Source of the DNA: Microbacterium sp. Gd 4-13
GTDB lineage: Bacteria; Actinomycetota; Actinomycetes; Actinomycetales; Microbacteriaceae
Direction of reading: 5' to 3'
DNA: 64,000 nucleotides
Assembly (NCBI RefSeq): GCF_003095395.1
Contig: NZ_QEIJ01000001.1
Span: 806,001-870,000, forward strand
Part shown: positions 1 through 64,000 of the stretch, piece by piece
Layout: the number at the start of each line of letters is the position of its first letter
Position numbering within the stretch: the first letter of the stretch is position 1
The notes under the pieces: model-generated
What the model was told of the DNA's origin: nothing
What the model saw: only the letters and a program-made list of their open reading frames with translations
Databases searched by the model: none
Program-made: the position numbers and the translations under genes

Positions 1-23
1 CGTCGACAGGTGGAGGTGACCGG

Positions 24-2276
24 GTGACCGAGATCGTTCCTCCTGCCGCGCAGACCTCCAGCCTGCGCCGCCTCGTGCCGCGCATCTTCTCGCGCGCCGC
101 GCGCCGCGATGACGTCGACAAGCTCGTCCAGACGGTTCGCACGCACCATCCCAAGGGCGATCTCGGGATCATCACCCGGGCGTACACGGTCGCCGAGAAG
201 GCGCATCGCGAACAGAAGCGTCAGAGCGGCGAGCCCTACATCACGCACCCGCTGGCCGTCGCGCAGATCCTCGCGGATCTCGGACTCGGACCCCGAGCCA
301 TCGCGGCGGCGCTGCTGCACGACACCGTGGAAGACACGGGCTATCCGCTCGACGAACTAGCCGCCGACTTCGGCGACGAAGTCGCGATGCTCGTCGACGG
401 CGTCACGAAGCTCGACAAGGTCAAGTACGGCGAGAGCGCTCAGGCCGAGACCGTCCGCAAGATGATCGTCGCGATGTCGCGCGATATCCGGGTGCTCCTC
501 ATCAAGCTCGCCGACCGCCTGCACAACGCCCGCACATGGGGCTTCGTGCCGCCCGAGAAAGCGGCGAAGAAGGCCACCGAGACGCTCGAGATCTACGCGC
601 CACTGGCCAACCGCCTCGGTATCCAGGCGATCAAGTCCGAGCTCGAAGACCTCTCCTTCGCGGTGCTCCATCCCAAGCTGTACGCCGAGATCGACAGCCT
701 CGTGAAGCAGCGCACACCGCAGCGCGAGCAGTACGTGCAGAACGTCATCGCCGCCGTCGACGCCGACCTGCGCGAGCTCCGCATCCGCGGTCGGGTGATG
801 GGGCGGCCCAAGCAGCTCTACTCCGTCTACCAGAAGATGGTCGTCCGGGGCCGCGAGTTCGACGACATCTACGACCTCATCGGCATCCGCATCCTCGTGG
901 GCACCGTGCGCGACTGCTACGCGGTGCTCGGCGCGATCCACGCGCGGTGGACCCCGCTTCCGGGGCGCTTCAAGGACTACATCGCCACGCCGAAGTTCAA
1001 CCTGTACCAGTCGCTCCACACCACGGTCATCGGACCGTCAGGGCGCACCGTCGAGCTGCAGATCCGCACGAACGAGATGCACCACCAGGCGGAGTACGGT
1101 GTCGCGGCGCACTGGAAGTACAAGGAGCGGATGGCCGGAGGCAAGACCGACTCGAAGTCGCTCGACGCCGATATGGCGTGGCTGGCGCACATCTCCGACT
1201 GGCAGGCCGAGACCGCCGACCCGAGCGAGTTCCTCGATTCGCTGCGATTCGAGATCGGCGCGAAAGAGGTCTACGTCTTCACGCCGAAGGGACGCGTGGT
1301 GGGCCTGCCCGCCGGCGCCACCCCGGTCGACTTCGCCTACGCCGTCCACACCGAGATCGGTCACCGCACCATGGGTGCGAAGGTCAACGGGCGCCTCGTT
1401 CCGCTGGAGTCCGAGCTCAAGAGCGGCGACGTCGTCGAGGTCTTCACCTCGAAGAACCCCGACGCCGGCCCCAGCCAGGACTGGCTCGGCTTCGTGCGCA
1501 GCACACGCGCCCGGAACAAGATCCGCGGGTGGTTCACGAAGGAGCGGCGCGAGGAGGCCATCGAGCAGGGCAAGGACGCCATCGCGCGCGCCATGCGTCG
1601 GCAGAACCTGCCGCTTCAGCGCCTCATGAACCAGGACTCGTTCTCCGAGGTCGCCCACCAGCTCAAGTACGAAGACGTCTCGGCGCTCTACGCCGCGGTC
1701 GGCGAGGGCAACGTCTCGACGCAGTCGGTCATCGAGAAGGTCACCGCGCTCGTCAGCGCCGGCGACACGTCTACGGGCCCCATCGACATCCCGCACGTGG
1801 GCCGTAGCCACGCTCCGCGCGGCGGCGATTCGGGCGTGCTCGTGCGTGGAGCCCCCGATATCCTCGTGAAGCTCGCGAAGTGCTGCACTCCCGTACCCGG
1901 CGACGAGGTCATCGGTTTCGTCACGCGGGGGAGCGGTGTGTCGGTGCACCGTACCGACTGCACGAACGTCACGGCTCTTCGCAACGACCCCGAGCGCATC
2001 ATCGAGGTCGAGTGGGCGCCGACGTCGAAGAGCGTCTTCCTCGTGCAGATCCAGGTCGAGGCACTCGACCGCTCGGCCCTGCTGAGTGACGTCACCCGGG
2101 TGCTCAGCGAGCACCACGTGAACATCCTCTCGGCCACCGTGTCGACCACGAACGACCGTCTCGCACTGAGCCGGTTCGTCTTCGAGATGGGCGACACCGT
2201 GCACCTCGACCGCGTCCTCAACGCGGTACGGCGCATCGACGCGGTCTACGACGTCTACCGCGTCACGACGTCCTGA
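24..2276 (+). CDS. rel: Bifunctional (p)ppGpp synthetase/hydrolase, RelA/SpoT family
   Basis: Makes and degrades the stringent-response alarmone (p)ppGpp in the cytoplasm. The 750-residue protein has the full long-RSH order. An HD hydrolase domain comes first (HDTVEDTGY near residue 100, then RLHNARTW). The synthetase domain follows ([18 protein letters not shown] near residue 325). A TGS domain ([19 protein letters not shown]) and a C-terminal ACT domain complete it. Both catalytic halves look intact, as expected for the single Rel enzyme of actinobacteria. The GTG start is preceded by GGAGG at 12-16. The 3' end overlaps the convergent gene at 2263-2802 by 14 bp, so the two transcripts are antisense at their ends. 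Confidence 0.96.
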
Positions 2277-2802
2277 CCGAGGCCAGCAGCATCCGCGCGC
2301 CTCTTTTGTGGGGGATGCTGCGGTGTCGGTCGAGCCACGCCACGGCCTCGTCGGCGTCATCGGGTCGGTCCTTCGCCCAGCGGCGCGCGAACTCCCGACT
2401 CGACGCCTCGGGGCTGCGTGCAAGATCGGCGAGCGTGCGGGCCGGGGTGCTCACCCGAATGTCGGCGATGCTCAGCAGGTCGGCACCCTCGATCAGCGGG
2501 TCGCGGTAGAGGAGCCTGCGCGAGACGACATGGTGCAGGCGTCTGTCGACGGCACGCTGGACGCTGTGGCGTGCGGGCGGTTCGTCGAGCCGCCCCAGGA
2601 TCCACGCCGCGCTCTCGTGGGTCGCCGCGAGCGCGGCGCCGAGCAGGTGCCCGACCGATGCCGCTCGCAGCACAACGGTCTCGACCACGTCAGCCGGGAT
2701 GTAGCCGTCGCCGAGCGCGACGAGGTGTCCGTCGAGGCATGCCGCCGAGAGCTCCGCCTCTGTCAGTCGAACACCCGGCAGGTACACGAACGGCGAGGGC
2801 AT
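2263..2802 (-). CDS. AbiEi-antitoxin-like / hypothetical protein
   Basis: A 179-residue protein of uncertain role. The stretch [19 protein letters not shown] followed by a helical C-terminus resembles the AbiEi antitoxin / DUF559-like proteins common in Microbacteriaceae. Residues 12-60 could be a small helix-turn-helix-like region. No toxin partner (AbiEii nucleotidyltransferase) is adjacent, so a toxin-antitoxin function is not supported here. The ATG at 2802 is preferred over the longer frame reaching 3015, because the extra 71 residues are arginine-rich low-complexity sequence running into the 3' end of the DUF349 gene. It is convergent with rel and overlaps it by 14 bp. Confidence 0.6.
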
Positions 2803-2890
2803 CCTCGAAGTCTGCCGCCCTCCCGGGCGCCGCGCTGCGGATCGAGGACGATTGTGGAGAACAGCCCGGCCGACCTGCCCGGGGGAGGAC

Positions 2891-4147
2891 TCAGCCTCCG
2901 ACGGCCCGCAACCACGCGCGACGCGCCTCGAGGGCCTCGGATGCCTTCGCCGCCGCACGCTTGTCACCGCGCGCGTTCGCCTCCGACACCTCCGCCTCCA
3001 GCTTGTCGATCGCATCGGTGAGCTGGCGCGTCATATCGTTCGTGCGCGCCTTCGTCTCGGGGTTGTTGCTCTTCCACTCGGCATCCTCGCGCGTGCGCAC
3101 GCTCTGCTCGATCTTGCGGAGCTCGTCGTCGAGGACGCGCTCCTGGTCTCGCGGGAAGATGCGACCGATCTCGTCCCAGGTGCGCTGGATCGCGGTGAGC
3201 GAGGCACGAGCTCGTGCAAGATCGCGCTCGTCGACGATCGGTGCGGCCTCGACGAGGAGGGCCTTCTTCTGCTCGATCTTCTCGCGGGAGTCCTCGACTT
3301 CGGCGGCCTCGCGCTCGGTGCGGGCGGAGTAGAGGGCATCGCCCGCTGCCTTGAAACGGGCCCACAGGGCGTCGTCGGCCTTCTTGCCGGCGCGGCCGGC
3401 GGCCTTCCACTGGTCGAGGAGGTCGCGGTACGAACCGATGCCGTCCTCGCCCCGGGGAGCGAGCGCCTCGGCACGCTCGACGAGACGCGTCTTGGCGTCG
3501 CGGGCGGTCTTCTGCGTCTCGTCGAGCTCGGCGTAGAACTCGCGGCGGTGACGGTCGACGGTGCCCCGGGCGTCGCGGAAACGTCGCCACAGCTGCTGCG
3601 CGAGCGACTTCGGGAGCCGCGGGCCGTTCTGCTGGTGGCTCTGCCACTGATCGAAGAGCGCCGTCATGTCGGCAGAAGCCTGCTTCCACTGCACCGTCTT
3701 GGGGTCGCGGGCGGCCAGCGCCTCGGCACTTTCGACCAGAGCCGTGCGCTCGCGCACCGCCTCGTCGACGGCTTCCTTCGCGGCGGCGGCCTCGGTCTCG
3801 GTCGCCTCGGCGAGAGCGCCGGTGAGCGTCTCGAGGCGCGTGAGCAGCGCGGCGAGATCGCCGACCGCCGAGGCGCCCTCGATCCGGCCGCGCAGCGTCG
3901 ATGCCGTGCTGCGCAGATCGGAGGCCGATGCGCCGGCACGGCGATGACGCGCCTCGAGGAGCGTCACTTCGCCGGCGAGGTCGGCGAACTTGCGCTCGTA
4001 GTAGGCGAGCGCCTCTTCGGCGGTGCCGTCGGGATACTGGCCGACCACACGCCAGCCGTCGGATTCTCGAACCGATACGGTTCCGTCTTCTTCGACGCGA
4101 CCCCACGGGGTCGGAGTTGTTTCGGGGAGGTCTGCGCCAGCAGTCAC
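2891..4147 (-). CDS. DUF349 domain-containing coiled-coil protein
   Basis: A 418-residue, strongly helical, charged protein with several DUF349 repeats. Each repeat shows a W plus K/R-rich helix, for example LFDQWQSHQQ, LLDQWKAAGRAGKK and TAIQRTWDEIGRIFPRD. DUF349 proteins are widespread in actinobacteria and their function is not firmly known. No signal peptide or membrane segment is visible, so it is probably cytoplasmic. The start is taken as GTG at 4147, which has GAGGG about ten bases upstream and gives the N-terminus VTAGADLPETTPTPWGRVEE. A longer frame to 4189 adds 14 unconvincing residues. Convergent with nothing, it runs alone on the minus strand. Confidence 0.8.
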   Translation of the reverse strand: MTAGADLPETTPTPWGRVEEDGTVSVRESDGWRVVGQYPDGTAEEALAYYERKFADLAGEVTLLEARHRRAGASASDLRSTASTLRGRIEGASAVGDLAALLTRLETLTGALAEATETEAAAAKEAVDEAVRERTALVESAEALAARDPKTVQWKQASADMTALFDQWQSHQQNGPRLPKSLAQQLWRRFRDARGTVDRHRREFYAELDETQKTARDAKTRLVERAEALAPRGEDGIGSYRDLLDQWKAAGRAGKKADDALWARFKAAGDALYSARTEREAAEVEDSREKIEQKKALLVEAAPIVDERDLARARASLTAIQRTWDEIGRIFPRDQERVLDDELRKIEQSVRTREDAEWKSNNPETKARTNDMTRQLTDAIDKLEAEVSEANARGDKRAAAKASEALEARRAWLRAVGG

Positions 4148-4231
4148 GTGTTGTTTACCCTCATCGCGGCTCGCGCCGTAGGCGTGCATGGACGGACCCG
4201 AGCCTAGTACGAGCGGCAGACGCTCGCAGGA

Positions 4232-4546
4232 TCAGGGCGTAGGTGTGGCGGCAGGCTCCGTCGCATCCGGCGCCGGCGTCGGCGTCGACTCGGTGCCGGG
4301 TGCCGCGCTCGTCGACGGTGTCGGCTCGCTCGAGGCGGTGGGCTCGGGCATTCCCGGACCGGCGGTGAAGTAGGCGACCTGCGCGCCGATGGCCGCGAGC
4401 ACGATGACCGCGCCGGCGATTCCTGCGATCAGGTTGTCGCGCGTGCGCCGCCGCTTCTGCGCCGCGTGCAGCTCCTGGCGGGCCTGGTAGATCCTCGCGC
4501 GCTCGCGAGCCGCTTTCGCGCTTCGGTCCTTGCCACCTGTCGCCAC
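4232..4546 (-). CDS. Small single-pass membrane protein, hypothetical
   Basis: A 104-residue protein. It has a basic, helical N-terminal region (residues 1-38), one hydrophobic segment (about 39-63, LIAGIAGAVIVLAAIGAQVA) and a Pro/Thr/Ser/Ala-rich tail of about 35 residues that would lie outside the membrane. No enzymatic motif is visible. The GTG start at 4546 has a clear GGAGGAG upstream. It is transcribed divergently from rarA, and similar small proteins occur beside rarA in related genomes (recalled, not searched). Function unknown. Confidence 0.7.
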   Translation of the reverse strand: MATGGKDRSAKAARERARIYQARQELHAAQKRRRTRDNLIAGIAGAVIVLAAIGAQVAYFTAGPGMPEPTASSEPTPSTSAAPGTESTPTPAPDATEPAATPTP

Positions 4547-4645
4547 GCGGGCCTCCTCCGTCCGGTGCGTCCGGGCGCGAGAAATCCTACGCAGGGCGGA
4601 TGCAGCGCACCAAACGCCAGCGGAACCGATGTCGTCTGTCGCGAT

Positions 4646-4658
4646 TAGCCTTTACCCG
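4646..4658 (+). promoter_or_regulatory. Leaderless-type -10 element for rarA
   Basis: TAGCCT at 4646-4651 is followed by six bases and then the GTG start at 4658. No Shine-Dalgarno sequence is present. The same spacing recurs at seven other genes in the window, which suggests transcription begins at the start codon. Confidence 0.45.
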
Positions 4659-5986
4659 TGACTCCCTCCGCAGCCCTGTTCCCCGGGCAGACGCCGTTGG
4701 CGGTGCGGATGCGACCGACGAGCCTCGACGAAGTCGCCGGCCAGGGCCACCTTCTTCGGCCCGGCTCACCCCTCGTCACACTGGCCTCCTCAGACGCGTC
4801 GAGCCCGGGCACCGCGGCCTCGGTGATCCTGTGGGGTCCTCCGGGCACCGGCAAGACCACGCTCGCCCAGGCGATCGCCCGGTCGTCGGGTCGACGCTTC
4901 GTCGAGCTGTCAGCGGTGACGGCGGGTGTGAAAGACGTGCGCGAGGTCATGCAGGAGGCCTTGACCCAGCGCGACCTCTACGACTCGTCGACGATCCTCT
5001 TCCTCGACGAGATCCACCGCTTCACGAAGGCGCAGCAGGATGCCCTGCTCCCCGGCGTCGAGAACGGCTGGGTCGTCCTGATCGCGGCGACGACCGAGAA
5101 TCCGTCGTTCTCGGTCATCTCGCCGTTGCTCTCCCGATCGCTCCTGCTCACCCTCCGACCGCTCGAAGACGACGACCTCGCGGGGCTCGTCGACCGCGCG
5201 GTCAGCGACCCCCGGGGGCTCGCAGGCTCCGTGGTGCTCGACGACGACGCGCGCAGCGCCCTCGTGCGCTTGGCCTCGGGCGACGCACGGCGCGCCCTCA
5301 CAGCGCTCGAGGCCGCAGCATCCGTCGCCCTCGACACCGACGACGCCGAACCCGCCATCACCGCCGATCACATCGCGCAAGCCGTCGACCGTGCCCTCCT
5401 GCGGTACGACCGGCAGGGCGATGAGCACTACGACGTCATCAGCGCCTTCATCAAATCGATCCGCGGATCCGATGTCGATGCCGCGATGCACTACCTCGCG
5501 CGGATGGTCGAGGCGGGGGAAGACCCCCGGTTCATCGCGCGCCGTCTGGTCATCTCCGCTGCGGAAGACATCGGCCTCGCCGACCCGCAGGCACTCCAGA
5601 TCGCGATCGCCGCCGCCGACGCCGTCGCATTCATCGGCATGCCGGAAGGGCGCATTCCCCTGGCCGAAGCGACCGCCTACCTCGCCACGACGGCGAAATC
5701 GAACGCGGCCTACAACGCGATCAACAGCGCGATCGCCGATGTGCGCGCCGGCGGTTTCGGTCGTGTGCCCCCGCATCTGCGCGACGCGCACTACCCGGGT
5801 GCGAAGCGTCTCGGCCACGGCAAGGGCTACCTGTATCCCCACGACAGCGACATCGGCATCGTGACGCAGCAGTACCTGCCCGACGAGCTGCGCGGGCGTC
5901 GCTACTACGACCCGACCACGCACGGGCAGGAGCGCGACATCTCTGCGCGCCTGGCCAAGATCCGCCGCATCGTCGACGGGGAATGA
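4658..5986 (+). CDS. rarA: Replication-associated recombination protein A (MgsA/RarA AAA+ ATPase)
   Basis: An AAA+ ATPase of the RarA/MgsA/WRNIP1 family that acts at stalled replication forks. The 442-residue length is typical. Residues near 50 carry Walker A GPPGTGKTT, and FLDEIHRF is Walker B. NPSFSVISPLLSRS is sensor 1 plus the arginine-finger region, and the C-terminal MgsA tetramerisation domain follows (for example RFIARRLVISAAEDIGLADP). The start is GTG at 4658, without a ribosome-binding site but with a TAGCCT element six bases away. It stands alone upstream of rpsD. Confidence 0.95.
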   Translation: MTPSAALFPGQTPLAVRMRPTSLDEVAGQGHLLRPGSPLVTLASSDASSPGTAASVILWGPPGTGKTTLAQAIARSSGRRFVELSAVTAGVKDVREVMQEALTQRDLYDSSTILFLDEIHRFTKAQQDALLPGVENGWVVLIAATTENPSFSVISPLLSRSLLLTLRPLEDDDLAGLVDRAVSDPRGLAGSVVLDDDARSALVRLASGDARRALTALEAAASVALDTDDAEPAITADHIAQAVDRALLRYDRQGDEHYDVISAFIKSIRGSDVDAAMHYLARMVEAGEDPRFIARRLVISAAEDIGLADPQALQIAIAAADAVAFIGMPEGRIPLAEATAYLATTAKSNAAYNAINSAIADVRAGGFGRVPPHLRDAHYPGAKRLGHGKGYLYPHDSDIGIVTQQYLPDELRGRRYYDPTTHGQERDISARLAKIRRIVDGE

Positions 5987-6015
5987 GGCGAGAAGGTCGT
6001 TACAGCCCCGTCTGT

Positions 6016-6021
6016 TAGGCT
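6016..6021 (+). promoter_or_regulatory. Candidate -10 element upstream of rpsD
   Basis: TAGGCT lies in the 181-bp gap before rpsD. No good -35 is seen. If it is used, the rpsD mRNA carries a leader of roughly 140 nt, long enough for S4 autoregulation, but no recognised leader fold could be drawn by eye. Confidence 0.35.
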
Positions 6022-6167
6022 TGATCGGCTCGAAACACAGTTTTCGGGCATCCCCTTCTTCCTTGATCACCTGCAGGTACGCCCCGACGTGCGCACCGGC
6101 AGGGCGGGAGCGGGTGATACGTCCGTGAGCTGCGAGATGCGCGGCCACGTCCCAGAAGGAGTTCTTC

Positions 6168-6797
6168 GTGCCTACGAAGTCCCAGGACCGCCGCAAGGTC
6201 CGTATGTCCCGAGCGCTCGGTATCGCGCTCACCCCGAAGGCCGCCCGCTACCTCGAGAAGCGTCCCTACGCTCCCGGCGAGCACGGCCGCACCAAGCGCA
6301 AGACCGACAGCGACTACGCCGTCCGGCTGCGCGAGAAGCAGCGTCTTCGCGAGCAGTACGGCATCCGCGAGAAGCAGATGCGCAACGCCTTCAACGAGGC
6401 GCGCCGCACCCAGGGCCTGACGGGTGAGAACCTCGTCGAGCTCCTCGAGATGCGTCTGGACGCCCTCGTCCTGCGTTCGGGCTTCGCCCGCACCACGGCG
6501 CAGGCACGCCAGCTCGTCGTGCACCGCCACATCCTGGTCGACGGCCAGACGGTCGACCGCCCGTCGTTCCGCGTGAAGCCGGGTCAGCTCATCCACGTCA
6601 AGACCAAGAGCGAAGGCCTCGAGCCCTTCCAGGTCGCAGCCGCCGGCGGCCACGCCGAGGTGTTGCCCCTGGTTCCGGGATACATCGAGGTCGACCTCAC
6701 CACGCTGCAGTCGCGCCTCGTGCGCCGCCCGAAGCGTGCCGAGGTGCCCGTGACGTGTGACGTGCAGCTCGTCGTCGAGTACTACGCGGCGCGCTAA
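6168..6797 (+). CDS. rpsD: 30S ribosomal protein S4
   Basis: Primary 16S rRNA-binding protein of the small subunit. Its 209 residues match the family. It contains the S4 RNA-binding domain (MRLDALVLRSGFARTTAQARQ followed by HRHILVDGQTVDRPSFRV) and the typical N-terminus PTKSQDRRKVRMSRALGI. It lacks the N-terminal Cys cluster of zinc-binding S4 paralogues. The GTG start has AAGGAG six bases upstream. In many actinobacteria rpsD sits in the alpha operon; here it stands alone between rarA and alaS, as is usual in Microbacteriaceae. A strong stem-loop follows at 6846-6875. Confidence 0.96.
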   Translation: MPTKSQDRRKVRMSRALGIALTPKAARYLEKRPYAPGEHGRTKRKTDSDYAVRLREKQRLREQYGIREKQMRNAFNEARRTQGLTGENLVELLEMRLDALVLRSGFARTTAQARQLVVHRHILVDGQTVDRPSFRVKPGQLIHVKTKSEGLEPFQVAAAGGHAEVLPLVPGYIEVDLTTLQSRLVRRPKRAEVPVTCDVQLVVEYYAAR

Positions 6798-6845
6798 GCG
6801 CCACGAAGTACGGCGCGCTCAGCGCCACGCAGCGTTTTCGCTCAG

Positions 6846-6875
6846 AAGGGCGTCGGGGGTCACCCCGGCGCCCTT
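6846..6875 (+). terminator. Stem-loop terminator after rpsD
   Basis: A 13-bp stem (6846-6858 with 6863-6875) with a single G-U wobble and a GTCA tetraloop, starting 49 bases after the rpsD stop. There is no T-tract after it, as is common for high-GC actinobacterial terminators. Confidence 0.7.
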
Positions 6876-6889
6876 CCGCGTCTGCGCAC

Positions 6890-6895
6890 TACGAT
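6890..6895 (+). promoter_or_regulatory. Candidate -10 for the small membrane protein / alaS run
   Basis: TACGAT just after the rpsD terminator and 43 bases before the next ATG. No clear -35 is visible. It would drive the gene at 6939 and possibly the alaS-aroB run. Confidence 0.4.
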
Positions 6896-6938
6896 GAAAA
6901 GAGAGCCGTGCTCGCGGCCCTCGCAAGGAAGTGGTGAC

Positions 6939-7190
6939 ATGAAGACCTTCGTCTGGTTCGTGCTGGGCATCGCCGGCGGCTTCGTCGTCGCACATCTGGT
7001 GAACAAGGATCCGCGCGGTCACGAGCTGCTCTCGCAGGTGGACGCCCGGATCGGCGAGTTCACCGACCGCATCGGCGACGCGTACCGCGACCAGGAAGCG
7101 CAACTGGTCGACCTCGTCGCCGAGGCCAAAGACGCGGCATCCGATGCGGCCGAGGCCGCCAAGAACGCCACCGCCAAGCTCACCGACTGA
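6939..7190 (+). CDS. Small membrane-anchored hypothetical protein
   Basis: An 83-residue protein. The N-terminal hydrophobic segment (residues 3-20, TFVWFVLGIAGGFVVAHLV) can anchor it in the membrane. The remainder is an Asp/Ala/Glu-rich amphipathic helix (GDAYRDQEAQLVDLVAEAKD). No enzyme motif is seen. The start at 6939 is chosen over 6894 because AAGGAAG lies just upstream and the hydrophobic segment then begins the protein. It sits 61 bp upstream of alaS and is probably co-transcribed. Short proteins of this shape commonly occur before alaS in Microbacteriaceae (recalled, not searched). Function unknown. Confidence 0.7.
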   Translation: MKTFVWFVLGIAGGFVVAHLVNKDPRGHELLSQVDARIGEFTDRIGDAYRDQEAQLVDLVAEAKDAASDAAEAAKNATAKLTD

Positions 7191-7251
7191 ACCGTCGCCG
7201 CCGACGCCCATCTCGGGCGCGCACGATCCTGCCCTCCGGAGACCCCATCCC

Positions 7252-9918
7252 ATGAAGACCGCCGACATCGCTCAGCGCTATCTCGATTACTTCGAGAAGA
7301 ACGACCACACCATCGTCCCGTCGGCTTCCCTCGTCAGCGACGACCCGTCGATCCTCTTCACGATCGCCGGCATGGTGCCGTTCATCCCCTACCTCACCGG
7401 GGTCGTGCCGGCGCCGTACCCGCGTGCCGCCGACGTGCAGAAGTGCATCCGCACCAACGACATCGAAGAGGTCGGCAAGACCGCTCGGCACGGCACCTTC
7501 TTCCAGATGATGGGCAACTGGTCGTTCGGCGACTACTTCAAAGAGGGGGCGATCTCCTACGCGTGGGAGCTGCTGACCTCCGCCGAGTCCGACGGCGGCC
7601 TCGGGTTCGCCGAACGCGACCTGTGGGTCACCGTCTACGAAGACGACGACGAGGCCGCCGCACTCTGGCAGAAGGTGGCCGGGCTCCCCGCGTCGCGCAT
7701 CCAGCGTCTCGGCCGCGAAGACAACTACTGGACCACCGGCCAGCCCGGACCCGCCGGCCCCTGCTCCGAGATCTACTTCGACCGTGGCCCCAAGTACGGC
7801 CGCGACGGCGGCCCGGTCGCCGATGACAACAGGTTCACCGAGATCTGGAACCTCGTCTTCATGCAGTACGCGATCAACAACGTGCGCTCGAAGGTCGACT
7901 TCGATGTCGTCGGCGAGCTGCCGAAGAAGAACATCGACACCGGTATGGGTCTCGAGCGCGTCGCGTTCATCAAGCAGGGCGTCGAGAACATGTACGAGAT
8001 CGACCAGGTGCGCCCGGTGCTCGACCGCGCGGTCGAGCTGTCGGGCCGGAAGTACGGCGCCGTGCACGAGGACGACGTCCGCTTCCGCGTCATCGCCGAC
8101 CACGTGCGCTCGTCGCTCATGCTGCTCTCCGACGGCGTCACGCCCTCGAACGAGGGGCGCGGCTACATCCTCCGCCGCCTCATGCGCCGCTCCGTGCGTT
8201 CCATGCGCCTGCTCGGCGTCGAGGGTGCGACCTTCCCCGAGCTGTTCGCCGCGTCGCGCGACGCGATGAAGGACGCCTACCCGATCGTCTCCGACGACTG
8301 GTCGCGGATCGCCCCCTACGCCTATGCCGAGGAGGAGACCTTCCTGCGCACGCTCGCCTCGGGGTCGACCATCCTCGATCTCGCGGTCTCCCAGACGAAG
8401 GATGCGGGCGGTTCGGCCATCACCGGATCCGAGGCGTTCCTGCTGCACGACACCTACGGGTTCCCCGTCGACCTCACCCTCGAGGTCGCCGAGGAGGCCG
8501 GCCTGACGGTCGACCGCGCCGCGTTCGACGCGCTCATGCAGGAGCAGCGTCAGCGCGCGAAGGACGATGCCAAGTCGCGCCGCCGCGCGATCGCCGACCA
8601 CACGGTCTACCGCGACTTCCGCGCTCTCGGTGAGACCGTCTTCACGGGCTACACCGACCTGCAGACGCCCTCGACGATCCTCGGCGTGCTCGTCGACGGG
8701 GTGTCGGTCGACCGAGCCCGGGAGGGACAGATCGCCGAGGTCATCCTCGCCGAGACCGCGCTGTACGCGGAGTCCGGCGGTCAGGTCGCCGACAAGGGCG
8801 TCATCGTCGGACCCGGGTACGAGCTCGACGTGATCGATGTGCAGAAGCCGGTGCCGGGTCTCGTGAGCCACACCGTCGAGGTGACGGTCGGCGAGGTCGC
8901 CACGGGGCAGCCCGCGACCAGTGTCGTCGACGCCGTGAACCGCCGGGCCGCGCGTCAGGCCCACTCGGCCACGCATCTCGTCCACGCGGCTCTGCGCGAC
9001 ACGCTCGGCAAGAGCGCGACCCAGTCGGGCTCGCTGAACCGCGCCGGATACCTGCGCTTCGACTTCAACTGGGGTCAGGCTCTGTCGCCCGAGACCCGTT
9101 CGGAGATCGAGGAGATCGCGAACAACGCCGTGCACGACAACCTCGAGGTCACCACTCGCGTGATGTCGCTCGACGAGGCCAAGGAAGCCGGCGCCATGGC
9201 GCTGTTCGGCGAGAAGTACGGGCAGACCGTGCGGATGGTCGACATCGGCGGCCCCTGGTCGCGCGAGCTCTGCGCCGGCACGCACGTCGGGTCCAGCGCC
9301 GAGGTCGGCCTCATCAACCTTGTCGGCGAGTCGTCGGTGGGCGCATCCAACCGCCGTGTCGAGGCCCTCGTCGGGCAGGACGCGTTCCGTGAACTCGCGG
9401 CCGAGCGTGCGATCGTCTCGCAGCTGACGGGTTCGCTCAAGACTCCGCGCGACCAGCTGCCCGCGAAGATCGCAGAGCTGGCGGCGAGCCTCAAGGCCGC
9501 GGAGAAGAAGATCGCCGCCTTCGAGTCGCGCGCCCTCGCCGACCGCCTGCCGCAGCTGGTCGACACGGCCGTCGCCGCGGGTTCCGTGCGTGTCGTCGCG
9601 CAGTCGCTCGGCACGGCCGCGACCGCCGACGACGTCCGGTCGCTGGCCCTGCAGGTGCGTGACCGCCTCGGCTCGGAGCCCGCTGTGGCCGCTCTCGGCG
9701 CGCTCGTCGGCGATCGTGTCGCCGTCGTCGTCGCGACGAACGATGCCGCTCGCGCCCGCGGGGTCAAGGCCGGCGCCCTGGCGAAGGCCGCGGCAGCTGC
9801 GCTCGGCGGTGGCGGCGGCGGGCGTGACGACGTCGCTCAGGGCGGTGGGACGGATGCTGCGGCACTGCCGGGCGCCCTGGAAGCCATCGTGTCGGCGGTG
9901 AGGACGACCGCCGCGTGA
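7252..9918 (+). CDS. alaS: Alanine-tRNA ligase
   Basis: Charges tRNA-Ala and edits mischarged Ser/Gly. The 888-residue protein has the class II catalytic core at the N-terminus (KTADIAQRYLDYFEKNDH; FFQMMGNWSFGDYFK), then the editing domain. The editing zinc ligands are visible as an HxxxH motif (AHSATHLVHAAL) and, further on, CAGTHVG. The C-terminal DHHA1/C-Ala region ends in a Gly-rich GGGGGGRDD segment. The ATG at 7252 with GGAG upstream is preferred over a frame-open extension to 7144. The stop overlaps ruvX by GTGA. Confidence 0.97.
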   Translation: MKTADIAQRYLDYFEKNDHTIVPSASLVSDDPSILFTIAGMVPFIPYLTGVVPAPYPRAADVQKCIRTNDIEEVGKTARHGTFFQMMGNWSFGDYFKEGAISYAWELLTSAESDGGLGFAERDLWVTVYEDDDEAAALWQKVAGLPASRIQRLGREDNYWTTGQPGPAGPCSEIYFDRGPKYGRDGGPVADDNRFTEIWNLVFMQYAINNVRSKVDFDVVGELPKKNIDTGMGLERVAFIKQGVENMYEIDQVRPVLDRAVELSGRKYGAVHEDDVRFRVIADHVRSSLMLLSDGVTPSNEGRGYILRRLMRRSVRSMRLLGVEGATFPELFAASRDAMKDAYPIVSDDWSRIAPYAYAEEETFLRTLASGSTILDLAVSQTKDAGGSAITGSEAFLLHDTYGFPVDLTLEVAEEAGLTVDRAAFDALMQEQRQRAKDDAKSRRRAIADHTVYRDFRALGETVFTGYTDLQTPSTILGVLVDGVSVDRAREGQIAEVILAETALYAESGGQVADKGVIVGPGYELDVIDVQKPVPGLVSHTVEVTVGEVATGQPATSVVDAVNRRAARQAHSATHLVHAALRDTLGKSATQSGSLNRAGYLRFDFNWGQALSPETRSEIEEIANNAVHDNLEVTTRVMSLDEAKEAGAMALFGEKYGQTVRMVDIGGPWSRELCAGTHVGSSAEVGLINLVGESSVGASNRRVEALVGQDAFRELAAERAIVSQLTGSLKTPRDQLPAKIAELAASLKAAEKKIAAFESRALADRLPQLVDTAVAAGSVRVVAQSLGTAATADDVRSLALQVRDRLGSEPAVAALGALVGDRVAVVVATNDAARARGVKAGALAKAAAAALGGGGGGRDDVAQGGGTDAAALPGALEAIVSAVRTTAA

Positions 9919-10385
9919 CCTTGCGTCGCGGCGTGCGCCTCGGGGTCGATGTCGGCCGCGCGAGGGTCGGCGTCGCACGCAGCGATCCCGACGCGCTCCT
10001 CGCGGTGCCCGTCGAGACCGTGGCGCGCGTCGGCACCCCCATTGCTCGGATCGTGGAGATCGCGAGCGAGTACGACGCGATCGAGATCCTCGTCGGCCTG
10101 CCGGTCAGTCTGAACGGCGGCGAGACGGCATCGACGGCGGATGCGCGAGCGTTCGCCGACGAGCTCGCGGCGGCGTGCGCCCTTCCGATACGGCTCGTCG
10201 ACGAGCGGCTCAGCACCGTCACCGCGCACGACGCACTCCGACGGTCTGGGCGTTCTCAGCGAAAGTCTCGTAGCATTGTCGACCAGGTCGCCGCCGTTGT
10301 CCTTCTGCAACAGGCGCTCGATGTCGAGAGACAGTCCGGCAACCCGGCCGGAACCGCCGTAGCTTCGGGACAGGAGCCCGCCTGA
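9915..10385 (+). CDS. ruvX: Putative pre-16S rRNA nuclease / Holliday junction resolvase-like (YqgF)
   Basis: RNase H-like fold nuclease of the YqgF/RuvX family, implicated in 16S rRNA 5'-end maturation. The 156 residues contain LGVDVGRARVGVARSDPD (first catalytic Asp), ILVGLPVSLNGGE and LVDERLSTVTA, then RKSRSIVDQVAAVVLLQQAL, the standard family motifs with the acidic residues in place. The GTG start overlaps the alaS stop by four bases, so translation is likely coupled. The alaS-ruvX-mltG-aro order is conserved in actinobacteria. Confidence 0.93.
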   Translation: MTLRRGVRLGVDVGRARVGVARSDPDALLAVPVETVARVGTPIARIVEIASEYDAIEILVGLPVSLNGGETASTADARAFADELAAACALPIRLVDERLSTVTAHDALRRSGRSQRKSRSIVDQVAAVVLLQQALDVERQSGNPAGTAVASGQEPA

Positions 10386-10386
10386 C

Positions 10387-11859
10387 ATGCCCGATAACTC
10401 TTCCCCGTTCGACGACCCGCTCGCCGATCTGTACGGAAAACTGCCCGATCCGCGCCGCGACCGGGGCGATGCGTCCGCCCCCGACGGCACCCCGACATCG
10501 CGCCGTGCCGCGCGCGCTGCGCGAGGGGACACGGGGCCGACCGACGCTCACCCGCCGATCACCCGCCCGCCGGCGCAGCCGGTGGCGGCTCCTCGCGCGG
10601 CCGCCCAGGGCGGATCGACGGGAACGCAGACCCAAACGCGTCCGGCTCCGCCGATCCCGCGCCCCGAACCGGGCGCTGCGAGCTCGGCGCCCGCAGCGGG
10701 GACCCTCGACGACCTGTTCACCGGTCGCCGCAGCACCGACGAGCTGGGATCGACGCCGCCGCCGAAGGAGCGTCGCAAGCGCCGGGTCGGGGGCTGGATC
10801 GCCCTCGCGATCGTCGTGATCATCATCGGGGGCATAACCCTCGGCGGGTTCTGGGCCGTGAACACCTTCGGCGCTCAGATCCAGGGGATGTTCGCGCCCG
10901 ACGAGCGCGAGGACTTCGAACCCGGCCTCGCGCAGGGCGAGGCGACGATCACGATCGTCAGCGGCGATGCGGGACCACAGGTCTCGCAGAAGCTGTACGA
11001 CGCCGGCGTGACCAAGGCGCCGACGTCGTTCTACGACTACCTGATCGATACATCGACCGCCTTCACCTTCCAACCGGGCGTCTTCCGCTTCCAGCAGCAG
11101 ATGTCGTCCGACGCCGTGCTCGCGGCCTTCCGCAATCCGGAGAACCACCTCACCAACACCGTGACGGTGCCCGAGGGGCTCACGGTGCAGCAGACGATCG
11201 CACGGACCGCCGACCTCACCGAGATTCCGCTGGCCGACCTGGAAGCGGCAACGGCCGACCCGGCCGTCTACGGCATCTCTGCGACCAACCTCGACGGATG
11301 GTTGTTCCCGGCGACTTACACGTTCGACCCGGGCACGACGGCGTCGGCGGCCATCACGCAGATGGTCGACCGTGCCAAGCAGGCCCTGGACGATGCCGGC
11401 GTGGCGGAGGCGGACCGCAATCGGGTGCTGACCATCGCCTCGATTATCCAGCGCGAGGCCCGCTTCCAGGCCGACTTCTTCAAGGTCTCGCGTGTCATCG
11501 AGAACCGTCTCGACCCCGCCAACCAGGAGACGTTCGGCAAGCTGCAGATGGACTCGACCGCCCAGTACGGTTACGGCGAACTGCACGCGGGCACGGCCAG
11601 CTCGTCGGAGGAGGCCCTCAACGACCCGAACCCGTGGAACACGTACGTGAACGCGGGGCTTCCCGTCGGGCCTATCTCCAACCCCGGCGACCTCGCGATC
11701 CAAGCGGCGCTCAACCCCGAGCCCGGACCGTGGTTGTACTTCGTGACGGTCAACCTCGACACGGGCGAGACGCTGTTCACGACGACCTATGCCGAGCACC
11801 AGGCGGGCGTCAACCAGTGGATCCAGTGGTGCCGCGACAACCCCGACTCGGGATGCTGA
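10387..11859 (+). CDS. mltG: Endolytic murein transglycosylase MltG (YceG-like)
   Basis: Membrane-anchored lytic transglycosylase thought to release or terminate nascent glycan strands. The 490 residues begin with about 130 residues of Pro/Ala/Arg-rich disordered cytoplasmic sequence. One transmembrane helix follows (about 135-158, IALAIVVIIIGGITLGGFW), then the extracytoplasmic LysM-like and YceG domains. The active-site region reads IASIIQREARFQ, with the conserved Glu of the REA triplet. The long acidic/proline N-terminal tail is typical of actinobacterial MltG and much longer than in E. coli. It starts one base after the ruvX stop and overlaps aroE by 7 bp. Confidence 0.92.
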   Translation: MPDNSSPFDDPLADLYGKLPDPRRDRGDASAPDGTPTSRRAARAARGDTGPTDAHPPITRPPAQPVAAPRAAAQGGSTGTQTQTRPAPPIPRPEPGAASSAPAAGTLDDLFTGRRSTDELGSTPPPKERRKRRVGGWIALAIVVIIIGGITLGGFWAVNTFGAQIQGMFAPDEREDFEPGLAQGEATITIVSGDAGPQVSQKLYDAGVTKAPTSFYDYLIDTSTAFTFQPGVFRFQQQMSSDAVLAAFRNPENHLTNTVTVPEGLTVQQTIARTADLTEIPLADLEAATADPAVYGISATNLDGWLFPATYTFDPGTTASAAITQMVDRAKQALDDAGVAEADRNRVLTIASIIQREARFQADFFKVSRVIENRLDPANQETFGKLQMDSTAQYGYGELHAGTASSSEEALNDPNPWNTYVNAGLPVGPISNPGDLAIQAALNPEPGPWLYFVTVNLDTGETLFTTTYAEHQAGVNQWIQWCRDNPDSGC

Positions 11860-12686
11860 CCGGCACGAAACTCGCGGTGTGGGGCGACCCGGTCGCCCAC
11901 AGCATGTCGCCGCGCCTGCACGCGGCGGCATACCGCGTGCTCGGTCTCGACTGGGAGTACGACCGACGGCGGGTCGACGAGGCGTCGTTCGACGACGTCC
12001 TCGCCGGTCTCGACGACGGATGGCGCGGACTCTCGCTCACGATGCCGCTCAAGCGTGCTGCCGCAGCATCCGCTCGCTCGCTGGACGAGCGCGCGCGACT
12101 GACGGGAGCGGTGAACACCCTGCTGCTCACCGAGGACGGCCCGCACGGCTTCAACACCGACGTCGGGGGACTGGTCGCGACCATCCACGAGCAGGGCGTC
12201 GACGAGGTGCCGTTCGGACGCATCCTCGGCGCCGGCGCCACGGCGGGATCGGCTCTGGTCGCTCTGGCGGAACTCGGCGCGCGTCGGGTCGACGTGATCG
12301 CCCGTCGGCCGGAGGCTGCGGCCCCCCTCGTCGCCCTGGGCGAAGCGCTCGGCGTCGACGTCGAGCCCGCGGATTTCACGCGGGCTCCCTCGCCGGACGC
12401 CACCGTGACCATCGCGACACTCCCGGGCGGAACCGATCTCGGCGAGAGCGCCCAGCCGTTCGCCGCGCTCGGCGGCCTGCTCGTCGACGTCGTGTACGGG
12501 TCATGGCCGTCGCCGCTCGCCACGACATGGGAGCGCGACGGCGGCCGGGCGATCTCAGGACTCGGGATGCTGCTGCATCAGGCCGTCCTGCAGGTTCGCG
12601 TGTTCGTCTCCGGCTCGACCGGGATCGCGCTGACCGACGAGCCCCGGGTGCTGGCGGCGATGCGCGAAGCGGTCATGGGAGACTAG
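11853..12686 (+). CDS. aroE: Shikimate dehydrogenase
   Basis: NADPH-dependent reduction of 3-dehydroshikimate, step 4 of the shikimate pathway. The 277 residues show [19 protein letters not shown] (substrate site) and [14 protein letters not shown] (catalytic Lys). TGAVNTLLL and [12 protein letters not shown] follow, with [19 protein letters not shown] as the nucleotide-binding loop. The ATG at 11853 overlaps the mltG stop by 7 bp; a longer open frame upstream merely shadows mltG. First gene of the aroE-aroC-aroK-aroB set. Confidence 0.93.
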
Positions 12687-12690
12687 GGGA

Positions 12691-13920
12691 ATGCTCCGCG
12701 TGCTCACTGCCGGCGAATCGCACGGCCCCGAACTCGTCGCCATCATGGAGGGTCTGCCCTCCGGCGTCCCCATCTCGCTCGCCGCGATCCGCGCCGACCT
12801 CGCCCGTCGCAAGCTCGGCTACGGCCGCGGCTCGCGCATGAAGTTCGAGGAGGACGAGCTGAACGTCTCGTCCGGCGTCGTGCACGGTCTGAGTCTCGGC
12901 AGCCCGATCGCCATCCGCATCGGCAACACCGAGTGGCCCAAATGGGTCGAGGTGATGAACCCCGAGCCGATCGAACTGACCGAGAAGTCCCGCGGCCGCG
13001 GCGCCGCGCTCACCCGTCCGCGCCCCGGTCACGCCGACCTGGTGGGCATGCAGAAGTACGACTTCGACGAGGCGCGCCCGATCCTCGAGCGCGCGAGCGC
13101 CCGAGAGACCGCCGCCCGCGTCGCGCTGGGCGCCCTCGCTCGGGCGTTCCTGTCGGAGTTGGGCATCCGGCTCGTCAGCCACACGGTGTCCATCGGCACC
13201 GTGGCGGTTCCGGAAGGCGCGGCGTTCCCGGCCCCCGACGACGTCGATGCCCTCGATGCCGACCCGTTGCGCTGCTTCGACGCGGCGACGAGCGAGCGCA
13301 TGGTCGCCGAGGTCGACGCCGCGAAGAAGGACGGCGACACACTCGGCGGCATCGTCGAGGTGCTCGCCTACGGCCTGCCGCCCGGAGTCGGATCGCACGT
13401 GCACTGGGACCGCCGCCTCGACGGCAAGCTCGCCCAGGCGCTCATGAGCATCCAGGCCATCAAGGGCGTCGAGGTCGGCGACGGCTTCCTCACCACGACC
13501 CGCCGCGGATCCGAGGCGCACGACGAGCTCTTCACCACCGACGACGGGATCACCCGGTCGACCGATCGCGCCGGCGGAACCGAGGGCGGCATGTCCACCG
13601 GCACCGTGCTGCGCGTGCGGGCCGGCATGAAGCCGATCGCCACGGTGCCCCGTGCCCTCCGCACCGTCGACGTCGCCACGGGCGAGACCGCGGCCGCGCA
13701 CCACCAGCGCTCCGACGTCTGCGCCGTCCCGGCCGCCGGCGTGGTCGCCGAGGCGATGACCGCGATCGTGCTCGTCGACGTCGTGCTCGAGAAGTTCGGG
13801 GGCGACAGCGTCGGCGAAACCCGTCGCAACATCGAGACCTACCTCGCCCACTTACCGACGACCCTCCGCACCACCGCCGACAGCGACGCGTCGCTGGCCG
13901 CGCATGACCTCGTCGGCTGA
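12691..13920 (+). CDS. aroC: Chorismate synthase
   Basis: Converts EPSP to chorismate with reduced FMN as cofactor. The 409 residues contain the family signatures [18 protein letters not shown] near the N-terminus, [32 protein letters not shown], and near the C-terminus [20 protein letters not shown]. Its length and termini are normal. It starts four bases after aroE and overlaps aroK by 17 bp. Confidence 0.97.
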
Positions 13921-14434
13921 GGCGCTCGTTCTGATCGGCCCCATGGGGGCCGGAAAGACGAGCGTCGGCCGACGGGTCGCGAAGGCCCTCGGCACCACGT
14001 TCACCGACACCGACATCGCGCTCGTGCGCGAGCACGGCCCGATCCCGCAGATCTTCTCCGAACACGGCGAAGAGCACTTCCGACGGATCGAGCGCGATGC
14101 CGTCCGCGCGTCACTCGTGTCCGGCGGAGTGGTCTCCCTCGGCGGGGGAGCGATCCTCGACCCCGAGACGCGCGACGACCTCCGCGCGCACCGCGTGGCG
14201 CTTCTGACCGTCCAGCCGCGGGTGGTGGCCGCGCGCCTGCGCGACGACTCCCGCCCGCTGCTGGCGGGCGACGACGCGATGCGTCGCTGGACGGCGATCT
14301 ACACCGAGCGCCGCCCCCTGTACGAGGAGGTGGCCGACGCCACCTTCGACACGAGTTCGGGCCCGCTGCAGGCGGTCGTCGACGCGATCGCGGCCTGGGC
14401 ACGTACCCCCACCCCCACCGAGGAGCACGCATGA
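13904..14434 (+). CDS. aroK: Shikimate kinase
   Basis: Phosphorylates shikimate using ATP. The 176 residues have P-loop [11 protein letters not shown] (residues 11-21). [13 protein letters not shown] supplies the shikimate-binding Asp, followed by GGGAIL and [13 protein letters not shown] (lid region with Arg). The coding frame begins inside the end of aroC (17-bp overlap) and ends in an ATGA overlap with aroB. Confidence 0.95.
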
Positions 14435-15507
14435 CCGACCTCACCACGATCTCCGTCGCCGGCGCCGCCCCCTACGACGTCACCATCGGCCGCGGCATCC
14501 TCTCGGGCCTCGGCGACGTGCTCCCGCCCGACGCCCGCAAGGTGCTCATCATCCATGCGCCGACGCTCGCCGAGAAGGCGGAGGAGTTGCGTCAGCAGCT
14601 CGTCGGAGACCGCGAAGTGCTGCTGGCAGAGATCCCCGATGCCGAGCAGGGCAAGCGCATCGAGGTGGCGGCGTTCTGCTGGCAGATCCTCGGAAAGTCG
14701 GACTTCACCCGCACCGACGTCGTCGTGGGCTTCGGAGGAGGCTCGGTCACCGACCTCGCCGGCTTCGTGGCCGCCACATGGCTTCGCGGCGTCGCCGTCG
14801 TCCAGGTGCCGACCACGGTCCTGGCCATGGTCGACGCGGCCGTCGGCGGCAAGACCGGTGTCAACACCGCCGAGGGCAAGAACCTCGTGGGGTCGTTCTG
14901 GCCGCCGCGTGCCGTCGTCTGCGACCTCGATCTGCTCGACTCGCTCTCGCGCAACGAAGCGACCGCCGGCTTCGCCGAGGTCGTGAAGGCCGGATTCATC
15001 TGGCACCCCGAGATCCTCGACCTCATCGAGGCCGACCCCGAGGGCGTGGTCGATCCCCGCGGCGATGCGTTCCGCCGGTGCATCAAGCTGGCCATCGACA
15101 TGAAGGCACGCGTCGTCGGCGAGGACCTGCGCGAGGCGGGACTGCGAGAAGTGCTCAATTACGGCCACACCGTGGGGCACGCGATCGAGCACGCCGAGCG
15201 CTACCGCTGGCGTCACGGCGCGGCGATCTCCGTCGGCATGGTGTTCGCCGCAGAACTCTCGCGCCTGGCCGGGCGTCTCCCGGATGCCGTCGCCCAGCGC
15301 CACCGCGACGTGCTCGGCGCGCTGGGTCTCCCCGTCAGCTACCGACCGGGCGCGTGGCCGCAGCTGCTCTCGACGATCCAGCGAGACAAGAAGAGCCGCG
15401 GCGGAATGCTGCGATTCATCGTGCTGGACGACCTCGCTCGCCCGACCGTGCTGCAGGCGCCCGACGAGTCTCTGCTGTTCGCGGCGTACCAGGAAGTCGC
15501 CGGCTGA
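14431..15507 (+). CDS. aroB: 3-Dehydroquinate synthase
   Basis: NAD- and metal-dependent cyclisation of DAHP to 3-dehydroquinate. The 358 residues show GFGGGSVTDLAGFVAATWLR (NAD site) and QVPTTVLAMVDAAVGGKTGV. Metal and substrate residues occur in RNEATAGFAEVVKAGFI and LNYGHTVGHAIEHAERYRW (HxxxH). Last gene of the aroE-C-K-B run. Its usual partner aroQ lies 5.4 kb downstream, beyond the molybdenum module. Confidence 0.97.
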   Translation: MTDLTTISVAGAAPYDVTIGRGILSGLGDVLPPDARKVLIIHAPTLAEKAEELRQQLVGDREVLLAEIPDAEQGKRIEVAAFCWQILGKSDFTRTDVVVGFGGGSVTDLAGFVAATWLRGVAVVQVPTTVLAMVDAAVGGKTGVNTAEGKNLVGSFWPPRAVVCDLDLLDSLSRNEATAGFAEVVKAGFIWHPEILDLIEADPEGVVDPRGDAFRRCIKLAIDMKARVVGEDLREAGLREVLNYGHTVGHAIEHAERYRWRHGAAISVGMVFAAELSRLAGRLPDAVAQRHRDVLGALGLPVSYRPGAWPQLLSTIQRDKKSRGGMLRFIVLDDLARPTVLQAPDESLLFAAYQEVAG

Positions 15508-15528
15508 CCTTTTCCCTCTGGACGTAGG

Positions 15529-15541
15529 TAAGCTCAGGGCA
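15529..15541 (+). promoter_or_regulatory. Leaderless-type -10 element for the YdeP-like oxidoreductase
   Basis: TAAGCT at 15529-15534, six bases, then ATG at 15541, in the 33-bp gap after aroB. No Shine-Dalgarno sequence is seen. This gives the oxidoreductase gene its own promoter, separate from the aro operon. Confidence 0.45.
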
Positions 15542-17862
15542 TGGCGACGAAGCCCCCCGCACACGACATCGACGAATCCGACGTCACCGTCGGCTCCCGC
15601 AAGAAGGTAGCCGTCGGAGTCCCGGCCGTCCTCCATGCCCTGAAGATCTCGGTCGACCAGATGGGCGTCACGCGCTCGGCGCAGACGCTTCTCCGCGTCA
15701 ATCAGAAGGACGGGTTCGACTGCCCCGGCTGCGCCTGGCCGGAGGAGGATAAGCGCCACATCGCCGAGTTCTGCGAGAACGGCGCGAAGGCGGTCGCCGA
15801 GGAGGCGACGGTCAGACGCGTCGACGCCGCGTTCTTCGCGAAGCACTCCGTGGCCGAGCTCAACGAGCACGACGACTGGTGGCTCGGGCAGCAGGGACGA
15901 CTCACCGAGCCGATGTACCTCGACGAGGGCGCGTCGCACTACCGTCCCATCTCATGGGACGACGCGCTGCAGACTGTCGCTGACGCCCTGCGCGAGCTCG
16001 ACGATCCGAACGAGGCGATCTTCTACACCTCGGGGCGCACGTCCAACGAGGCGGCATTCCTCTACCAGCTCCTGGTGCGAGGGACCGGCACCAACAACCT
16101 GCCCGACTGCTCGAACATGTGCCATGAGTCCAGCGGTTCTGCGCTCGTGGAGACGATCGGTATCGGCAAGGGGACCGTCTCCCTCGACGACATCCACCGC
16201 GCCGACCTGCTCATCGTGGCCGGCCAGAACCCCGGAACGAACCACCCACGGATGCTCAGCGCGCTCGAGAAGGCGAAGCAGAACGGCGCCACGATCATCG
16301 CGGTGAACCCGCTGCCCGAGGCGGGGCTCATGCGCTTCGAGAACCCGCAGACCCCACGCGGGGTGCTGCTGGGCGGCACGAAGCTCGCCGACGAGTTCGT
16401 GCAGATCCGCCTCGGCGGAGACCAGGCTCTGTTCCAGGCGATCGCCAAGCACCTCTTCGAGGTGGAGGGGGAGCGCGGCGGGGTGCTCGACCGTCCGTTC
16501 ATCGAGCGCCACACGAGCGGATTCGACGACTTCGAACGCGCGATGGCGAATGCATCGTGGGGCGAGTTCGAGACCGCGACCGGGATCGACGAGAAGGAGC
16601 TCCGCCGCATCGCCGAGATCGTGCGCGGCTCGACGTCGACCATCGTCTGCTGGGCGATGGGGCTCACCCAGCACAAACACTCCGTTCCCACCCTCCGCGA
16701 CGTGGTCAACCTCCTTCTGATGCAGGGCAACCTCGGGCGTGCCGGCGCCGGGCTGTGTCCCGTGCGAGGACATTCCAACGTGCAGGGCGACCGCACGATG
16801 GGCATCTACGAGAAGCCGCACGAGGGCTTCCTCGCCTCGCTCGACGAGGAGTTCGACTTCTACGCCCCGCGTGAGCACGGCTACGACACCGTCGAGGCGA
16901 TCCGGGCGATGCGCGACGGCAAAGCCCGTGTGTTCATGGCGATGGGCGGCAACTTCGTCAGCGCGACACCCGACACCCTCGTGACGGAAGCGGCCATGCG
17001 CTCGGTCGATCTGACGGTGCAGGTCTCGACCAAGCTCAACCGCTCCCACGCGGTGACCGGCAAGCGGGCTCTCATCATCCCCACCCTCGGGCGCACCGAC
17101 CGCGACGTCCGGGGCACCGGAGAACAGCGCGTCACCGTCGAGGACTCCATGAGCGCCGTGCACGGCTCGCGCGGACGCCTACGCCCCCCGGCGGACGACC
17201 TGCTGTCGGAGCCCGCCATCCTCGCGCGGATCTGCGATCTCGTCTTCGGCGACCGCGCCGATTCGCCCAATGTGCCCCGCGCCGACTGGCGGCGTCTCGA
17301 GAACGACTACACCCTCATCCGGGATCACATCTCCCGCGTCGTGCCGGGCTTCGCCGACTACGAGTCGCGCATCGCCAAGGGGCGCACGTTCGTCCTTCCC
17401 AACGGGCCCCGCGATGACCGCACGTTCGCGACACCCGACGGCCTCGCCCACTTCACGGCGAACGCGCTGGAGTATCCGGTGATCCCCGAGGGGCGCGTGC
17501 TGCTGCAGACCCTGCGGTCTCACGACCAGTACAACACCACGATCTACGGCAAGGACGACCGCTATCGAGGCGTCCATGGCGGACGCCGCGTCGTCTTCGT
17601 GAACCGCGACGACATCGCCGAGCAGGGACTCTCCGACGGTGAGATCGTCGATCTCGTGTCGGAGTGGACCGCACGGGACGGCGCCGTCGAGGAGCGTCGG
17701 GCCGAGGCGTTCCGCGTGATCGCCTACGACACGCCCCGGGGGAACGCCGCCGCGTACTACCCCGAGACGAACGTGCTCGTGCCCCTCGACTCGGTCGCCG
17801 ACACGAGCGGCACACCGACGTCCAAGTCGGTCATCGTTCGCATCGAGCGCCGCACGGTCTGA
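15541..17862 (+). CDS. FdhF/YdeP-family molybdopterin oxidoreductase (formate dehydrogenase-like)
   Basis: A 773-residue molybdenum enzyme of the FdhF/YdeP type. The N-terminal Cys region reads CPGCAWPEED with Cys61, Cys64 and Cys78. It is followed by the molybdopterin oxidoreductase domain (YTSGRTSNEAAFLYQLL; LPDCSNMCHESSGSALVET; LLIVAGQNPGTNHPRM) and a C-terminal MGD-binding domain (LRSHDQYNTTIYGKDDRYRG). The physiological reaction is uncertain: YdeP is linked to acid resistance in E. coli, and formate oxidation is not proven for this subfamily. The nearby FdhD (sulfur transfer to Mo cofactor), MobA and MoeA support a functional cofactor-bearing enzyme. It is convergent with the mobA gene, with 3 bp between them. 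Confidence 0.88.
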   Translation: MATKPPAHDIDESDVTVGSRKKVAVGVPAVLHALKISVDQMGVTRSAQTLLRVNQKDGFDCPGCAWPEEDKRHIAEFCENGAKAVAEEATVRRVDAAFFAKHSVAELNEHDDWWLGQQGRLTEPMYLDEGASHYRPISWDDALQTVADALRELDDPNEAIFYTSGRTSNEAAFLYQLLVRGTGTNNLPDCSNMCHESSGSALVETIGIGKGTVSLDDIHRADLLIVAGQNPGTNHPRMLSALEKAKQNGATIIAVNPLPEAGLMRFENPQTPRGVLLGGTKLADEFVQIRLGGDQALFQAIAKHLFEVEGERGGVLDRPFIERHTSGFDDFERAMANASWGEFETATGIDEKELRRIAEIVRGSTSTIVCWAMGLTQHKHSVPTLRDVVNLLLMQGNLGRAGAGLCPVRGHSNVQGDRTMGIYEKPHEGFLASLDEEFDFYAPREHGYDTVEAIRAMRDGKARVFMAMGGNFVSATPDTLVTEAAMRSVDLTVQVSTKLNRSHAVTGKRALIIPTLGRTDRDVRGTGEQRVTVEDSMSAVHGSRGRLRPPADDLLSEPAILARICDLVFGDRADSPNVPRADWRRLENDYTLIRDHISRVVPGFADYESRIAKGRTFVLPNGPRDDRTFATPDGLAHFTANALEYPVIPEGRVLLQTLRSHDQYNTTIYGKDDRYRGVHGGRRVVFVNRDDIAEQGLSDGEIVDLVSEWTARDGAVEERRAEAFRVIAYDTPRGNAAAYYPETNVLVPLDSVADTSGTPTSKSVIVRIERRTV

Positions 17863-17865
17863 GGG

Positions 17866-18726
17866 TCACTCGTCGCCGTGCGCGGCGGCGAGCCGGGTGA
17901 TCTCGGCCACCGCCGCGCGGACCTGCTCCGGCGAGCCACCCGCGCGACCGGCGACGAGCCCTGCCACGTACGCACTGAATGGGGCGGCCGGGCGTGCGAC
18001 ACCGTTCGCGACGTCTCGGGCGAGATCGAGGATCAGCGAGATCGGCAGGTCGTCCTCGGAGAGGTCGAAGCGGTCGCGGAGCACCGCGGCCCAGGCATCG
18101 AGCGCCTCGGGCGGGAGGGTGCGGGAGGACGAGTCGGCCATGGTGGTCTCCGTTCCGGCTGCGACGCGTCGCCGAGCCTCGCGCAGATGATCCCACGTAT
18201 CCACGTCGGCCGCTGCCGCCGCTCCGGCCTCGATGCGACCCACGCGCAGCCCGTGCACCAGCCGGCGCGCCGGAAGCCCCTCGACGCCGTCGACGAACGT
18301 CGCGAGCCGCTCGCCCAGCGCTGCGGTGCGGTAAATGCCCGTGAGCCACTGCTCGCGCCCCTGGTCGTCCACGAGGCAGACGCCGTCGCCGTCGCGACCC
18401 GCACCCGTCAGAGCGCGCGCAGCGTCCCGCGGCGAGACGAGGTCGGCCGGCAGCACCAGCACCCAGTCGGCCGTGACGAGCTCCAGCGCGGCCGCGAGCG
18501 CCGCGACCGGCCCGCCGAACGGCGGATCCTCGCGCGCCCACCGCACACCGGACACGCCCTCGACGGGCGGACCGACGACCACGATCGCGTCGCAGCCCAC
18601 CGCGCGCGCCGCATCCACGGCTCGCCCCAGGAGGGTCGAGCCGCCCAGCTGCAGGAGGGGCTTGGCGATGCCGCCCATGCGACTTCCGCGGCCACCGGCG
18701 AGAACGATCGCGGCCATCCCCGTCAT
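17866..18726 (-). CDS. mobA: MobA-like molybdenum cofactor nucleotidyltransferase fused to DUF6457 domain
   Basis: A 286-residue protein with two parts. Residues 1 to about 190 are a MobA-type GTP:molybdopterin guanylyltransferase (IVLAGGRGSRMGGIAKPLL, then WVLVLPADLVSPRDAARAL). Residues about 203-286 match the DUF6457 helical domain (LPPEALDAWAAVLRDRFDL, then LARDVANGVARPAAPFSAYV). The start is set at ATG 18726, which overlaps the moeA stop by ATGA; the longer open frame upstream is a shadow of moeA. It would attach GMP to molybdopterin for the neighbouring YdeP-like enzyme. Confidence 0.85.
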   Translation of the reverse strand: MTGMAAIVLAGGRGSRMGGIAKPLLQLGGSTLLGRAVDAARAVGCDAIVVVGPPVEGVSGVRWAREDPPFGGPVAALAAALELVTADWVLVLPADLVSPRDAARALTGAGRDGDGVCLVDDQGREQWLTGIYRTAALGERLATFVDGVEGLPARRLVHGLRVGRIEAGAAAAADVDTWDHLREARRRVAAGTETTMADSSSRTLPPEALDAWAAVLRDRFDLSEDDLPISLILDLARDVANGVARPAAPFSAYVAGLVAGRAGGSPEQVRAAVAEITRLAAAHGDE

Positions 18727-19964
18727 GACAGCAGCATCACGTCGACGAGGTCGCCGGGCGCGACATCGGGCGACCCGGGCTCGACGACCGCGTAAGCGTC
18801 GGCGCGCCCGAGGGCGCCCGCGCGGTGCGCGCCGGAGCCCTCCGCGACGACCGTGGTGACGGTCCACTGCGCTGGATCGTCTCGGATCACCCGCACGGGC
18901 ACGTACTGGCGCCGTGCCGGGGGAGTGCGCCATCCGGATGCTGCGGGGAGCCGCAGCATCGGGCGATCGAGGCCGGCTCGCCCCTGCAAGCGGAGGAGCG
19001 CGGGCCGGACGAACAGCTCGAACGAGACGGCGACGCCGACCGGGTTGCCCGGGAGCCCGAAGAAGAGCGCGCCCCCGGGGAGCGTGCCGAACGCCTGAGG
19101 GCGGCCGGGTTGCATCGCGACCGACACGAACCGGATCGAATCCGCGCCGCCGAGCGCGATCTTCACGACCTCGAACGCTCCAGCGCTGACGCCTCCGGAG
19201 GTCACGACGACATCCGCGCCCGCCGCACGGGCGCGATCGAGCACGGCCAGGAAGGCTCCGGCTTCGTCGCCGACGCTTTCGCGGAGCACGACGTCGGCGT
19301 CGGCCTCCGCCACGAGGTTTGCGAGGAGGGTGGCGTTGGACTCGGGGATCTGTCCTCTGCGCAGAGCCGATCCCAGCGGTCTCAGTTCGTCACCGGTCGA
19401 CACGACCGCGACCCTCGGAGCGCGCGTGACGCGCACGGCCGAGACGCCGGCGGCCGCCGCCGCACCCATCTGCCAGGCACCGAGACGTTCACCGGCCGGA
19501 AGGACGACATCACCCACGGCGATGTCGTCGGCGCGTCTGCGAACGTGCGCGCCGCGAGCACGGGGCGCCGTGACGACGGTCGTGCCACTCAGGGAGTCCG
19601 CGAGGCCCGAGCGCGTGGCTTCGAAGGGCACGACCGTGTCAGCGGCGGTCGGCACCGGTGCCCCCGTCATGATCCGAGCGGCCTCGCCCTCGCGCAGCGG
19701 CGGGTCGGCATCCGAACCCGCCGGCACGTCGGCGACGACGCGCAGAGAGACCGGCAGGTCGGGCGAGGCGGCGCGCACGTCGGCGAAGCGGACGGCGAAG
19801 CCGTCCATCGCCGCGTTGTCCCACAGCGGCAGGTCGAGCGCGGTGACGACGTCGGCGGCGAGCGTGCGACCGGCAGCGACGGCAAGCGGCACCTCGGTCT
19901 CCGGCACCCGCCGCACCGCACCGAGCACCTGCGCCCGGTGCTCCGCAACAGTGCGCATGACCAT
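18723..19964 (-). CDS. moeA: Molybdopterin molybdenumtransferase MoeA
   Basis: Inserts molybdate into adenylylated molybdopterin. The 413 residues show [16 protein letters not shown] near the N-terminus, [32 protein letters not shown], and [16 protein letters not shown] followed by [18 protein letters not shown], all canonical MoeA motifs. The ATG at 19964 has TACGCT plus six bases upstream and no ribosome-binding site. An alternative start two codons in (19958) is possible. It is divergent from fdhD and overlaps mobA. Confidence 0.94.
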
Positions 19965-19976
19965 CCCGTCAGCGTA
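19962..19976 (-). promoter_or_regulatory. Leaderless-type -10 element for moeA
   Basis: On the minus strand TACGCT (19976-19971) is followed by six bases and the ATG at 19964, the same geometry as at rarA, hisE and polA. Confidence 0.4.
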
Positions 19977-20013
19977 TCGACCGCACGACCGGCCGCGGAC
20001 CCTCGGCGCGTTC

Positions 20014-20019
20014 TAGGCT
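20014..20019 (+). promoter_or_regulatory. Candidate -10 for fdhD
   Basis: TAGGCT lies 27 bases before the fdhD ATG, which has its own GGAGG. It faces the moeA promoter across about 40 bp, so the two divergent genes share one control region. Confidence 0.45.
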
Positions 20020-20045
20020 GGGGGAAAGAGCCGATGGAGGCGCAA

Positions 20046-20930
20046 ATGGGACGCATCACCGTGCGCAAGCCGATCCTCACGCTGCGCGTGGACGGGGAGG
20101 AGCGCCGCCGCCCCGACACGCTCGCCGTGGAGGAGCCCCTCGAGATCCGCATCGGCGGCACGCCGCTCGCCGTCACGATGCGCACGCCCGGCCACGACGT
20201 CGAGCTCGCGGCGGGGTTCCTCGTCTCCGAGGCCGTGATCTCTCGTGGCGACGAGTTCTCCGGCGCCATCCACTGCGGCGGTCCCGGTACCGGAGGGGTG
20301 GAGAACACCTACAACGTGCTCGACGTCACCCTCGCCCCGGGTGTGCACCCGCCCTCACCCGACCTCGCCCGCTCGTTCTACACGACGAGTTCCTGCGGGG
20401 TCTGCGGGAAGGCCTCGATCGACGCCGTCGAGACGGTGTCGAGCTACGACGTCTCCAGCGACCCGGCGACGGTGGAGCTTCCTCTGCTCGCATCGCTGCC
20501 CGACCTCCTGCGCGCCCAGCAAGCGGTCTTCGACAAGACCGGCGGACTGCACGCCGCGGGTCTGTTCGACGCCGTGACAGGCGATCTGCTCGTCCTGCGC
20601 GAGGACGTGGGTCGTCACAACGCCGTCGACAAGGTCGTCGGGTGGGCCGCCCTCCACGATCGCCTGCCGCTGCGGGGCACCGTGCTGCAGGTCTCCGGCC
20701 GCGCGAGCTTCGAACTCGTGCAGAAGGCTGCGATGGCGGGGATCCCGGTTCTCGCCGCGGTCTCCGCGCCCTCGTCGCTCGCCGTCGACCTCGCGGAGGC
20801 ACGCGGGATCACGCTCGTCGGGTTCTCGCGCGGGCAGTCCCTCAACGTCTACAGCAGAGCCGACCGCATCCTGACCTCGGCACCTGCGCCCGCACCCGTC
20901 GACACGCTCGCTGATATGTTGCCCCGGTGA
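20046..20930 (+). CDS. fdhD: Formate dehydrogenase accessory sulfurtransferase FdhD
   Basis: Transfers sulfur from a cysteine desulfurase to the Mo cofactor of formate dehydrogenases. The 294 residues include the essential CxxC motif [12 protein letters not shown] (Cys117 and Cys120). [13 protein letters not shown] precedes it, and [18 protein letters not shown] and [20 protein letters not shown] follow. ATG 20046 is chosen because GGAGG ends five bases upstream; ATG 20034 is in frame but overlaps that site. It is encoded near the YdeP-like oxidoreductase it probably serves. The stop overlaps the aroQ GTG start. Confidence 0.95.
20915..20927 (+). promoter_or_regulatory. Leaderless-type -10 element for aroQ
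   Basis: TATGTT at 20915-20920, six bases, then GTG 20927, all inside the end of fdhD. This would let aroQ be expressed independently of the molybdenum module. Confidence 0.45.
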
Positions 20931-21385
20931 CCACCCCTCGACGACTCCTCTTGGTGAACGGCCCGAACCTCAATCTGCTGGGCACCCGCGAGCCCGCCAT
21001 CTACGGCACCGAGACGCTCGCCGACGTCGAGCGTCTCACCGCCGACACCGCCCGCACGCGGGGCTTCGAGGTGCGTGCCGTGCAGAGCAACCACGAGGGC
21101 GTGCTGATCGACGCGATCCACGCGGCCCGCCAGGACTGCGCGGGCATCGTCATCAACCCGGGCGGGCTCACGCACACCTCCGTCGTGCTGCGCGATGCCC
21201 TGTCGGGCGTGAACCTCCCCGTGGCCGAGGTGCACATCTCCGACGTCCGCGCCCGCGAGCCGTTCCGCCACCACTCCTACGTCGCCGACGTCGCCGTCGT
21301 GCACGTGATCGGCGAGGGCGTCGCGGGGTACGCCCGCGCCGTCACCCTGCTCTGCGACGTCGTCACCGGGCGAGCCGAGGGCTGA
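20927..21385 (+). CDS. aroQ: Type II 3-dehydroquinate dehydratase
   Basis: Third step of the shikimate pathway, as a type II dodecameric enzyme. The 152 residues contain [19 protein letters not shown] (catalytic Tyr26 in EPAIYG), [16 protein letters not shown] and [20 protein letters not shown] (catalytic His region). It overlaps fdhD by GTGA but also has its own TATGTT element. It belongs functionally with aroE-C-K-B, upstream of the inserted molybdenum genes. The convergent HAD gene overlaps its last 23 bp. Confidence 0.96.
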
Positions 21386-22049
21386 TCGGGCTCCCGTCGA
21401 GCTGGGACAGCAGGTCTGCCGCATCGTCGTAGACGACGAGCGCACCGGCCTCGAGAAGCTCTTCGCGCCCGTACCCGCCGCTGAGGAGCCCGATGCACGC
21501 CACGCCGGCGCGCTGCGCTGCGACGACGTCCCACACCGCGTCCCCCACCATGACGGCTCGATCCGCCGGCACGCCCGCGCGCTGCAGAGCGACCTCGATG
21601 ATGTCGGGGGCGGGTTTGGCGGTCTCGACGTCCTCCGCCGACGTGACGGCGTCGACCGAAGGGGCGACATCCAGCAGATCGAGGAGCACGTCGAGTTCGC
21701 GCTGCGGCGCCGACGTGGCGAGCACCACCCGGGCGCCACGCGACGACAGTTCGGCGAGCAACTCCCGTGCCCCCTGAATGGCGCGCAGTCGCCCGGTCAT
21801 GCTCAGGTACACCCGATTGTGGTGCTCTTTCGCCTGCTCGCCGAGGCGGTCGGCGTCGTCACCGAGCGCGTGGGCGAGCAGGTCAGCGGAGTCCATTCCG
21901 ATAGCGCGGTGGATCCGCCACACGTCGACGGGGTGTCCGACCGCGACGAACGCCCGGTCCCACGCCTCGACATGGAGATAGTTGGAGTCCACGAGGGTTC
22001 CGTCGATGTCGAACAGGACGGCGGTGGATTCGAGTGCGTCGGAGGTCAT
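21363..22049 (-). CDS. HAD-superfamily hydrolase (phosphatase/phosphoglycolate phosphatase-like)
   Basis: A 228-residue HAD phosphatase with motif I FDIDGTLVDSN (Asp14, Asp16) and a helical C1 cap. Motif II is around VLATSAPQ. KPAPD contains the motif III Lys, and motif IV is MVGDAVWDVVAA. The substrate is not identifiable; beta-phosphoglucomutase or phosphoglycolate phosphatase relatives are possible. ATG 22049 has GGGGTGG upstream. It is convergent with aroQ (23-bp overlap) and divergent from efp. Confidence 0.85.
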   Translation of the reverse strand: MTSDALESTAVLFDIDGTLVDSNYLHVEAWDRAFVAVGHPVDVWRIHRAIGMDSADLLAHALGDDADRLGEQAKEHHNRVYLSMTGRLRAIQGARELLAELSSRGARVVLATSAPQRELDVLLDLLDVAPSVDAVTSAEDVETAKPAPDIIEVALQRAGVPADRAVMVGDAVWDVVAAQRAGVACIGLLSGGYGREELLEAGALVVYDDAADLLSQLDGSPISPRLAR

Positions 22050-22155
22050 CCGTCCACCCCATCGCAGACAGGCTCACCGCACGAGGGGGTGGCGGCGGCC
22101 GGCCGGGCATGCAGTCCTGAACACGGGCGTCCGTAGCGCTGCGTCCTCGATCCCG

Positions 22156-22161
22156 TAGAAT
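22156..22161 (+). promoter_or_regulatory. Candidate -10 for efp-nusB
   Basis: TAGAAT, close to consensus, 70 bases before the efp ATG in the 181-bp divergent gap with the HAD gene. No convincing -35 at 17 bp. Confidence 0.45.
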
Positions 22162-22230
22162 CGACCCTCGGGCCGCGCTCCGACGAGCGCACCGCCCGCA
22201 GACCCTCTTACGAACGGACTCCCCTCAGCC

Positions 22231-22791
22231 ATGGCTTCCACCGCAGATATCAAGAACGGCGTCGTCCTCAACATCGACGGGCAGCTCTGGAGCGTGGTGG
22301 AGTTCCAGCACGTCAAGCCGGGCAAGGGCGGCGCATTCGTCCGCACGAAGATGAAGAGCATCATGACCGGCAAGGTCGTCGACCGCACCTATAACGCCGG
22401 CGCGAAGATCGACATCGAGAACGTCGACCGCCAGGACTTCACCTACCTGTACAACGACGGTGAAGGCTTCGTCTTCATGAACACCGACGACTACGACCAG
22501 ATCACGGTGCCCGCCACGATCGTCGGCGACGCGGCCAACTACCTGCTCGAGAACCAGCAGGTCACCCTCGCGACCAACAACGGCAACCCGCTCTACGTCG
22601 AGCTCCCCGCGTCCGTGGTGCTCGAGATCACCTACACCGAACCCGGCCTGCAGGGCGACCGCTCGTCGGCGGGCACGAAGCCGGCCACCCTCGAGACCGG
22701 TCACGAGATCCAGGTGCCGCTGTTCGTCGAGAACAACACGAAGGTCAAGGTCGACACCCGTACGGGCGACTACCTCGGCCGCGTCAGCTGA
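22231..22791 (+). CDS. efp: Translation elongation factor P
   Basis: Relieves ribosome stalling at polyproline stretches. The 186 residues begin with the KOW-like domain ([19 protein letters not shown]). The loop [16 protein letters not shown] carries the Lys that is modified in some bacteria. OB domains II and III follow, ending in the signature [20 protein letters not shown]. It is followed 12 bp later by nusB, the usual actinobacterial pair. Confidence 0.97.
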
Positions 22792-22803
22792 CGCGCCCTC
22801 ACG

Positions 22804-23214
22804 ATGAGTGCACGCACGAAGGCCCGCAAGCGCGCCCTCGACATCCTGTTCCAGTCCGACGTCCGCGGTGAAGAACTGCCCGTCATCCTGGCCGCCGAAG
22901 CGAAGCGCGCCGCGAACGAGCCCGCCCGCGAGTCGTCCTGGCTGTACGCGCGAGACATCGTCGACGGGATCATCGACCACGGTGACGAGATCGACGAACA
23001 GATCGTGACGTTCGCGAAGGACTGGTCGCTCGCGCGTATGCCCGCCGTCGACCGCGCCCTCCTGCGGATCGGCACGTGGGAGGTGCTCTTCAACGACGAG
23101 GTCCCCGCCGCGGTGGCCATCGACGAGGCGGTCGAGCTCGCGAAGGAGTTCTCGACCGAGGAGTCGGGCTCGTTCGTCCACGGCGTTCTCGGCCGCATCT
23201 CCCGCGCGGGCTGA
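22804..23214 (+). CDS. nusB: Transcription antitermination factor NusB
   Basis: Binds boxA RNA with NusE/S10 in rRNA antitermination. The 136 all-helical residues begin with the basic SARTKARKRALDILFQSDVR and include RMPAVDRALLRIGTWEVLF and VAIDEAVELAKEFSTEESG, ending in SFVHGVLGRIS, the canonical family end. It is directly downstream of efp. In related genomes the pyr operon usually follows; here a 5.7-kb accessory block intervenes. Confidence 0.95.
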   Translation: MSARTKARKRALDILFQSDVRGEELPVILAAEAKRAANEPARESSWLYARDIVDGIIDHGDEIDEQIVTFAKDWSLARMPAVDRALLRIGTWEVLFNDEVPAAVAIDEAVELAKEFSTEESGSFVHGVLGRISRAG

Positions 23215-23264
23215 GACTCGCGCTCCACGGCCGGCCTGTCGGAGGGCCCTGAGAGGATCTCCGC

Positions 23265-26237
23265 GTGAACGCGCCCTCCGATCGACCGCGTCACGATGAC
23301 GCATCGCCGCTGTCGTGGCGTGACCTCGTCGCGACCGCCGCGACCTCGGTGCCCGCCCCGCTGGCCCTCGGGGTCGAGCTGCGCCAGCGCGAGCCGCACG
23401 ACCCGCGTCGCTGGGATCCGCGCAGCATCGACGCGGTGACCCCTCGCGCGCTCGCCCGGCGGCAGGACGAGCTCCAGCTCGCGATACGGCCCCTCACGCG
23501 CGGGGCGCGGGGCGGCTGGGTGAAGAAGGACGCCGCCTGGGACGACGTGCGGCGCTCGACGTCGCGCTTCGCTCCCGAGGCCGTGCGATGGTTCACCGAG
23601 CTCTTCGCCATCGCGCGCCCCTCCTCCGCCGTGGGCGCATTCTCGTCGGTGTCGGAATGGGTGCCCCTCGGACCGGCGTCATCGTCGCTCCTCTGGATGC
23701 ACCTGCGCGCCGCCCAACGCGCCGGGGTCGCGCTGGTGACGACGCACCCCCAGCAGTCGATCGCCCTGGCCGACGCGGCGTCGGTCGATGTGCTGGTCGG
23801 ACCCGAGAGCGGCGGCACGCTGCGCGTCGCTGCACGCGTCGTCGTCGACGGCATCGTCACCGAGGTCTCTCGTGTGCGACCGCTCGGCACGAGCGCGGTC
23901 TTCTGTTTCACACTCGACACCGAGGTCATCGGGATCACGATCGCCCCCGCTGTTCTCGACGACACCATGACCGCCCTCCTGGGCGCCCCCGAAGGCGTCG
24001 AGGTGCCCGCCCACGAGGCGGTGGAGTTCGTGCGCGATGCCTACCCCCGTCTCGCCCGCCGCACGAGGGTGACGCCGACCGGCGGGCTCGATCCGCCGCC
24101 TGCGCCGCGGCCGAGCCTGCGCCTCACTACGGCGTTCGACGAAGATGCCGTGACGTACGCGCTCGAGTGGGTCTACCCGGGGCTCGCGCCCTTCCCGTAT
24201 CCCGCGGACGAGCACCCCGAGCGCGACGCGGCGGCCGAGGCGGAGCAGGCCGCGGCGGTGACGCTCGCCTGGGCCGGCGCATCCGATCTTCCCTTCGCGG
24301 CGGCGAGCACGCTGCGCGGCGCCGACGCGGGCGAATTCTCCACGCAGGTCGTGCCCGCCCTGCAGCAGCTCGACGATATGCGCGTGGAGGTCACGGGCGT
24401 GCGACCGTCGGTGCGTGAACTCACGGGCGCCCCGGAGGTCTCGGTCACCACGGTGCCCACCGACGACCCCGACTGGTTCGACCTCGGCGTGATCGTCACC
24501 ATCGAGGGCCGGTGGGTGCCGCTGGCACCCCTGCTCACCGCTCTCGCGAGGGGGCGGCGACGCATGAGGTTGTCCGATGGCGCGTACTTCTCGCTCGCCC
24601 ATCCGTCGCTGACACGGCTCAAGGAGCTGCTCGACGAGGCCGCCGCGCTCGACGAGTGGGAGACCGGCGAACGCATCCATCGTCACCAGACCGCGCTGTG
24701 GTCGGACTTCGAAGACCTCGCCGACCAGGCGGAGCCCGCCCAGGCGTGGCGACAGCTCGTGCGCGGGCTCGCGTCCACCGACGGCGTCGAGGAGACGAAG
24801 GTTCCCGACGGCATCCGGGCAGAACTGCGTGCCTACCAGAAGCGAGGCTTCGACTGGCTGGCCTTCCTCTGGCGCCACCGGCTCGGCGGCATCCTCGCCG
24901 ACGACATGGGACTCGGCAAGACGCTCCAGGTGCTCGCCCTGCTGCAGCACACGCGAGAGCGGGGGGAGCAGCGCGCGTTCCTCGTCGTCGCCCCGACATC
25001 GGTGCTCGCGACATGGCGCGAGGAGGCCGCGCGCTTCGCACCGCACCTCCGTGTGCGCACGATCGGGGCCACCGCGGCCAAGACGGGCAAGACCGTGACG
25101 GATGCCGCGTCAGGCGCCGACGTCGTCGTCACGTCGTACGCGATCCTCCGGCTCGATGAGGCGTCCTTCACGCAGCAGCCATGGGCCGGAGTCATCCTCG
25201 ACGAGGCCCAGTTCGTGAAGAACCCCCAGACCTCGGTCCATCGTGCCGTCCAGAACCTCACGGCCGATATGACGATCGCGCTCACAGGAACCCCGATCGA
25301 GAACGGACTGGGCGATCTGTGGGCGCTGTTCTCGCTCACCGCACCGGGACTCTTCCCGTCGGCTCGGCGCTTCCGCGACGAGTACGTCCTCCCGATCGAG
25401 AACGCCCGCCGCGACGACCCCTCGGCGAGCGCGCACGGCGCTGAACGTCTCGCGCGCCTGCGTCGCCGCATCCGTCCGCTGATGCTGCGGCGCACCAAGC
25501 AGCTTGTCGCCCCCGATCTGCCGCCGAAGCAGGAACAGGATCTGCACATCGATCTGTCGCCCGAGCACAGGGCGCTCTACGACACGGTGCTGCACCGAGA
25601 GCGGCAGAAGGTGCTCGGGCTGCTCGACGATCTCGACCGGCATCGCTTCATCGTCTTCCGTTCGCTGACGCTGCTGCGGATGCTGAGTCTGCATCCCGCG
25701 CTGATCGACGAGCGCCACGCGCCCATCGGGTCGAGCAAGCTCGACGCGCTGCTCACGCGTCTGACCGAGGTGATCGCCGAAGGGCACCGTGCGCTGGTCT
25801 TCAGCCAGTTCACGTCGTTCCTGACGCTGGCGGCCGAGCGCCTCGACGCCGCGGGCATCGCGTATGCGCATCTCGACGGGTCGACCCTGCGGCGCGGGGA
25901 GGTGGTGGAGGGATTCCGCTCGGGTGAGGCTCCGGTCTTCCTCATCAGCCTCAAGGCCGGCGGTTTCGGTCTGACCCTGACCGAGGCCGACTACGTGTTC
26001 CTGCTCGACCCGTGGTGGAACCCCGCCGCCGAGGCGCAGGCGATCGACCGCGCTCACCGCATCGGGCAGGACCGCCACGTGTTCGTCTACCGCATGCTGG
26101 CGTCCAACACGATCGAAGAGAAGGTGCGCCTGCTGCAGCAGCGCAAGTCCGAGCTCTTCGATGCGGTGGTCGACGACGGGGATCTGTTCGCCGAATCGCT
26201 CACCGCCGACGACATCCGCGGGCTCCTCGACCTCTGA
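23265..26237 (+). CDS. SNF2-family DEAD/DEAH-box helicase
   Basis: A 990-residue SWI2/SNF2 ATPase. The C-terminal 450 residues hold the motor: ILADDMGLGKTLQVL (Walker A, about residue 545), VILDEAQFVKNPQT (DEAQ box), LTGTPIENGLGDLW, then helicase C with VFSQFTSFLTLAAERL and LIDPWWNP-like LLDPWWNPAAEAQAIDRAHR (motif VI). The first half has no CxCx zinc SWIM motif that I can see; it matches the N-terminal helicase-associated region seen in bacterial SNF2 proteins. The role is probably DNA or protein-DNA remodelling; the substrate is unknown. The GTG start has GAGAGGA upstream. Confidence 0.88.
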   Translation: MNAPSDRPRHDDASPLSWRDLVATAATSVPAPLALGVELRQREPHDPRRWDPRSIDAVTPRALARRQDELQLAIRPLTRGARGGWVKKDAAWDDVRRSTSRFAPEAVRWFTELFAIARPSSAVGAFSSVSEWVPLGPASSSLLWMHLRAAQRAGVALVTTHPQQSIALADAASVDVLVGPESGGTLRVAARVVVDGIVTEVSRVRPLGTSAVFCFTLDTEVIGITIAPAVLDDTMTALLGAPEGVEVPAHEAVEFVRDAYPRLARRTRVTPTGGLDPPPAPRPSLRLTTAFDEDAVTYALEWVYPGLAPFPYPADEHPERDAAAEAEQAAAVTLAWAGASDLPFAAASTLRGADAGEFSTQVVPALQQLDDMRVEVTGVRPSVRELTGAPEVSVTTVPTDDPDWFDLGVIVTIEGRWVPLAPLLTALARGRRRMRLSDGAYFSLAHPSLTRLKELLDEAAALDEWETGERIHRHQTALWSDFEDLADQAEPAQAWRQLVRGLASTDGVEETKVPDGIRAELRAYQKRGFDWLAFLWRHRLGGILADDMGLGKTLQVLALLQHTRERGEQRAFLVVAPTSVLATWREEAARFAPHLRVRTIGATAAKTGKTVTDAASGADVVVTSYAILRLDEASFTQQPWAGVILDEAQFVKNPQTSVHRAVQNLTADMTIALTGTPIENGLGDLWALFSLTAPGLFPSARRFRDEYVLPIENARRDDPSASAHGAERLARLRRRIRPLMLRRTKQLVAPDLPPKQEQDLHIDLSPEHRALYDTVLHRERQKVLGLLDDLDRHRFIVFRSLTLLRMLSLHPALIDERHAPIGSSKLDALLTRLTEVIAEGHRALVFSQFTSFLTLAAERLDAAGIAYAHLDGSTLRRGEVVEGFRSGEAPVFLISLKAGGFGLTLTEADYVFLLDPWWNPAAEAQAIDRAHRIGQDRHVFVYRMLASNTIEEKVRLLQQRKSELFDAVVDDGDLFAESLTADDIRGLLDL

Positions 26238-26277
26238 CACGACTCGGCGGACCCAGGGCCGGCCCAGCGAGGCGACG

Positions 26278-26283
26278 TAGACT
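26278..26283 (+). promoter_or_regulatory. Candidate -10 for the MBL/Rieske gene
   Basis: TAGACT, 26 bases before the ATG at 26310, which has GAGAGGT as ribosome-binding site. No -35 resembling the consensus. Confidence 0.4.
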
Positions 26284-26309
26284 CGATCGGTCAGACACGA
26301 GAGGTATCC

Positions 26310-27866
26310 ATGCGCATCACAGGGCTCGGGCACGCGGGAATGTTCATCGAGACGGCGGGCGGCAGCATCCTCTGCGACCCTGTCATCGGTCCGAGCTTCT
26401 TCGGTTCGTGGTTCCCGTTCCCCGACAACCGGGGGCTCGACTGGGAGCGCTTCGGCAAGGCCGATTTCCTCTACATCTCGCACCGCCACCGCGACCACTT
26501 CGACCCGGCGCTGTTGCGCAAATTCGTGCCCACCAGCATCCGCGTGCTTCTGCCCGACTATCCGACGGACGACCTCGAGTCCGACCTGCGTGCGCTCGGC
26601 TACGACAACATCGTCTACACCCGCGCGGGGGAGCCACTGGAATTCGGCGACCTGAAGCTCATGGTCACCCCGCTGCGGGCTCCCAGCGACGGTCCGATCG
26701 GCGACTCGTCACTGAGCGTCGACGACGGCACCGCCAGCGTGCTGAACCAGAACGACTCGCACCCGCTGGACCTCGACAAGCTGTTCGCGTTCGGCAAGCC
26801 CGATGCGTACTTCACCCAGGTCTCGGGCGCCATCTGGTGGCCGATGGTCTACGACCTGCCGCAGGACGCCAAGCAGAACTTCGCGCAGCTCAAGCGCGAC
26901 GCGCAGAACAAGCGGGCGATGTACTACATCGACAAGGTGGACGCCGAGCACGTGTTCCCGATGGCAGGTCCGCCGATGTTCCTGCGCGAGGAGCTCTTCC
27001 GGTACAACGGAATGGGGCTCGAGAACGACTCGATCTTCACCGACCAGAGCCAGTTCCTCGCGCACATGAGCGAGCAGCGCCCGGCGCAGAAGGGCCACCT
27101 GTTCGTTCCGGGCACGCAGGTCGACGTGCACCACAGCGAGGTCGAGATCTCTCAGACGCTCTTCACCGACGAGGAGATCGAGCGGATCTTCACCGACAAG
27201 TGGGCCTACCTCGCCGAGCAGCGCGACAGCCGCCAGGCCGAGGTGCAGGCGGAGGAGGCCTCGCGGGCCGAGGTGCTGCCGCCCGCAGAGATGCTCGCCG
27301 CGATCAAGGAGTGGTGGGAGCCCCTCATCCGTCGGGCGCGCACCATCCGCAACGGCGTGGGCGGCAACGTGCGCTTCCGCATCGGCGAGCTCGACATGGT
27401 CGTGGACTTCCCGAAGGCCAAGGTGCGCGAGTACGCGGGGGAGGAGTGCGTGTACTGGTACACGATCCCCGCCGACCTCGTCTCGACCAACATCCGCGAC
27501 CACGAGATCGACTGGTCGAACTCGATCTTCCTGTCGATGCAGTTCTCGGTCGGCCGCAGCGGCAAGTTCAACGAGTTCCTCACGACGTTCCTCAAGTGCC
27601 TCTCACGCGATCGCATCGAGTACGTCGAGAACTGGTATGCCGAGCAGTCCGACCAGACCGAAGACGCCGAGATCGACGGCTGGACCGTGCAGCGCCGTTG
27701 CCCGCACCTGCGCGCCGACCTGACGAAGACCGGCAAGATCGAGGACGGCGTGCTCACCTGCAGCCTGCACGACTGGAAGTGGGATCTGACCAGCGGCAAG
27801 TGCCTCACGACCCAGGGCCACCCGATCCGCGCGAGCCTCGTCGACGCATCCGTCCCGAGCGCCTGA
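26310..27866 (+). CDS. Metallo-beta-lactamase-fold protein with C-terminal Rieske [2Fe-2S] domain
   Basis: A 518-residue two-domain protein. The N-terminal half is a metallo-beta-lactamase fold of the UlaG/NAPE-PLD-like type with the metal motif SHRHRDHFD (His58, His60, Asp62, His63). The C-terminal end carries a Rieske motif, CPH (Cys464, His466) and CSLHDWKWD (Cys484, His487), at standard spacing. A beta-lactamase fold plus Rieske domain recalls CMP-sialic acid hydroxylase, but there the Rieske domain is N-terminal. The substrate is unknown; an iron-dependent oxygenase or hydrolase role is inference. Its last 264 bp are antisense to the extended GIY-YIG frame. Confidence 0.85.
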   Translation: MRITGLGHAGMFIETAGGSILCDPVIGPSFFGSWFPFPDNRGLDWERFGKADFLYISHRHRDHFDPALLRKFVPTSIRVLLPDYPTDDLESDLRALGYDNIVYTRAGEPLEFGDLKLMVTPLRAPSDGPIGDSSLSVDDGTASVLNQNDSHPLDLDKLFAFGKPDAYFTQVSGAIWWPMVYDLPQDAKQNFAQLKRDAQNKRAMYYIDKVDAEHVFPMAGPPMFLREELFRYNGMGLENDSIFTDQSQFLAHMSEQRPAQKGHLFVPGTQVDVHHSEVEISQTLFTDEEIERIFTDKWAYLAEQRDSRQAEVQAEEASRAEVLPPAEMLAAIKEWWEPLIRRARTIRNGVGGNVRFRIGELDMVVDFPKAKVREYAGEECVYWYTIPADLVSTNIRDHEIDWSNSIFLSMQFSVGRSGKFNEFLTTFLKCLSRDRIEYVENWYAEQSDQTEDAEIDGWTVQRRCPHLRADLTKTGKIEDGVLTCSLHDWKWDLTSGKCLTTQGHPIRASLVDASVPSA

Positions 27867-28433
27867 ACAGTCCGCCCCGCCTCGGTCGCTGCCCCGGCCG
27901 CCCTCGGTCGCTGAGCTTGCCGAAGCGTCCGCGTCCCCCTTGGTCGCTGAGCTTGCCGAAGCGTCCGCGTCCCCCTTGGTCGCTGAGCTTGCCGAAGCGT
28001 CCGCGTCCCCCTTGGTCGCTGAGCTCGTCGAAGCGTCCGCGTCCCCCTTGGTCGCTGAGCTCGTCGAAGCGTCCGCGTCCCCCTTGGTCGCTGAGCTCGT
28101 CGAAGCGTCCGCGTCCCCCTTGGTCGCTGAGCTTGTCGAAGCGTCCGAGGACCGCGATCGCGCCAGGGCAGGCAGATCGACGCCTCTTCGCTCGATGAGC
28201 GCGGACTTCTTCGCCCGGCTCCATCCCTGAACCTGCTTCTCCCGCGCGAAGGCATCATCGATGCGGTCGAATTCCTCGGCGTACACCACCTCGACGGGCC
28301 GCCGTTTGCGTGTGAAGTCGGCAGCCCACCCGTCATCGTGGTTGTGCTGCCATACGCGCTCGTCGAGGTCGAGACCGGTGCTACCGGTGTAGAACGATTT
28401 GTCCGCGCATCGGACGATGTACATCCAGGGCAT
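27603..28433 (-). CDS. GIY-YIG (UPF0213-type) endonuclease with repeat-encoded tail
   Basis: The first 96 residues are a complete UPF0213/YhbQ-like GIY-YIG domain. WMYIVRC is the GIY strand, FYTGST the YIG strand, and Arg/His/Glu follow (ERVWQHNHDDG; AREKQVQGWSRAKKSALI). From about residue 97 the frame enters the 36-bp array and encodes seven copies of a 12-residue unit (DASTSSATKGDA or DASASSATKGDA). It then runs antisense through the 3' end of the Rieske gene to a stop at 27603. The functional protein may therefore be only the first 96 residues plus a disordered tail. ATG 28433 is preferred; GTG 28448 is also in frame. It is flanked on both sides by inverted REP-like arrays. It may be a single-strand or hairpin nuclease acting on those repeats, which is inference. 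Confidence 0.7.
   Translation of the reverse strand: MPWMYIVRCADKSFYTGSTGLDLDERVWQHNHDDGWAADFTRKRRPVEVVYAEEFDRIDDAFAREKQVQGWSRAKKSALIERRGVDLPALARSRSSDASTSSATKGDADASTSSATKGDADASTSSATKGDADASTSSATKGDADASASSATKGDADASASSATKGDADASASSATEGGRGSDRGGADCSGARDGCVDEARADRVALGREALAAGQIPLPVVQAAGEHAVLDLAGLRQVGAQVRATALHGPAVDLGVFGLVGLLGIPVLDVLDAIA
27906..28147. repeat. Left REP-like array: seven 36-bp tandem units
   Basis: Seven copies start at 27906, 27942, 27978, 28014, 28050, 28086 and 28122, spaced exactly 36 bp. Each core begins GGTCGCTGAGC and ends GAAGCGTCC. The arms CGCT and AGCG can pair around an 11-base centre, flanked by GG/CC with a T-T mismatch. Copies 1-3 carry TTGCC, copies 4-6 TCGTC and copy 7 TTGTC in the centre. 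The spacer CGTCCCCCTT is invariant. A partial copy (GGTCGCT) lies at 27884. The array is read in frame by the GIY-YIG gene on the minus strand. Confidence 0.95.
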
Positions 28434-28512
28434 AGGTCGAGGATCCACCGTTCGTCGCGAGCGCGGGGAGACCGAGGAGGAACCGTGGAGAATTCCGTGG
28501 GCGAGAAGACTC

Positions 28513-28521
28513 TGTGGATAA
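28513..28521 (-). other. Consensus DnaA-box sequence
   Basis: The + strand reads TGTGGATAA, the exact complement of TTATCCACA. It lies just inside the right repeat array, upstream of the GIY-YIG gene. A 9-mer can occur by chance and no second perfect box is nearby, so a replication role is not claimed. Confidence 0.3.
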
Positions 28522-28528
28522 ATGCCCC

Positions 28529-28775
28529 GGACCCTTCGACAGGCTCAGGGACCGACCACGCCACCCTTCAAGAGGCTCGGGACCGACCCGCTCCCATCCC
28601 GGACCCTTCGACAGGCTCAGGGACCGACCAAGCCACCCTTCACGAGGCTCGGGACCGACCCGCTCCCGTCCCGGACCCTTCGACAGGCTCAGCGACCGAC
28701 CAAGCCACCCTTCGAGAGGCTCGGGACCGACCCGCTCCCATCCCGGACCCTTCGACAGGCTCAGGGACCGACCCC
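28529..28775. repeat. Right REP-like array: 72-bp composite tandem units, inverted relative to the left array
   Basis: Four A elements (ACCCTTCGACAGGCTCAGGG and variants, ACCCTTC at 28531, 28603, 28675, 28747) alternate with three B elements (ACCCTTC at 28563, 28635, 28707, followed by RAGAGGCTCGGGACC or near variants). A-to-A and B-to-B spacing is exactly 72 bp. A elements carry arms CCCT and AGGG, except the third, which ends AGCG. On the minus strand they read GGTCCCTGAGC..., the same polarity the left array has on the + strand, so the arrays are inverted. The bases from 28148 to 28530 hold the GIY-YIG start and its upstream region. Short open frames through this array are considered spurious. 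Confidence 0.93.
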
Positions 28776-28846
28776 GGACCCTCCGACCAACGCAACGCCG
28801 GTCCTTCCACGGCGTCCGCGCACCCAAACACTGCTCTCTGACCGGG

Positions 28847-28852
28847 TAGGCT
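28847..28852 (+). promoter_or_regulatory. Candidate -10 of the pyr operon
   Basis: TAGGCT 60 bases upstream of the pyrR ATG and just after the right repeat array. It would give a leader of about 50 nt containing the PyrR-binding loop. Confidence 0.5.
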
Positions 28853-28880
28853 GGGGAGTGCACCACAGCAACCTTTAACA

Positions 28881-28903
28881 CCGTCCAGAGAGGCGGAGAA
28901 GGG
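28881..28903 (+). promoter_or_regulatory. PyrR-binding loop overlapping the pyrR ribosome-binding site
   Basis: GTCCAGAGAGGCGGAGAAGG (28883-28902) matches the known PyrR RNA motif (TCCAGAGAGGCTnnnAAGG). A short CCG/CGG stem closes the loop. It ends in the Shine-Dalgarno AAGGGAG just before the ATG. With uridine nucleotides bound, PyrR would sequester the site and block translation, as described for mycobacterial pyr leaders. Confidence 0.8.
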
Positions 28904-28911
28904 AGCGGCGG

Positions 28912-29445
28912 ATGAGCACGCGCACCGTGCTTCATGAGGCCGACATCGCCCGCGCACTGACTCGGATCTCGCACGAGATCCTCGAGTCCAACAAGGGCCC
29001 CGACGATCTGGTCGTCCTCGGCATCCCCACCCGCGGCGTCACACTCGCCCATCGCATCGCCGCGCTCGTCGGCGAGTTCGGCGGCGCGGAGATCCCCGTC
29101 GGAGCACTCGACGTGACCATGTATCGCGACGACCTGCACCGCAACCCCACCCGCACCCCGCAGCCGACCCAGATCCCGCCGGGTGGGATCGACGGCAAGG
29201 TCGTGGTGCTGGTGGACGACGTGCTCTTCTCGGGCCGCAGCATCCGTTCGGCCCTCGACGCCCTGCAGGACATCGGTCGCCCCGCGGCCGTGCGCCTGGC
29301 GATCCTCGTCGACCGCGGTCACCGCGAGCTGCCCATCCGTCCCGACTTCATCGGCAAGAACCTGCCGAGCGGGCGCGACGAACGGGTCAACGTGCGCCTG
29401 ACCGAGCACGACGGCGTCGAAGCCGTCACGATCGAGGGGCGGTGA
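28912..29445 (+). CDS. pyrR: PyrR bifunctional pyr operon regulator / uracil phosphoribosyltransferase
   Basis: A UMP-sensing RNA-binding regulator of pyrimidine genes with weak UPRTase activity. The 177 residues contain the PRPP loop [19 protein letters not shown] and the N-terminal [36 protein letters not shown] is characteristic of PyrR. It is the first gene of pyrR-pyrB-pyrC-carA-carB-pyrF, with its own binding loop at 28881-28903. The pyrB start follows eight bases after the stop. Confidence 0.96.
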
Positions 29446-29452
29446 CGGGCGC

Positions 29453-30457
29453 ATGAGAAACCTGCTCGATACCCGCACGCTCTCCCGAGAGGACGCCCTG
29501 CGCATCCTCGATGTCGCCGAAGACATGGCCGACACGCAACGGCGCGAAGTGAAGAAACTCCCGACGCTGCGGGGCAAGACCGTCGTCAACCTGTTCTTCG
29601 AGGACTCCACCCGCACCCGCATCTCGTTCGAGGCAGCCGCCAAGCGACTCTCGGCCGACGTCATCAACTTCTCGGCCAAAGGCTCGAGCGTGTCGAAGGG
29701 CGAGTCGCTCCAGGACACGGCGCAGACCCTCCAGGCGATGGGGGCGGATGCTGTCGTGATCCGCCACGGCGCATCGGGAGCCCCGCAGACCCTCGCCACG
29801 AGCGGATGGATCACCGCGGGCGTGGTCAACGCGGGCGACGGAACCCACGAGCATCCGACGCAGGCGCTGCTCGACGCCTTCACGATCCGCAAGCGCACAT
29901 TCGGCGACGACAGTCGGGGTCGCGACCTCGACGGCCTCGCGGTCACGATCGTGGGCGACGTGCTCCACTCGAGGGTCGCGCGCTCGAACGTCTGGCTGCT
30001 GCACACCCTCGGCGCCTCGGTGACCCTCGTCGCGCCGCCGACGCTCGTTCCGCAGGATGTATCGACCTGGCCGGTGCAGATCGTCTACGACCTCGACGAG
30101 GCGATCGGCCGAGGCCCCGACGCACTGATGATGCTGCGCATTCAGCTGGAGCGCATGAACGCCGCGTATTTCCCCACTGAACGGGAGTATTCCCGGCGGT
30201 GGGGGCTGGACGCGCGGCGTGCAGCGGCCCTTCCGGACGGTAGCATTGTGCTGCACCCCGGGCCGATGAACCGGGGTATGGAGATCTCCGCCGAAGCCGC
30301 CGATTCGCCTCGCTCGACGGTGCTCGAGCAGGTCGCGAACGGTGTGTCGGTGCGGATGGCCGTGCTCTACCTGCTGCTCGCAGGGGAGCGCGCCGAGAAC
30401 ACCAGCAGCGCAGGGCATGCCCGCAGCGCAGGGACTAACAGGGAGGACGCACGATGA
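29453..30457 (+). CDS. pyrB: Aspartate carbamoyltransferase catalytic subunit
   Basis: Condenses carbamoyl phosphate and aspartate. The 334 residues have the carbamoyl-phosphate motif [31 protein letters not shown] and [19 protein letters not shown]. No pyrI is present, as usual for actinobacteria. The last 20 residues ([18 protein letters not shown]) are a small Ala/Ser-rich extension. It overlaps pyrC by ATGA. Confidence 0.97.
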
Positions 30458-31764
30458 CCGGAGTCCTGGTTCTTCGCGGAGCGAGCATCGAGGGCGCAGC
30501 GACGGCCGACATCGTGCTCGACGACGGAGTGATCGCCGAGATCGGCACGGGCCTGTCCCGCGCCGGCGCGACGGTCGTCGACGCCGAGGGCCTCGTAGCC
30601 CTACCCGGCCTGGTCGACCTCCACACCCACCTGCGCGAGCCCGGATACGAAGCATCCGAGACCATCCTCACCGGCTCGCGCGCCGCGGCGGCCGGGGGAT
30701 ACACGGCGGTGTTCGCCATGCCGAACACCTCGCCCGTCGCCGACACGGCCGGCGTCGTCGAGCAGGAGCTCGCTCTGGGGGAGGCCGCCGGGTACGTCCA
30801 CGTGCAGCCCATCGGCGCCGTCACGGTCGGGCAGAAGGGCGAGCGTCTCGCCGAGCTCGGCGCGATGGCCGACTCCCGCGCCCGCGTCCGGGTGTTCAGC
30901 GACGACGGCTTCTGCGTGTGGGACCCGCTGATCATGCGGCGCGCGCTCGAATACGTCAAAGCATTCGACGGCGTGGTCGCGCAGCACGCCCAGGACCCAC
31001 GGCTCACCGAGGGCGCACAGATGAACGAGGGCTCGGTGTCGGCCGAACTCGGACTCACCGGGTGGCCGGCGGTCGCCGAAGAGTCGATCATCGCCCGCGA
31101 CGTGCTTCTCGCCGAGCACGTCGGCTCACGCCTGCACGTCTGCCACCTCTCGACTGCGGGATCGGTCGACATCATCCGTTGGGCGAAGAAGCGCGGCGTC
31201 GCCGTCACCGCCGAGGTCACGCCGCACCATCTGCTTCTTACCGACGAGCTGGTGCGCGGGTACGACGCCCGGTTCAAGGTGAACCCGCCCCTGCGCCGCG
31301 AGGAAGACGTGATGGCGGTCCGCGAAGGACTCGCCGACGGCACGATCGACATCGTCGCGACCGACCACGCCCCCCACCCCTCCGAGGCGAAGGCCTGCGA
31401 GTGGCAAGCGGCGGCGAACGGGATGGTCGGGCTCGAGAGCGCCCTCCGTGTGGTGCAGCAGGCCGTCGTCGACACCGGGATGCTGACGTGGGCCGACGTG
31501 GCGCGGGTCATGTCGCGGATGCCCGCCCGCATCGGCCGCCTCGACGACCACGGCACGCCCCTGACGGTCGGCAGCCCGGCGAACATCACCCTCTACGACC
31601 CGCGCGCCGCGCGCACCTTCGGCACGGCCGATCTGCGCGGGCGCAGCACGAACTCGCCGTACCTCGGACGTGAGCTCCCCGGCGACGTTCGCTGGACGAT
31701 CCACCGCGGTCGCGTCACCGTCGCCGACGGCGAGCTGCGCGACGACCCGGCGGCCTCGCTATGA
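30454..31764 (+). CDS. pyrC: Dihydroorotase
   Basis: Amidohydrolase that cyclises carbamoyl aspartate. The 436 residues have the zinc motif [17 protein letters not shown], then [23 protein letters not shown] and [16 protein letters not shown] (catalytic Asp) follow. The length and motifs indicate a type I enzyme. It overlaps both neighbours by four bases, so the operon is translationally coupled. Confidence 0.96.
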
Positions 31765-32258
31765 CCCGCGAAGCGCTCCTGACGATCATGATCGGGCTCG
31801 CCGTGGTCTGTCTGGGCCTCCTCGCCTGGTCGTGGTGGCGTCGCGCGCGACGCGACGCCGCATACCCGGCACCGTTCGGCGAGCTCCCCGACGACGCCCG
31901 GACCCTGTCGACGTTCACCACCCTCTACGTCGCGACCACCCGCCACGCACAGCCGCTCGAGCGCCTGGCGATCCGCGGCCTCGGATTCCGCTCGCGTGCC
32001 GACGTCACGGTGACCGACAAGGGCATCGCCCTCGACCTCGCCGGCACGCCCCGCATGACGATCACCCCCGACCGTCTCGTGGATGCCGCGCAGGCCACCG
32101 TCGCCATCGATCGCGTGGTCGAGCGCGACGGCCTCACCCGCATCACGTGGCGCGTGTCACCCGACACCCTCGTGGACTCGTACATCCGCCCGCAGGAGGC
32201 ATCGGCGCGCCAACTCGCCGATGCCATCCGCCCGCTCCTCCCGACAGGAATCGCATGA
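31761..32258 (+). CDS. PH-like domain membrane protein of the pyr operon, hypothetical
   Basis: A 165-residue protein. One N-terminal membrane helix (about 5-25, [21 protein letters not shown]) is followed by a beta-rich soluble domain (residues 45-160) resembling the bacterial PH-like domains found in this position. The final [19 protein letters not shown] forms the C-terminal helix. It lies between pyrC and carA with ATGA overlaps on both sides, a position conserved in many actinobacteria. The role in pyrimidine metabolism is unknown; the older label 'transporter' is not supported by a single helix. Confidence 0.75.
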
Positions 32259-33408
32259 CCGCCACGCCCCACACGGAGTCCGCCGTCCTCGTCCTCGAAG
32301 ACGGCACACGCTACGTCGGCCGCGCCTACGGCGCCGTCGGCACGACCCTCGGGGAGGTCGTCTTCGCCACCGGCATGACCGGCTACCAGGAGACGCTGAC
32401 CGACCCCTCGTACGCCGGACAGATCGTTCTGCAGACCGCACCGCACATCGGCAACACCGGCATGAACACCGAAGACCGCGAGTCGCGCCGCATCTGGGTC
32501 TCGGGCTACGTCGTACGCGACCCCTCCCGCGTGGTGTCGAACTGGCGCTCCGAGGAGACCCTCGACGTCGCGCTCGACACCGACGGCGTCGTGGGCATCA
32601 GCGGCATCGACACCCGCGCGGTGACCCGACGCATCCGTTCCGTCGGATCGATGCGCGGCGGGATCTTCTCCGGCGACGCCGCGAGCATCGACGCCGAGGA
32701 GCAGGTGCGCATCGTCCGCGAGGCACCCGAGATGACCGGCCTCAACCTCTCCGCCGAGGTGTCGGTGAGCGCGGCCGAGGTCACCGAGGCGACGGGGGAG
32801 AGGATCGGTGCCCTGGCCGTGCTCGACCTCGGCGTCAAGCAGGCGACGATCGTCAACCTCGCCGCCCGCGGGTTCGACGTGCACGTGCTCCCGCAGAGCG
32901 CGACGATCGACGACATCCGCGCGATTGATCCGGTCGCGGTGTTCTACTCGAACGGACCGGGCGACCCCGCAGCATCCGACGACCACGTGGAACTGCTGCG
33001 CGCCGTGCTGGATGACCGTCTGCCGTTCTTCGGCATCTGCTTCGGCAACCAGCTGCTCGGCCGTGCCCTCGGTCTCGGCACCTACAAGCTGCCGTTCGGT
33101 CACCGCGGCATCAACCAGCCCGTGCTCGACAAGACCACCGGTCGCGTCGAGATCACCGCGCACAACCACGGATTCGCCGTGGACGCGCCCCTCGACGGCG
33201 ACTTCGAGAGCCCGCACGGCTACGGCCGGGTGGAGGTCAGCCACGTCGGACTCAACGACCAGGTCGTCGAAGGCCTCCGCGCCCTCGACATCCCGGCGTT
33301 CAGCGTGCAGTACCACCCGGAGGCCGCCGCCGGCCCCCACGACGCCAACTACCTCTTCGATCGGTTCCGTGACATGGTCATCGCCGCGAACACGAAGGAC
33401 AACAACTG

Positions 33409-33409
<1 letters not shown>
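32255..33409 (+). CDS. carA: Carbamoyl-phosphate synthase small (glutaminase) subunit
   Basis: Hydrolyses glutamine and channels ammonia to CarB. The 384 residues start at ATG 32255 with [20 protein letters not shown], followed by [20 protein letters not shown]. The class I glutaminase nucleophile lies in [20 protein letters not shown] and the His/Glu in [13 protein letters not shown] longer open frame upstream shadows the preceding gene. The stop overlaps the carB start by one base (TGATG). Confidence 0.96.
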
Positions 33410-36692
<3,283 letters not shown>

Positions 36693-36696
<4 letters not shown>

Positions 36697-37547
36697 CCAC
36701 GTTCGGCCAGCGACTCACCGGGGCGCTCGATGCGCACGGCGCGCTCTGCGTGGGGATCGACCCCCACGAGGCGCTGCTGAAGACCTGGGGACTGGCTGCG
36801 TCGGCCGACGGGATCCGCGAGTTCGGACTCCGCGTGGTCGAGGCATCCGCCGGTCGCGTGGGGATCGTGAAGCCCCAGGTCGCGTTCTTCGAGCGGTACG
36901 GCTCGAAGGGCTTCGCGGCGCTGGAGGACGTGATGGCCGCCGGCCGCGACGCCGGCCTCCTCGTGATCGCCGACGCCAAGCGCGGCGACATCGGCTCGAC
37001 CATGGAGGGCTACGCCTCGGCGTGGCTGCAGCCGGGCTCGCCGTTGGAGGCGGACGCGGTGACTCTCAGCCCCTACCTGGGGCCCGACTCGCTCGACACG
37101 ACGCTGAAGACGGCGCTCCGGCACCGGAAAGGCGCGTTCGTCCTCGCCGCGACCAGCAACCCCGAGGCCGCGGTCGTGCAGCAGGCGCTGGTCGACGACG
37201 ATGCTCCCCTCGAGGGCCAGCGCGTCGCCGAGCGGGTCGCCCGCGACGTCGGGTCGATGAACATGGGCCTCCCCGGGGCGCTCGGCTCCATCGGCGTCGT
37301 GGTCGGCGCCACGGTCGACCGCAAGGCGTTCGGCCTGACCGACATGGCGCTCGCGGGTACGCCCATCCTCGCGCCGGGCTTCGGTGCGCAGGGCGCCGAC
37401 CCCGCCGACATCCCGCGCCTGTTCGGCTATGTCGCCATGAACGTGATCGCCAACGAGAGCCGCAGCATCCTCGCCGTCGGGCCCGACCGACTCGCCGACC
37501 GTATCGCCGAGCGCGCCGCCCTGTACCGAGGAGCCGACCGTGGCTGA
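36693..37547 (+). CDS. pyrF: Orotidine 5'-phosphate decarboxylase (type 2)
   Basis: Last step of UMP synthesis. The 284 residues are of the longer actinobacterial/type 2 form, with [29 protein letters not shown] and the catalytic [14 protein letters not shown] (K..D motif). The GTG start overlaps the carB stop, and the 3' end overlaps the mIHF-gmk gene by 8 bp. pyrD and pyrE are not in the window. Confidence 0.95.
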
Positions 37548-38439
37548 TGCCCCCCGACCGCCCGAGGTCGACCGGGTCGCCGCATCCCGTCGCGCCGTCG
37601 CCGCTCGGCGCGCCCGCGCCGCGCTGAAGCGCGACGTCGCCACCCGGGTGATCAGCCCGCAGGAACTGCTGCGTCGCGCGCTGGCCGACCCGGAGTCGGC
37701 GGCCGGCGCCATGCGCGTGACCGACTTCCTGACGGCCATTCCGGCGATCGGCGAGGGCAAGCGCGATCGCATCCTCGCCGATCTCTCCATCTCGCCGGTC
37801 AAGCGCCTCGGCGGCCTCGGCGCCCGCCAGCGCCGCGCCCTCGCCTCCTTCCTCGATTCCCGCTGGCCCGAGCCCGGCCCGCGCGCCGGTCGCAGCCGGC
37901 TCGTCGTGCTCGCCGGTCCGACCGCGGTCGGGAAGGGCACGGTCGCCGCGCACATCAAGGAGCACTACCCCGAGATCCACCTGTCGGTCTCGGCCACCAC
38001 GCGACCGCCCCGCCCGGGTGAGATCGACGGCGAGCACTACTACTTCGTCGACGACGCCGAGTTCGATCGCATGATCGCCAGCGGAGCGCTGCTCGAGTAC
38101 GCGACCGTGCACAACAAGCACCGCTACGGCACACCCCGCGAGCCGATCGAGCGCGTTCTCGACGGCGGGGGAACAGCGCTGCTCGAGATCGACCTGCAGG
38201 GGGCCCGGCAGGTTCGGGCCGCCGACCCGTCGGCGACGCTCGTCTTCCTCCTGCCGCCGAGCTGGGACGAACTCGTGCAGCGGCTCGTCGGCCGTGGCAC
38301 CGAGGACGCCGAGGAACGCGCCCGGCGCCTGCGCACCGCCCGCGTCGAGCTCGCCTCGCAGAACGAGTTCGACTACCGCGTGGTCAACGACGAGGTGCCC
38401 GCCGCGGCCGACGCCGTCGTGGCGGTCGCGGCGCGCTGA
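37540..38439 (+). CDS. gmk: Guanylate kinase with N-terminal mIHF (actinobacterial integration host factor) domain
   Basis: A 299-residue fusion. Residues about 10-108 match mycobacterial integration host factor: [14 protein letters not shown], a linker, then AMRVTDFLTAIPAIGEGKRD and SPVKRLGGLGARQRRALASF. Residues from about 119 are a full guanylate kinase with P-loop GPTAVGKG (126-133), SATTRPPRPGEIDGEHYYFV, VHNKHRYGTP and LEIDLQGARQV. In Mycobacterium mihF and gmk are adjacent separate genes; here one frame covers both with no stop or start between them. It may join nucleoid binding to GMP phosphorylation, or be processed; both are inference. The GTG start overlaps pyrF. Confidence 0.92.
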   Translation: MADAPRPPEVDRVAASRRAVAARRARAALKRDVATRVISPQELLRRALADPESAAGAMRVTDFLTAIPAIGEGKRDRILADLSISPVKRLGGLGARQRRALASFLDSRWPEPGPRAGRSRLVVLAGPTAVGKGTVAAHIKEHYPEIHLSVSATTRPPRPGEIDGEHYYFVDDAEFDRMIASGALLEYATVHNKHRYGTPREPIERVLDGGGTALLEIDLQGARQVRAADPSATLVFLLPPSWDELVQRLVGRGTEDAEERARRLRTARVELASQNEFDYRVVNDEVPAAADAVVAVAAR

Positions 38440-38444
38440 CCCGT

Positions 38445-38512
38445 CGAGAGTGCCCGTTTGCGCCGCAGGTGCCCGCGATCTGGGGCACGAACGGCAGGAA
38501 CGGGCACTCTCG
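38445..38512. repeat. Palindromic element with nested stem-loop between gmk and rpoZ
   Basis: A perfect 14-bp inverted repeat (CGAGAGTGCCCGTT at 38445-38458, complement at 38499-38512) encloses a second stem (GTGCCC 38469-38474 with GGGCAC 38483-38488). It starts 6 bases after the gmk stop. It may act as a gmk terminator, or be a dispersed palindromic repeat, since it is larger than a usual terminator and has no T-tract. Confidence 0.75.
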
Positions 38513-38533
38513 GCTGCCGGGTGGCGGAGGCGG

Positions 38534-38539
38534 TAGACT
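38534..38539 (+). promoter_or_regulatory. Candidate -10 for rpoZ
   Basis: TAGACT, 58 bases before the rpoZ ATG and downstream of the palindrome. No obvious -35. Confidence 0.45.
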
Positions 38540-38596
38540 GAGAGGATGCTTCGGCGCCTGGCGCGCCGCATCCGCCACCGAACCAGGAGGTTCCGC

Positions 38597-38860
38597 ATGC
38601 CGACTCGTAACCAGGGCATCATCGACCCGCCCATCGACAGCCTTCTCACCAAGGTCGACTCGAAGTACCAGCTCGTGATCTACGCGTCGAAGCGCGCCCG
38701 CCAGATCAACGACTACTACTCCGATCTGCACGAGGGCAACCTCTTCGACAACGTCGGCCCCCTCGTCGACTCGACCGTCGAAGACAAGCCGCTGACCATC
38801 GCGCTCCACGAGATCCACGAAGACAAGCTGCGCCTGCGCGCTGTCGAAGAGGCCGTCTGA
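38597..38860 (+). CDS. rpoZ: DNA-directed RNA polymerase omega subunit
   Basis: Assembly and stability subunit of RNA polymerase. Its 87 residues are short but normal for actinobacteria: [20 protein letters not shown], then [19 protein letters not shown] and [16 protein letters not shown] 38597 is supported by AGGAGG six bases upstream; the open frame to 38546 adds 17 arginine-rich residues without a site. The gmk-rpoZ-metK order is conserved. Confidence 0.95.
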
Positions 38861-38927
38861 GCGATCGCTCCTCGCAGCGATCTTCCCTCCGCGTCGCCCC
38901 GGCGGCGTGGATGACGAAGTAACAAGG

Positions 38928-38957
38928 GCCCCGGGCCGGCTGTCGGCCACCCGGGGC
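38928..38957 (+). terminator. Stem-loop terminator between rpoZ and metK
   Basis: GCCCCGGGCCG (38928-38938) pairs with CGGCC (38944-38948) and, past an A bulge, CCCGGGGC (38950-38957), with a five-base loop. It is very stable and ends 38 bases before the metK ATG. A second smaller GC hairpin lies at about 38892-38910. Confidence 0.65.
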
Positions 38958-38995
38958 ATACTTGTGCCATCCCCGACCCGCCGATCAGGAGCACC

Positions 38996-40189
38996 ATGAC
39001 CGAGCTGCGGCTTTTCACGTCCGAGTCCGTCACCGAGGGGCACCCCGACAAGATCTGCGACCAGATCTCCGACAGCATCCTCGACGCCATCCTCCGCGAA
39101 GACCCCACGGGCCGCGTCGCCGTCGAGACGCTCGTCACGACCGGGCTCGTCCACGTCGCCGGCGAGGTCTCCACGAGCGCCTACGTCGAGATCCCCGCGA
39201 TCGTGCGCGACGTCGTGAACCGCATCGGCTACACCTCGAGCGAGACAGGCTTCGACGGAGACTCCTGCGGGGTCAGCATCTCGATCGGTGCGCAGTCCTC
39301 CGACATCGCCTCGGGCGTCAACAAAGCCTTCGAGCAGCGCGAGCGCGGCTCGGTCGACCCCCGCGACGAGCAGGGGGCCGGTGACCAGGGCATCATGTTC
39401 GGCTACGCCACCACCGAGACCCCCCAGCTCATGCCGATGGCGAGCTGGACCGCGCACCGCATGGCCGAGCGCCTCGCCGCGGTGCGCAAGTCCGAGCAGC
39501 TGCCGTTCCTGCGCCCCGACGGCAAGACCCAGGTGACGCTCGGTTACGACGGCCAGGTGCCGAAGACGGTGGAGTCGGTCGTCCTGTCGACCCAGCACCA
39601 CCCCGGGGTGTCGCAGGAAGACCTGCGCGAGCGGGTGCGCGCCGAGATCATCGACCCGGTGCTCGAGCAGACGGGTCTCGACCTGCCCGACGTGAAGTAC
39701 TACATCAACCCCGCCGGCCCCTTCGTCGTCGGCGGTCCCAAGGGCGACGCCGGTCTCACGGGGCGCAAGATCATCATCGACACCTACGGCGGTGCGGCGC
39801 GTCACGGCGGCGGAGCGTTCAGCGGCAAGGACCCCTCGAAGGTCGACCGTTCGGCCGCCTACGCCATGCGCTGGGTCGCGAAGAACGCGGTCGCGGCGGG
39901 CCTCGCCGACCGGCTCGAGCTGCAGATCGCGTACGCGATCGGCAAAGCCCAGCCCGTCGGTCTCTACGTCGAGAGTTTCGGCACCGGCCACATCGACGAC
40001 GACGCGATCACCCGGGCCGTGCTCGAGGTGTTCGACCTCCGTCCGAAGGCGATCATCGATCGCCTCGACCTCCTCCGCCCCATCTACGCGCAGACCGCCG
40101 CCTACGGGCACTTCGGTCGCGAGCTTCCCGACTTCACGTGGGAACGCACCGACCGGGTGGAGGAGCTGCGCGCGGCCGCAGGTCTGTGA
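38996..40189 (+). CDS. metK: S-adenosylmethionine synthetase
   Basis: Makes SAM from methionine and ATP. The 397 residues contain [37 protein letters not shown] (ATP-binding hexapeptide region) and [20 protein letters not shown] (P-loop-like motif). ATG 38996 has AGGAG upstream. The 136-bp leader between rpoZ and metK shows a GC-rich hairpin but no recognisable SAM riboswitch core. priA starts one base after the stop. Confidence 0.97.
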
Positions 40190-40190
40190 G

Positions 40191-42197
40191 GTGTCGGCAC
40201 CGGGTGCTGACCTCGGCGTGACGCCGCGGCGCGTCGCGCGGGTGCTGTTCGAGTCGCCGCTGCCGCAGCTCGACCGTCTGTTCGACTACGCCATCCCCGA
40301 CCGGCTCGCCGACGAGGCCGTGCCCGGCGTACGAGTGCGGGTGCCCCTGCGCACCGCAGGACGCCTCGTCGACGCCTACGTCGTCGAGACCGACGACGAC
40401 CCGGGGGAGCGCCCGCTGTCCGAGATCGACGCGGTGGTCTCACCCGTACCGGTTCTCACCCCGGGGCTCTACGCCCTCGCGCGTCGGGTCGCCGATCGGG
40501 CGGCGGGGTCGGCGGCCGACATCCTGCGCCTGGCGATCCCGAAGCGCATGGTGCGCGCGGAGAAGACCTGGGCGGCGGCGCCCGAACCCGACGCGCCGCG
40601 CGTCTCCGACGACGCCCTCGCACGCGCTGACGCGGTGATCGCCGGGTTCCCTGCCCTCGGCGGTCACCTCGACTCCGGTGCGCGCATCGCCCTCGACGCG
40701 CCCCCTCGCCCCTCGACCGCGATCGCGGTCGGCGAATGGGCCGTCGTGCTGGCCGCGGCGGCCACGCGCACGCTCGCCCGGGGGCGCAGCGCCATCGTCG
40801 TAGTGCCCGACTACCGCGACCAGGCGCAGCTGACGGCCGCGCTGGCGCTCTTCGTCGACGACGACGCGGTGATCCGGCACGACGCCGACCAGTCCAACCC
40901 CGCCCGCTACGGGCAGTTCCTCCGTTCATTGTCCGACGCGCCCTGCATCGTGGTGGGGCGACGCTCGGCCGTCTACGCTCCCGCGCACGACGTCGGGCTC
41001 GTGGCCATCTGGGATGACGGCGACTCCCTTCTCTCCGAGCAGCTGTCGCCGGGGGTGCACGCGCGTGACGCGGCTCTCGTGCGTCAAGAGCTCGAGGGGT
41101 CGGCGCTGCTGTTCGCCGGCCACACCCGCACCACCGAGGTGCAGCGCCTCGTCGAGATCGGCTTCGTGCACGAGGCACCCGCCGCCCGCCGACCGTCGCC
41201 GCGCATCGTGCTCAGCGCGACGCGCGAGGGAGAGAACCGTGGCTCCCGCGTGCCGTCCGCGGCATTCGCCGCCGCCCGTGAAGCACTGAAGCAGGGCCCG
41301 GTTCTCGTGCAGGTCGCCCGGCCCGGTTACGCGCCCTCGCTGGTCTGCGGCGAGTGCCGGCGGCCCGCCCGCTGCCGTCACTGCACGGGCCCCCTCCGCG
41401 CCGCCCGGCCGGGAGCCGTGCCGGTCTGCGCGTGGTGCGGACGCGCGGCGCACTCCTGGGTCTGCCCGCACTGCGAGGCGACGACCCTGCGCATGTCTTC
41501 GTCGGGCAGCGAGCGCACGGCCGACGAGCTCGGGCGCGCCTTCGCCGGCACGCGCGTGATCGTCTCCGACGGCCAGCATCCGCTCAGCGAGGTCGAGCCC
41601 CGCCCCGCGCTCGTGATCGCGACGCGGGGCGCCGAGCCGGTCGTCGCCGGGGGCTACCGAGCGGTGATCCTCCTCGACGGAGAGCGGATGCTGCAGGCCG
41701 AGGCGCTGCGGATCGGCGAGCATTGCCTCCGATGGTGGTCGAACGCCGCCGCGCTGGCGGCACCGGGGGCGCCGGTGCACCTCGTGGGCGTGGCCGGGCC
41801 CGTCGCCCGTGCTCTCGCCACCTGGACGCAGCCCGCGTACGCGCGCGCGGAGCTCGCCGACCGGGCTCCGCTGCACATGCCGCCGGCCGTGCGGCTCGCG
41901 ACGGTCGAGGGCGCCGCGAAGTCGGTCGATACGGCGCTGGCGACCCTCCGTACCGACGTTCCGTCACTCGGGGCCGCGGCGATCCTCGGCCCGGTCGTCA
42001 CGGGGGAGCCGGGCGTCGCCCCGACGGCCCGTGCGCTGGTGCGGTTCGAGTACCCGCTGGGCCGCGCGGTGGCCGAGAGCCTCCGGGCATCCGTCGTCGC
42101 CGACGCTCTGCGGGCTCGTCGTTCTCCCCGCGAGCGCGGCCCGCGCCCGCGCAATACACTGAAAGTTCGGCTCGACGTCGCCGAACCCGACCTCTGA
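40191..42197 (+). CDS. priA: PriA-like primosomal protein N' lacking helicase motifs
   Basis: A 668-residue actinobacterial PriA. The N-terminal DNA-binding domain reads RVLFESPLPQLDRLFDYAIP followed by VPGVRVRVPLR. The zinc-binding Cys cluster is intact: CGECRRPARCRHC near residue 386, CAWCG, then CPHC. The Walker A segment of ordinary PriA (GxTGSGKT) is replaced by AVGEWAVVLAAAAT, and the DEEH box by WDDGDSLLSE. ATP-driven unwinding is therefore unlikely; a structural primosome role is inferred. This decay is typical of actinobacteria. GTG 40191 follows metK by one base. Confidence 0.9.
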   Translation: MSAPGADLGVTPRRVARVLFESPLPQLDRLFDYAIPDRLADEAVPGVRVRVPLRTAGRLVDAYVVETDDDPGERPLSEIDAVVSPVPVLTPGLYALARRVADRAAGSAADILRLAIPKRMVRAEKTWAAAPEPDAPRVSDDALARADAVIAGFPALGGHLDSGARIALDAPPRPSTAIAVGEWAVVLAAAATRTLARGRSAIVVVPDYRDQAQLTAALALFVDDDAVIRHDADQSNPARYGQFLRSLSDAPCIVVGRRSAVYAPAHDVGLVAIWDDGDSLLSEQLSPGVHARDAALVRQELEGSALLFAGHTRTTEVQRLVEIGFVHEAPAARRPSPRIVLSATREGENRGSRVPSAAFAAAREALKQGPVLVQVARPGYAPSLVCGECRRPARCRHCTGPLRAARPGAVPVCAWCGRAAHSWVCPHCEATTLRMSSSGSERTADELGRAFAGTRVIVSDGQHPLSEVEPRPALVIATRGAEPVVAGGYRAVILLDGERMLQAEALRIGEHCLRWWSNAAALAAPGAPVHLVGVAGPVARALATWTQPAYARAELADRAPLHMPPAVRLATVEGAAKSVDTALATLRTDVPSLGAAAILGPVVTGEPGVAPTARALVRFEYPLGRAVAESLRASVVADALRARRSPRERGPRPRNTLKVRLDVAEPDL

Positions 42198-42205
42198 GGA
42201 GACTC

Positions 42206-43132
42206 ATGCGCCTCGTCTTCGCCGGGACTCCCGAAGTCGCCGTCCCGTCCCTCCGCGCACTCGCGGCGAGCGGTCACGAGCTGGTCTCGGTCGTCACCCG
42301 CACCGATGCACCGCAGGGCCGACGCCGCGTGCTCACTCCGTCGCCGGTCGCTGCGGCCGCCGACGAGCTCGGGCTCGTCGTGCACAAGACCTCACGCCTC
42401 GACGAGGCCGTGACGGCCCGCATCGCGGGGGAGGCCCCCGACCTCGGGGTGATCGTGGCGTACGGCGGCCTCGTCCGCGAGCCGCTCCTGACGACCCCCC
42501 GGTTCGGCTGGATCAACCTCCATTTCTCGCTCCTGCCGAGCTGGCGGGGCGCGGCCCCCGTGCAACGCGCGCTGATCGCCGGCGACCGCGTCTCGGGTGC
42601 GAGCGTGTTCCAGCTCGTCGCCGAGCTCGACGCCGGGCCGGTCTTCGCCGAGGAGCCCTACGCCGTGCCCGAGGGTGCGACGTCGGCCGATGTGCTCGCC
42701 GCCCTCGCCGAGCGCGGTGGTCCGCTTCTCACGCGCGTCGTCGACGGCATCGCCGACGGCTCGGCGCGATCGGTCGCGCAGACCGGAGAGCCGACGTTCG
42801 CGGCCAAACTCACCCTCGCCGACGGCGTCCTCGACTGGACGGCGGACGCCGCGACAGTGCTCGCCCGCCTTCGCGGTGTGACGCCCGAACCGGGCGCTCA
42901 CACGACGGTCGACGGTGCTCGGCTGAAGGTTCTCGCCGCACGCCCCTTCCCGGCCGCCGACGGCGTTCCGCTCACCTCGGGCGCCATCGCCGCGGTCGGG
43001 CGCAGCGTGATCGTGGGGACGGCCACCGACCCCCTCGAGCTGCTCACCGTCCAGCCCGCGGGCAAGCCCGCCATGGCGGCGGGCGACTGGTGGCGGGGTC
43101 TGCGCACCGACAACCCGGTGGCGGGCTCGTGA
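42206..43132 (+). CDS. fmt: Methionyl-tRNA formyltransferase
   Basis: Formylates initiator Met-tRNA with 10-formyl-THF. The 308 residues start RLVFAGTPEVAVPSLRALAA and carry NLHFSLLPSWRGAAPVQRAL (catalytic Asn/His and the SLLP loop). The C-terminal OB-like domain runs from about residue 205. ATG 42206 has GAGGAG five bases upstream; the longer open frame shadows priA. It overlaps rsmB by GTGA. Confidence 0.96.
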   Translation: MRLVFAGTPEVAVPSLRALAASGHELVSVVTRTDAPQGRRRVLTPSPVAAAADELGLVVHKTSRLDEAVTARIAGEAPDLGVIVAYGGLVREPLLTTPRFGWINLHFSLLPSWRGAAPVQRALIAGDRVSGASVFQLVAELDAGPVFAEEPYAVPEGATSADVLAALAERGGPLLTRVVDGIADGSARSVAQTGEPTFAAKLTLADGVLDWTADAATVLARLRGVTPEPGAHTTVDGARLKVLAARPFPAADGVPLTSGAIAAVGRSVIVGTATDPLELLTVQPAGKPAMAAGDWWRGLRTDNPVAGS

Positions 43133-44496
43133 GCGTCCAGGGGGCGCGCCGGGTCGCCTTCGACGTGCTCCACGCCGTCTCGACCGACGACGCCTACGCC
43201 AACCTGCTGCTCCCGCACGAGATCGGCCGGGCGAAGCTCGACACGCAGGACGCCGCTCTCGCGACGGAGCTGACGTACGGAACCCTCCGCCGGCGCGGCA
43301 CCTATGACGCGCTCATCTCGCTCGTCGCGAAGCGTCCGATCGAACAGATCGACCCCGTCGTGCTCGACGCGCTGCGCCTGGGGACGCACCAGCTGCTCTC
43401 GACACGCGTGGCCTCGCACGCCGCCGTCAACGAATCGGTCGAACTCGCCCGGGCGGATGGCTCGCGCGGCGCTCCCGGCTTCGTCAACGCCGTCCTGCGG
43501 GGCATCTCGCGCGAGACGCCCGGCCACTGGTACGAGCAGCTCGAGCACTCCGCGCGGTCCGACGACGAGCGACGGGGGATCACCACGTCGCATCCGGTCT
43601 GGATCCTCCGCGCCTTCCGTCGTGCGCTCGGCGCCGAGGGGCGCGGGGCCGAGCTCGATGCCCTCCTCGACGCCGACAACGACGCTCCCCGCGTGGGCAT
43701 GCTCGCCCTCCCCGGCCTGGCGGAGCGCCCGGAGGGCGCACGGGCCACGCCCTACTCGCCCGACGGCTTCATCCTGGGCGGGGGCGACCCCGAGCGACTC
43801 GTGCGCGAGTCGGGCGGCCGCGTGCGCGTGCAGGACGAGGGTTCGCAGCTGGCCGCGTACGCGCTCACCCGCGCCGAACCCGTGCGTCCCGGCGAACGCT
43901 GGCTCGATCTGTGCGCCGGTCCTGGCGGTAAGACCGCTCTGCTCGCGGCCGAGGCCCTCGCGAACGGTGCGACGCTCGACGCGAACGAGATCATCCCGGC
44001 GCGCGCGGGACTCGTCCGCCGTGCCGTCTCCGGCGTGCCCCTCGAGGTCGAGGTGACCGAGGAAGACGGGCGCACCCGGGCCGCGCGCACACCCGACGCC
44101 TACGACCGCGTGCTCGTCGACGCCCCGTGCACCGGGATCGGCGCGTTGCGCCGGCGTCCTGAAGCGCGATGGCGGAAGGCTCCGACCGACGTCCCGGCCC
44201 TCGCCGATCTGCAGCGCGAGCTCGTCTTGGCGGCGTTCACCGCCGTGAAGCCCGGCGGGATCGTCGCCTACGTGACCTGTTCGCCGCACCTCGCCGAGAC
44301 GGCGGGCGTCGTCGCCGAGGTGCGTCGGGAGCTCGGCGACACCGTCGAGGAGCTCGACGCCCGCGAGGTGGTGGGCCGCGTCTCGCGGACCCCGATCGAT
44401 CTCCCGGCGCAGGAGGACGGCTCGGGACGCGCACAGCTGTGGCCCCACCGCCACGGAACCGACGCGATGTCGATCGCCCTCCTTCGCAAGCGCTGA
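43129..44496 (+). CDS. rsmB: 16S rRNA (cytosine-C5) methyltransferase, RsmB/Fmu
   Basis: Methylates C967-type cytosine of 16S rRNA. Residues 1-140 are a NusB-like RNA-binding domain (GARRVAFDVLHAVSTDDAYA). The SAM domain has LDLCAGPGGKTALLAAEALA (motif I), VDAPCTGIGALRRRPEARW (motif IV Cys) and VAYVTCSPHLAET (motif VI Cys nucleophile). 455 residues from GTG 43129. The fmt-rsmB-rpe order is common in actinobacteria. Confidence 0.94.
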   Translation: MSVQGARRVAFDVLHAVSTDDAYANLLLPHEIGRAKLDTQDAALATELTYGTLRRRGTYDALISLVAKRPIEQIDPVVLDALRLGTHQLLSTRVASHAAVNESVELARADGSRGAPGFVNAVLRGISRETPGHWYEQLEHSARSDDERRGITTSHPVWILRAFRRALGAEGRGAELDALLDADNDAPRVGMLALPGLAERPEGARATPYSPDGFILGGGDPERLVRESGGRVRVQDEGSQLAAYALTRAEPVRPGERWLDLCAGPGGKTALLAAEALANGATLDANEIIPARAGLVRRAVSGVPLEVEVTEEDGRTRAARTPDAYDRVLVDAPCTGIGALRRRPEARWRKAPTDVPALADLQRELVLAAFTAVKPGGIVAYVTCSPHLAETAGVVAEVRRELGDTVEELDAREVVGRVSRTPIDLPAQEDGSGRAQLWPHRHGTDAMSIALLRKR

Positions 44497-44517
44497 CGTC
44501 GCTCCCGACGCGGGCGA

Positions 44518-44530
44518 CATAATGGTGCGG
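44518..44530 (+). promoter_or_regulatory. Leaderless-type -10 element for rpe
   Basis: CATAAT at 44518-44523, six bases, then GTG 44530, in the 33-bp gap after rsmB. It is the best match to TATAAT among the leaderless set. Confidence 0.5.
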
Positions 44531-45207
44531 TGTCAGACCCCACCGGATTCCGCGTCAACCCCAGCATCCTCGCCGCCGATTTCGTCAACATGCAGGCCGA
44601 GCTCGCCCGCATCGACGGCGCCGACTTCGTGCACGTCGACGTGATGGACAACCACTTCGTCCCCAATCTCACGTTCGGGCCGCAGATGGTCGGACGCATC
44701 CAGGAGACGAGCCCGGTACCGCTCGACGTCCATCTCATGATCGACGCGCCGGAGCGATGGGCTCCCGAATACGCCGAGCTGGGTGCCGCCTCCGTCACCT
44801 TCCACCTCGAGGCAGCAGCCGAACCCGTCGCCCTCGCCCGGCGACTGCGAGAGATCGGAGCCCGCGCGGGGGTCGCCGTGAAGCCCTCGACGCCCGTGGA
44901 CGGTCTCTACGACGTCCTCGACGAGTTCGACCAGATCCTCGTCATGACGGTCGAGCCCGGTTTCGGCGGGCAGTCGTTCATGCCCGACACGATGCCGAAG
45001 CTCCGCGCCCTGTCTGACGAAGCCCGGCGCCGCGGCTCCGCCGTCTGGCTGCAGGTCGACGGTGGCATCTCGGCCTCGACGATCGCCCAGGCCGCAGAGG
45101 CGGGCGCCGACACGTTCGTCGCCGGATCGGCCGTCTTCGGCTCCGACGACCCGGATGCGGCGATCCGCAGCCTCCGCGCCATGGCCTCGCGCGCACACCG
45201 ACACTGA
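44530..45207 (+). CDS. rpe: Ribulose-phosphate 3-epimerase
   Basis: Interconverts ribulose-5-P and xylulose-5-P. The 225-residue TIM barrel has VNPSILAADFVNMQAEL, HVDVMDNHFVPNLTFGP (metal His/Asp) and VMTVEPGFGGQSFMPDTMPK, then LQVDGGISASTI. The GTG start has the CATAAT element and no ribosome-binding site. A membrane protein gene follows after 21 bp. Confidence 0.96.
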   Translation: MSDPTGFRVNPSILAADFVNMQAELARIDGADFVHVDVMDNHFVPNLTFGPQMVGRIQETSPVPLDVHLMIDAPERWAPEYAELGAASVTFHLEAAAEPVALARRLREIGARAGVAVKPSTPVDGLYDVLDEFDQILVMTVEPGFGGQSFMPDTMPKLRALSDEARRRGSAVWLQVDGGISASTIAQAAEAGADTFVAGSAVFGSDDPDAAIRSLRAMASRAHRH

Positions 45208-45228
45208 CCGACCATCACCGAGGAGACG

Positions 45229-45774
45229 ATGAGCGAGACAGACGACGCACCCGCGGGGCCCGAGCAGCCGCGCGGCATCCGCCAGACCGGAGCGCATCAC
45301 GCTCGACGCCTGCTCGGCGCGTACAGCGGGGAGCACGGGGTCTACGGAATCGTGCTGGTGACCGCGCTCATCGCCGGCGAGATCGATGCCGACACCGACG
45401 ACGACGTCATCGTCTTCGTGCTGGGCACGGTGGCCGTCTTCTGGCTCGCCCACATCTACGCCGCGGTCGTCGCCAGTCGCGCCACGCAGCCCGCGCCGCC
45501 GCTGCGCAGAGCGATCCGCGACGGGGTGCGGCACTCTTCGGGCATGGCTCTGGCGATGCTCATCCCCGTCGTGCTGCTGATGACCGCGGGCCTCGGCGTC
45601 GACGAATGGATCGCCTACTTCGCCGCGCTGTTCAGCGGCATCCTGATACTCGGCGCGATCGGATACCTCAACGCCCGACGCAACGGCAGCCGGTGGCCGT
45701 GGCGGATCGCGGGCGTGCTCACGACGATGCTTCTGGGCATCGTGATCATCCTTCTCAGCATCGCCGCCCACTGA
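45229..45774 (+). CDS. Hypothetical integral membrane protein (about five helices)
   Basis: A 181-residue protein. After a polar N-terminus of about 38 residues come five hydrophobic segments near residues 39-53, 62-85, 105-123, 127-147 and 155-178. An Asp-rich loop (EIDADTDDD) separates the first two. No domain was recognised; it is uniformly hydrophobic, with no transporter signature. ATG 45229 has GAGGAG upstream. It is likely co-transcribed with rpe and ends at the terminator at 45773-45820. Confidence 0.75.
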   Translation: MSETDDAPAGPEQPRGIRQTGAHHARRLLGAYSGEHGVYGIVLVTALIAGEIDADTDDDVIVFVLGTVAVFWLAHIYAAVVASRATQPAPPLRRAIRDGVRHSSGMALAMLIPVVLLMTAGLGVDEWIAYFAALFSGILILGAIGYLNARRNGSRWPWRIAGVLTTMLLGIVIILLSIAAH

Positions 45775-45820
45775 ACCGCCGCCCGTGGCGTCGGTGCGAC
45801 GCCGACGGGCCGCGCGGTTC
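45773..45820 (+). terminator. Large stem-loop terminator before hisE
   Basis: Inner stem CCCGTGGCGTCG (45782-45793) pairs with 45797-45809 around a GTG loop with one bulged G. An outer GAACCG/CGGTTC stem (45773-45778, 45815-45820) closes it. It ends two bases before the hisE -10 element and separates the rpe unit from the his unit. Confidence 0.7.
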
Positions 45821-45822
45821 GA

Positions 45823-45835
45823 TACCCTGGCAGAG
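45823..45835 (+). promoter_or_regulatory. Leaderless-type -10 element for hisE
   Basis: TACCCT at 45823-45828, six bases, then GTG 45835. The position just after the terminator supports a real transcription start. Confidence 0.5.
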
Positions 45836-46098
45836 TGAAGACGTTCGACGCCCTGTTCGCCGAGCTCAGTGCGAAGGCGATCGAACGCCCCGCCGGCTCC
45901 GGCACGATCGCCCAGCTCGACGCGGGGGTCCACGCGATCGGCAAGAAGATCGTCGAGGAGGCCGCCGAAGTCTGGATGGCCGCCGAGTACGAATCCTCCG
46001 AGGCCGCCGCCGAGGAGATCTCGCAGCTGCTGTACCACCTGCAGGTGATGATGGTCGCGAAGGGGCTGACCCTCGAAGACGTCTACCGACATCTTTGA
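45835..46098 (+). CDS. hisE: Phosphoribosyl-ATP pyrophosphatase
   Basis: Second step of histidine synthesis. The 87-residue MazG-like protein has [20 protein letters not shown] and [20 protein letters not shown] (EExxE metal site), ending in [20 protein letters not shown]. It is a separate enzyme here, not fused to HisI. hisG begins 45 bp after the stop. Confidence 0.95.
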
Positions 46099-46142
46099 GC
46101 GTTCCGCGTTCGCCCCACCCCCTCGACCCGAAAGTCTCCGCC

Positions 46143-46985
46143 ATGCTGCGAATCGCCGTGCCGAACAAGGGCTCCCTCTCCGAGACCTCCGCCGCGATGC
46201 TCGCCGAGGCCGGTTATACCGGCCGCCGCGACCCGAAAGACCTGCACACCATCGACCCGACCAACGACGTCGAGTTCTTCTACCTGCGGCCCAAAGACAT
46301 CGCGACCTACGTGGGCTCCGGCGCACTCGACGTCGGTATCACCGGGCGCGATCTGCTCCTGGACGCCCGCATGCCCGGCGCGCGTGAGATCGAAGCCCTC
46401 GGCTTCGGTGGGTCCACGTTCCGCTTCGCCGCTCGCCCTGGTCGGTTCTCCGACATCTCCGAGCTCGAGGGGCTGCGCGTGGCGACCGCCTACCCGGGCC
46501 TGGTCGACGGCTTCCTCGACGAGCGCGGGATCGCGGTCGACCTCGTCCCGCTCGACGGGGCCGTCGAGTCGGCCGTGCAGCTGGGGGTGGCCGACGCCGT
46601 CGCCGACGTCGTCTCCACCGGCACGACCCTCCGCCAAGCAGGTCTCGAGATCTTCGGCCCGGTGATCCTCGAATCCGACGCCGTGCTCGTCTCGGGCCCG
46701 GTCGAGGCCGAGGGCACGCAGACGCTCCTGCGCCGCCTCAAGGGCGTCATGGTCGCCCGCCGGTACGTGCTGATCGACTACGACCTGCCCGCGCGGCTGG
46801 TCGACGAGGCGGTCGCGATCGCCCCCGGCATCGAGTCGCCGACCATCTCGCCCCTGCGCGACCCCGAGTGGGTCGCCGTCCGCGTGATGAGCCCCCGCAA
46901 GGGCGTCAACCAGGTCATGGACGCGCTGTACGCGATGGGTGCCCGCGCGATCCTCGTGACCGAGATCCACGCCGCGAGGCTCTGA
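46143..46985 (+). CDS. hisG: ATP phosphoribosyltransferase (long form)
   Basis: First, feedback-inhibited step of histidine synthesis. The 280 residues form a long-type HisG with catalytic lobes ([48 protein letters not shown], the PRPP site) and a C-terminal ACT-like regulatory domain (from about residue 205, including [14 protein letters not shown]). ATG 46143 gives the standard N-terminus. It is followed one base later by hisF. Confidence 0.95.
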
Positions 46986-46986
46986 C

Positions 46987-47751
46987 GTGTCGCTCGCGCG
47001 CCGTGTCATCCCGTGCCTCGACGTCGCCGGCGGCCGGGTGGTCAAGGGCGTCAACTTCCTCGATCTGCGCGACATGGGCGACCCGGTCGAGCTCGCCCGC
47101 CTCTACTTCGCGCAGGGCGCCGACGAGATCACCTTCCTCGATGTGACCGCGACGGTCGATGAGCGCTCGACGACGTACGACGTCGTGCGCCGCACCGCCG
47201 AAGAGGTCTTCATCCCGCTCACGGTGGGCGGTGGCGTGCGTTCGGACGAGGACGTCGCGAGGCTCCTCGGCGTGGGCGCGGACAAGATCGGGGTGAACTC
47301 CGCCGCGATCGCCCGTCCCGAGCTCCTCGACGAGATCGCCGACCGCTTCGGCTCGCAGGTGCTGGTGCTTTCGCTCGACGTGAAGCGCGCGGCATCCACC
47401 CCGTCGGGATTCGTGGTGACCACGCACGGCGGCCGCACCGAGACGACGCTCGACGCCCTCGAATGGGCGAGGGAGGCCATCGAGCGCGGCGCGGGGGAGC
47501 TGCTGGTCAACTCGATCGACGCCGACGGCACGAAAGCGGGCTTCGACCTCGAGCTGACCTCGCTCATGCGCGAGATCTCCAGCGTCCCGGTGATCGCGTC
47601 GGGCGGAGCGGGATCGGTCGACGACTTCGCCCCCGCCATCCACGCCGGAGCCGACGCGGTGCTCGCCGCATCCGTCTTCCACTCCGGCGCGCTCACCGTC
47701 GGTGACGTCAAGGCCGCGCTGGTGGCAGACGGGATCGAGATCCGCACATGA
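46987..47751 (+). CDS. hisF: Imidazole glycerol phosphate synthase cyclase subunit
   Basis: Cyclase half of IGP synthase, working with HisH, which is not in the window. The 254-residue TIM barrel has [19 protein letters not shown] (catalytic Asp), [20 protein letters not shown] and [17 protein letters not shown] (second catalytic Asp). It overlaps hisI by ATGA. Confidence 0.97.
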
Positions 47752-48107
47752 CCGACACGATCGACGAACGCCTCGGCAGGGTCGTCTTCAACGCCGACGG
47801 GCTCGCCCCGGCGATCATTCAGCAGTGGGACACCCGCGAGGTGCTCATGCTGGCCTGGATGAACGCGGAGGCACTGCGCCGCACCCTCACCGAAGGACGC
47901 GTCACGTTCTGGTCGCGCTCGCGCGGCGAGTACTGGCGCAAGGGTGACACGTCCGGACACGTCCAGCATGTGCGCGGCGCACGTCTGGACTGCGACGGCG
48001 ACGCGATCCTCATCGAGGTCGACCAGGTCGGAGCCGCGTGCCACACGGGCACGCGGACATGCTTCGACGCCGACGATCTCGCCCCCGCGGTCGAAGGGGC
48101 TTCATGA
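47748..48107 (+). CDS. hisI: Phosphoribosyl-AMP cyclohydrolase
   Basis: Third step of histidine synthesis, zinc-dependent. The 119 residues have [36 protein letters not shown], and the metal residues [13 protein letters not shown] and CHTGTRTCF. It is a stand-alone HisI. It overlaps the next gene by ATGA. In relatives trpE usually occupies the next position; it is absent here. Confidence 0.96.
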
Positions 48108-48697
48108 TCCGCCGCGCGCGCCTGCTGACCGTCCTCAGCATGCTCGTGGCCGGCGCGATCGGGGTGATCGGCTCCACCCAGACGTGGATCTCCGTCGTCC
48201 TGGCCGACGGCGCCTCGGAACCGCTCCTCGTGGCGGGTGCCGACGCGCTGCCGATCCTGACACCGCTCAGCCTCGCAGCCCTCGCACTGGGCGCCGCGAT
48301 CTCGATCACCGGCATCGTGCTGCGCTACCTCTTCGGCCTGCTCAGCATCGCCATCGGCGCGATCCTCGGGGTGCTCACCGCGCAGATCGCCGTCGCGGCA
48401 CCCGTGTCGTCGTTCGCCGGCGCGGTGACCGATGCGACGGGCATCGGAGGAACGGATGCTGTCGCCGCGCTCGTCTCGTCGATCACGGCGACCCCGTGGC
48501 CGGGCGTCACGCTCGTCGCTCAGGTCGTGCTCGTTCTGGCCGGCGTCTTCACCCTCGTCACCGCACGGCGGTGGCGCGGGAGCGCCGACCGCCGTTACCA
48601 GACCGCGTCCGCGGCGGCCGGTGGCGACGGCTCGCGGCCGCACGACGCGATCGACTCGTGGGACGACCTGTCTCGCGGCGACGATCCCACCGCCTGA
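48104..48697 (+). CDS. Trp biosynthesis-associated membrane protein
   Basis: A 197-residue protein with four hydrophobic segments (near residues 7-24, 49-70, 72-96 and 130-150) and an acidic hydrophilic tail ([16 protein letters not shown]). It fits the TrpB2/TrpAM 'Trp biosynthesis-associated membrane protein' family by its early [14 protein letters not shown] motif and its position before trpC. The function is unknown. ATG 48104 overlaps hisI. The usual upstream neighbour trpE is missing. Confidence 0.85.
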
Positions 48698-48709
48698 GAG
48701 CGGCACCGG

Positions 48710-48715
48710 TAGACT
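48710..48715 (+). promoter_or_regulatory. Candidate -10 for the HGxxPAAW-trpCBA run
   Basis: TAGACT 12 bases after the previous stop and 45 bases before the HGxxPAAW start, which has AAGGAG. It gives the trp genes a promoter separate from the his genes. Confidence 0.45.
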
Positions 48716-48759
48716 TCACCTCAGCGCGCACGATCGCGCCGACACCACCAAGGAGCCCC

Positions 48760-48990
48760 ATGAGCAACCCCCTCGGCGACCCCGGCCACGGACACTCGCC
48801 GGCAGCCTGGACCGCCATCACGATCATGCTGATCGGATTCTCGATCGGCACCGCCGCGTTCTACTTCGATCAGCCGTGGCTCGTGTGGGCGTCGGTCGGG
48901 CTCGTACTGGTGGGCCTCCTCGTCGGTGCCGTGCTCAAGCGGGCAGGCTACGGCGTCGGCGGTTCCAAGGTCACGGTCAAAGACCATTGA
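48760..48990 (+). CDS. HGxxPAAW family small membrane protein
   Basis: A 76-residue protein with the name-giving motif HGHSPAAW (residues 10-17) directly before two hydrophobic segments (about 18-35 and 41-61), then a Gly/Lys tail. This family is found almost only beside trp genes of actinobacteria; its role is unknown. ATG 48760 has AAGGAG upstream; trpC begins two bases after the stop. Confidence 0.9.
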   Translation: MSNPLGDPGHGHSPAAWTAITIMLIGFSIGTAAFYFDQPWLVWASVGLVLVGLLVGAVLKRAGYGVGGSKVTVKDH

Positions 48991-48992
48991 GC

Positions 48993-49787
48993 ATGCTCGC
49001 CGACCTCACGGCCGGCGCGGTGGAGGACTCGCAGGCACGAGCAGCTGAGACGCCGCTCGCCGAGGTGGAGCGCGCCGCCGCCGACCGCGCCCCGGCCCTC
49101 GACGTGCTGGCGGCGCTCGCGCCGAGCGACCGCGTCAAGATCATTGCCGAGGTCAAGCGCGCGAGCCCGTCTCGCGGCGACCTCGCGTCGATCCCCGATC
49201 CCGCGCACCAGGCGAACCTGTACGAGACCGGCGGAGCGTCGGTCATCTCTGTGCTCACCGAGGGCCGTCGATTCAAGGGATCGCTCGCCGATCTCGAAGC
49301 GGTCAAGGGTTCGGTCGGCATCCCCGTGCTCCGCAAGGACTTCCTGGCGACGCCCTACCAGGTGCTCGAGGCCCGAGCCTCCGGGGCAGACCTCGTGCTG
49401 CTCATCGTCGCCGCGCTCGACCAGCCGACGCTCGCCGAGCTGTTCGAGTTGACGAACCAGCTCGGGATGACGGCTCTGGTCGAGGCCCATTCCGCCGATG
49501 AGGTCGCCCGAGCCGCCGATATCGGAGCGCGCCTCATCGGCGTCAACGCCCGAGACCTCTCCACGTTCGAGCTCGACCGCGATCTGTTCGGCCGCCTCGT
49601 CGACGGCATCCCCGACGACGCCGTCAAGATCGCCGAGTCGGCGGTGCTCGCGCCCGCCGACGTCGCGCACTACCGCGCCGCCGGCGCCGATGCCGTTCTC
49701 GTCGGCGAGGCGCTCGTCACCGGCGACCCCGTCGCCACCCTTCGCCGATTCCTTGACGTCGGCGACACCCGAGGAGTATCCGCATGA
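48993..49787 (+). CDS. trpC: Indole-3-glycerol phosphate synthase
   Basis: Makes indole glycerol phosphate from CdRP. The 264-residue TIM barrel has [18 protein letters not shown] (catalytic Lys and phosphate loop), [20 protein letters not shown] (catalytic Lys) and [15 protein letters not shown], then [11 protein letters not shown]. No fused TrpF. It overlaps trpB by ATGA. Confidence 0.96.
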
Positions 49788-51043
49788 GTCTTCGCACCGA
49801 GAACGGTCCATATTTCGGCGACTTCGGCGGGCGATACATGCCCGAGTCGCTCATCGCCGCGATCGACGAGCTGACGGCGGTCTACGAGACCGCGATCGTC
49901 GACCCGGCCTTCCTCGACGAGCTGCGTGAGCTGCTGCGCTCGTACGCCGGTCGACCCTCCGTACTCACCGAGGTTCCGCGTTTCGCCGAGCACGCCGGCG
50001 GCGGGCGGGTCTTCCTCAAGCGCGAAGACCTCAACCACACCGGCTCCCACAAGATCAACAACGTGCTCGGGCAGGCCCTGCTCACCAAGCGGCTCGGCAA
50101 GACCCGCGTCATCGCCGAGACGGGCGCCGGCCAGCACGGCGTCGCGACGGCCACGGCGGCGGCCCTGTTCGGCTTCGACTGCACCATCTACATGGGCGAG
50201 GTCGACACCGAGCGGCAGGCCCTGAACGTCGCGCGCATGCGCCTACTCGGCGCCGAGGTCGTCCCCGTGACGACCGGATCGCGCACGCTGAAGGACGCCA
50301 TCAACGAGGCCTACCGCGACTGGGTGTCGAGCGTCGAGACGACGAACTACATCTTCGGGACGGCGGCGGGTCCGCACCCGTTCCCGGCCATGGTGCGCGA
50401 CTTCCAGAAGGTCATCGGCGAGGAGGCGCGCGCGCAGTTCCTCGACGAGCTCGGACGCCTCCCCGATGCGGTGTTCGCCTGCGTCGGAGGCGGCTCGAAC
50501 GCGATCGGCATGTTCGACGCCTTCCTGGACGACGATGCCGTGCGCCTCTACGGCGTGGAGGCGGCGGGCGACGGTGTCGACACGCCCCGCCACGCCGCAT
50601 CCATCGAACGCGGCCGCCCGGGCGTGCTGCACGGCGCGAAGACGTTCGTGCTCCAGGACGAGGACGGCCAGACCGTCGAATCGCACTCGATCTCCGCCGG
50701 CCTCGACTACCCGGGGGTCGGCCCCGAGCACGCGTGGTTGTCGTCGATCGGGCGCGCCGAGTACATCCCCGCGACCGACGACGAGGCGATGCAGGCTCTG
50801 CGCCTGCTGTCGAAGACGGAGGGCATCATCCCCGCCATCGAGTCTGCGCACGCCCTCGCGGGGGCCCTCCGCATCGGCCAGGAGCTCGGCTCCGACGCCG
50901 TGATCGCGATCTGCCTGTCGGGCCGCGGCGACAAGGACATGGACACCGCCGCCCGCTACTTCGAGCTGTACGACGCCGAGAACGCTCCGGTCGTCGTGCC
51001 CGAGGCGGAGGACGACGCCAAGGGAGAGGGGATCGAGCTGTGA
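49784..51043 (+). CDS. trpB: Tryptophan synthase beta chain
   Basis: PLP enzyme joining indole and serine. The 419 residues have the PLP Lys motif [20 protein letters not shown] and [19 protein letters not shown]. The PLP-phosphate loop [12 protein letters not shown] and [11 protein letters not shown] near the C-terminus are also present. It is TrpB1-type, paired with TrpA. The last 15 residues form an acidic tail. It overlaps trpA by GTGA. Confidence 0.97.
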
Positions 51044-51831
51044 CCTCTCGCGTCGCCGCGGCGATCGACGCCGCGCACGCAGCCGGGCGCGGCGCATTCG
51101 TCGCCTACCTGCCGGCCGGTTTCCCCGACATCCAGACCAGCATCGACGCCGCGGTGGCTCTCGCCGAGAACGGCGCGGACATCCTCGAGATCGGGCCGCC
51201 CTACAGCGACCCGGTGATGGACGGCCCGATCATTCAGGAGGCCACCCAGGTGGCCCTGGCCGCCGGCTTCCGTCTGAGCGATCTGTTCACCGTCATTCGC
51301 GAGGTCACGCGTCGCGTCGAGGTGCCGGTGCTCGTGATGACGTACTGGAATCCCGTCCTGCAGTACGGAGTCGATCGCTTCGCCGACGACCTCCTGGCTG
51401 CCGGGGGCGCGGGTCTCATCACCCCCGACATCACCCCCGACGTGGCCGAGGAGTGGATCGCCGCGAGCGAGCGCACCGGACTCGACCGCGTATTCCTGGC
51501 TGCTCCCACCTCGACCGAGGAGCGCCTCGCGCTCATCGCGCGGTCGTCGACCGGCTTCGTCTACACGGTCTCGACCATGGGCATCACGGGCGAGCGCACC
51601 GAGCTGGACGCCGCCGCGCGCACTCTCGTGGCGCGCCTGCGTGAGCACGGCGCCGAGCGCGCCTGCGTCGGCATCGGCATCTCGACCGCCGACCAGATCG
51701 AGGGCGTTCTCGAGTACGCCGACGGCGCGATCGTCGGCACCGCGCTGGTCAGGGCGTTGCGCGACGGCGGCGTCGACGGGCTCGCCGAGACCGCGAGGGC
51801 CCTGTCTGCGGGCACCGCCGATCGACTCTAG
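51040..51831 (+). CDS. trpA: Tryptophan synthase alpha chain
   Basis: Cleaves indole glycerol phosphate. The 263 residues show [20 protein letters not shown], the catalytic Glu in [20 protein letters not shown] and the second catalytic Asp region LITPDITPD. The GPPYSDP form is usual in actinobacteria. The GTG start has AGGGAGAGG upstream and overlaps the trpB stop. Confidence 0.96.
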
Positions 51832-51842
51832 ACTTCTGCTCA
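51829..51842 (+). promoter_or_regulatory. Leaderless-type -10 element for lgt
   Basis: TAGACT (51829-51834) overlaps the trpA stop codon and is seven bases from ATG 51842, one more than in the other cases. No Shine-Dalgarno sequence. Confidence 0.4.
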
Positions 51843-52843
51843 TGACGTTCGTTCCTACGAGCGCGCCTATCAGCGTGCTCGCCAGCATCCCGAGTCCGGA
51901 GATCAACCGGTTCTTCATCGGACCCGTGCCGATCCACTTCTACGCCCTGTGCATCATCGCGGGGATCGTGGCCGCGGTGTTGCTGACGAACTACCGCCTC
52001 ACCAAGCGCGGTGCCGAGCCCTGGGTCGTGATCGACATCTGCCTGCTGGCGGTGCCGCTCGGAATCATCGGCGCTCGGATCTACCACGTGCTCACGCACC
52101 CCGGCGATTACTTCGGCGAGGGCATCAACACGTGGAATCCATTCATGCCGGGCTCCGTCTGGGCGATCTGGGAGGGCGGCATCGCCATCTTCGGTGCGCT
52201 CATCGGCGGCGCGGTCGGGGCGTATCTGGGCTGCCGGTGGACGGGGATCCGCTTCTGGACCTTCGCCGACGCCCTCGCGCCGGGCCTCATCATCGCGCAG
52301 GCGCTCGGCCGTTTCGGCAACTGGTTCAACCAGGAGCTCTTCGGTCTGCCGACCGATCTGCCGTGGGGCCTCGAGATCGACAGCGACAACCCGGCGTTCC
52401 CGCCGGGTTTGCAGCCCGACACCCTCTTCCACCCCACATTCCTCTACGAGGTGCTGTGGAATCTCTTCGGCGCGCTCGTCATCATCCTCGCCGCACGAGC
52501 CTTCCACCTGCAGTGGGGGCGCGTGTTCGGGCTCTACCTGATCTGGTACGGCACAGGACGCGCGATCTGGGAGACGATCCGCATCGACCCCAGCGAGATC
52601 ATCCTCGGCCTCCGCACGAACGTGGCGGCAGCGCTCCTGGGCGTCGTCGTCGGTCTGGTCATCATGATCGTGCAGAAGCGTCGCCACCCCGGCTACGAAC
52701 CGTCGCCGTACATGCCGGGTCGCGAGGCCAAGGGTGCAAGGGCTGTACAATCGCCTGAACCCCACGACTTCGTCGACGTGAGCGAGCCGCCCGCGACAAC
52801 ATCATCCGTCGGCAGCGCCACAAGCACCTCCGTCACGAAATAA
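51842..52843 (+). CDS. lgt: Prolipoprotein diacylglyceryl transferase
   Basis: Adds diacylglycerol to the lipobox Cys of prelipoproteins in the cytoplasmic membrane. The 333 residues have about seven membrane helices. The Lgt signature [13 protein letters not shown] lies near residue 160, with [10 protein letters not shown] (catalytic His region) and [12 protein letters not shown]. The C-terminal 50 residues are a polar, Ser/Thr-rich tail, longer than in E. coli. The trpA-lgt-gltB order is usual in actinobacteria. Confidence 0.96.
52745..52750 (+). promoter_or_regulatory. Candidate -10 for gltBD inside lgt
   Basis: TACAAT within the 3' part of lgt, about 149 bases before the gltB ATG. It is near consensus, but its location inside a coding sequence makes it uncertain. 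Confidence 0.35.
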
Positions 52844-52898
52844 ATCCTTCCAGGGCCGACGTCGTCCCATCCTGAGAATCAACGTGAGGACGGCAGGT

Positions 52899-55800
52899 AT
52901 GCCTTCGAGCTCCCGTTCCGCCGCCGCCGTCGGCGGCGCGTTCCCCGCAAAGCAGGGGATGTACAACCCAGCCTTCGAGAAAGACGCGTGCGGTCTGGCC
53001 ATGGTCGCGACGCTCCGCGGCGAAGCCGGCCACGACATCGTCGAGCTGGCGCTGACGGCGCTGCGCAATCTCGAGCACCGCGGTGCGATCGGCTCCGACG
53101 CCGGCACCGGCGACGGGGCGGGCATCCTGACGCAGATGCCGGACGCTTTCCTGCGTGCCGTCGTCGACTTCGAGCTGCCTCCGATGGGGGAGTACGCGGC
53201 CGGCATGATCTTCCTGCCGATCGAGTCCGAGGCCCGCGCCGAGATGAAGGCGGGTATCGAACGAATCGCAGCGGCAGAGAACCTCGTCGTGCTCGGGTGG
53301 CGCGACGTGCCCACCGATGACGAGCACCTCGGCAAGCTCGCCTACGAGGCACGCCCGGCCTTCGAGCAGCTGTTCGTCTCCCGCCCGGCCGTCGGCGACG
53401 CCGCGGCCCTGTCGGGCATCGAGCTCGACCGTCGGGTCTACCGGCTGCGCAAGCGCGCGACCATCGAGCTCAGCGCCTACTTCGTGTCGCTGTCCAGCCG
53501 CACCCTCGGTTACAAGGGCATGGTCACGACGCTGCAGCTCGAGCCGTTCTACCCCGACCTCCAGGACGAGCGGTTCGTATCGGAGCTCGCCGTCGTCCAC
53601 TCGCGGTACTCGACCAACACCTTCCCGTCGTGGCCGCTCGCTCAGCCGCTGCGCATGCTCGCCCACAACGGCGAGATCAACACCGTCAAGGGCAACCGCA
53701 ACTGGATGCGCGCGCGTCAGTCGCAGCTCGAGTCGGAGCTGCTCGGCGACATCCGGCCTCTCCTGCCCATCTGCACCGACGGCGCCAGCGACTCGGCCTC
53801 GTTCGACGAGGTGCTCGAGCTGCTCACCCTCACCGGTCGCAGCCTTCCGCACGCGGTCATGATGATGGTCCCCGAGGCGTACGAGAAGCAGGCGACCATC
53901 GCGCCCGACCTGCGCGCCTTCTACGACTACCACTCGATGCAGATGGAGCCCTGGGACGGCCCGGCCGCGCTGATCTTCACCGATGGCACGCTCGTCGGAG
54001 CCACGCTCGACCGCAACGGCCTGCGCCCCGGTCGCTGGACCGAGACGACCGACGGTCTCGTCGTGATCGGCAGCGAGACGGGCGTGCTCGACTTCGCACC
54101 CGAGCGCATCAAGAGCCGCGGCCGCCTGCGCCCCGGACGCATGTTCCTGGTCGACACCGCGCAGGGTCGCATCGTCGACGACTCGGAGATCAAGGCGCAG
54201 CTCGCCGCACAGGAGCCGTGGCAGGAGTGGCTCGACGCCGGGCGCGTGCGCCTGTCGGAGCTGCCCGAGCGCGAGCACATCGTGCACCCGATCGCCTCGA
54301 TCACCCGTCGTCAGCGCACCTTCGGGTACACCGAGGAGGAAGTGCGCATCCTCCTGACCCCGATGGGTCAGAAGGGCGCCGAGCCGCTCGGCGCGATGGG
54401 CAGCGACACCCCCGTCGCGGTACTCAGCGAGCGACCCCGTCTTCTCTTCGACTACTTCACGCAGCAGTTCGCGCAGGTCACGAACCCGCCGCTGGACTCG
54501 ATCCGCGAAGAGGTCGTCACCTCGCTCGCACTCGGGTTGGGCCCCGAGCGCAACCTCCTGCAGTGGGGCGCCGACCACACCCGCACCGTGACGCTCGACT
54601 TCCCGGTGATCGACAACGACGAGCTCGCGAAGATCCAGCACATCGACACCGCCCTTCCCGGGCGCTCCTCGGTGACGATCCGCGGCCTCTACCGCGTCGA
54701 GGCCGGCCACAAGGGCATGCAGAAGCGCCTCGCGCAGATGTGCCGCGAGGTCGACCACGCGATCGAGGACGGCGCCGAGTTCATCGTGCTCAGCGACCGC
54801 GACTCGAACAAAGACCTCGCGCCGATCCCGTCGCTGCTCATGCTCGCGGCCGTGCATCACCACCTCATCCGCAACGAGACCCGCATGAAGGTGGGCCTCG
54901 TCGTCGAGGCGGGCGACGTCCGCGAGGTGCATCACGTCGCGACGCTCATCGGCTACGGCGCCTCCGCGGTCAACCCGTACCTCGCGATGGAGACCGTCGA
55001 GTACCTCGTGCGCGCCGGCCGCATCACCGACGTCACCCCGCAGAAGGCCGTCAAGAACCTGATCTACGGCCTCGGCAAGGGCGTGCTGAAGATCATGTCG
55101 AAGATGGGCATCTCGACGGTGTCCTCCTACGCGGGAGCGCAGGTCTTCGAGGCGATCGGTCTGTCGCAGGAGCTCGTCGACGCCTACTTCACGGGCACCG
55201 AGACGAAGCTCGGCGGAATCGGCATCGACGTCATCGCGGCCGAGAACGCCGCGCGTCACGCCTACGCCTACCCCGAGGACGCCGCCGTGCGCGCGCACGA
55301 GCGTCTGTGGACCGGCGGCGAGTACCAGTGGCGGCGTGACGGCGAGCCGCACCTGTTCAACCCCGACACGGTCTTCCGTCTGCAGCACGCCACGCGCGAG
55401 CGGCGCTACGACATCTTCCGCGAGTACACCAAGCTCATCGACGACCAGGCCCAGGAGCTGAAGACGCTGCGCGGCATGTTCGGGCTCCGTCAGGGGGTGC
55501 GCCCTCCCGTGCCGCTCGACCAGGTCGAACCGGTGTCGGCGATCGTGAAGCGCTTCTCCACCGGAGCGATGAGCTACGGCTCGATCTCCCAGGAGGCGCA
55601 CGAGACCCTCGCCGTGGCGATGAACAGCATCGGCGCGAAGTCCAACACCGGAGAGGGCGGCGAAGACGTCGACCGCCTGCTCGACCCGGTTCGCCGCAGC
55701 GCCATCAAGCAGGTCGCCTCGGGCCGATTCGGTGTGACCAGCCTGTATCTCACCCAGGCCGAGGACATCCAGATCAAGCTCGCCCAGGGCGCGAAGCCCG

Positions 55801-57471
55801 GCGAGGGCGGTCAGTTACCCCCGACGAAGGTCTACCCCTGGGTGGCGCGCACGCGTCACGCGACCGCGGGCGTCGGGCTCATCTCGCCCCCTCCGCACCA
55901 CGACATCTACTCGATCGAAGACCTCAAGCAGCTCATCTTCGACCTGAAGCGGGCCAACCCCGAGGCGCGTATCCACACGAAGCTCGTCAGCCAGTCGGGC
56001 ATCGGTGCGGTCGCCGCGGGCGTCGCCAAGGCGCTCAGCGACGTGATCCTCGTCTCGGGCCAGGACGGCGGCACGGGCGCGAGCCCGCTGAACTCGCTCA
56101 AGCACGCCGGCACGCCCTGGGAGCTGGGTCTGGCCGAGACGCAGCAGACGCTCATGCTCAACGGCATGCGCGACCGCGTGGTCGTCCAGGTCGACGGTCA
56201 GCTGAAGACCGGTCGTGACGTGATCGTCGGCGCCCTCCTCGGCGCCGAGGAGTTCGGGTTCGCGACCGCCCCGCTCGTCGTCTCTGGCTGCATCATGATG
56301 CGCGTCTGCCACCTCGACACCTGCCCGGTCGGCGTCGCCACGCAGAATCCCGTCCTGCGGTCGCGCTTCACCGGTAAGCCGGAGTTCGTCGTGAACTTCA
56401 TGGAGTTCATCGCCGAGGAGGTGCGCGAGTACCTCGCCGAGCTCGGATTCCGCTCGCTCGACGAGGCCATCGGCCACGCCGAGCTCCTCGACGTCAACGG
56501 CGCCCTCGACCACTGGAAGGCGAGCGGTCTCGACCTCGCGCCGATCCTCGAGGGCCCCCGCTTCGCGGACGACGTTCCCCGCCGCCACGGCCGGGAGCAG
56601 AACCACGAGCTGGAGGAACACTTCGACGTGCAGCTCATCGAGCGCGCGCAGGACGTGATCGCCCACGGCGGTCACGTCGAGATCGACCTGCCGATCCGCA
56701 ACACCGAGCGAGCCGTCGGAACCATGCTGGGCCACCGGGTCACGCGCGCCCACGGCGAGAACGGGCTGCCCTCCGGATCCATCGAGGTGCGCCTCACCGG
56801 CTCCGCGGGCCAGTCGTTCGGAGCGTTCATGCCCTCCGGCATCACGCTCCGCCTCGAGGGCGACTCGAACGACTACGTCGGCAAGGGGCTCTCGGGCGGG
56901 CAGATCGTGATCCGGCCGCCGCGCGATTCGGCGTTCGCCGCATCCGAGAACGTCATCGCCGGCAACGTCATCGGGTACGGCGCGACGCAGGGGTGGATGT
57001 TCCTCAACGGCGTGGTGGGGGAGCGGTTCTTCGTCCGCAACTCCGGCGCGACGGCCGTCGTCGAGGGCGTGGGCGACCACGCGCTCGAGTACATGACGGG
57101 CGGTTTGGCCGTGATCCTCGGCGCGACCGGCCGAAACCTCGGCGCGGGCATGTCGGGCGGAACGGCCTACATCTACAAGCTCGACGAGGCCCTCGTGAAC
57201 CGCGAGGCTCTCGCCTCCGGCGAGCTCGAACTCGGACCCCTCGGTTCGGGCGACGCCGAGATGCTGCGCGACCTGCTCGAGCAGCACCGAGCTGAAACGG
57301 GTTCGACCCTCGCGGGCGAGCTGCTCGACGACTTCGAGGCAGAGCTCGCCAATTTCGTCCGTGTGGTGCCGCGCGACTACGCCGCGGTGCTGCAGACGCG
57401 TCAGACCGCCGTCGACGAGGGGCTCGACCCCGACGGAGACGTGGTCTGGAGCCGCATTCTGGAGGTGACGG

Positions 57472-57479
<8 letters not shown>
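52899..57479 (+). CDS. gltB: Glutamate synthase large subunit
   Basis: NADPH-GOGAT alpha subunit, which transfers glutamine amide nitrogen to 2-oxoglutarate. 1526 residues. The Ntn amidotransferase nucleophile is Cys31 in [16 protein letters not shown], exposed after removal of a roughly 30-residue propeptide. The FMN synthase domain follows ([37 protein letters not shown]). The 3Fe-4S cluster is [12 protein letters not shown], and the GXGXG beta-helix is C-terminal. ATG 52899 has GAGGA eight bases upstream; GTG 52884 is in frame but overlaps that site. It overlaps gltD by 8 bp. Confidence 0.97.
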
Positions 57480-58938
<1,459 letters not shown>

Positions 58939-58987
58939 GCTGGCCGAGGCCTTCCACCCGACCCCCATCTTTCGGAGAAAAATACCG

Positions 58988-60436
58988 ATGAGACGCGCCA
59001 AGATCGTCGCAACGCTAGGACCCGCCACATCGACCTATGAGAGCGTTCGCGCGATCATCGACGCGGGTGTCGACGTCGCCCGTCTGAACCTCAGCCACGG
59101 CGACTACTCCGTGCACGAGGGCAACTACGCGAATGTGCGTCGGGCTGCCGACGACGCCGGCAAGCCGGTCGCGATCCTCGTCGACCTGCAGGGGCCGAAG
59201 ATCCGCCTCGGTCGCTTCTCCGACGGCCCGCACGAGCTCGCCGCCGGTGACATCTTCAAGATCACCGTCGAAGACATCGTCGGTACCAAGGAGATCGTGT
59301 CGACGACCTTCAAGGGCCTGCCGCAGGACGTGAAGCCCGGCGACTACCTCCTGATCGATGACGGCAAGGTGCGCGTCCAGGTCATTGAGACCGACGGCGT
59401 GACCGTGACGACCGAGGTCATCGTCGGCGGACCGGTCTCGAACAACAAGGGCATCAACCTCCCGGGCGTGGCCGTCAACGTGCCCGCGCTGTCGGAGAAG
59501 GACGAGGACGACCTCCGCTGGGGTCTGCGTACCGGCGCCGACCTCATCGCGCTCTCGTTCGTCCGGGATGCGTCCGACATCGAGCGCGTTCACGTGATCA
59601 TGGCCGAAGAGAACCGCACGGTTCCCGTCATCGCCAAGATCGAGAAGCCGCAGGCGGTCGACAACCTCGAGGCCATCATCGACGCGTTCGACGGCATCAT
59701 GGTCGCCCGCGGCGACCTCGGCGTCGAGCTGCCGCTCGAAGCGGTGCCGATCGTTCAGAAGCGCGCGGTGGAGCTTGCCCGCCGCATGGCGAAGCCCGTC
59801 ATCGTCGCGACGCAGATGCTCGAGTCGATGATCACGAACCCCGTGCCCACCCGCGCCGAGACCAGCGACGTCGCCAACGCCGTCCTCGACGGTGCCGACG
59901 CCGTCATGCTCTCGGGCGAGACCAGCGTCGGACAGTATCCGGTCGGCGTCGTCGAGACGATGGCTCGGATCGTCGCCTCCACCGAAGAGCACGGTCTGGA
60001 CCGCATCGCGCGTCTGACGACCAAGCCGCGCACCCAGGGCGGGGCCATCACGCTCGCCGCGATCGAGGTCGCCGAGTTCGTCGAAGCGAAGTACCTCTGC
60101 ATCTTCACCGAGTCGGGCGACTCCGCGCGCCGTATGTCGCGCCTGCGCTCTCCCATCCCGATGATCGCGTTCACGCCCGAGCCGGGCATCCGTCGCCGTC
60201 TCGCCCTCACCTGGGGCGTGCGATCGACCCTGGTCGAGCACGTCGAGCACACCGACATGATGTTCCTGCAGGTCGACGACTACTTCCTGTCCAACGACCT
60301 CGCGAAGGTCGGCGACAAGGTCATCGTCATCTCCGGTTCCCCTCCCGGAATCGCGGGGTCGACCAACGACCTGCGCGTACACAAGATCGGCGACGCCGTC
60401 CACGGCGCAGCGCCCATCTACCAGCGCGAAGCCTGA
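58988..60436 (+). CDS. pyk: Pyruvate kinase
   Basis: Transfers phosphate from PEP to ADP. The 482 residues have AKIVATLGPATSTYESVRAI, DLQGPKIRLGRF, the catalytic VIAKIEKPQAVDNLEAIID (Lys) and GIMVARGDLGVELPLEAVP, plus VATQMLESMITNPVPTRAE. The C-terminal allosteric domain is complete. ATG 58988 has GGAG ten bases upstream; the open frame to 58910 is upstream read-through. A strong terminator follows. Confidence 0.97.
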   Translation: MRRAKIVATLGPATSTYESVRAIIDAGVDVARLNLSHGDYSVHEGNYANVRRAADDAGKPVAILVDLQGPKIRLGRFSDGPHELAAGDIFKITVEDIVGTKEIVSTTFKGLPQDVKPGDYLLIDDGKVRVQVIETDGVTVTTEVIVGGPVSNNKGINLPGVAVNVPALSEKDEDDLRWGLRTGADLIALSFVRDASDIERVHVIMAEENRTVPVIAKIEKPQAVDNLEAIIDAFDGIMVARGDLGVELPLEAVPIVQKRAVELARRMAKPVIVATQMLESMITNPVPTRAETSDVANAVLDGADAVMLSGETSVGQYPVGVVETMARIVASTEEHGLDRIARLTTKPRTQGGAITLAAIEVAEFVEAKYLCIFTESGDSARRMSRLRSPIPMIAFTPEPGIRRRLALTWGVRSTLVEHVEHTDMMFLQVDDYFLSNDLAKVGDKVIVISGSPPGIAGSTNDLRVHKIGDAVHGAAPIYQREA

Positions 60437-60441
60437 TCCTT

Positions 60442-60476
60442 CGCACGGGCGTCCGGGGTTCTCGGACGCCCGTGCG
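60442..60476 (+). terminator. Stem-loop terminator after pyk
   Basis: A perfect 14-bp stem (60442-60455 with 60463-60476) and a seven-base loop, starting five bases after the pyk stop. Confidence 0.8.
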
Positions 60477-60477
60477 A

Positions 60478-60483
60478 TATGGT
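60478..60483 (+). promoter_or_regulatory. Candidate -10 for the tRNA-Leu gene
   Basis: TATGGT directly after the pyk terminator and 18 bases before the tRNA 5' end. Confidence 0.4.
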
Positions 60484-60501
60484 TCGGATGCTGAAGTGCT
60501 C

Positions 60502-60584
60502 GCCGGTGTGGCGGAACGGCAGACGCGGGGCACTCAAAATGCTCTGTCCGAAAGGGCGTGTGGGTTCGAATCCCACCACCGGCA
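60502..60584 (+). tRNA. tRNA-Leu (anticodon CAA)
   Basis: An 83-nt class II tRNA. The acceptor GCCGGTG (60502-60508) pairs with CACCGGC (60577-60583), with discriminator A. The anticodon loop CTCAAAA gives CAA, reading UUG. A long variable arm lies between TGTCCG and GGGCG, and the T arm GTGGG-TTCGAAT-CCCAC is perfect. CCA is not encoded. UUG is rare in such GC-rich genomes. Confidence 0.95.
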
Positions 60585-60672
60585 CTCCAGTGAGAAGTCC
60601 ATCATCCGTGAATTCGGTTCCTGGCTCCTTTCCCCCACCCCGGGTATCGGCGGGTATGCCGACCCCCTGTCT

Positions 60673-60685
60673 TAGGATGAATACG
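60673..60685 (+). promoter_or_regulatory. Leaderless-type -10 element for pdtaR
   Basis: TAGGAT at 60673-60678, six bases, then GTG 60685. No ribosome-binding site. Confidence 0.5.
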
Positions 60686-61302
60686 TGACTGACCTAGATC
60701 CGGGCACCGCGCCCGTGGCATCCGCCCCCCGCCGTGTCGTGGTCGCGGAGGATGAGTCGCTCATCCGCCTCGACATCGTCGAGATCCTGCGTGACAACGG
60801 CTTCGACGTCGTCGGCGAGGCGGGCGACGGCGAGACCGCGGTGCAGCTCGCCACCGAACTGCGCCCCGACCTCGTCATCATGGACGTCAAGATGCCGCAG
60901 CTCGACGGCATCAGTGCCGCGGAGCGGCTGAGCAAGAACCACATCGCCCCGGTGGTGCTGTTGACGGCGTTCAGCCAGAAGGAGCTCGTCGAGCGCGCCA
61001 GCGAGGCGGGTGCCCTCGCCTACGTCGTGAAGCCCTTCACGCCCAACGATCTGCTCCCGGCGATCGAGATCGCCCTGGCCCGCTACGACCAGATCATCAC
61101 GCTCGAGGCCGAGGTCGCCGACATGGTCGAGCGCTTCGAGACGCGCAAGCTCGTCGACCGCGCCAAGGGTCTGCTGAACGAGAAGATGGGCCTCACCGAG
61201 CCCGAGGCGTTCCGCTGGATCCAGAAAGCGTCCATGGACCGACGCCTCACGATGCAGGACGTGGCCAAGGCCATCATCGAGCAGCTCGCGCCGAAGAAGT
61301 AG
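60685..61302 (+). CDS. pdtaR: ANTAR-domain response regulator (PdtaR-like)
   Basis: A 205-residue antiterminator-type response regulator. The receiver domain (residues 16-130) has acidic Glu22/Asp23, phosphoacceptor Asp67 (VIMDVKMP), Thr94 and Lys116. The ANTAR RNA-binding domain follows (about 143-202, including DRAKGLLNEKMGLTEPEAFR). It matches the orthologue of M. tuberculosis Rv1626, which is paired with the histidine kinase PdtaS. No kinase is encoded nearby. pyk-pdtaR-thioesterase-polA synteny agrees with mycobacteria. ANTAR targets (paired hexaloops) were not found in the window. Confidence 0.93.
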   Translation: MTDLDPGTAPVASAPRRVVVAEDESLIRLDIVEILRDNGFDVVGEAGDGETAVQLATELRPDLVIMDVKMPQLDGISAAERLSKNHIAPVVLLTAFSQKELVERASEAGALAYVVKPFTPNDLLPAIEIALARYDQIITLEAEVADMVERFETRKLVDRAKGLLNEKMGLTEPEAFRWIQKASMDRRLTMQDVAKAIIEQLAPKK

Positions 61303-61324
61303 CGCGGCCTCGCCAGAGCCTCAC

Positions 61325-61357
61325 AAGAACGGATGCTGAGAACCAGCATCCGTTCTT
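61325..61357. terminator. Bidirectional terminator between pdtaR and the thioesterase gene
   Basis: A 14-bp stem (61325-61338 with 61344-61357) with loop AGAAC, followed by a short T-rich run on the + strand. Its last base coincides with the last base of the minus-strand thioesterase stop codon. Confidence 0.8.
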
Positions 61358-61788
61358 CATTTCTGCGGTGCGTCCTTGATGTGGTTCGTGATGCGGACCG
61401 TCGAGCAGCGTCGTCCCTGCTCGTCGGTCACGACGATCTCGTGGACCGTGATCGAACGACCGAGGTGGATCGGCGTACACACTCCCGTCACGATGCCCGA
61501 GGTGGCTGATCGCGTGTGGGTGGCGTTGATGTCCACGCCGACAGCGAGCCTGCCCGGACCGGCGTAGAGGTTCGCGGCCATCGACCCCAGCGACTCGCCG
61601 AGCACGACGTACGCGCCCCCGTGGAGCAGGCCGACCGGCTGGGTATTGCCCTCGACGGGCATGGTGGCGACCGCTCGTTCCACCGTGAACTCGACCCACT
61701 CGAAGCCCATCTTCTCGGCGAGGGAGCCCATTCCGCGCCCCCGCACCCATTCGAGACCGGCGGAGGAGTCGGAAACGGTCTCGGTCAT
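61357..61788 (-). CDS. Hotdog-fold thioesterase (PaaI/MenI-like)
   Basis: A 143-residue acyl-CoA thioesterase-like protein. The hotdog active-site motif is GLLHGGAYVVLGESLGSMAA, followed by DINATHTRSATSGIVTGVC and a final strand pair. The substrate is unknown; it could be a menaquinone-path or phenylacetate-type thioesterase. ATG 61788 has GAAGG upstream. It is divergent from polA across 55 bp and convergent with pdtaR. Confidence 0.88.
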   Translation of the reverse strand: MTETVSDSSAGLEWVRGRGMGSLAEKMGFEWVEFTVERAVATMPVEGNTQPVGLLHGGAYVVLGESLGSMAANLYAGPGRLAVGVDINATHTRSATSGIVTGVCTPIHLGRSITVHEIVVTDEQGRRCSTVRITNHIKDAPQK

Positions 61789-61831
61789 GGTCGCCTTCGC
61801 TCGGTGACGGATGAGTGTCGTCGGGCCTCGT

Positions 61832-61844
61832 TAGCATTGACGAG
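61832..61844 (+). promoter_or_regulatory. Leaderless-type -10 element for polA
   Basis: TAGCAT at 61832-61837, six bases, then GTG 61844. It is also the only plausible polA promoter in the 55-bp divergent gap. Confidence 0.45.
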
Positions 61845-64000
61845 TGACGGACTCCGGAAAGCCTACCCTTCTCGTCGTCGACGGCCATTCGTTGGCATAT
61901 CGGGCGTTCTACGCCCTCCCCGTCGACAATTTCTCGACGAAGGACGGCCAGCACACGAACGGCATCTACGGATTCCTGTCGATGCTCGTGAACCTGATCA
62001 AGGCCGAGCAGCCCACGCATCTCGCTGTGGCCTTCGACACCTCCCGGCAGTCGTTCCGCACCCGCGAGTACACCGAGTACAAGGCCAACCGCTCCGAGAC
62101 GCCGTCCGAGTTCAAGGGGCAGATCCCGATCCTCCAAGACTGTCTGGCGGCGATGAGTATCCCCGTCATCCAGAAAGAAGACTTCGAGGCCGACGACATC
62201 CTCGCCACGCTCGCGACGCAGGGCGCCGCCGAGGGCTTCCACGTGCTGGTCTGCTCGGGCGATCGCGACACCATCCAGCTCGTCACCGACGACGTCACCC
62301 TGCTCTATCCGAACGTTCAGGGCGTCTCGCAGTTGAAGCGCTACGACCCGACTGCCGTCGTCGAGAAGTATGGACTGCCACCGGCCCAGTACCCCGAGAT
62401 CGCCGCTCTCGTCGGCGAGACGAGCGACAACCTGCCGGGCGTGCCCAAGGTCGGCGAGAAGACCGCCGTGAAGTGGCTGACCCAGTACGGCTCGCTCGAC
62501 GCGCTGCTCGAGAACGCCGACAAGGTGACGGGCGTCGTCGGCAACAACCTGCGCGAGCACCTCGACGACGTGCGGCGCAACCGGCGCCTGAACCGTCTCC
62601 TCACCGACGTCGAGCTTCCCCTGGCTCCCGCCGATCTCGCCGTACGGCCCATCGATGCCCAGGCCGTCCGCGACATCTTCGCGCGACTCGAGTTCCGCAC
62701 CCTGTTGCCACGCGTGTTCGAGGCGGCGGGGGTAGACCAGTCGTCGGGAAGCAGCGCCGACGCGCCCACCGCCGAGGCACCCGCCTCGCCCGAGCTCGAC
62801 GCCGCGGCACTGGCCGCCTGGGCCGGGTCTGCCGAGGGACAGGTCGCGGTCACCGTGGTCGTCGCCGGCGGGCAGCCGACGCGCCTCGGACTCGCGACGA
62901 CGGATGCTGCGGCCGAGGGGGAGTGGACCCCCGAGCTGTCGACGGCCATCGCACCCTGGCTCGCCTCCTCCTCGCCGAAGGTGTTCGCCGACGCCAAGCC
63001 TCAGGTGAAGGCCCTCTCGCGAGCCGGTCTCGACGTCGGCGGGCTCGTCTTCGACGTCATCCTCGCCGGTTGGCTGCGGCGCCCGAGCTTCCCCGACAAA
63101 ACGCTCGCCGACCTCGTCGACCGCTACCTCGGCGAGAAGCTTCCCGAGGCAGACCCGACCCAGCTCGTACCCGAGACCGAGGGCGCAACGCCGGGGCAGG
63201 TCTCGTGGTTCACGCTCCGGGTCGCCGAAGCGCTGGCCGCCGAACTGCCCGACAGCGTGCGGCAGGTGTTCGACACCATCGAGCTGCCCACCCTTCGTAC
63301 GCTCGCGGCCATGGAGCTGGCCGGCGTCGCGGTGTCGCACGACAAGCTCTCGTCGTTCTCCGCCGAGTTGGGGTCGCGCGCCGACCGTCTCGCCGAGCAG
63401 GCCTATGCGGCGATCGGGCACGAGGTGAACCTCGGCTCGCCGAAGCAGCTGCAGGAGGTTCTGTTCGAAGAGCTGCAACTGCCGAAGACCCGCAAGACGA
63501 AGACGGGTTACTCGACGGATGCCGCGGTGCTGGCCGACCTGCAGGACTCCCATCCGCATGCGTTCCTCGATCTGCTCCTCCAGCACCGCGAAGCCACGAA
63601 GCTGCGGCAGATCATCGACTCCCTCGACGTCGCGATCGACGACGGCGGTCGCATCCACACCACCTACGTGCAGACCGGCAGCCAGACCGGGCGCCTGTCG
63701 AGCACCGACCCGAACCTTCAGAACATCCCGATCCGCAATGAGGAGAGCCGCCGCATCCGTGCCGCGTTCGAGGTCGGCGAGGGGTACGAGACCCTTCTCA
63801 CCGCCGACTACTCGCAGATCGAGATGCGGATCATGGCGCACCTGTCGGGCGACCCCGGCCTCATCGAGGCGTTCAACTCGGGCGAGGACCTCCACCGTTT
63901 CGTCGGCGCACGGGTCTTCGGCGTGACGCCCGAAGAGGTGACCGCACCGATGCGAACGAAGGTCAAGGCGATGTCGTACGGGCTCGTCTACGGGCTGTCG
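61844..64000 (+). CDS. polA: DNA polymerase I (partial, cut by window end)
   Basis: Replication and repair polymerase; 719 residues are visible and the 3' end lies outside the window. The 5'-3' exonuclease domain has VVDGHSLAYRAFYALP, EADDILATLA and VCSGDRDTIQLV. Its helix-hairpin-helix region is GVPKVGEKTAVKWLTQYGS. The middle domain lacks the DxE motif of a proofreading exonuclease. The polymerase domain starts near residue 490, with motif A DYSQIE (Asp655) and the O helix RTKVKAMSYG. Tyr712 stands where E. coli has Phe762. GTG start, no ribosome-binding site. Confidence 0.96.
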   Translation, partial: MTDSGKPTLLVVDGHSLAYRAFYALPVDNFSTKDGQHTNGIYGFLSMLVNLIKAEQPTHLAVAFDTSRQSFRTREYTEYKANRSETPSEFKGQIPILQDCLAAMSIPVIQKEDFEADDILATLATQGAAEGFHVLVCSGDRDTIQLVTDDVTLLYPNVQGVSQLKRYDPTAVVEKYGLPPAQYPEIAALVGETSDNLPGVPKVGEKTAVKWLTQYGSLDALLENADKVTGVVGNNLREHLDDVRRNRRLNRLLTDVELPLAPADLAVRPIDAQAVRDIFARLEFRTLLPRVFEAAGVDQSSGSSADAPTAEAPASPELDAAALAAWAGSAEGQVAVTVVVAGGQPTRLGLATTDAAAEGEWTPELSTAIAPWLASSSPKVFADAKPQVKALSRAGLDVGGLVFDVILAGWLRRPSFPDKTLADLVDRYLGEKLPEADPTQLVPETEGATPGQVSWFTLRVAEALAAELPDSVRQVFDTIELPTLRTLAAMELAGVAVSHDKLSSFSAELGSRADRLAEQAYAAIGHEVNLGSPKQLQEVLFEELQLPKTRKTKTGYSTDAAVLADLQDSHPHAFLDLLLQHREATKLRQIIDSLDVAIDDGGRIHTTYVQTGSQTGRLSSTDPNLQNIPIRNEESRRIRAAFEVGEGYETLLTADYSQIEMRIMAHLSGDPGLIEAFNSGEDLHRFVGARVFGVTPEEVTAPMRTKVKAMSYGLVYGLS

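Follow-up and report, generated by a model that had tools for sequence, protein, structure and literature searches.

The locus described here, which lies in a 64,000-nucleotide stretch of the genome of Microbacterium sp. Gd 4-13 (this whole stretch is referred to below as the window), is probably a compact cassette in which a small nuclease of the Ssn kind is held between inverted arrays of its own cognate target repeat, the long tail of the nuclease reading frame being a by-product of this arrangement. The argument has three parts: the structure and genomic setting of the cassette, the association between groups of nucleases and particular repeats, and the behaviour of the tail among relatives.

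The nuclease gene, its flanking arrays and the empty site

The nuclease is encoded on the minus strand by a reading frame that occupies positions 27603–28433 and yields 276 residues if translation starts, as is more likely, at the ATG at 28433. A GTG further upstream, at 28448, would give a reading of 281 residues that ends at the same stop codon (TGA at 27605–27603, minus strand), but the ATG is favoured because most relatives begin with MPW or MAW; residue numbers given below for the tail count from the ATG, those for the Pfam match from the GTG. The GIY-YIG domain makes up about the first 96 residues, and its catalytic part (PF01541) matches residues 7–81 of the 281-residue reading, which convert to nucleotides 28206–28430 on the minus strand, with an E value of 4.6e-13 and a score of 49.7 bits (the curated Pfam cut-off being 22.6). 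The catalytic positions of GIY-YIG enzymes are two tyrosines, an arginine and a glutamate; an alignment of 26 sequences, the window nuclease included, shows no variation in its YI, YxG, R and E columns, and the conserved catalytic positions are all present in the window nuclease. A search of NCBIfam assigned no family to the reading frame at E ≤ 0.01. Two solved structures, 1zg2 (BH0048) and 1ywl (EF2693), match with E values of 3e-9 and 3e-7; by sequence these UPF0213-type GIY-YIG proteins share the domain of the window nuclease, although the match is confined to that domain.

On each side of the gene there is a tandem array. The downstream array (27901–28147, plus strand) comprises, according to TRF, 6.9 copies of a 36-bp unit with 98% matches and a score of 445, while the upstream array (28526–28773, minus strand) comprises 3.4 copies of a 72-bp unit. 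Within each unit lies a 22-bp palindrome-like repeat, GGTCnCTGAGCnnGTCGAAGn'G, in which n and n' pair. A pattern search located seven copies of it downstream in plus orientation (starting at 27906, 27942 and 27978, with one mismatch each, and at 28014, 28050, 28086 and 28122) and four exact copies upstream in minus orientation (28532, 28604, 28676 and 28748), the two arrays that flank the gene being in inverted orientation to one another. Over the whole window the core pattern has 12 matches with up to three mismatches; 100 shuffles averaged 0.25 and never reached 12, which is to say that the array is more than chance would produce. An isolated two-mismatch match at 60067 is doubtful. The initial annotation had missed the inverted upstream array, as well as the membership of the unit in a dispersed repeat and the association between nuclease and repeat.

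That the repeat is dispersed is clear from the genome (3.43 Mb), which holds 81 copies with up to two mismatches, the reversed pattern used as a control giving none, and 47 exact matches to a stricter version of the pattern. Positions 5 and 21 of the repeat form a Watson–Crick pair in 75 of 77 copies (C-G in 41, G-C in 33 and A-T in one). Since a single 22-mer folds no better than shuffled sequences (z −0.30 to 0.50), it is this covariation that makes the case for stem pairing, whereas the 36-mer, when folded as DNA, does outperform shuffled sequences (z −1.8 and −2.7). Outside the window, 45 of 66 copies lie between predicted reading frames and 21 inside them, as judged with a rough ORF caller in 29 fetched stretches.

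The unit of array, nuclease and array falls within a 1045-bp interval (27867–28911) bounded on the left by the gene for an MBL-fold / SCP2-like (Rv3818-like) / Rieske protein of 518 residues (26310–27866, plus strand) and on the right by pyrR (28912–29445, plus strand). From the 106 relatives with a match to the Rieske gene 29 were fetched, and 13 of these are without pyrR within the stretch; in all 16 that have both genes there, the unit and its repeat are missing from the interval, which is short (123–290 bp) in nine cases (L115, L119, L120, L123, L124, L129, L131, L138 and L142) and is 520–1093 bp long, with other content, in the other seven. Judged from these empty sites, the unit has been inserted between pyrR and its neighbour, the Rieske gene. 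In L139, one of the 13 relatives without pyrR, three copies of the repeat with two mismatches each follow the Rieske gene. At the other 14 loci of the genus that carry nucleases of the same group (group A, defined below), neither the Rieske gene nor pyrR was found as a neighbour in the roughly 1.5 kb fetched on each side, and certain sites are shared among relatives (L007, L008, L009 and L011; L010 and L013; L012 and L017). Much further afield, in a metagenome bin named Akkermansia (L075), a nuclease of the family with repeats on both sides is embedded in-frame within a type I restriction subunit, two intact homologues of which carry a 12-residue linker at the nuclease position. A phage or plasmid source was considered and rejected, as the 16 phage and 10 plasmid records matched in two collections were all below 60% identity.

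Nuclease groups and the repeats that accompany them

Homologues of the nuclease are present in 52 of 119 genomes of the genus and, in wider samples, in 75 of 299 genomes of the family and 20 of 297 of the order. The genus is Microbacterium, the domains at two of its loci recurring in records named as M. commune and M. aerolatum. A tree of the genus proteins, in which 62 of 64 matches were fetched and placed (the other two, in G088 and G042, being weak and ranking second or third there), contains a clade B of 34 proteins from 33 genomes (support 96) and a clade C of 13 proteins (support 95). The 15 remaining proteins, which include that of the window and are its best matches in the genus (>120 bits), are called group A; they are not joined as one clade in the genus tree and are weakly grouped (86) in a tree of 143 loci that span many phyla, both trees resting on roughly 90 alignment columns and having few well-supported forks. 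Two kinds of nuclease coexist in some genomes of the genus.

The distribution of repeats follows these groups. Every one of the 15 group-A genomes holds copies of the window's repeat, between 6 and 318 of them with a median of 70, as compared with a median of 0 in the other 104 (p 6e-10, in a comparison that ignores phylogeny and uses a pattern defined on the window's own genome), and these genomes are not enriched for a second repeat, GGTCGTTGAGCGAG (p 0.52), which the window's own genome lacks. The 33 clade-B genomes, conversely, are enriched for GGTCGTTGAGCGAG (median 36 versus 0, p 8e-13) and barely so for the window's repeat (p 0.04), while among the same 119 genomes the 13 proteins of clade C are associated with enrichment for neither. 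With the patterns reversed as a control, no genome had a match for the window's repeat, and for GGTCGTTGAGCGAG the counts were 0–2.

A similar picture emerges from the larger tree, whose 143 loci are what is left of 154 candidates after removal of ten whose domain was a duplicate of one elsewhere and one that failed a match-length filter. When the type of repeat flanking the gene is mapped onto it, 38 changes are needed as against a mean of 89.1 on shuffling, with 0 of 200 shuffles as low; for this count the motifs were defined from the same 143 loci, and the 19 loci without any motif and the 13 labelled by parS were all kept as states. For the window's repeat type alone the figures are 12 changes and 35.8. 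In the genus, all 15 group-A loci have copies on either side of the gene, the flanks being strictly inverted at nine and mixed at six (L005, L007, L014, L015, L016 and L018), and a motif-free search for inverted flanks, with a threshold of at least 2 above the best of 30 shuffles, passed at 11 of the 15 (not at L012, L014, L015 or L017). In the same motif-free search, the score for flanks of like orientation was equal or higher at several of the loci where inverted flanks passed, and at many far loci what it caught were parS-like or other repeats. By these comparisons nuclease group and repeat belong together, two groups with two repeats.

The alternative most directly opposed to this pairing is that the repeats are ordinary REP or minisatellite sequences which gather after genes for reasons of RNA stability, termination or supercoiling, with the nuclease as a bystander. 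Repeat-rich genomes do occur without group A: at least six copies of the window's repeat are found in 12 of the 67 genomes of the genus that have no homologue at all (131 in G069, 71 in G057) and in nine of the 27 that have clade B only (101 in G063), implying that copies either outlive the nuclease or do not need it. The mainly intergenic position of the copies (45 of 66) would also suit such an explanation, as would the existence of REP families with no known dedicated transposase (PMC3733652). Set against these points are the occurrence of two nuclease groups with two different repeats within one genus, the way in which flank type follows the protein tree, and the presence of copies on both sides of the gene at 15 of 15 group-A genus loci, and a bystander nuclease must accordingly be considered improbable.

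The tail of the reading frame

Residues 97–276 of the nuclease reading frame consist of a repeat-derived tail followed by the antisense of the Rieske gene. The initial annotation had pointed out that a 36-bp unit amounts to twelve codons, so that the frame stays open through seven copies, and both the TRF count of 6.9 and the translation bear this out: in the nuclease frame the array reads as DASTSSATKGDA four times, DASASSATKGDA twice and a final unit DASASSATEGGR, in agreement with the four units of one type and three of another (the DASASSATKGDA type) that had been reported. Equally sound was its figure of 264 bp for the antisense portion, since the last 264 bp of the frame (27603–27866, minus strand) overlap the Rieske coding sequence (26310–27866, plus strand) exactly, running codon-in-register with its 3' end.

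Five of the six frames are free of stops through the downstream array, including all three on the strand of the nuclease gene. Where the Rieske gene ends, the antisense frame in register with it runs on for 86 codons or more without a stop at 29 of 30 genus loci, namely that of the window and 28 of 29 relatives without a nuclease in the fetched stretch (the exception being L115). Since no frame on the gene's strand meets a stop in the array, and since the antisense frame is nearly always open even at loci without a nuclease, the openness of the nuclease frame carries little information. As there is no stop ahead of 27605, the tail should be translated if the nuclease gene is expressed, and to that extent the initial annotation was right. 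The downstream array itself is most plausibly a set of DNA target sites rather than coding sequence, given that the dominant period is a multiple of three in just six of the 19 arrays at loci with the window's repeat type.

Further evidence comes from the stop positions. At an orthologous locus shared by L007, L008, L009 and L011, with flanks 81–95% identical, there are respectively 3, 3, 2 and 1 downstream copies, and the reading frames run to 156, 116, 146 and 111 residues (in the numbering of the GTG reading). The minisatellite-like variation anticipated at the outset is thus found, in copy number and in stop, between orthologous loci of sister species, the collections holding one genome per species. 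Among the 14 group-A relatives in the genus, eight have frames that read into a copy as the window's does and two (L012 and L015) end inside an inverted copy. Stops right after residue 96 in close relatives, which had been named beforehand as a point against the tail, were half found, in that the other four (L006, L010, L013 and L018) stop before any copy, 3–6 codons past the position where the window's tail starts. Varying stops and so few periods divisible by three imply that the arrays are free of coding constraint. The explanation we favour for the long tail is that it arose incidentally as a target-site array grew at the 3' end of the nuclease gene.

In sharing 36-bp units that are read as 12 residues, the window does resemble coding minisatellites and low-complexity protein tails. 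It differs from them in that arrays of its type show no frame constraint on their periods and no conservation of tail length, and in that the repeat at the core of its unit is scattered through the genome, for the most part between predicted reading frames. Neither frame nor length is kept among relatives in the way expected of a coding tail, such bias as there is being limited to the first copy. A functional role for the long tail was rejected on the grounds that the open frame is uninformative and that stops vary among relatives.

There is, nonetheless, a more restricted version of the idea, in which at least the first unit (ASTSSAT) would be a functional C-terminal extension that the array has lengthened. 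First copies that lie inside the reading frame are translated as STSSAT at 15 of 17 loci (the window among them, and spread over Actinomycetota, Bacteroidota and Chloroflexota), whereas a first copy that follows the stop has the STSSAT phase at only five of 17 (Fisher p 0.0013); the phase was scored for 34 of the 41 T1-labelled loci, which are not independent of one another, and the 34 do not include six loci of Fibrobacter whose degenerate copy falls within the domain, in another frame. The first copy also begins at exactly nt 308, counted from residue 1, at six genus loci (L007, L008, L009, L011, L005 and that of the window). These observations would fit a conserved extension, but the points already made tell against it: six of 14 relatives stop before any copy or inside an inverted one, stop and copy number differ at a single orthologous locus, few periods are divisible by three, and every frame on the gene's strand is open regardless. 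In addition, the second copy in L009 is read in another frame, and the counted loci are neither independent nor inclusive of the Fibrobacter cases. A role for the first unit in the nuclease protein is possible, but a functional tail seems unlikely, and the STSSAT bias is instead read as common descent of a reading frame whose overlap with its 3' site is of long standing.

Less probable still is that the downstream array is kept for a role in RNA, as hairpins that protect or end the convergent nuclease and Rieske transcripts. The array does lie between convergent genes and its 36-mer does fold better than shuffles as DNA, as noted above, but such a role leaves unexplained the inverted upstream array, the pairing of repeats with nuclease groups and the empty site, and we regard it as very unlikely.

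Related systems and a possible mechanism

The closest parallel appears to be with Ssn, a set of site-specific single-stranded nucleases of the GIY-YIG superfamily which were reportedly described in Nature Communications in 2025, the Ssn of N. meningitidis being said to work with the NTS repeat. In that system the dispersed repeat also surrounds the nuclease gene, and different homologues go with different repeats. The window nuclease is likewise a small stand-alone GIY-YIG protein whose repeat is both dispersed and present around the gene, the cognate status of that repeat being judged by association, and its homologues likewise form two groups in the genus that pair with two repeats, flank type also following the protein tree of 143 loci. 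Possible differences from Ssn are the cassette's inverted tandem arrays on both sides, its empty site in relatives and its reading frame that overlaps the 3' site. On this likeness the window nuclease is probably of the Ssn kind.

A second comparison is with REP sequences and their RAYT transposases (REPtrons), which, according to Di Nocera et al. (2013; PMC3733652), are small dispersed imperfect palindromes, mostly intergenic, flanking the gene of a DNA-cutting enzyme; the same paper distinguishes REP families tagged GTAG or CGTC, those tagged CGTC being apparently without a dedicated transposase. The window's repeat shares the palindromic, dispersed and intergenic character (75 of 77 paired, 45 of 66 intergenic), though its 22-mer folds like shuffled sequence. 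It differs, however, in having a GIY-YIG nuclease in place of a Y1 HUH transposase and in lacking the GTAG tag. A literature search of limited depth did not find a link between GIY-YIG genes and REP-like repeats. That the repeats were spread by a RAYT (a Y1 tyrosine transposase), with the GIY-YIG gene merely carried along, can be dismissed as most improbable, and RAYT-driven REPs in this genome were rejected, because, although small imperfect palindromes scattered about and lying close to the gene of an enzyme do recall REPtrons (PMC3733652), the genome has no match to Y1_Tnp (PF01797) at E ≤ 0.001 in a search that was positive in five of 14 control genomes, and the consensus repeat has no GTAG tag.

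As regards binding, cleavage, specificity for single strands, and mobility or the mechanism of spread, we infer the following scheme. Most likely, the nuclease would recognise the repeat and nick it when it is single-stranded, at replication forks or in incoming DNA, much as is reported for Ssn. Repair or slippage at nicked sites could then lead to tandem multiplication of the copies, and with sites on both sides of the gene the cassette, as well as single repeats, would be able to move. One such site would have been inherited at the 3' end of the coding region, and in this genome would have grown to about seven 36-bp copies; with no stop codon ahead of the next gene, the nuclease reading frame continues into the antisense of the Rieske gene, and the tail would arise as a by-product.

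It is possible, though on balance we doubt it, that the cassette is a minimal mobile element of a previously unrecognised kind, driven by its GIY-YIG nuclease, with cognate repeats bounding a cassette of 0.3–1 kb which the nuclease moves, and with single repeats as non-autonomous passengers. If so, the minimal element would amount to a transposase-free REPtron, the nuclease might be the missing enzyme for some of the REP families that have no RAYT, and the overlap of the reading frame with the right-hand site would date far back in the history of the element.

What began as a puzzling protein tail has thus become a clear case of a nuclease associated with a dispersed repeat. Two nuclease groups and two repeats within one genus offer ready-made candidate pairs of enzyme and substrate, and if the cassette does move by means of its own nuclease, this would help to identify the enzymes responsible for spreading REP-like repeats where a genome has no RAYT.

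Repeat-rich genomes and parS-like palindromes

Among the genomes of the genus, six (G069, G057, G063, G114, G049 and G030) carry 41-131 copies of the window's repeat with group-A nuclease, the group of the window's own protein, absent; loss of the enzyme, the action of a different enzyme or, for G030 (a genome that is 77% complete), a missing stretch are the candidate causes. Another GIY-YIG subclade, in Microbacteriaceae, is surrounded by several palindromes resembling GTTTCACGTGAAAC (at most one mismatch), as seen at loci L020, L021, L022, L028, L029, L035, L041, L077, L173 and others; these palindromes match the parS consensus.

Repeat copies read in other frames

At six Fibrobacter loci (L048, L056, L059, L079, L096 and L097) a repeat-like copy with 1-2 mismatches lies within the end of the conserved domain, where it is translated as F(D/G)(K/R)LTDL, in a frame different from STSSAT, the one in which the window's nuclease ORF reads its first downstream copy. 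A variant longer by one base, TTCGACnnnGCTCAG (up to two mismatches), occurs at the loci of further relatives, from Geobacter relatives, Cyanobacteria and Acidobacteria (L064, L068, L082, L084, L086, L088, L089, L090, L091, L099 and L108); its copies, which form a small array in L099, give GFDSAQP-like peptides in a C-terminal tail, again not in the STSSAT frame.

Nuclease frames joined to other genes, and the origin of the stop codon

In L075, an Akkermansia-named metagenome contig, a type I restriction R subunit of EcoAI type, whose ORF spans 2044-4857 in the oriented locus, is interrupted in frame, in its helicase region, by a GIY-YIG nuclease that has repeat copies on either side, the insert occupying the place of a 12-residue linker present in the intact homologues L217 and L218. 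In L094, from Flavobacterium undicola, a single frame of 604 codons (about 2944-4755 of the oriented locus) runs from the nuclease ORF through the repeats, without a stop, into a long ORF that, judged by eye, looks like a precorrin methyltransferase (CobJ-like).

At eight loci (L005, L007, L012, L014, L015, L016, L072 and L098) the stop codon of the nuclease is a TGA lying inside a repeat copy of opposite orientation, a copy with four mismatches to the repeat in L012, L014, L072 and L098, so that the stop is here supplied by the repeat itself.
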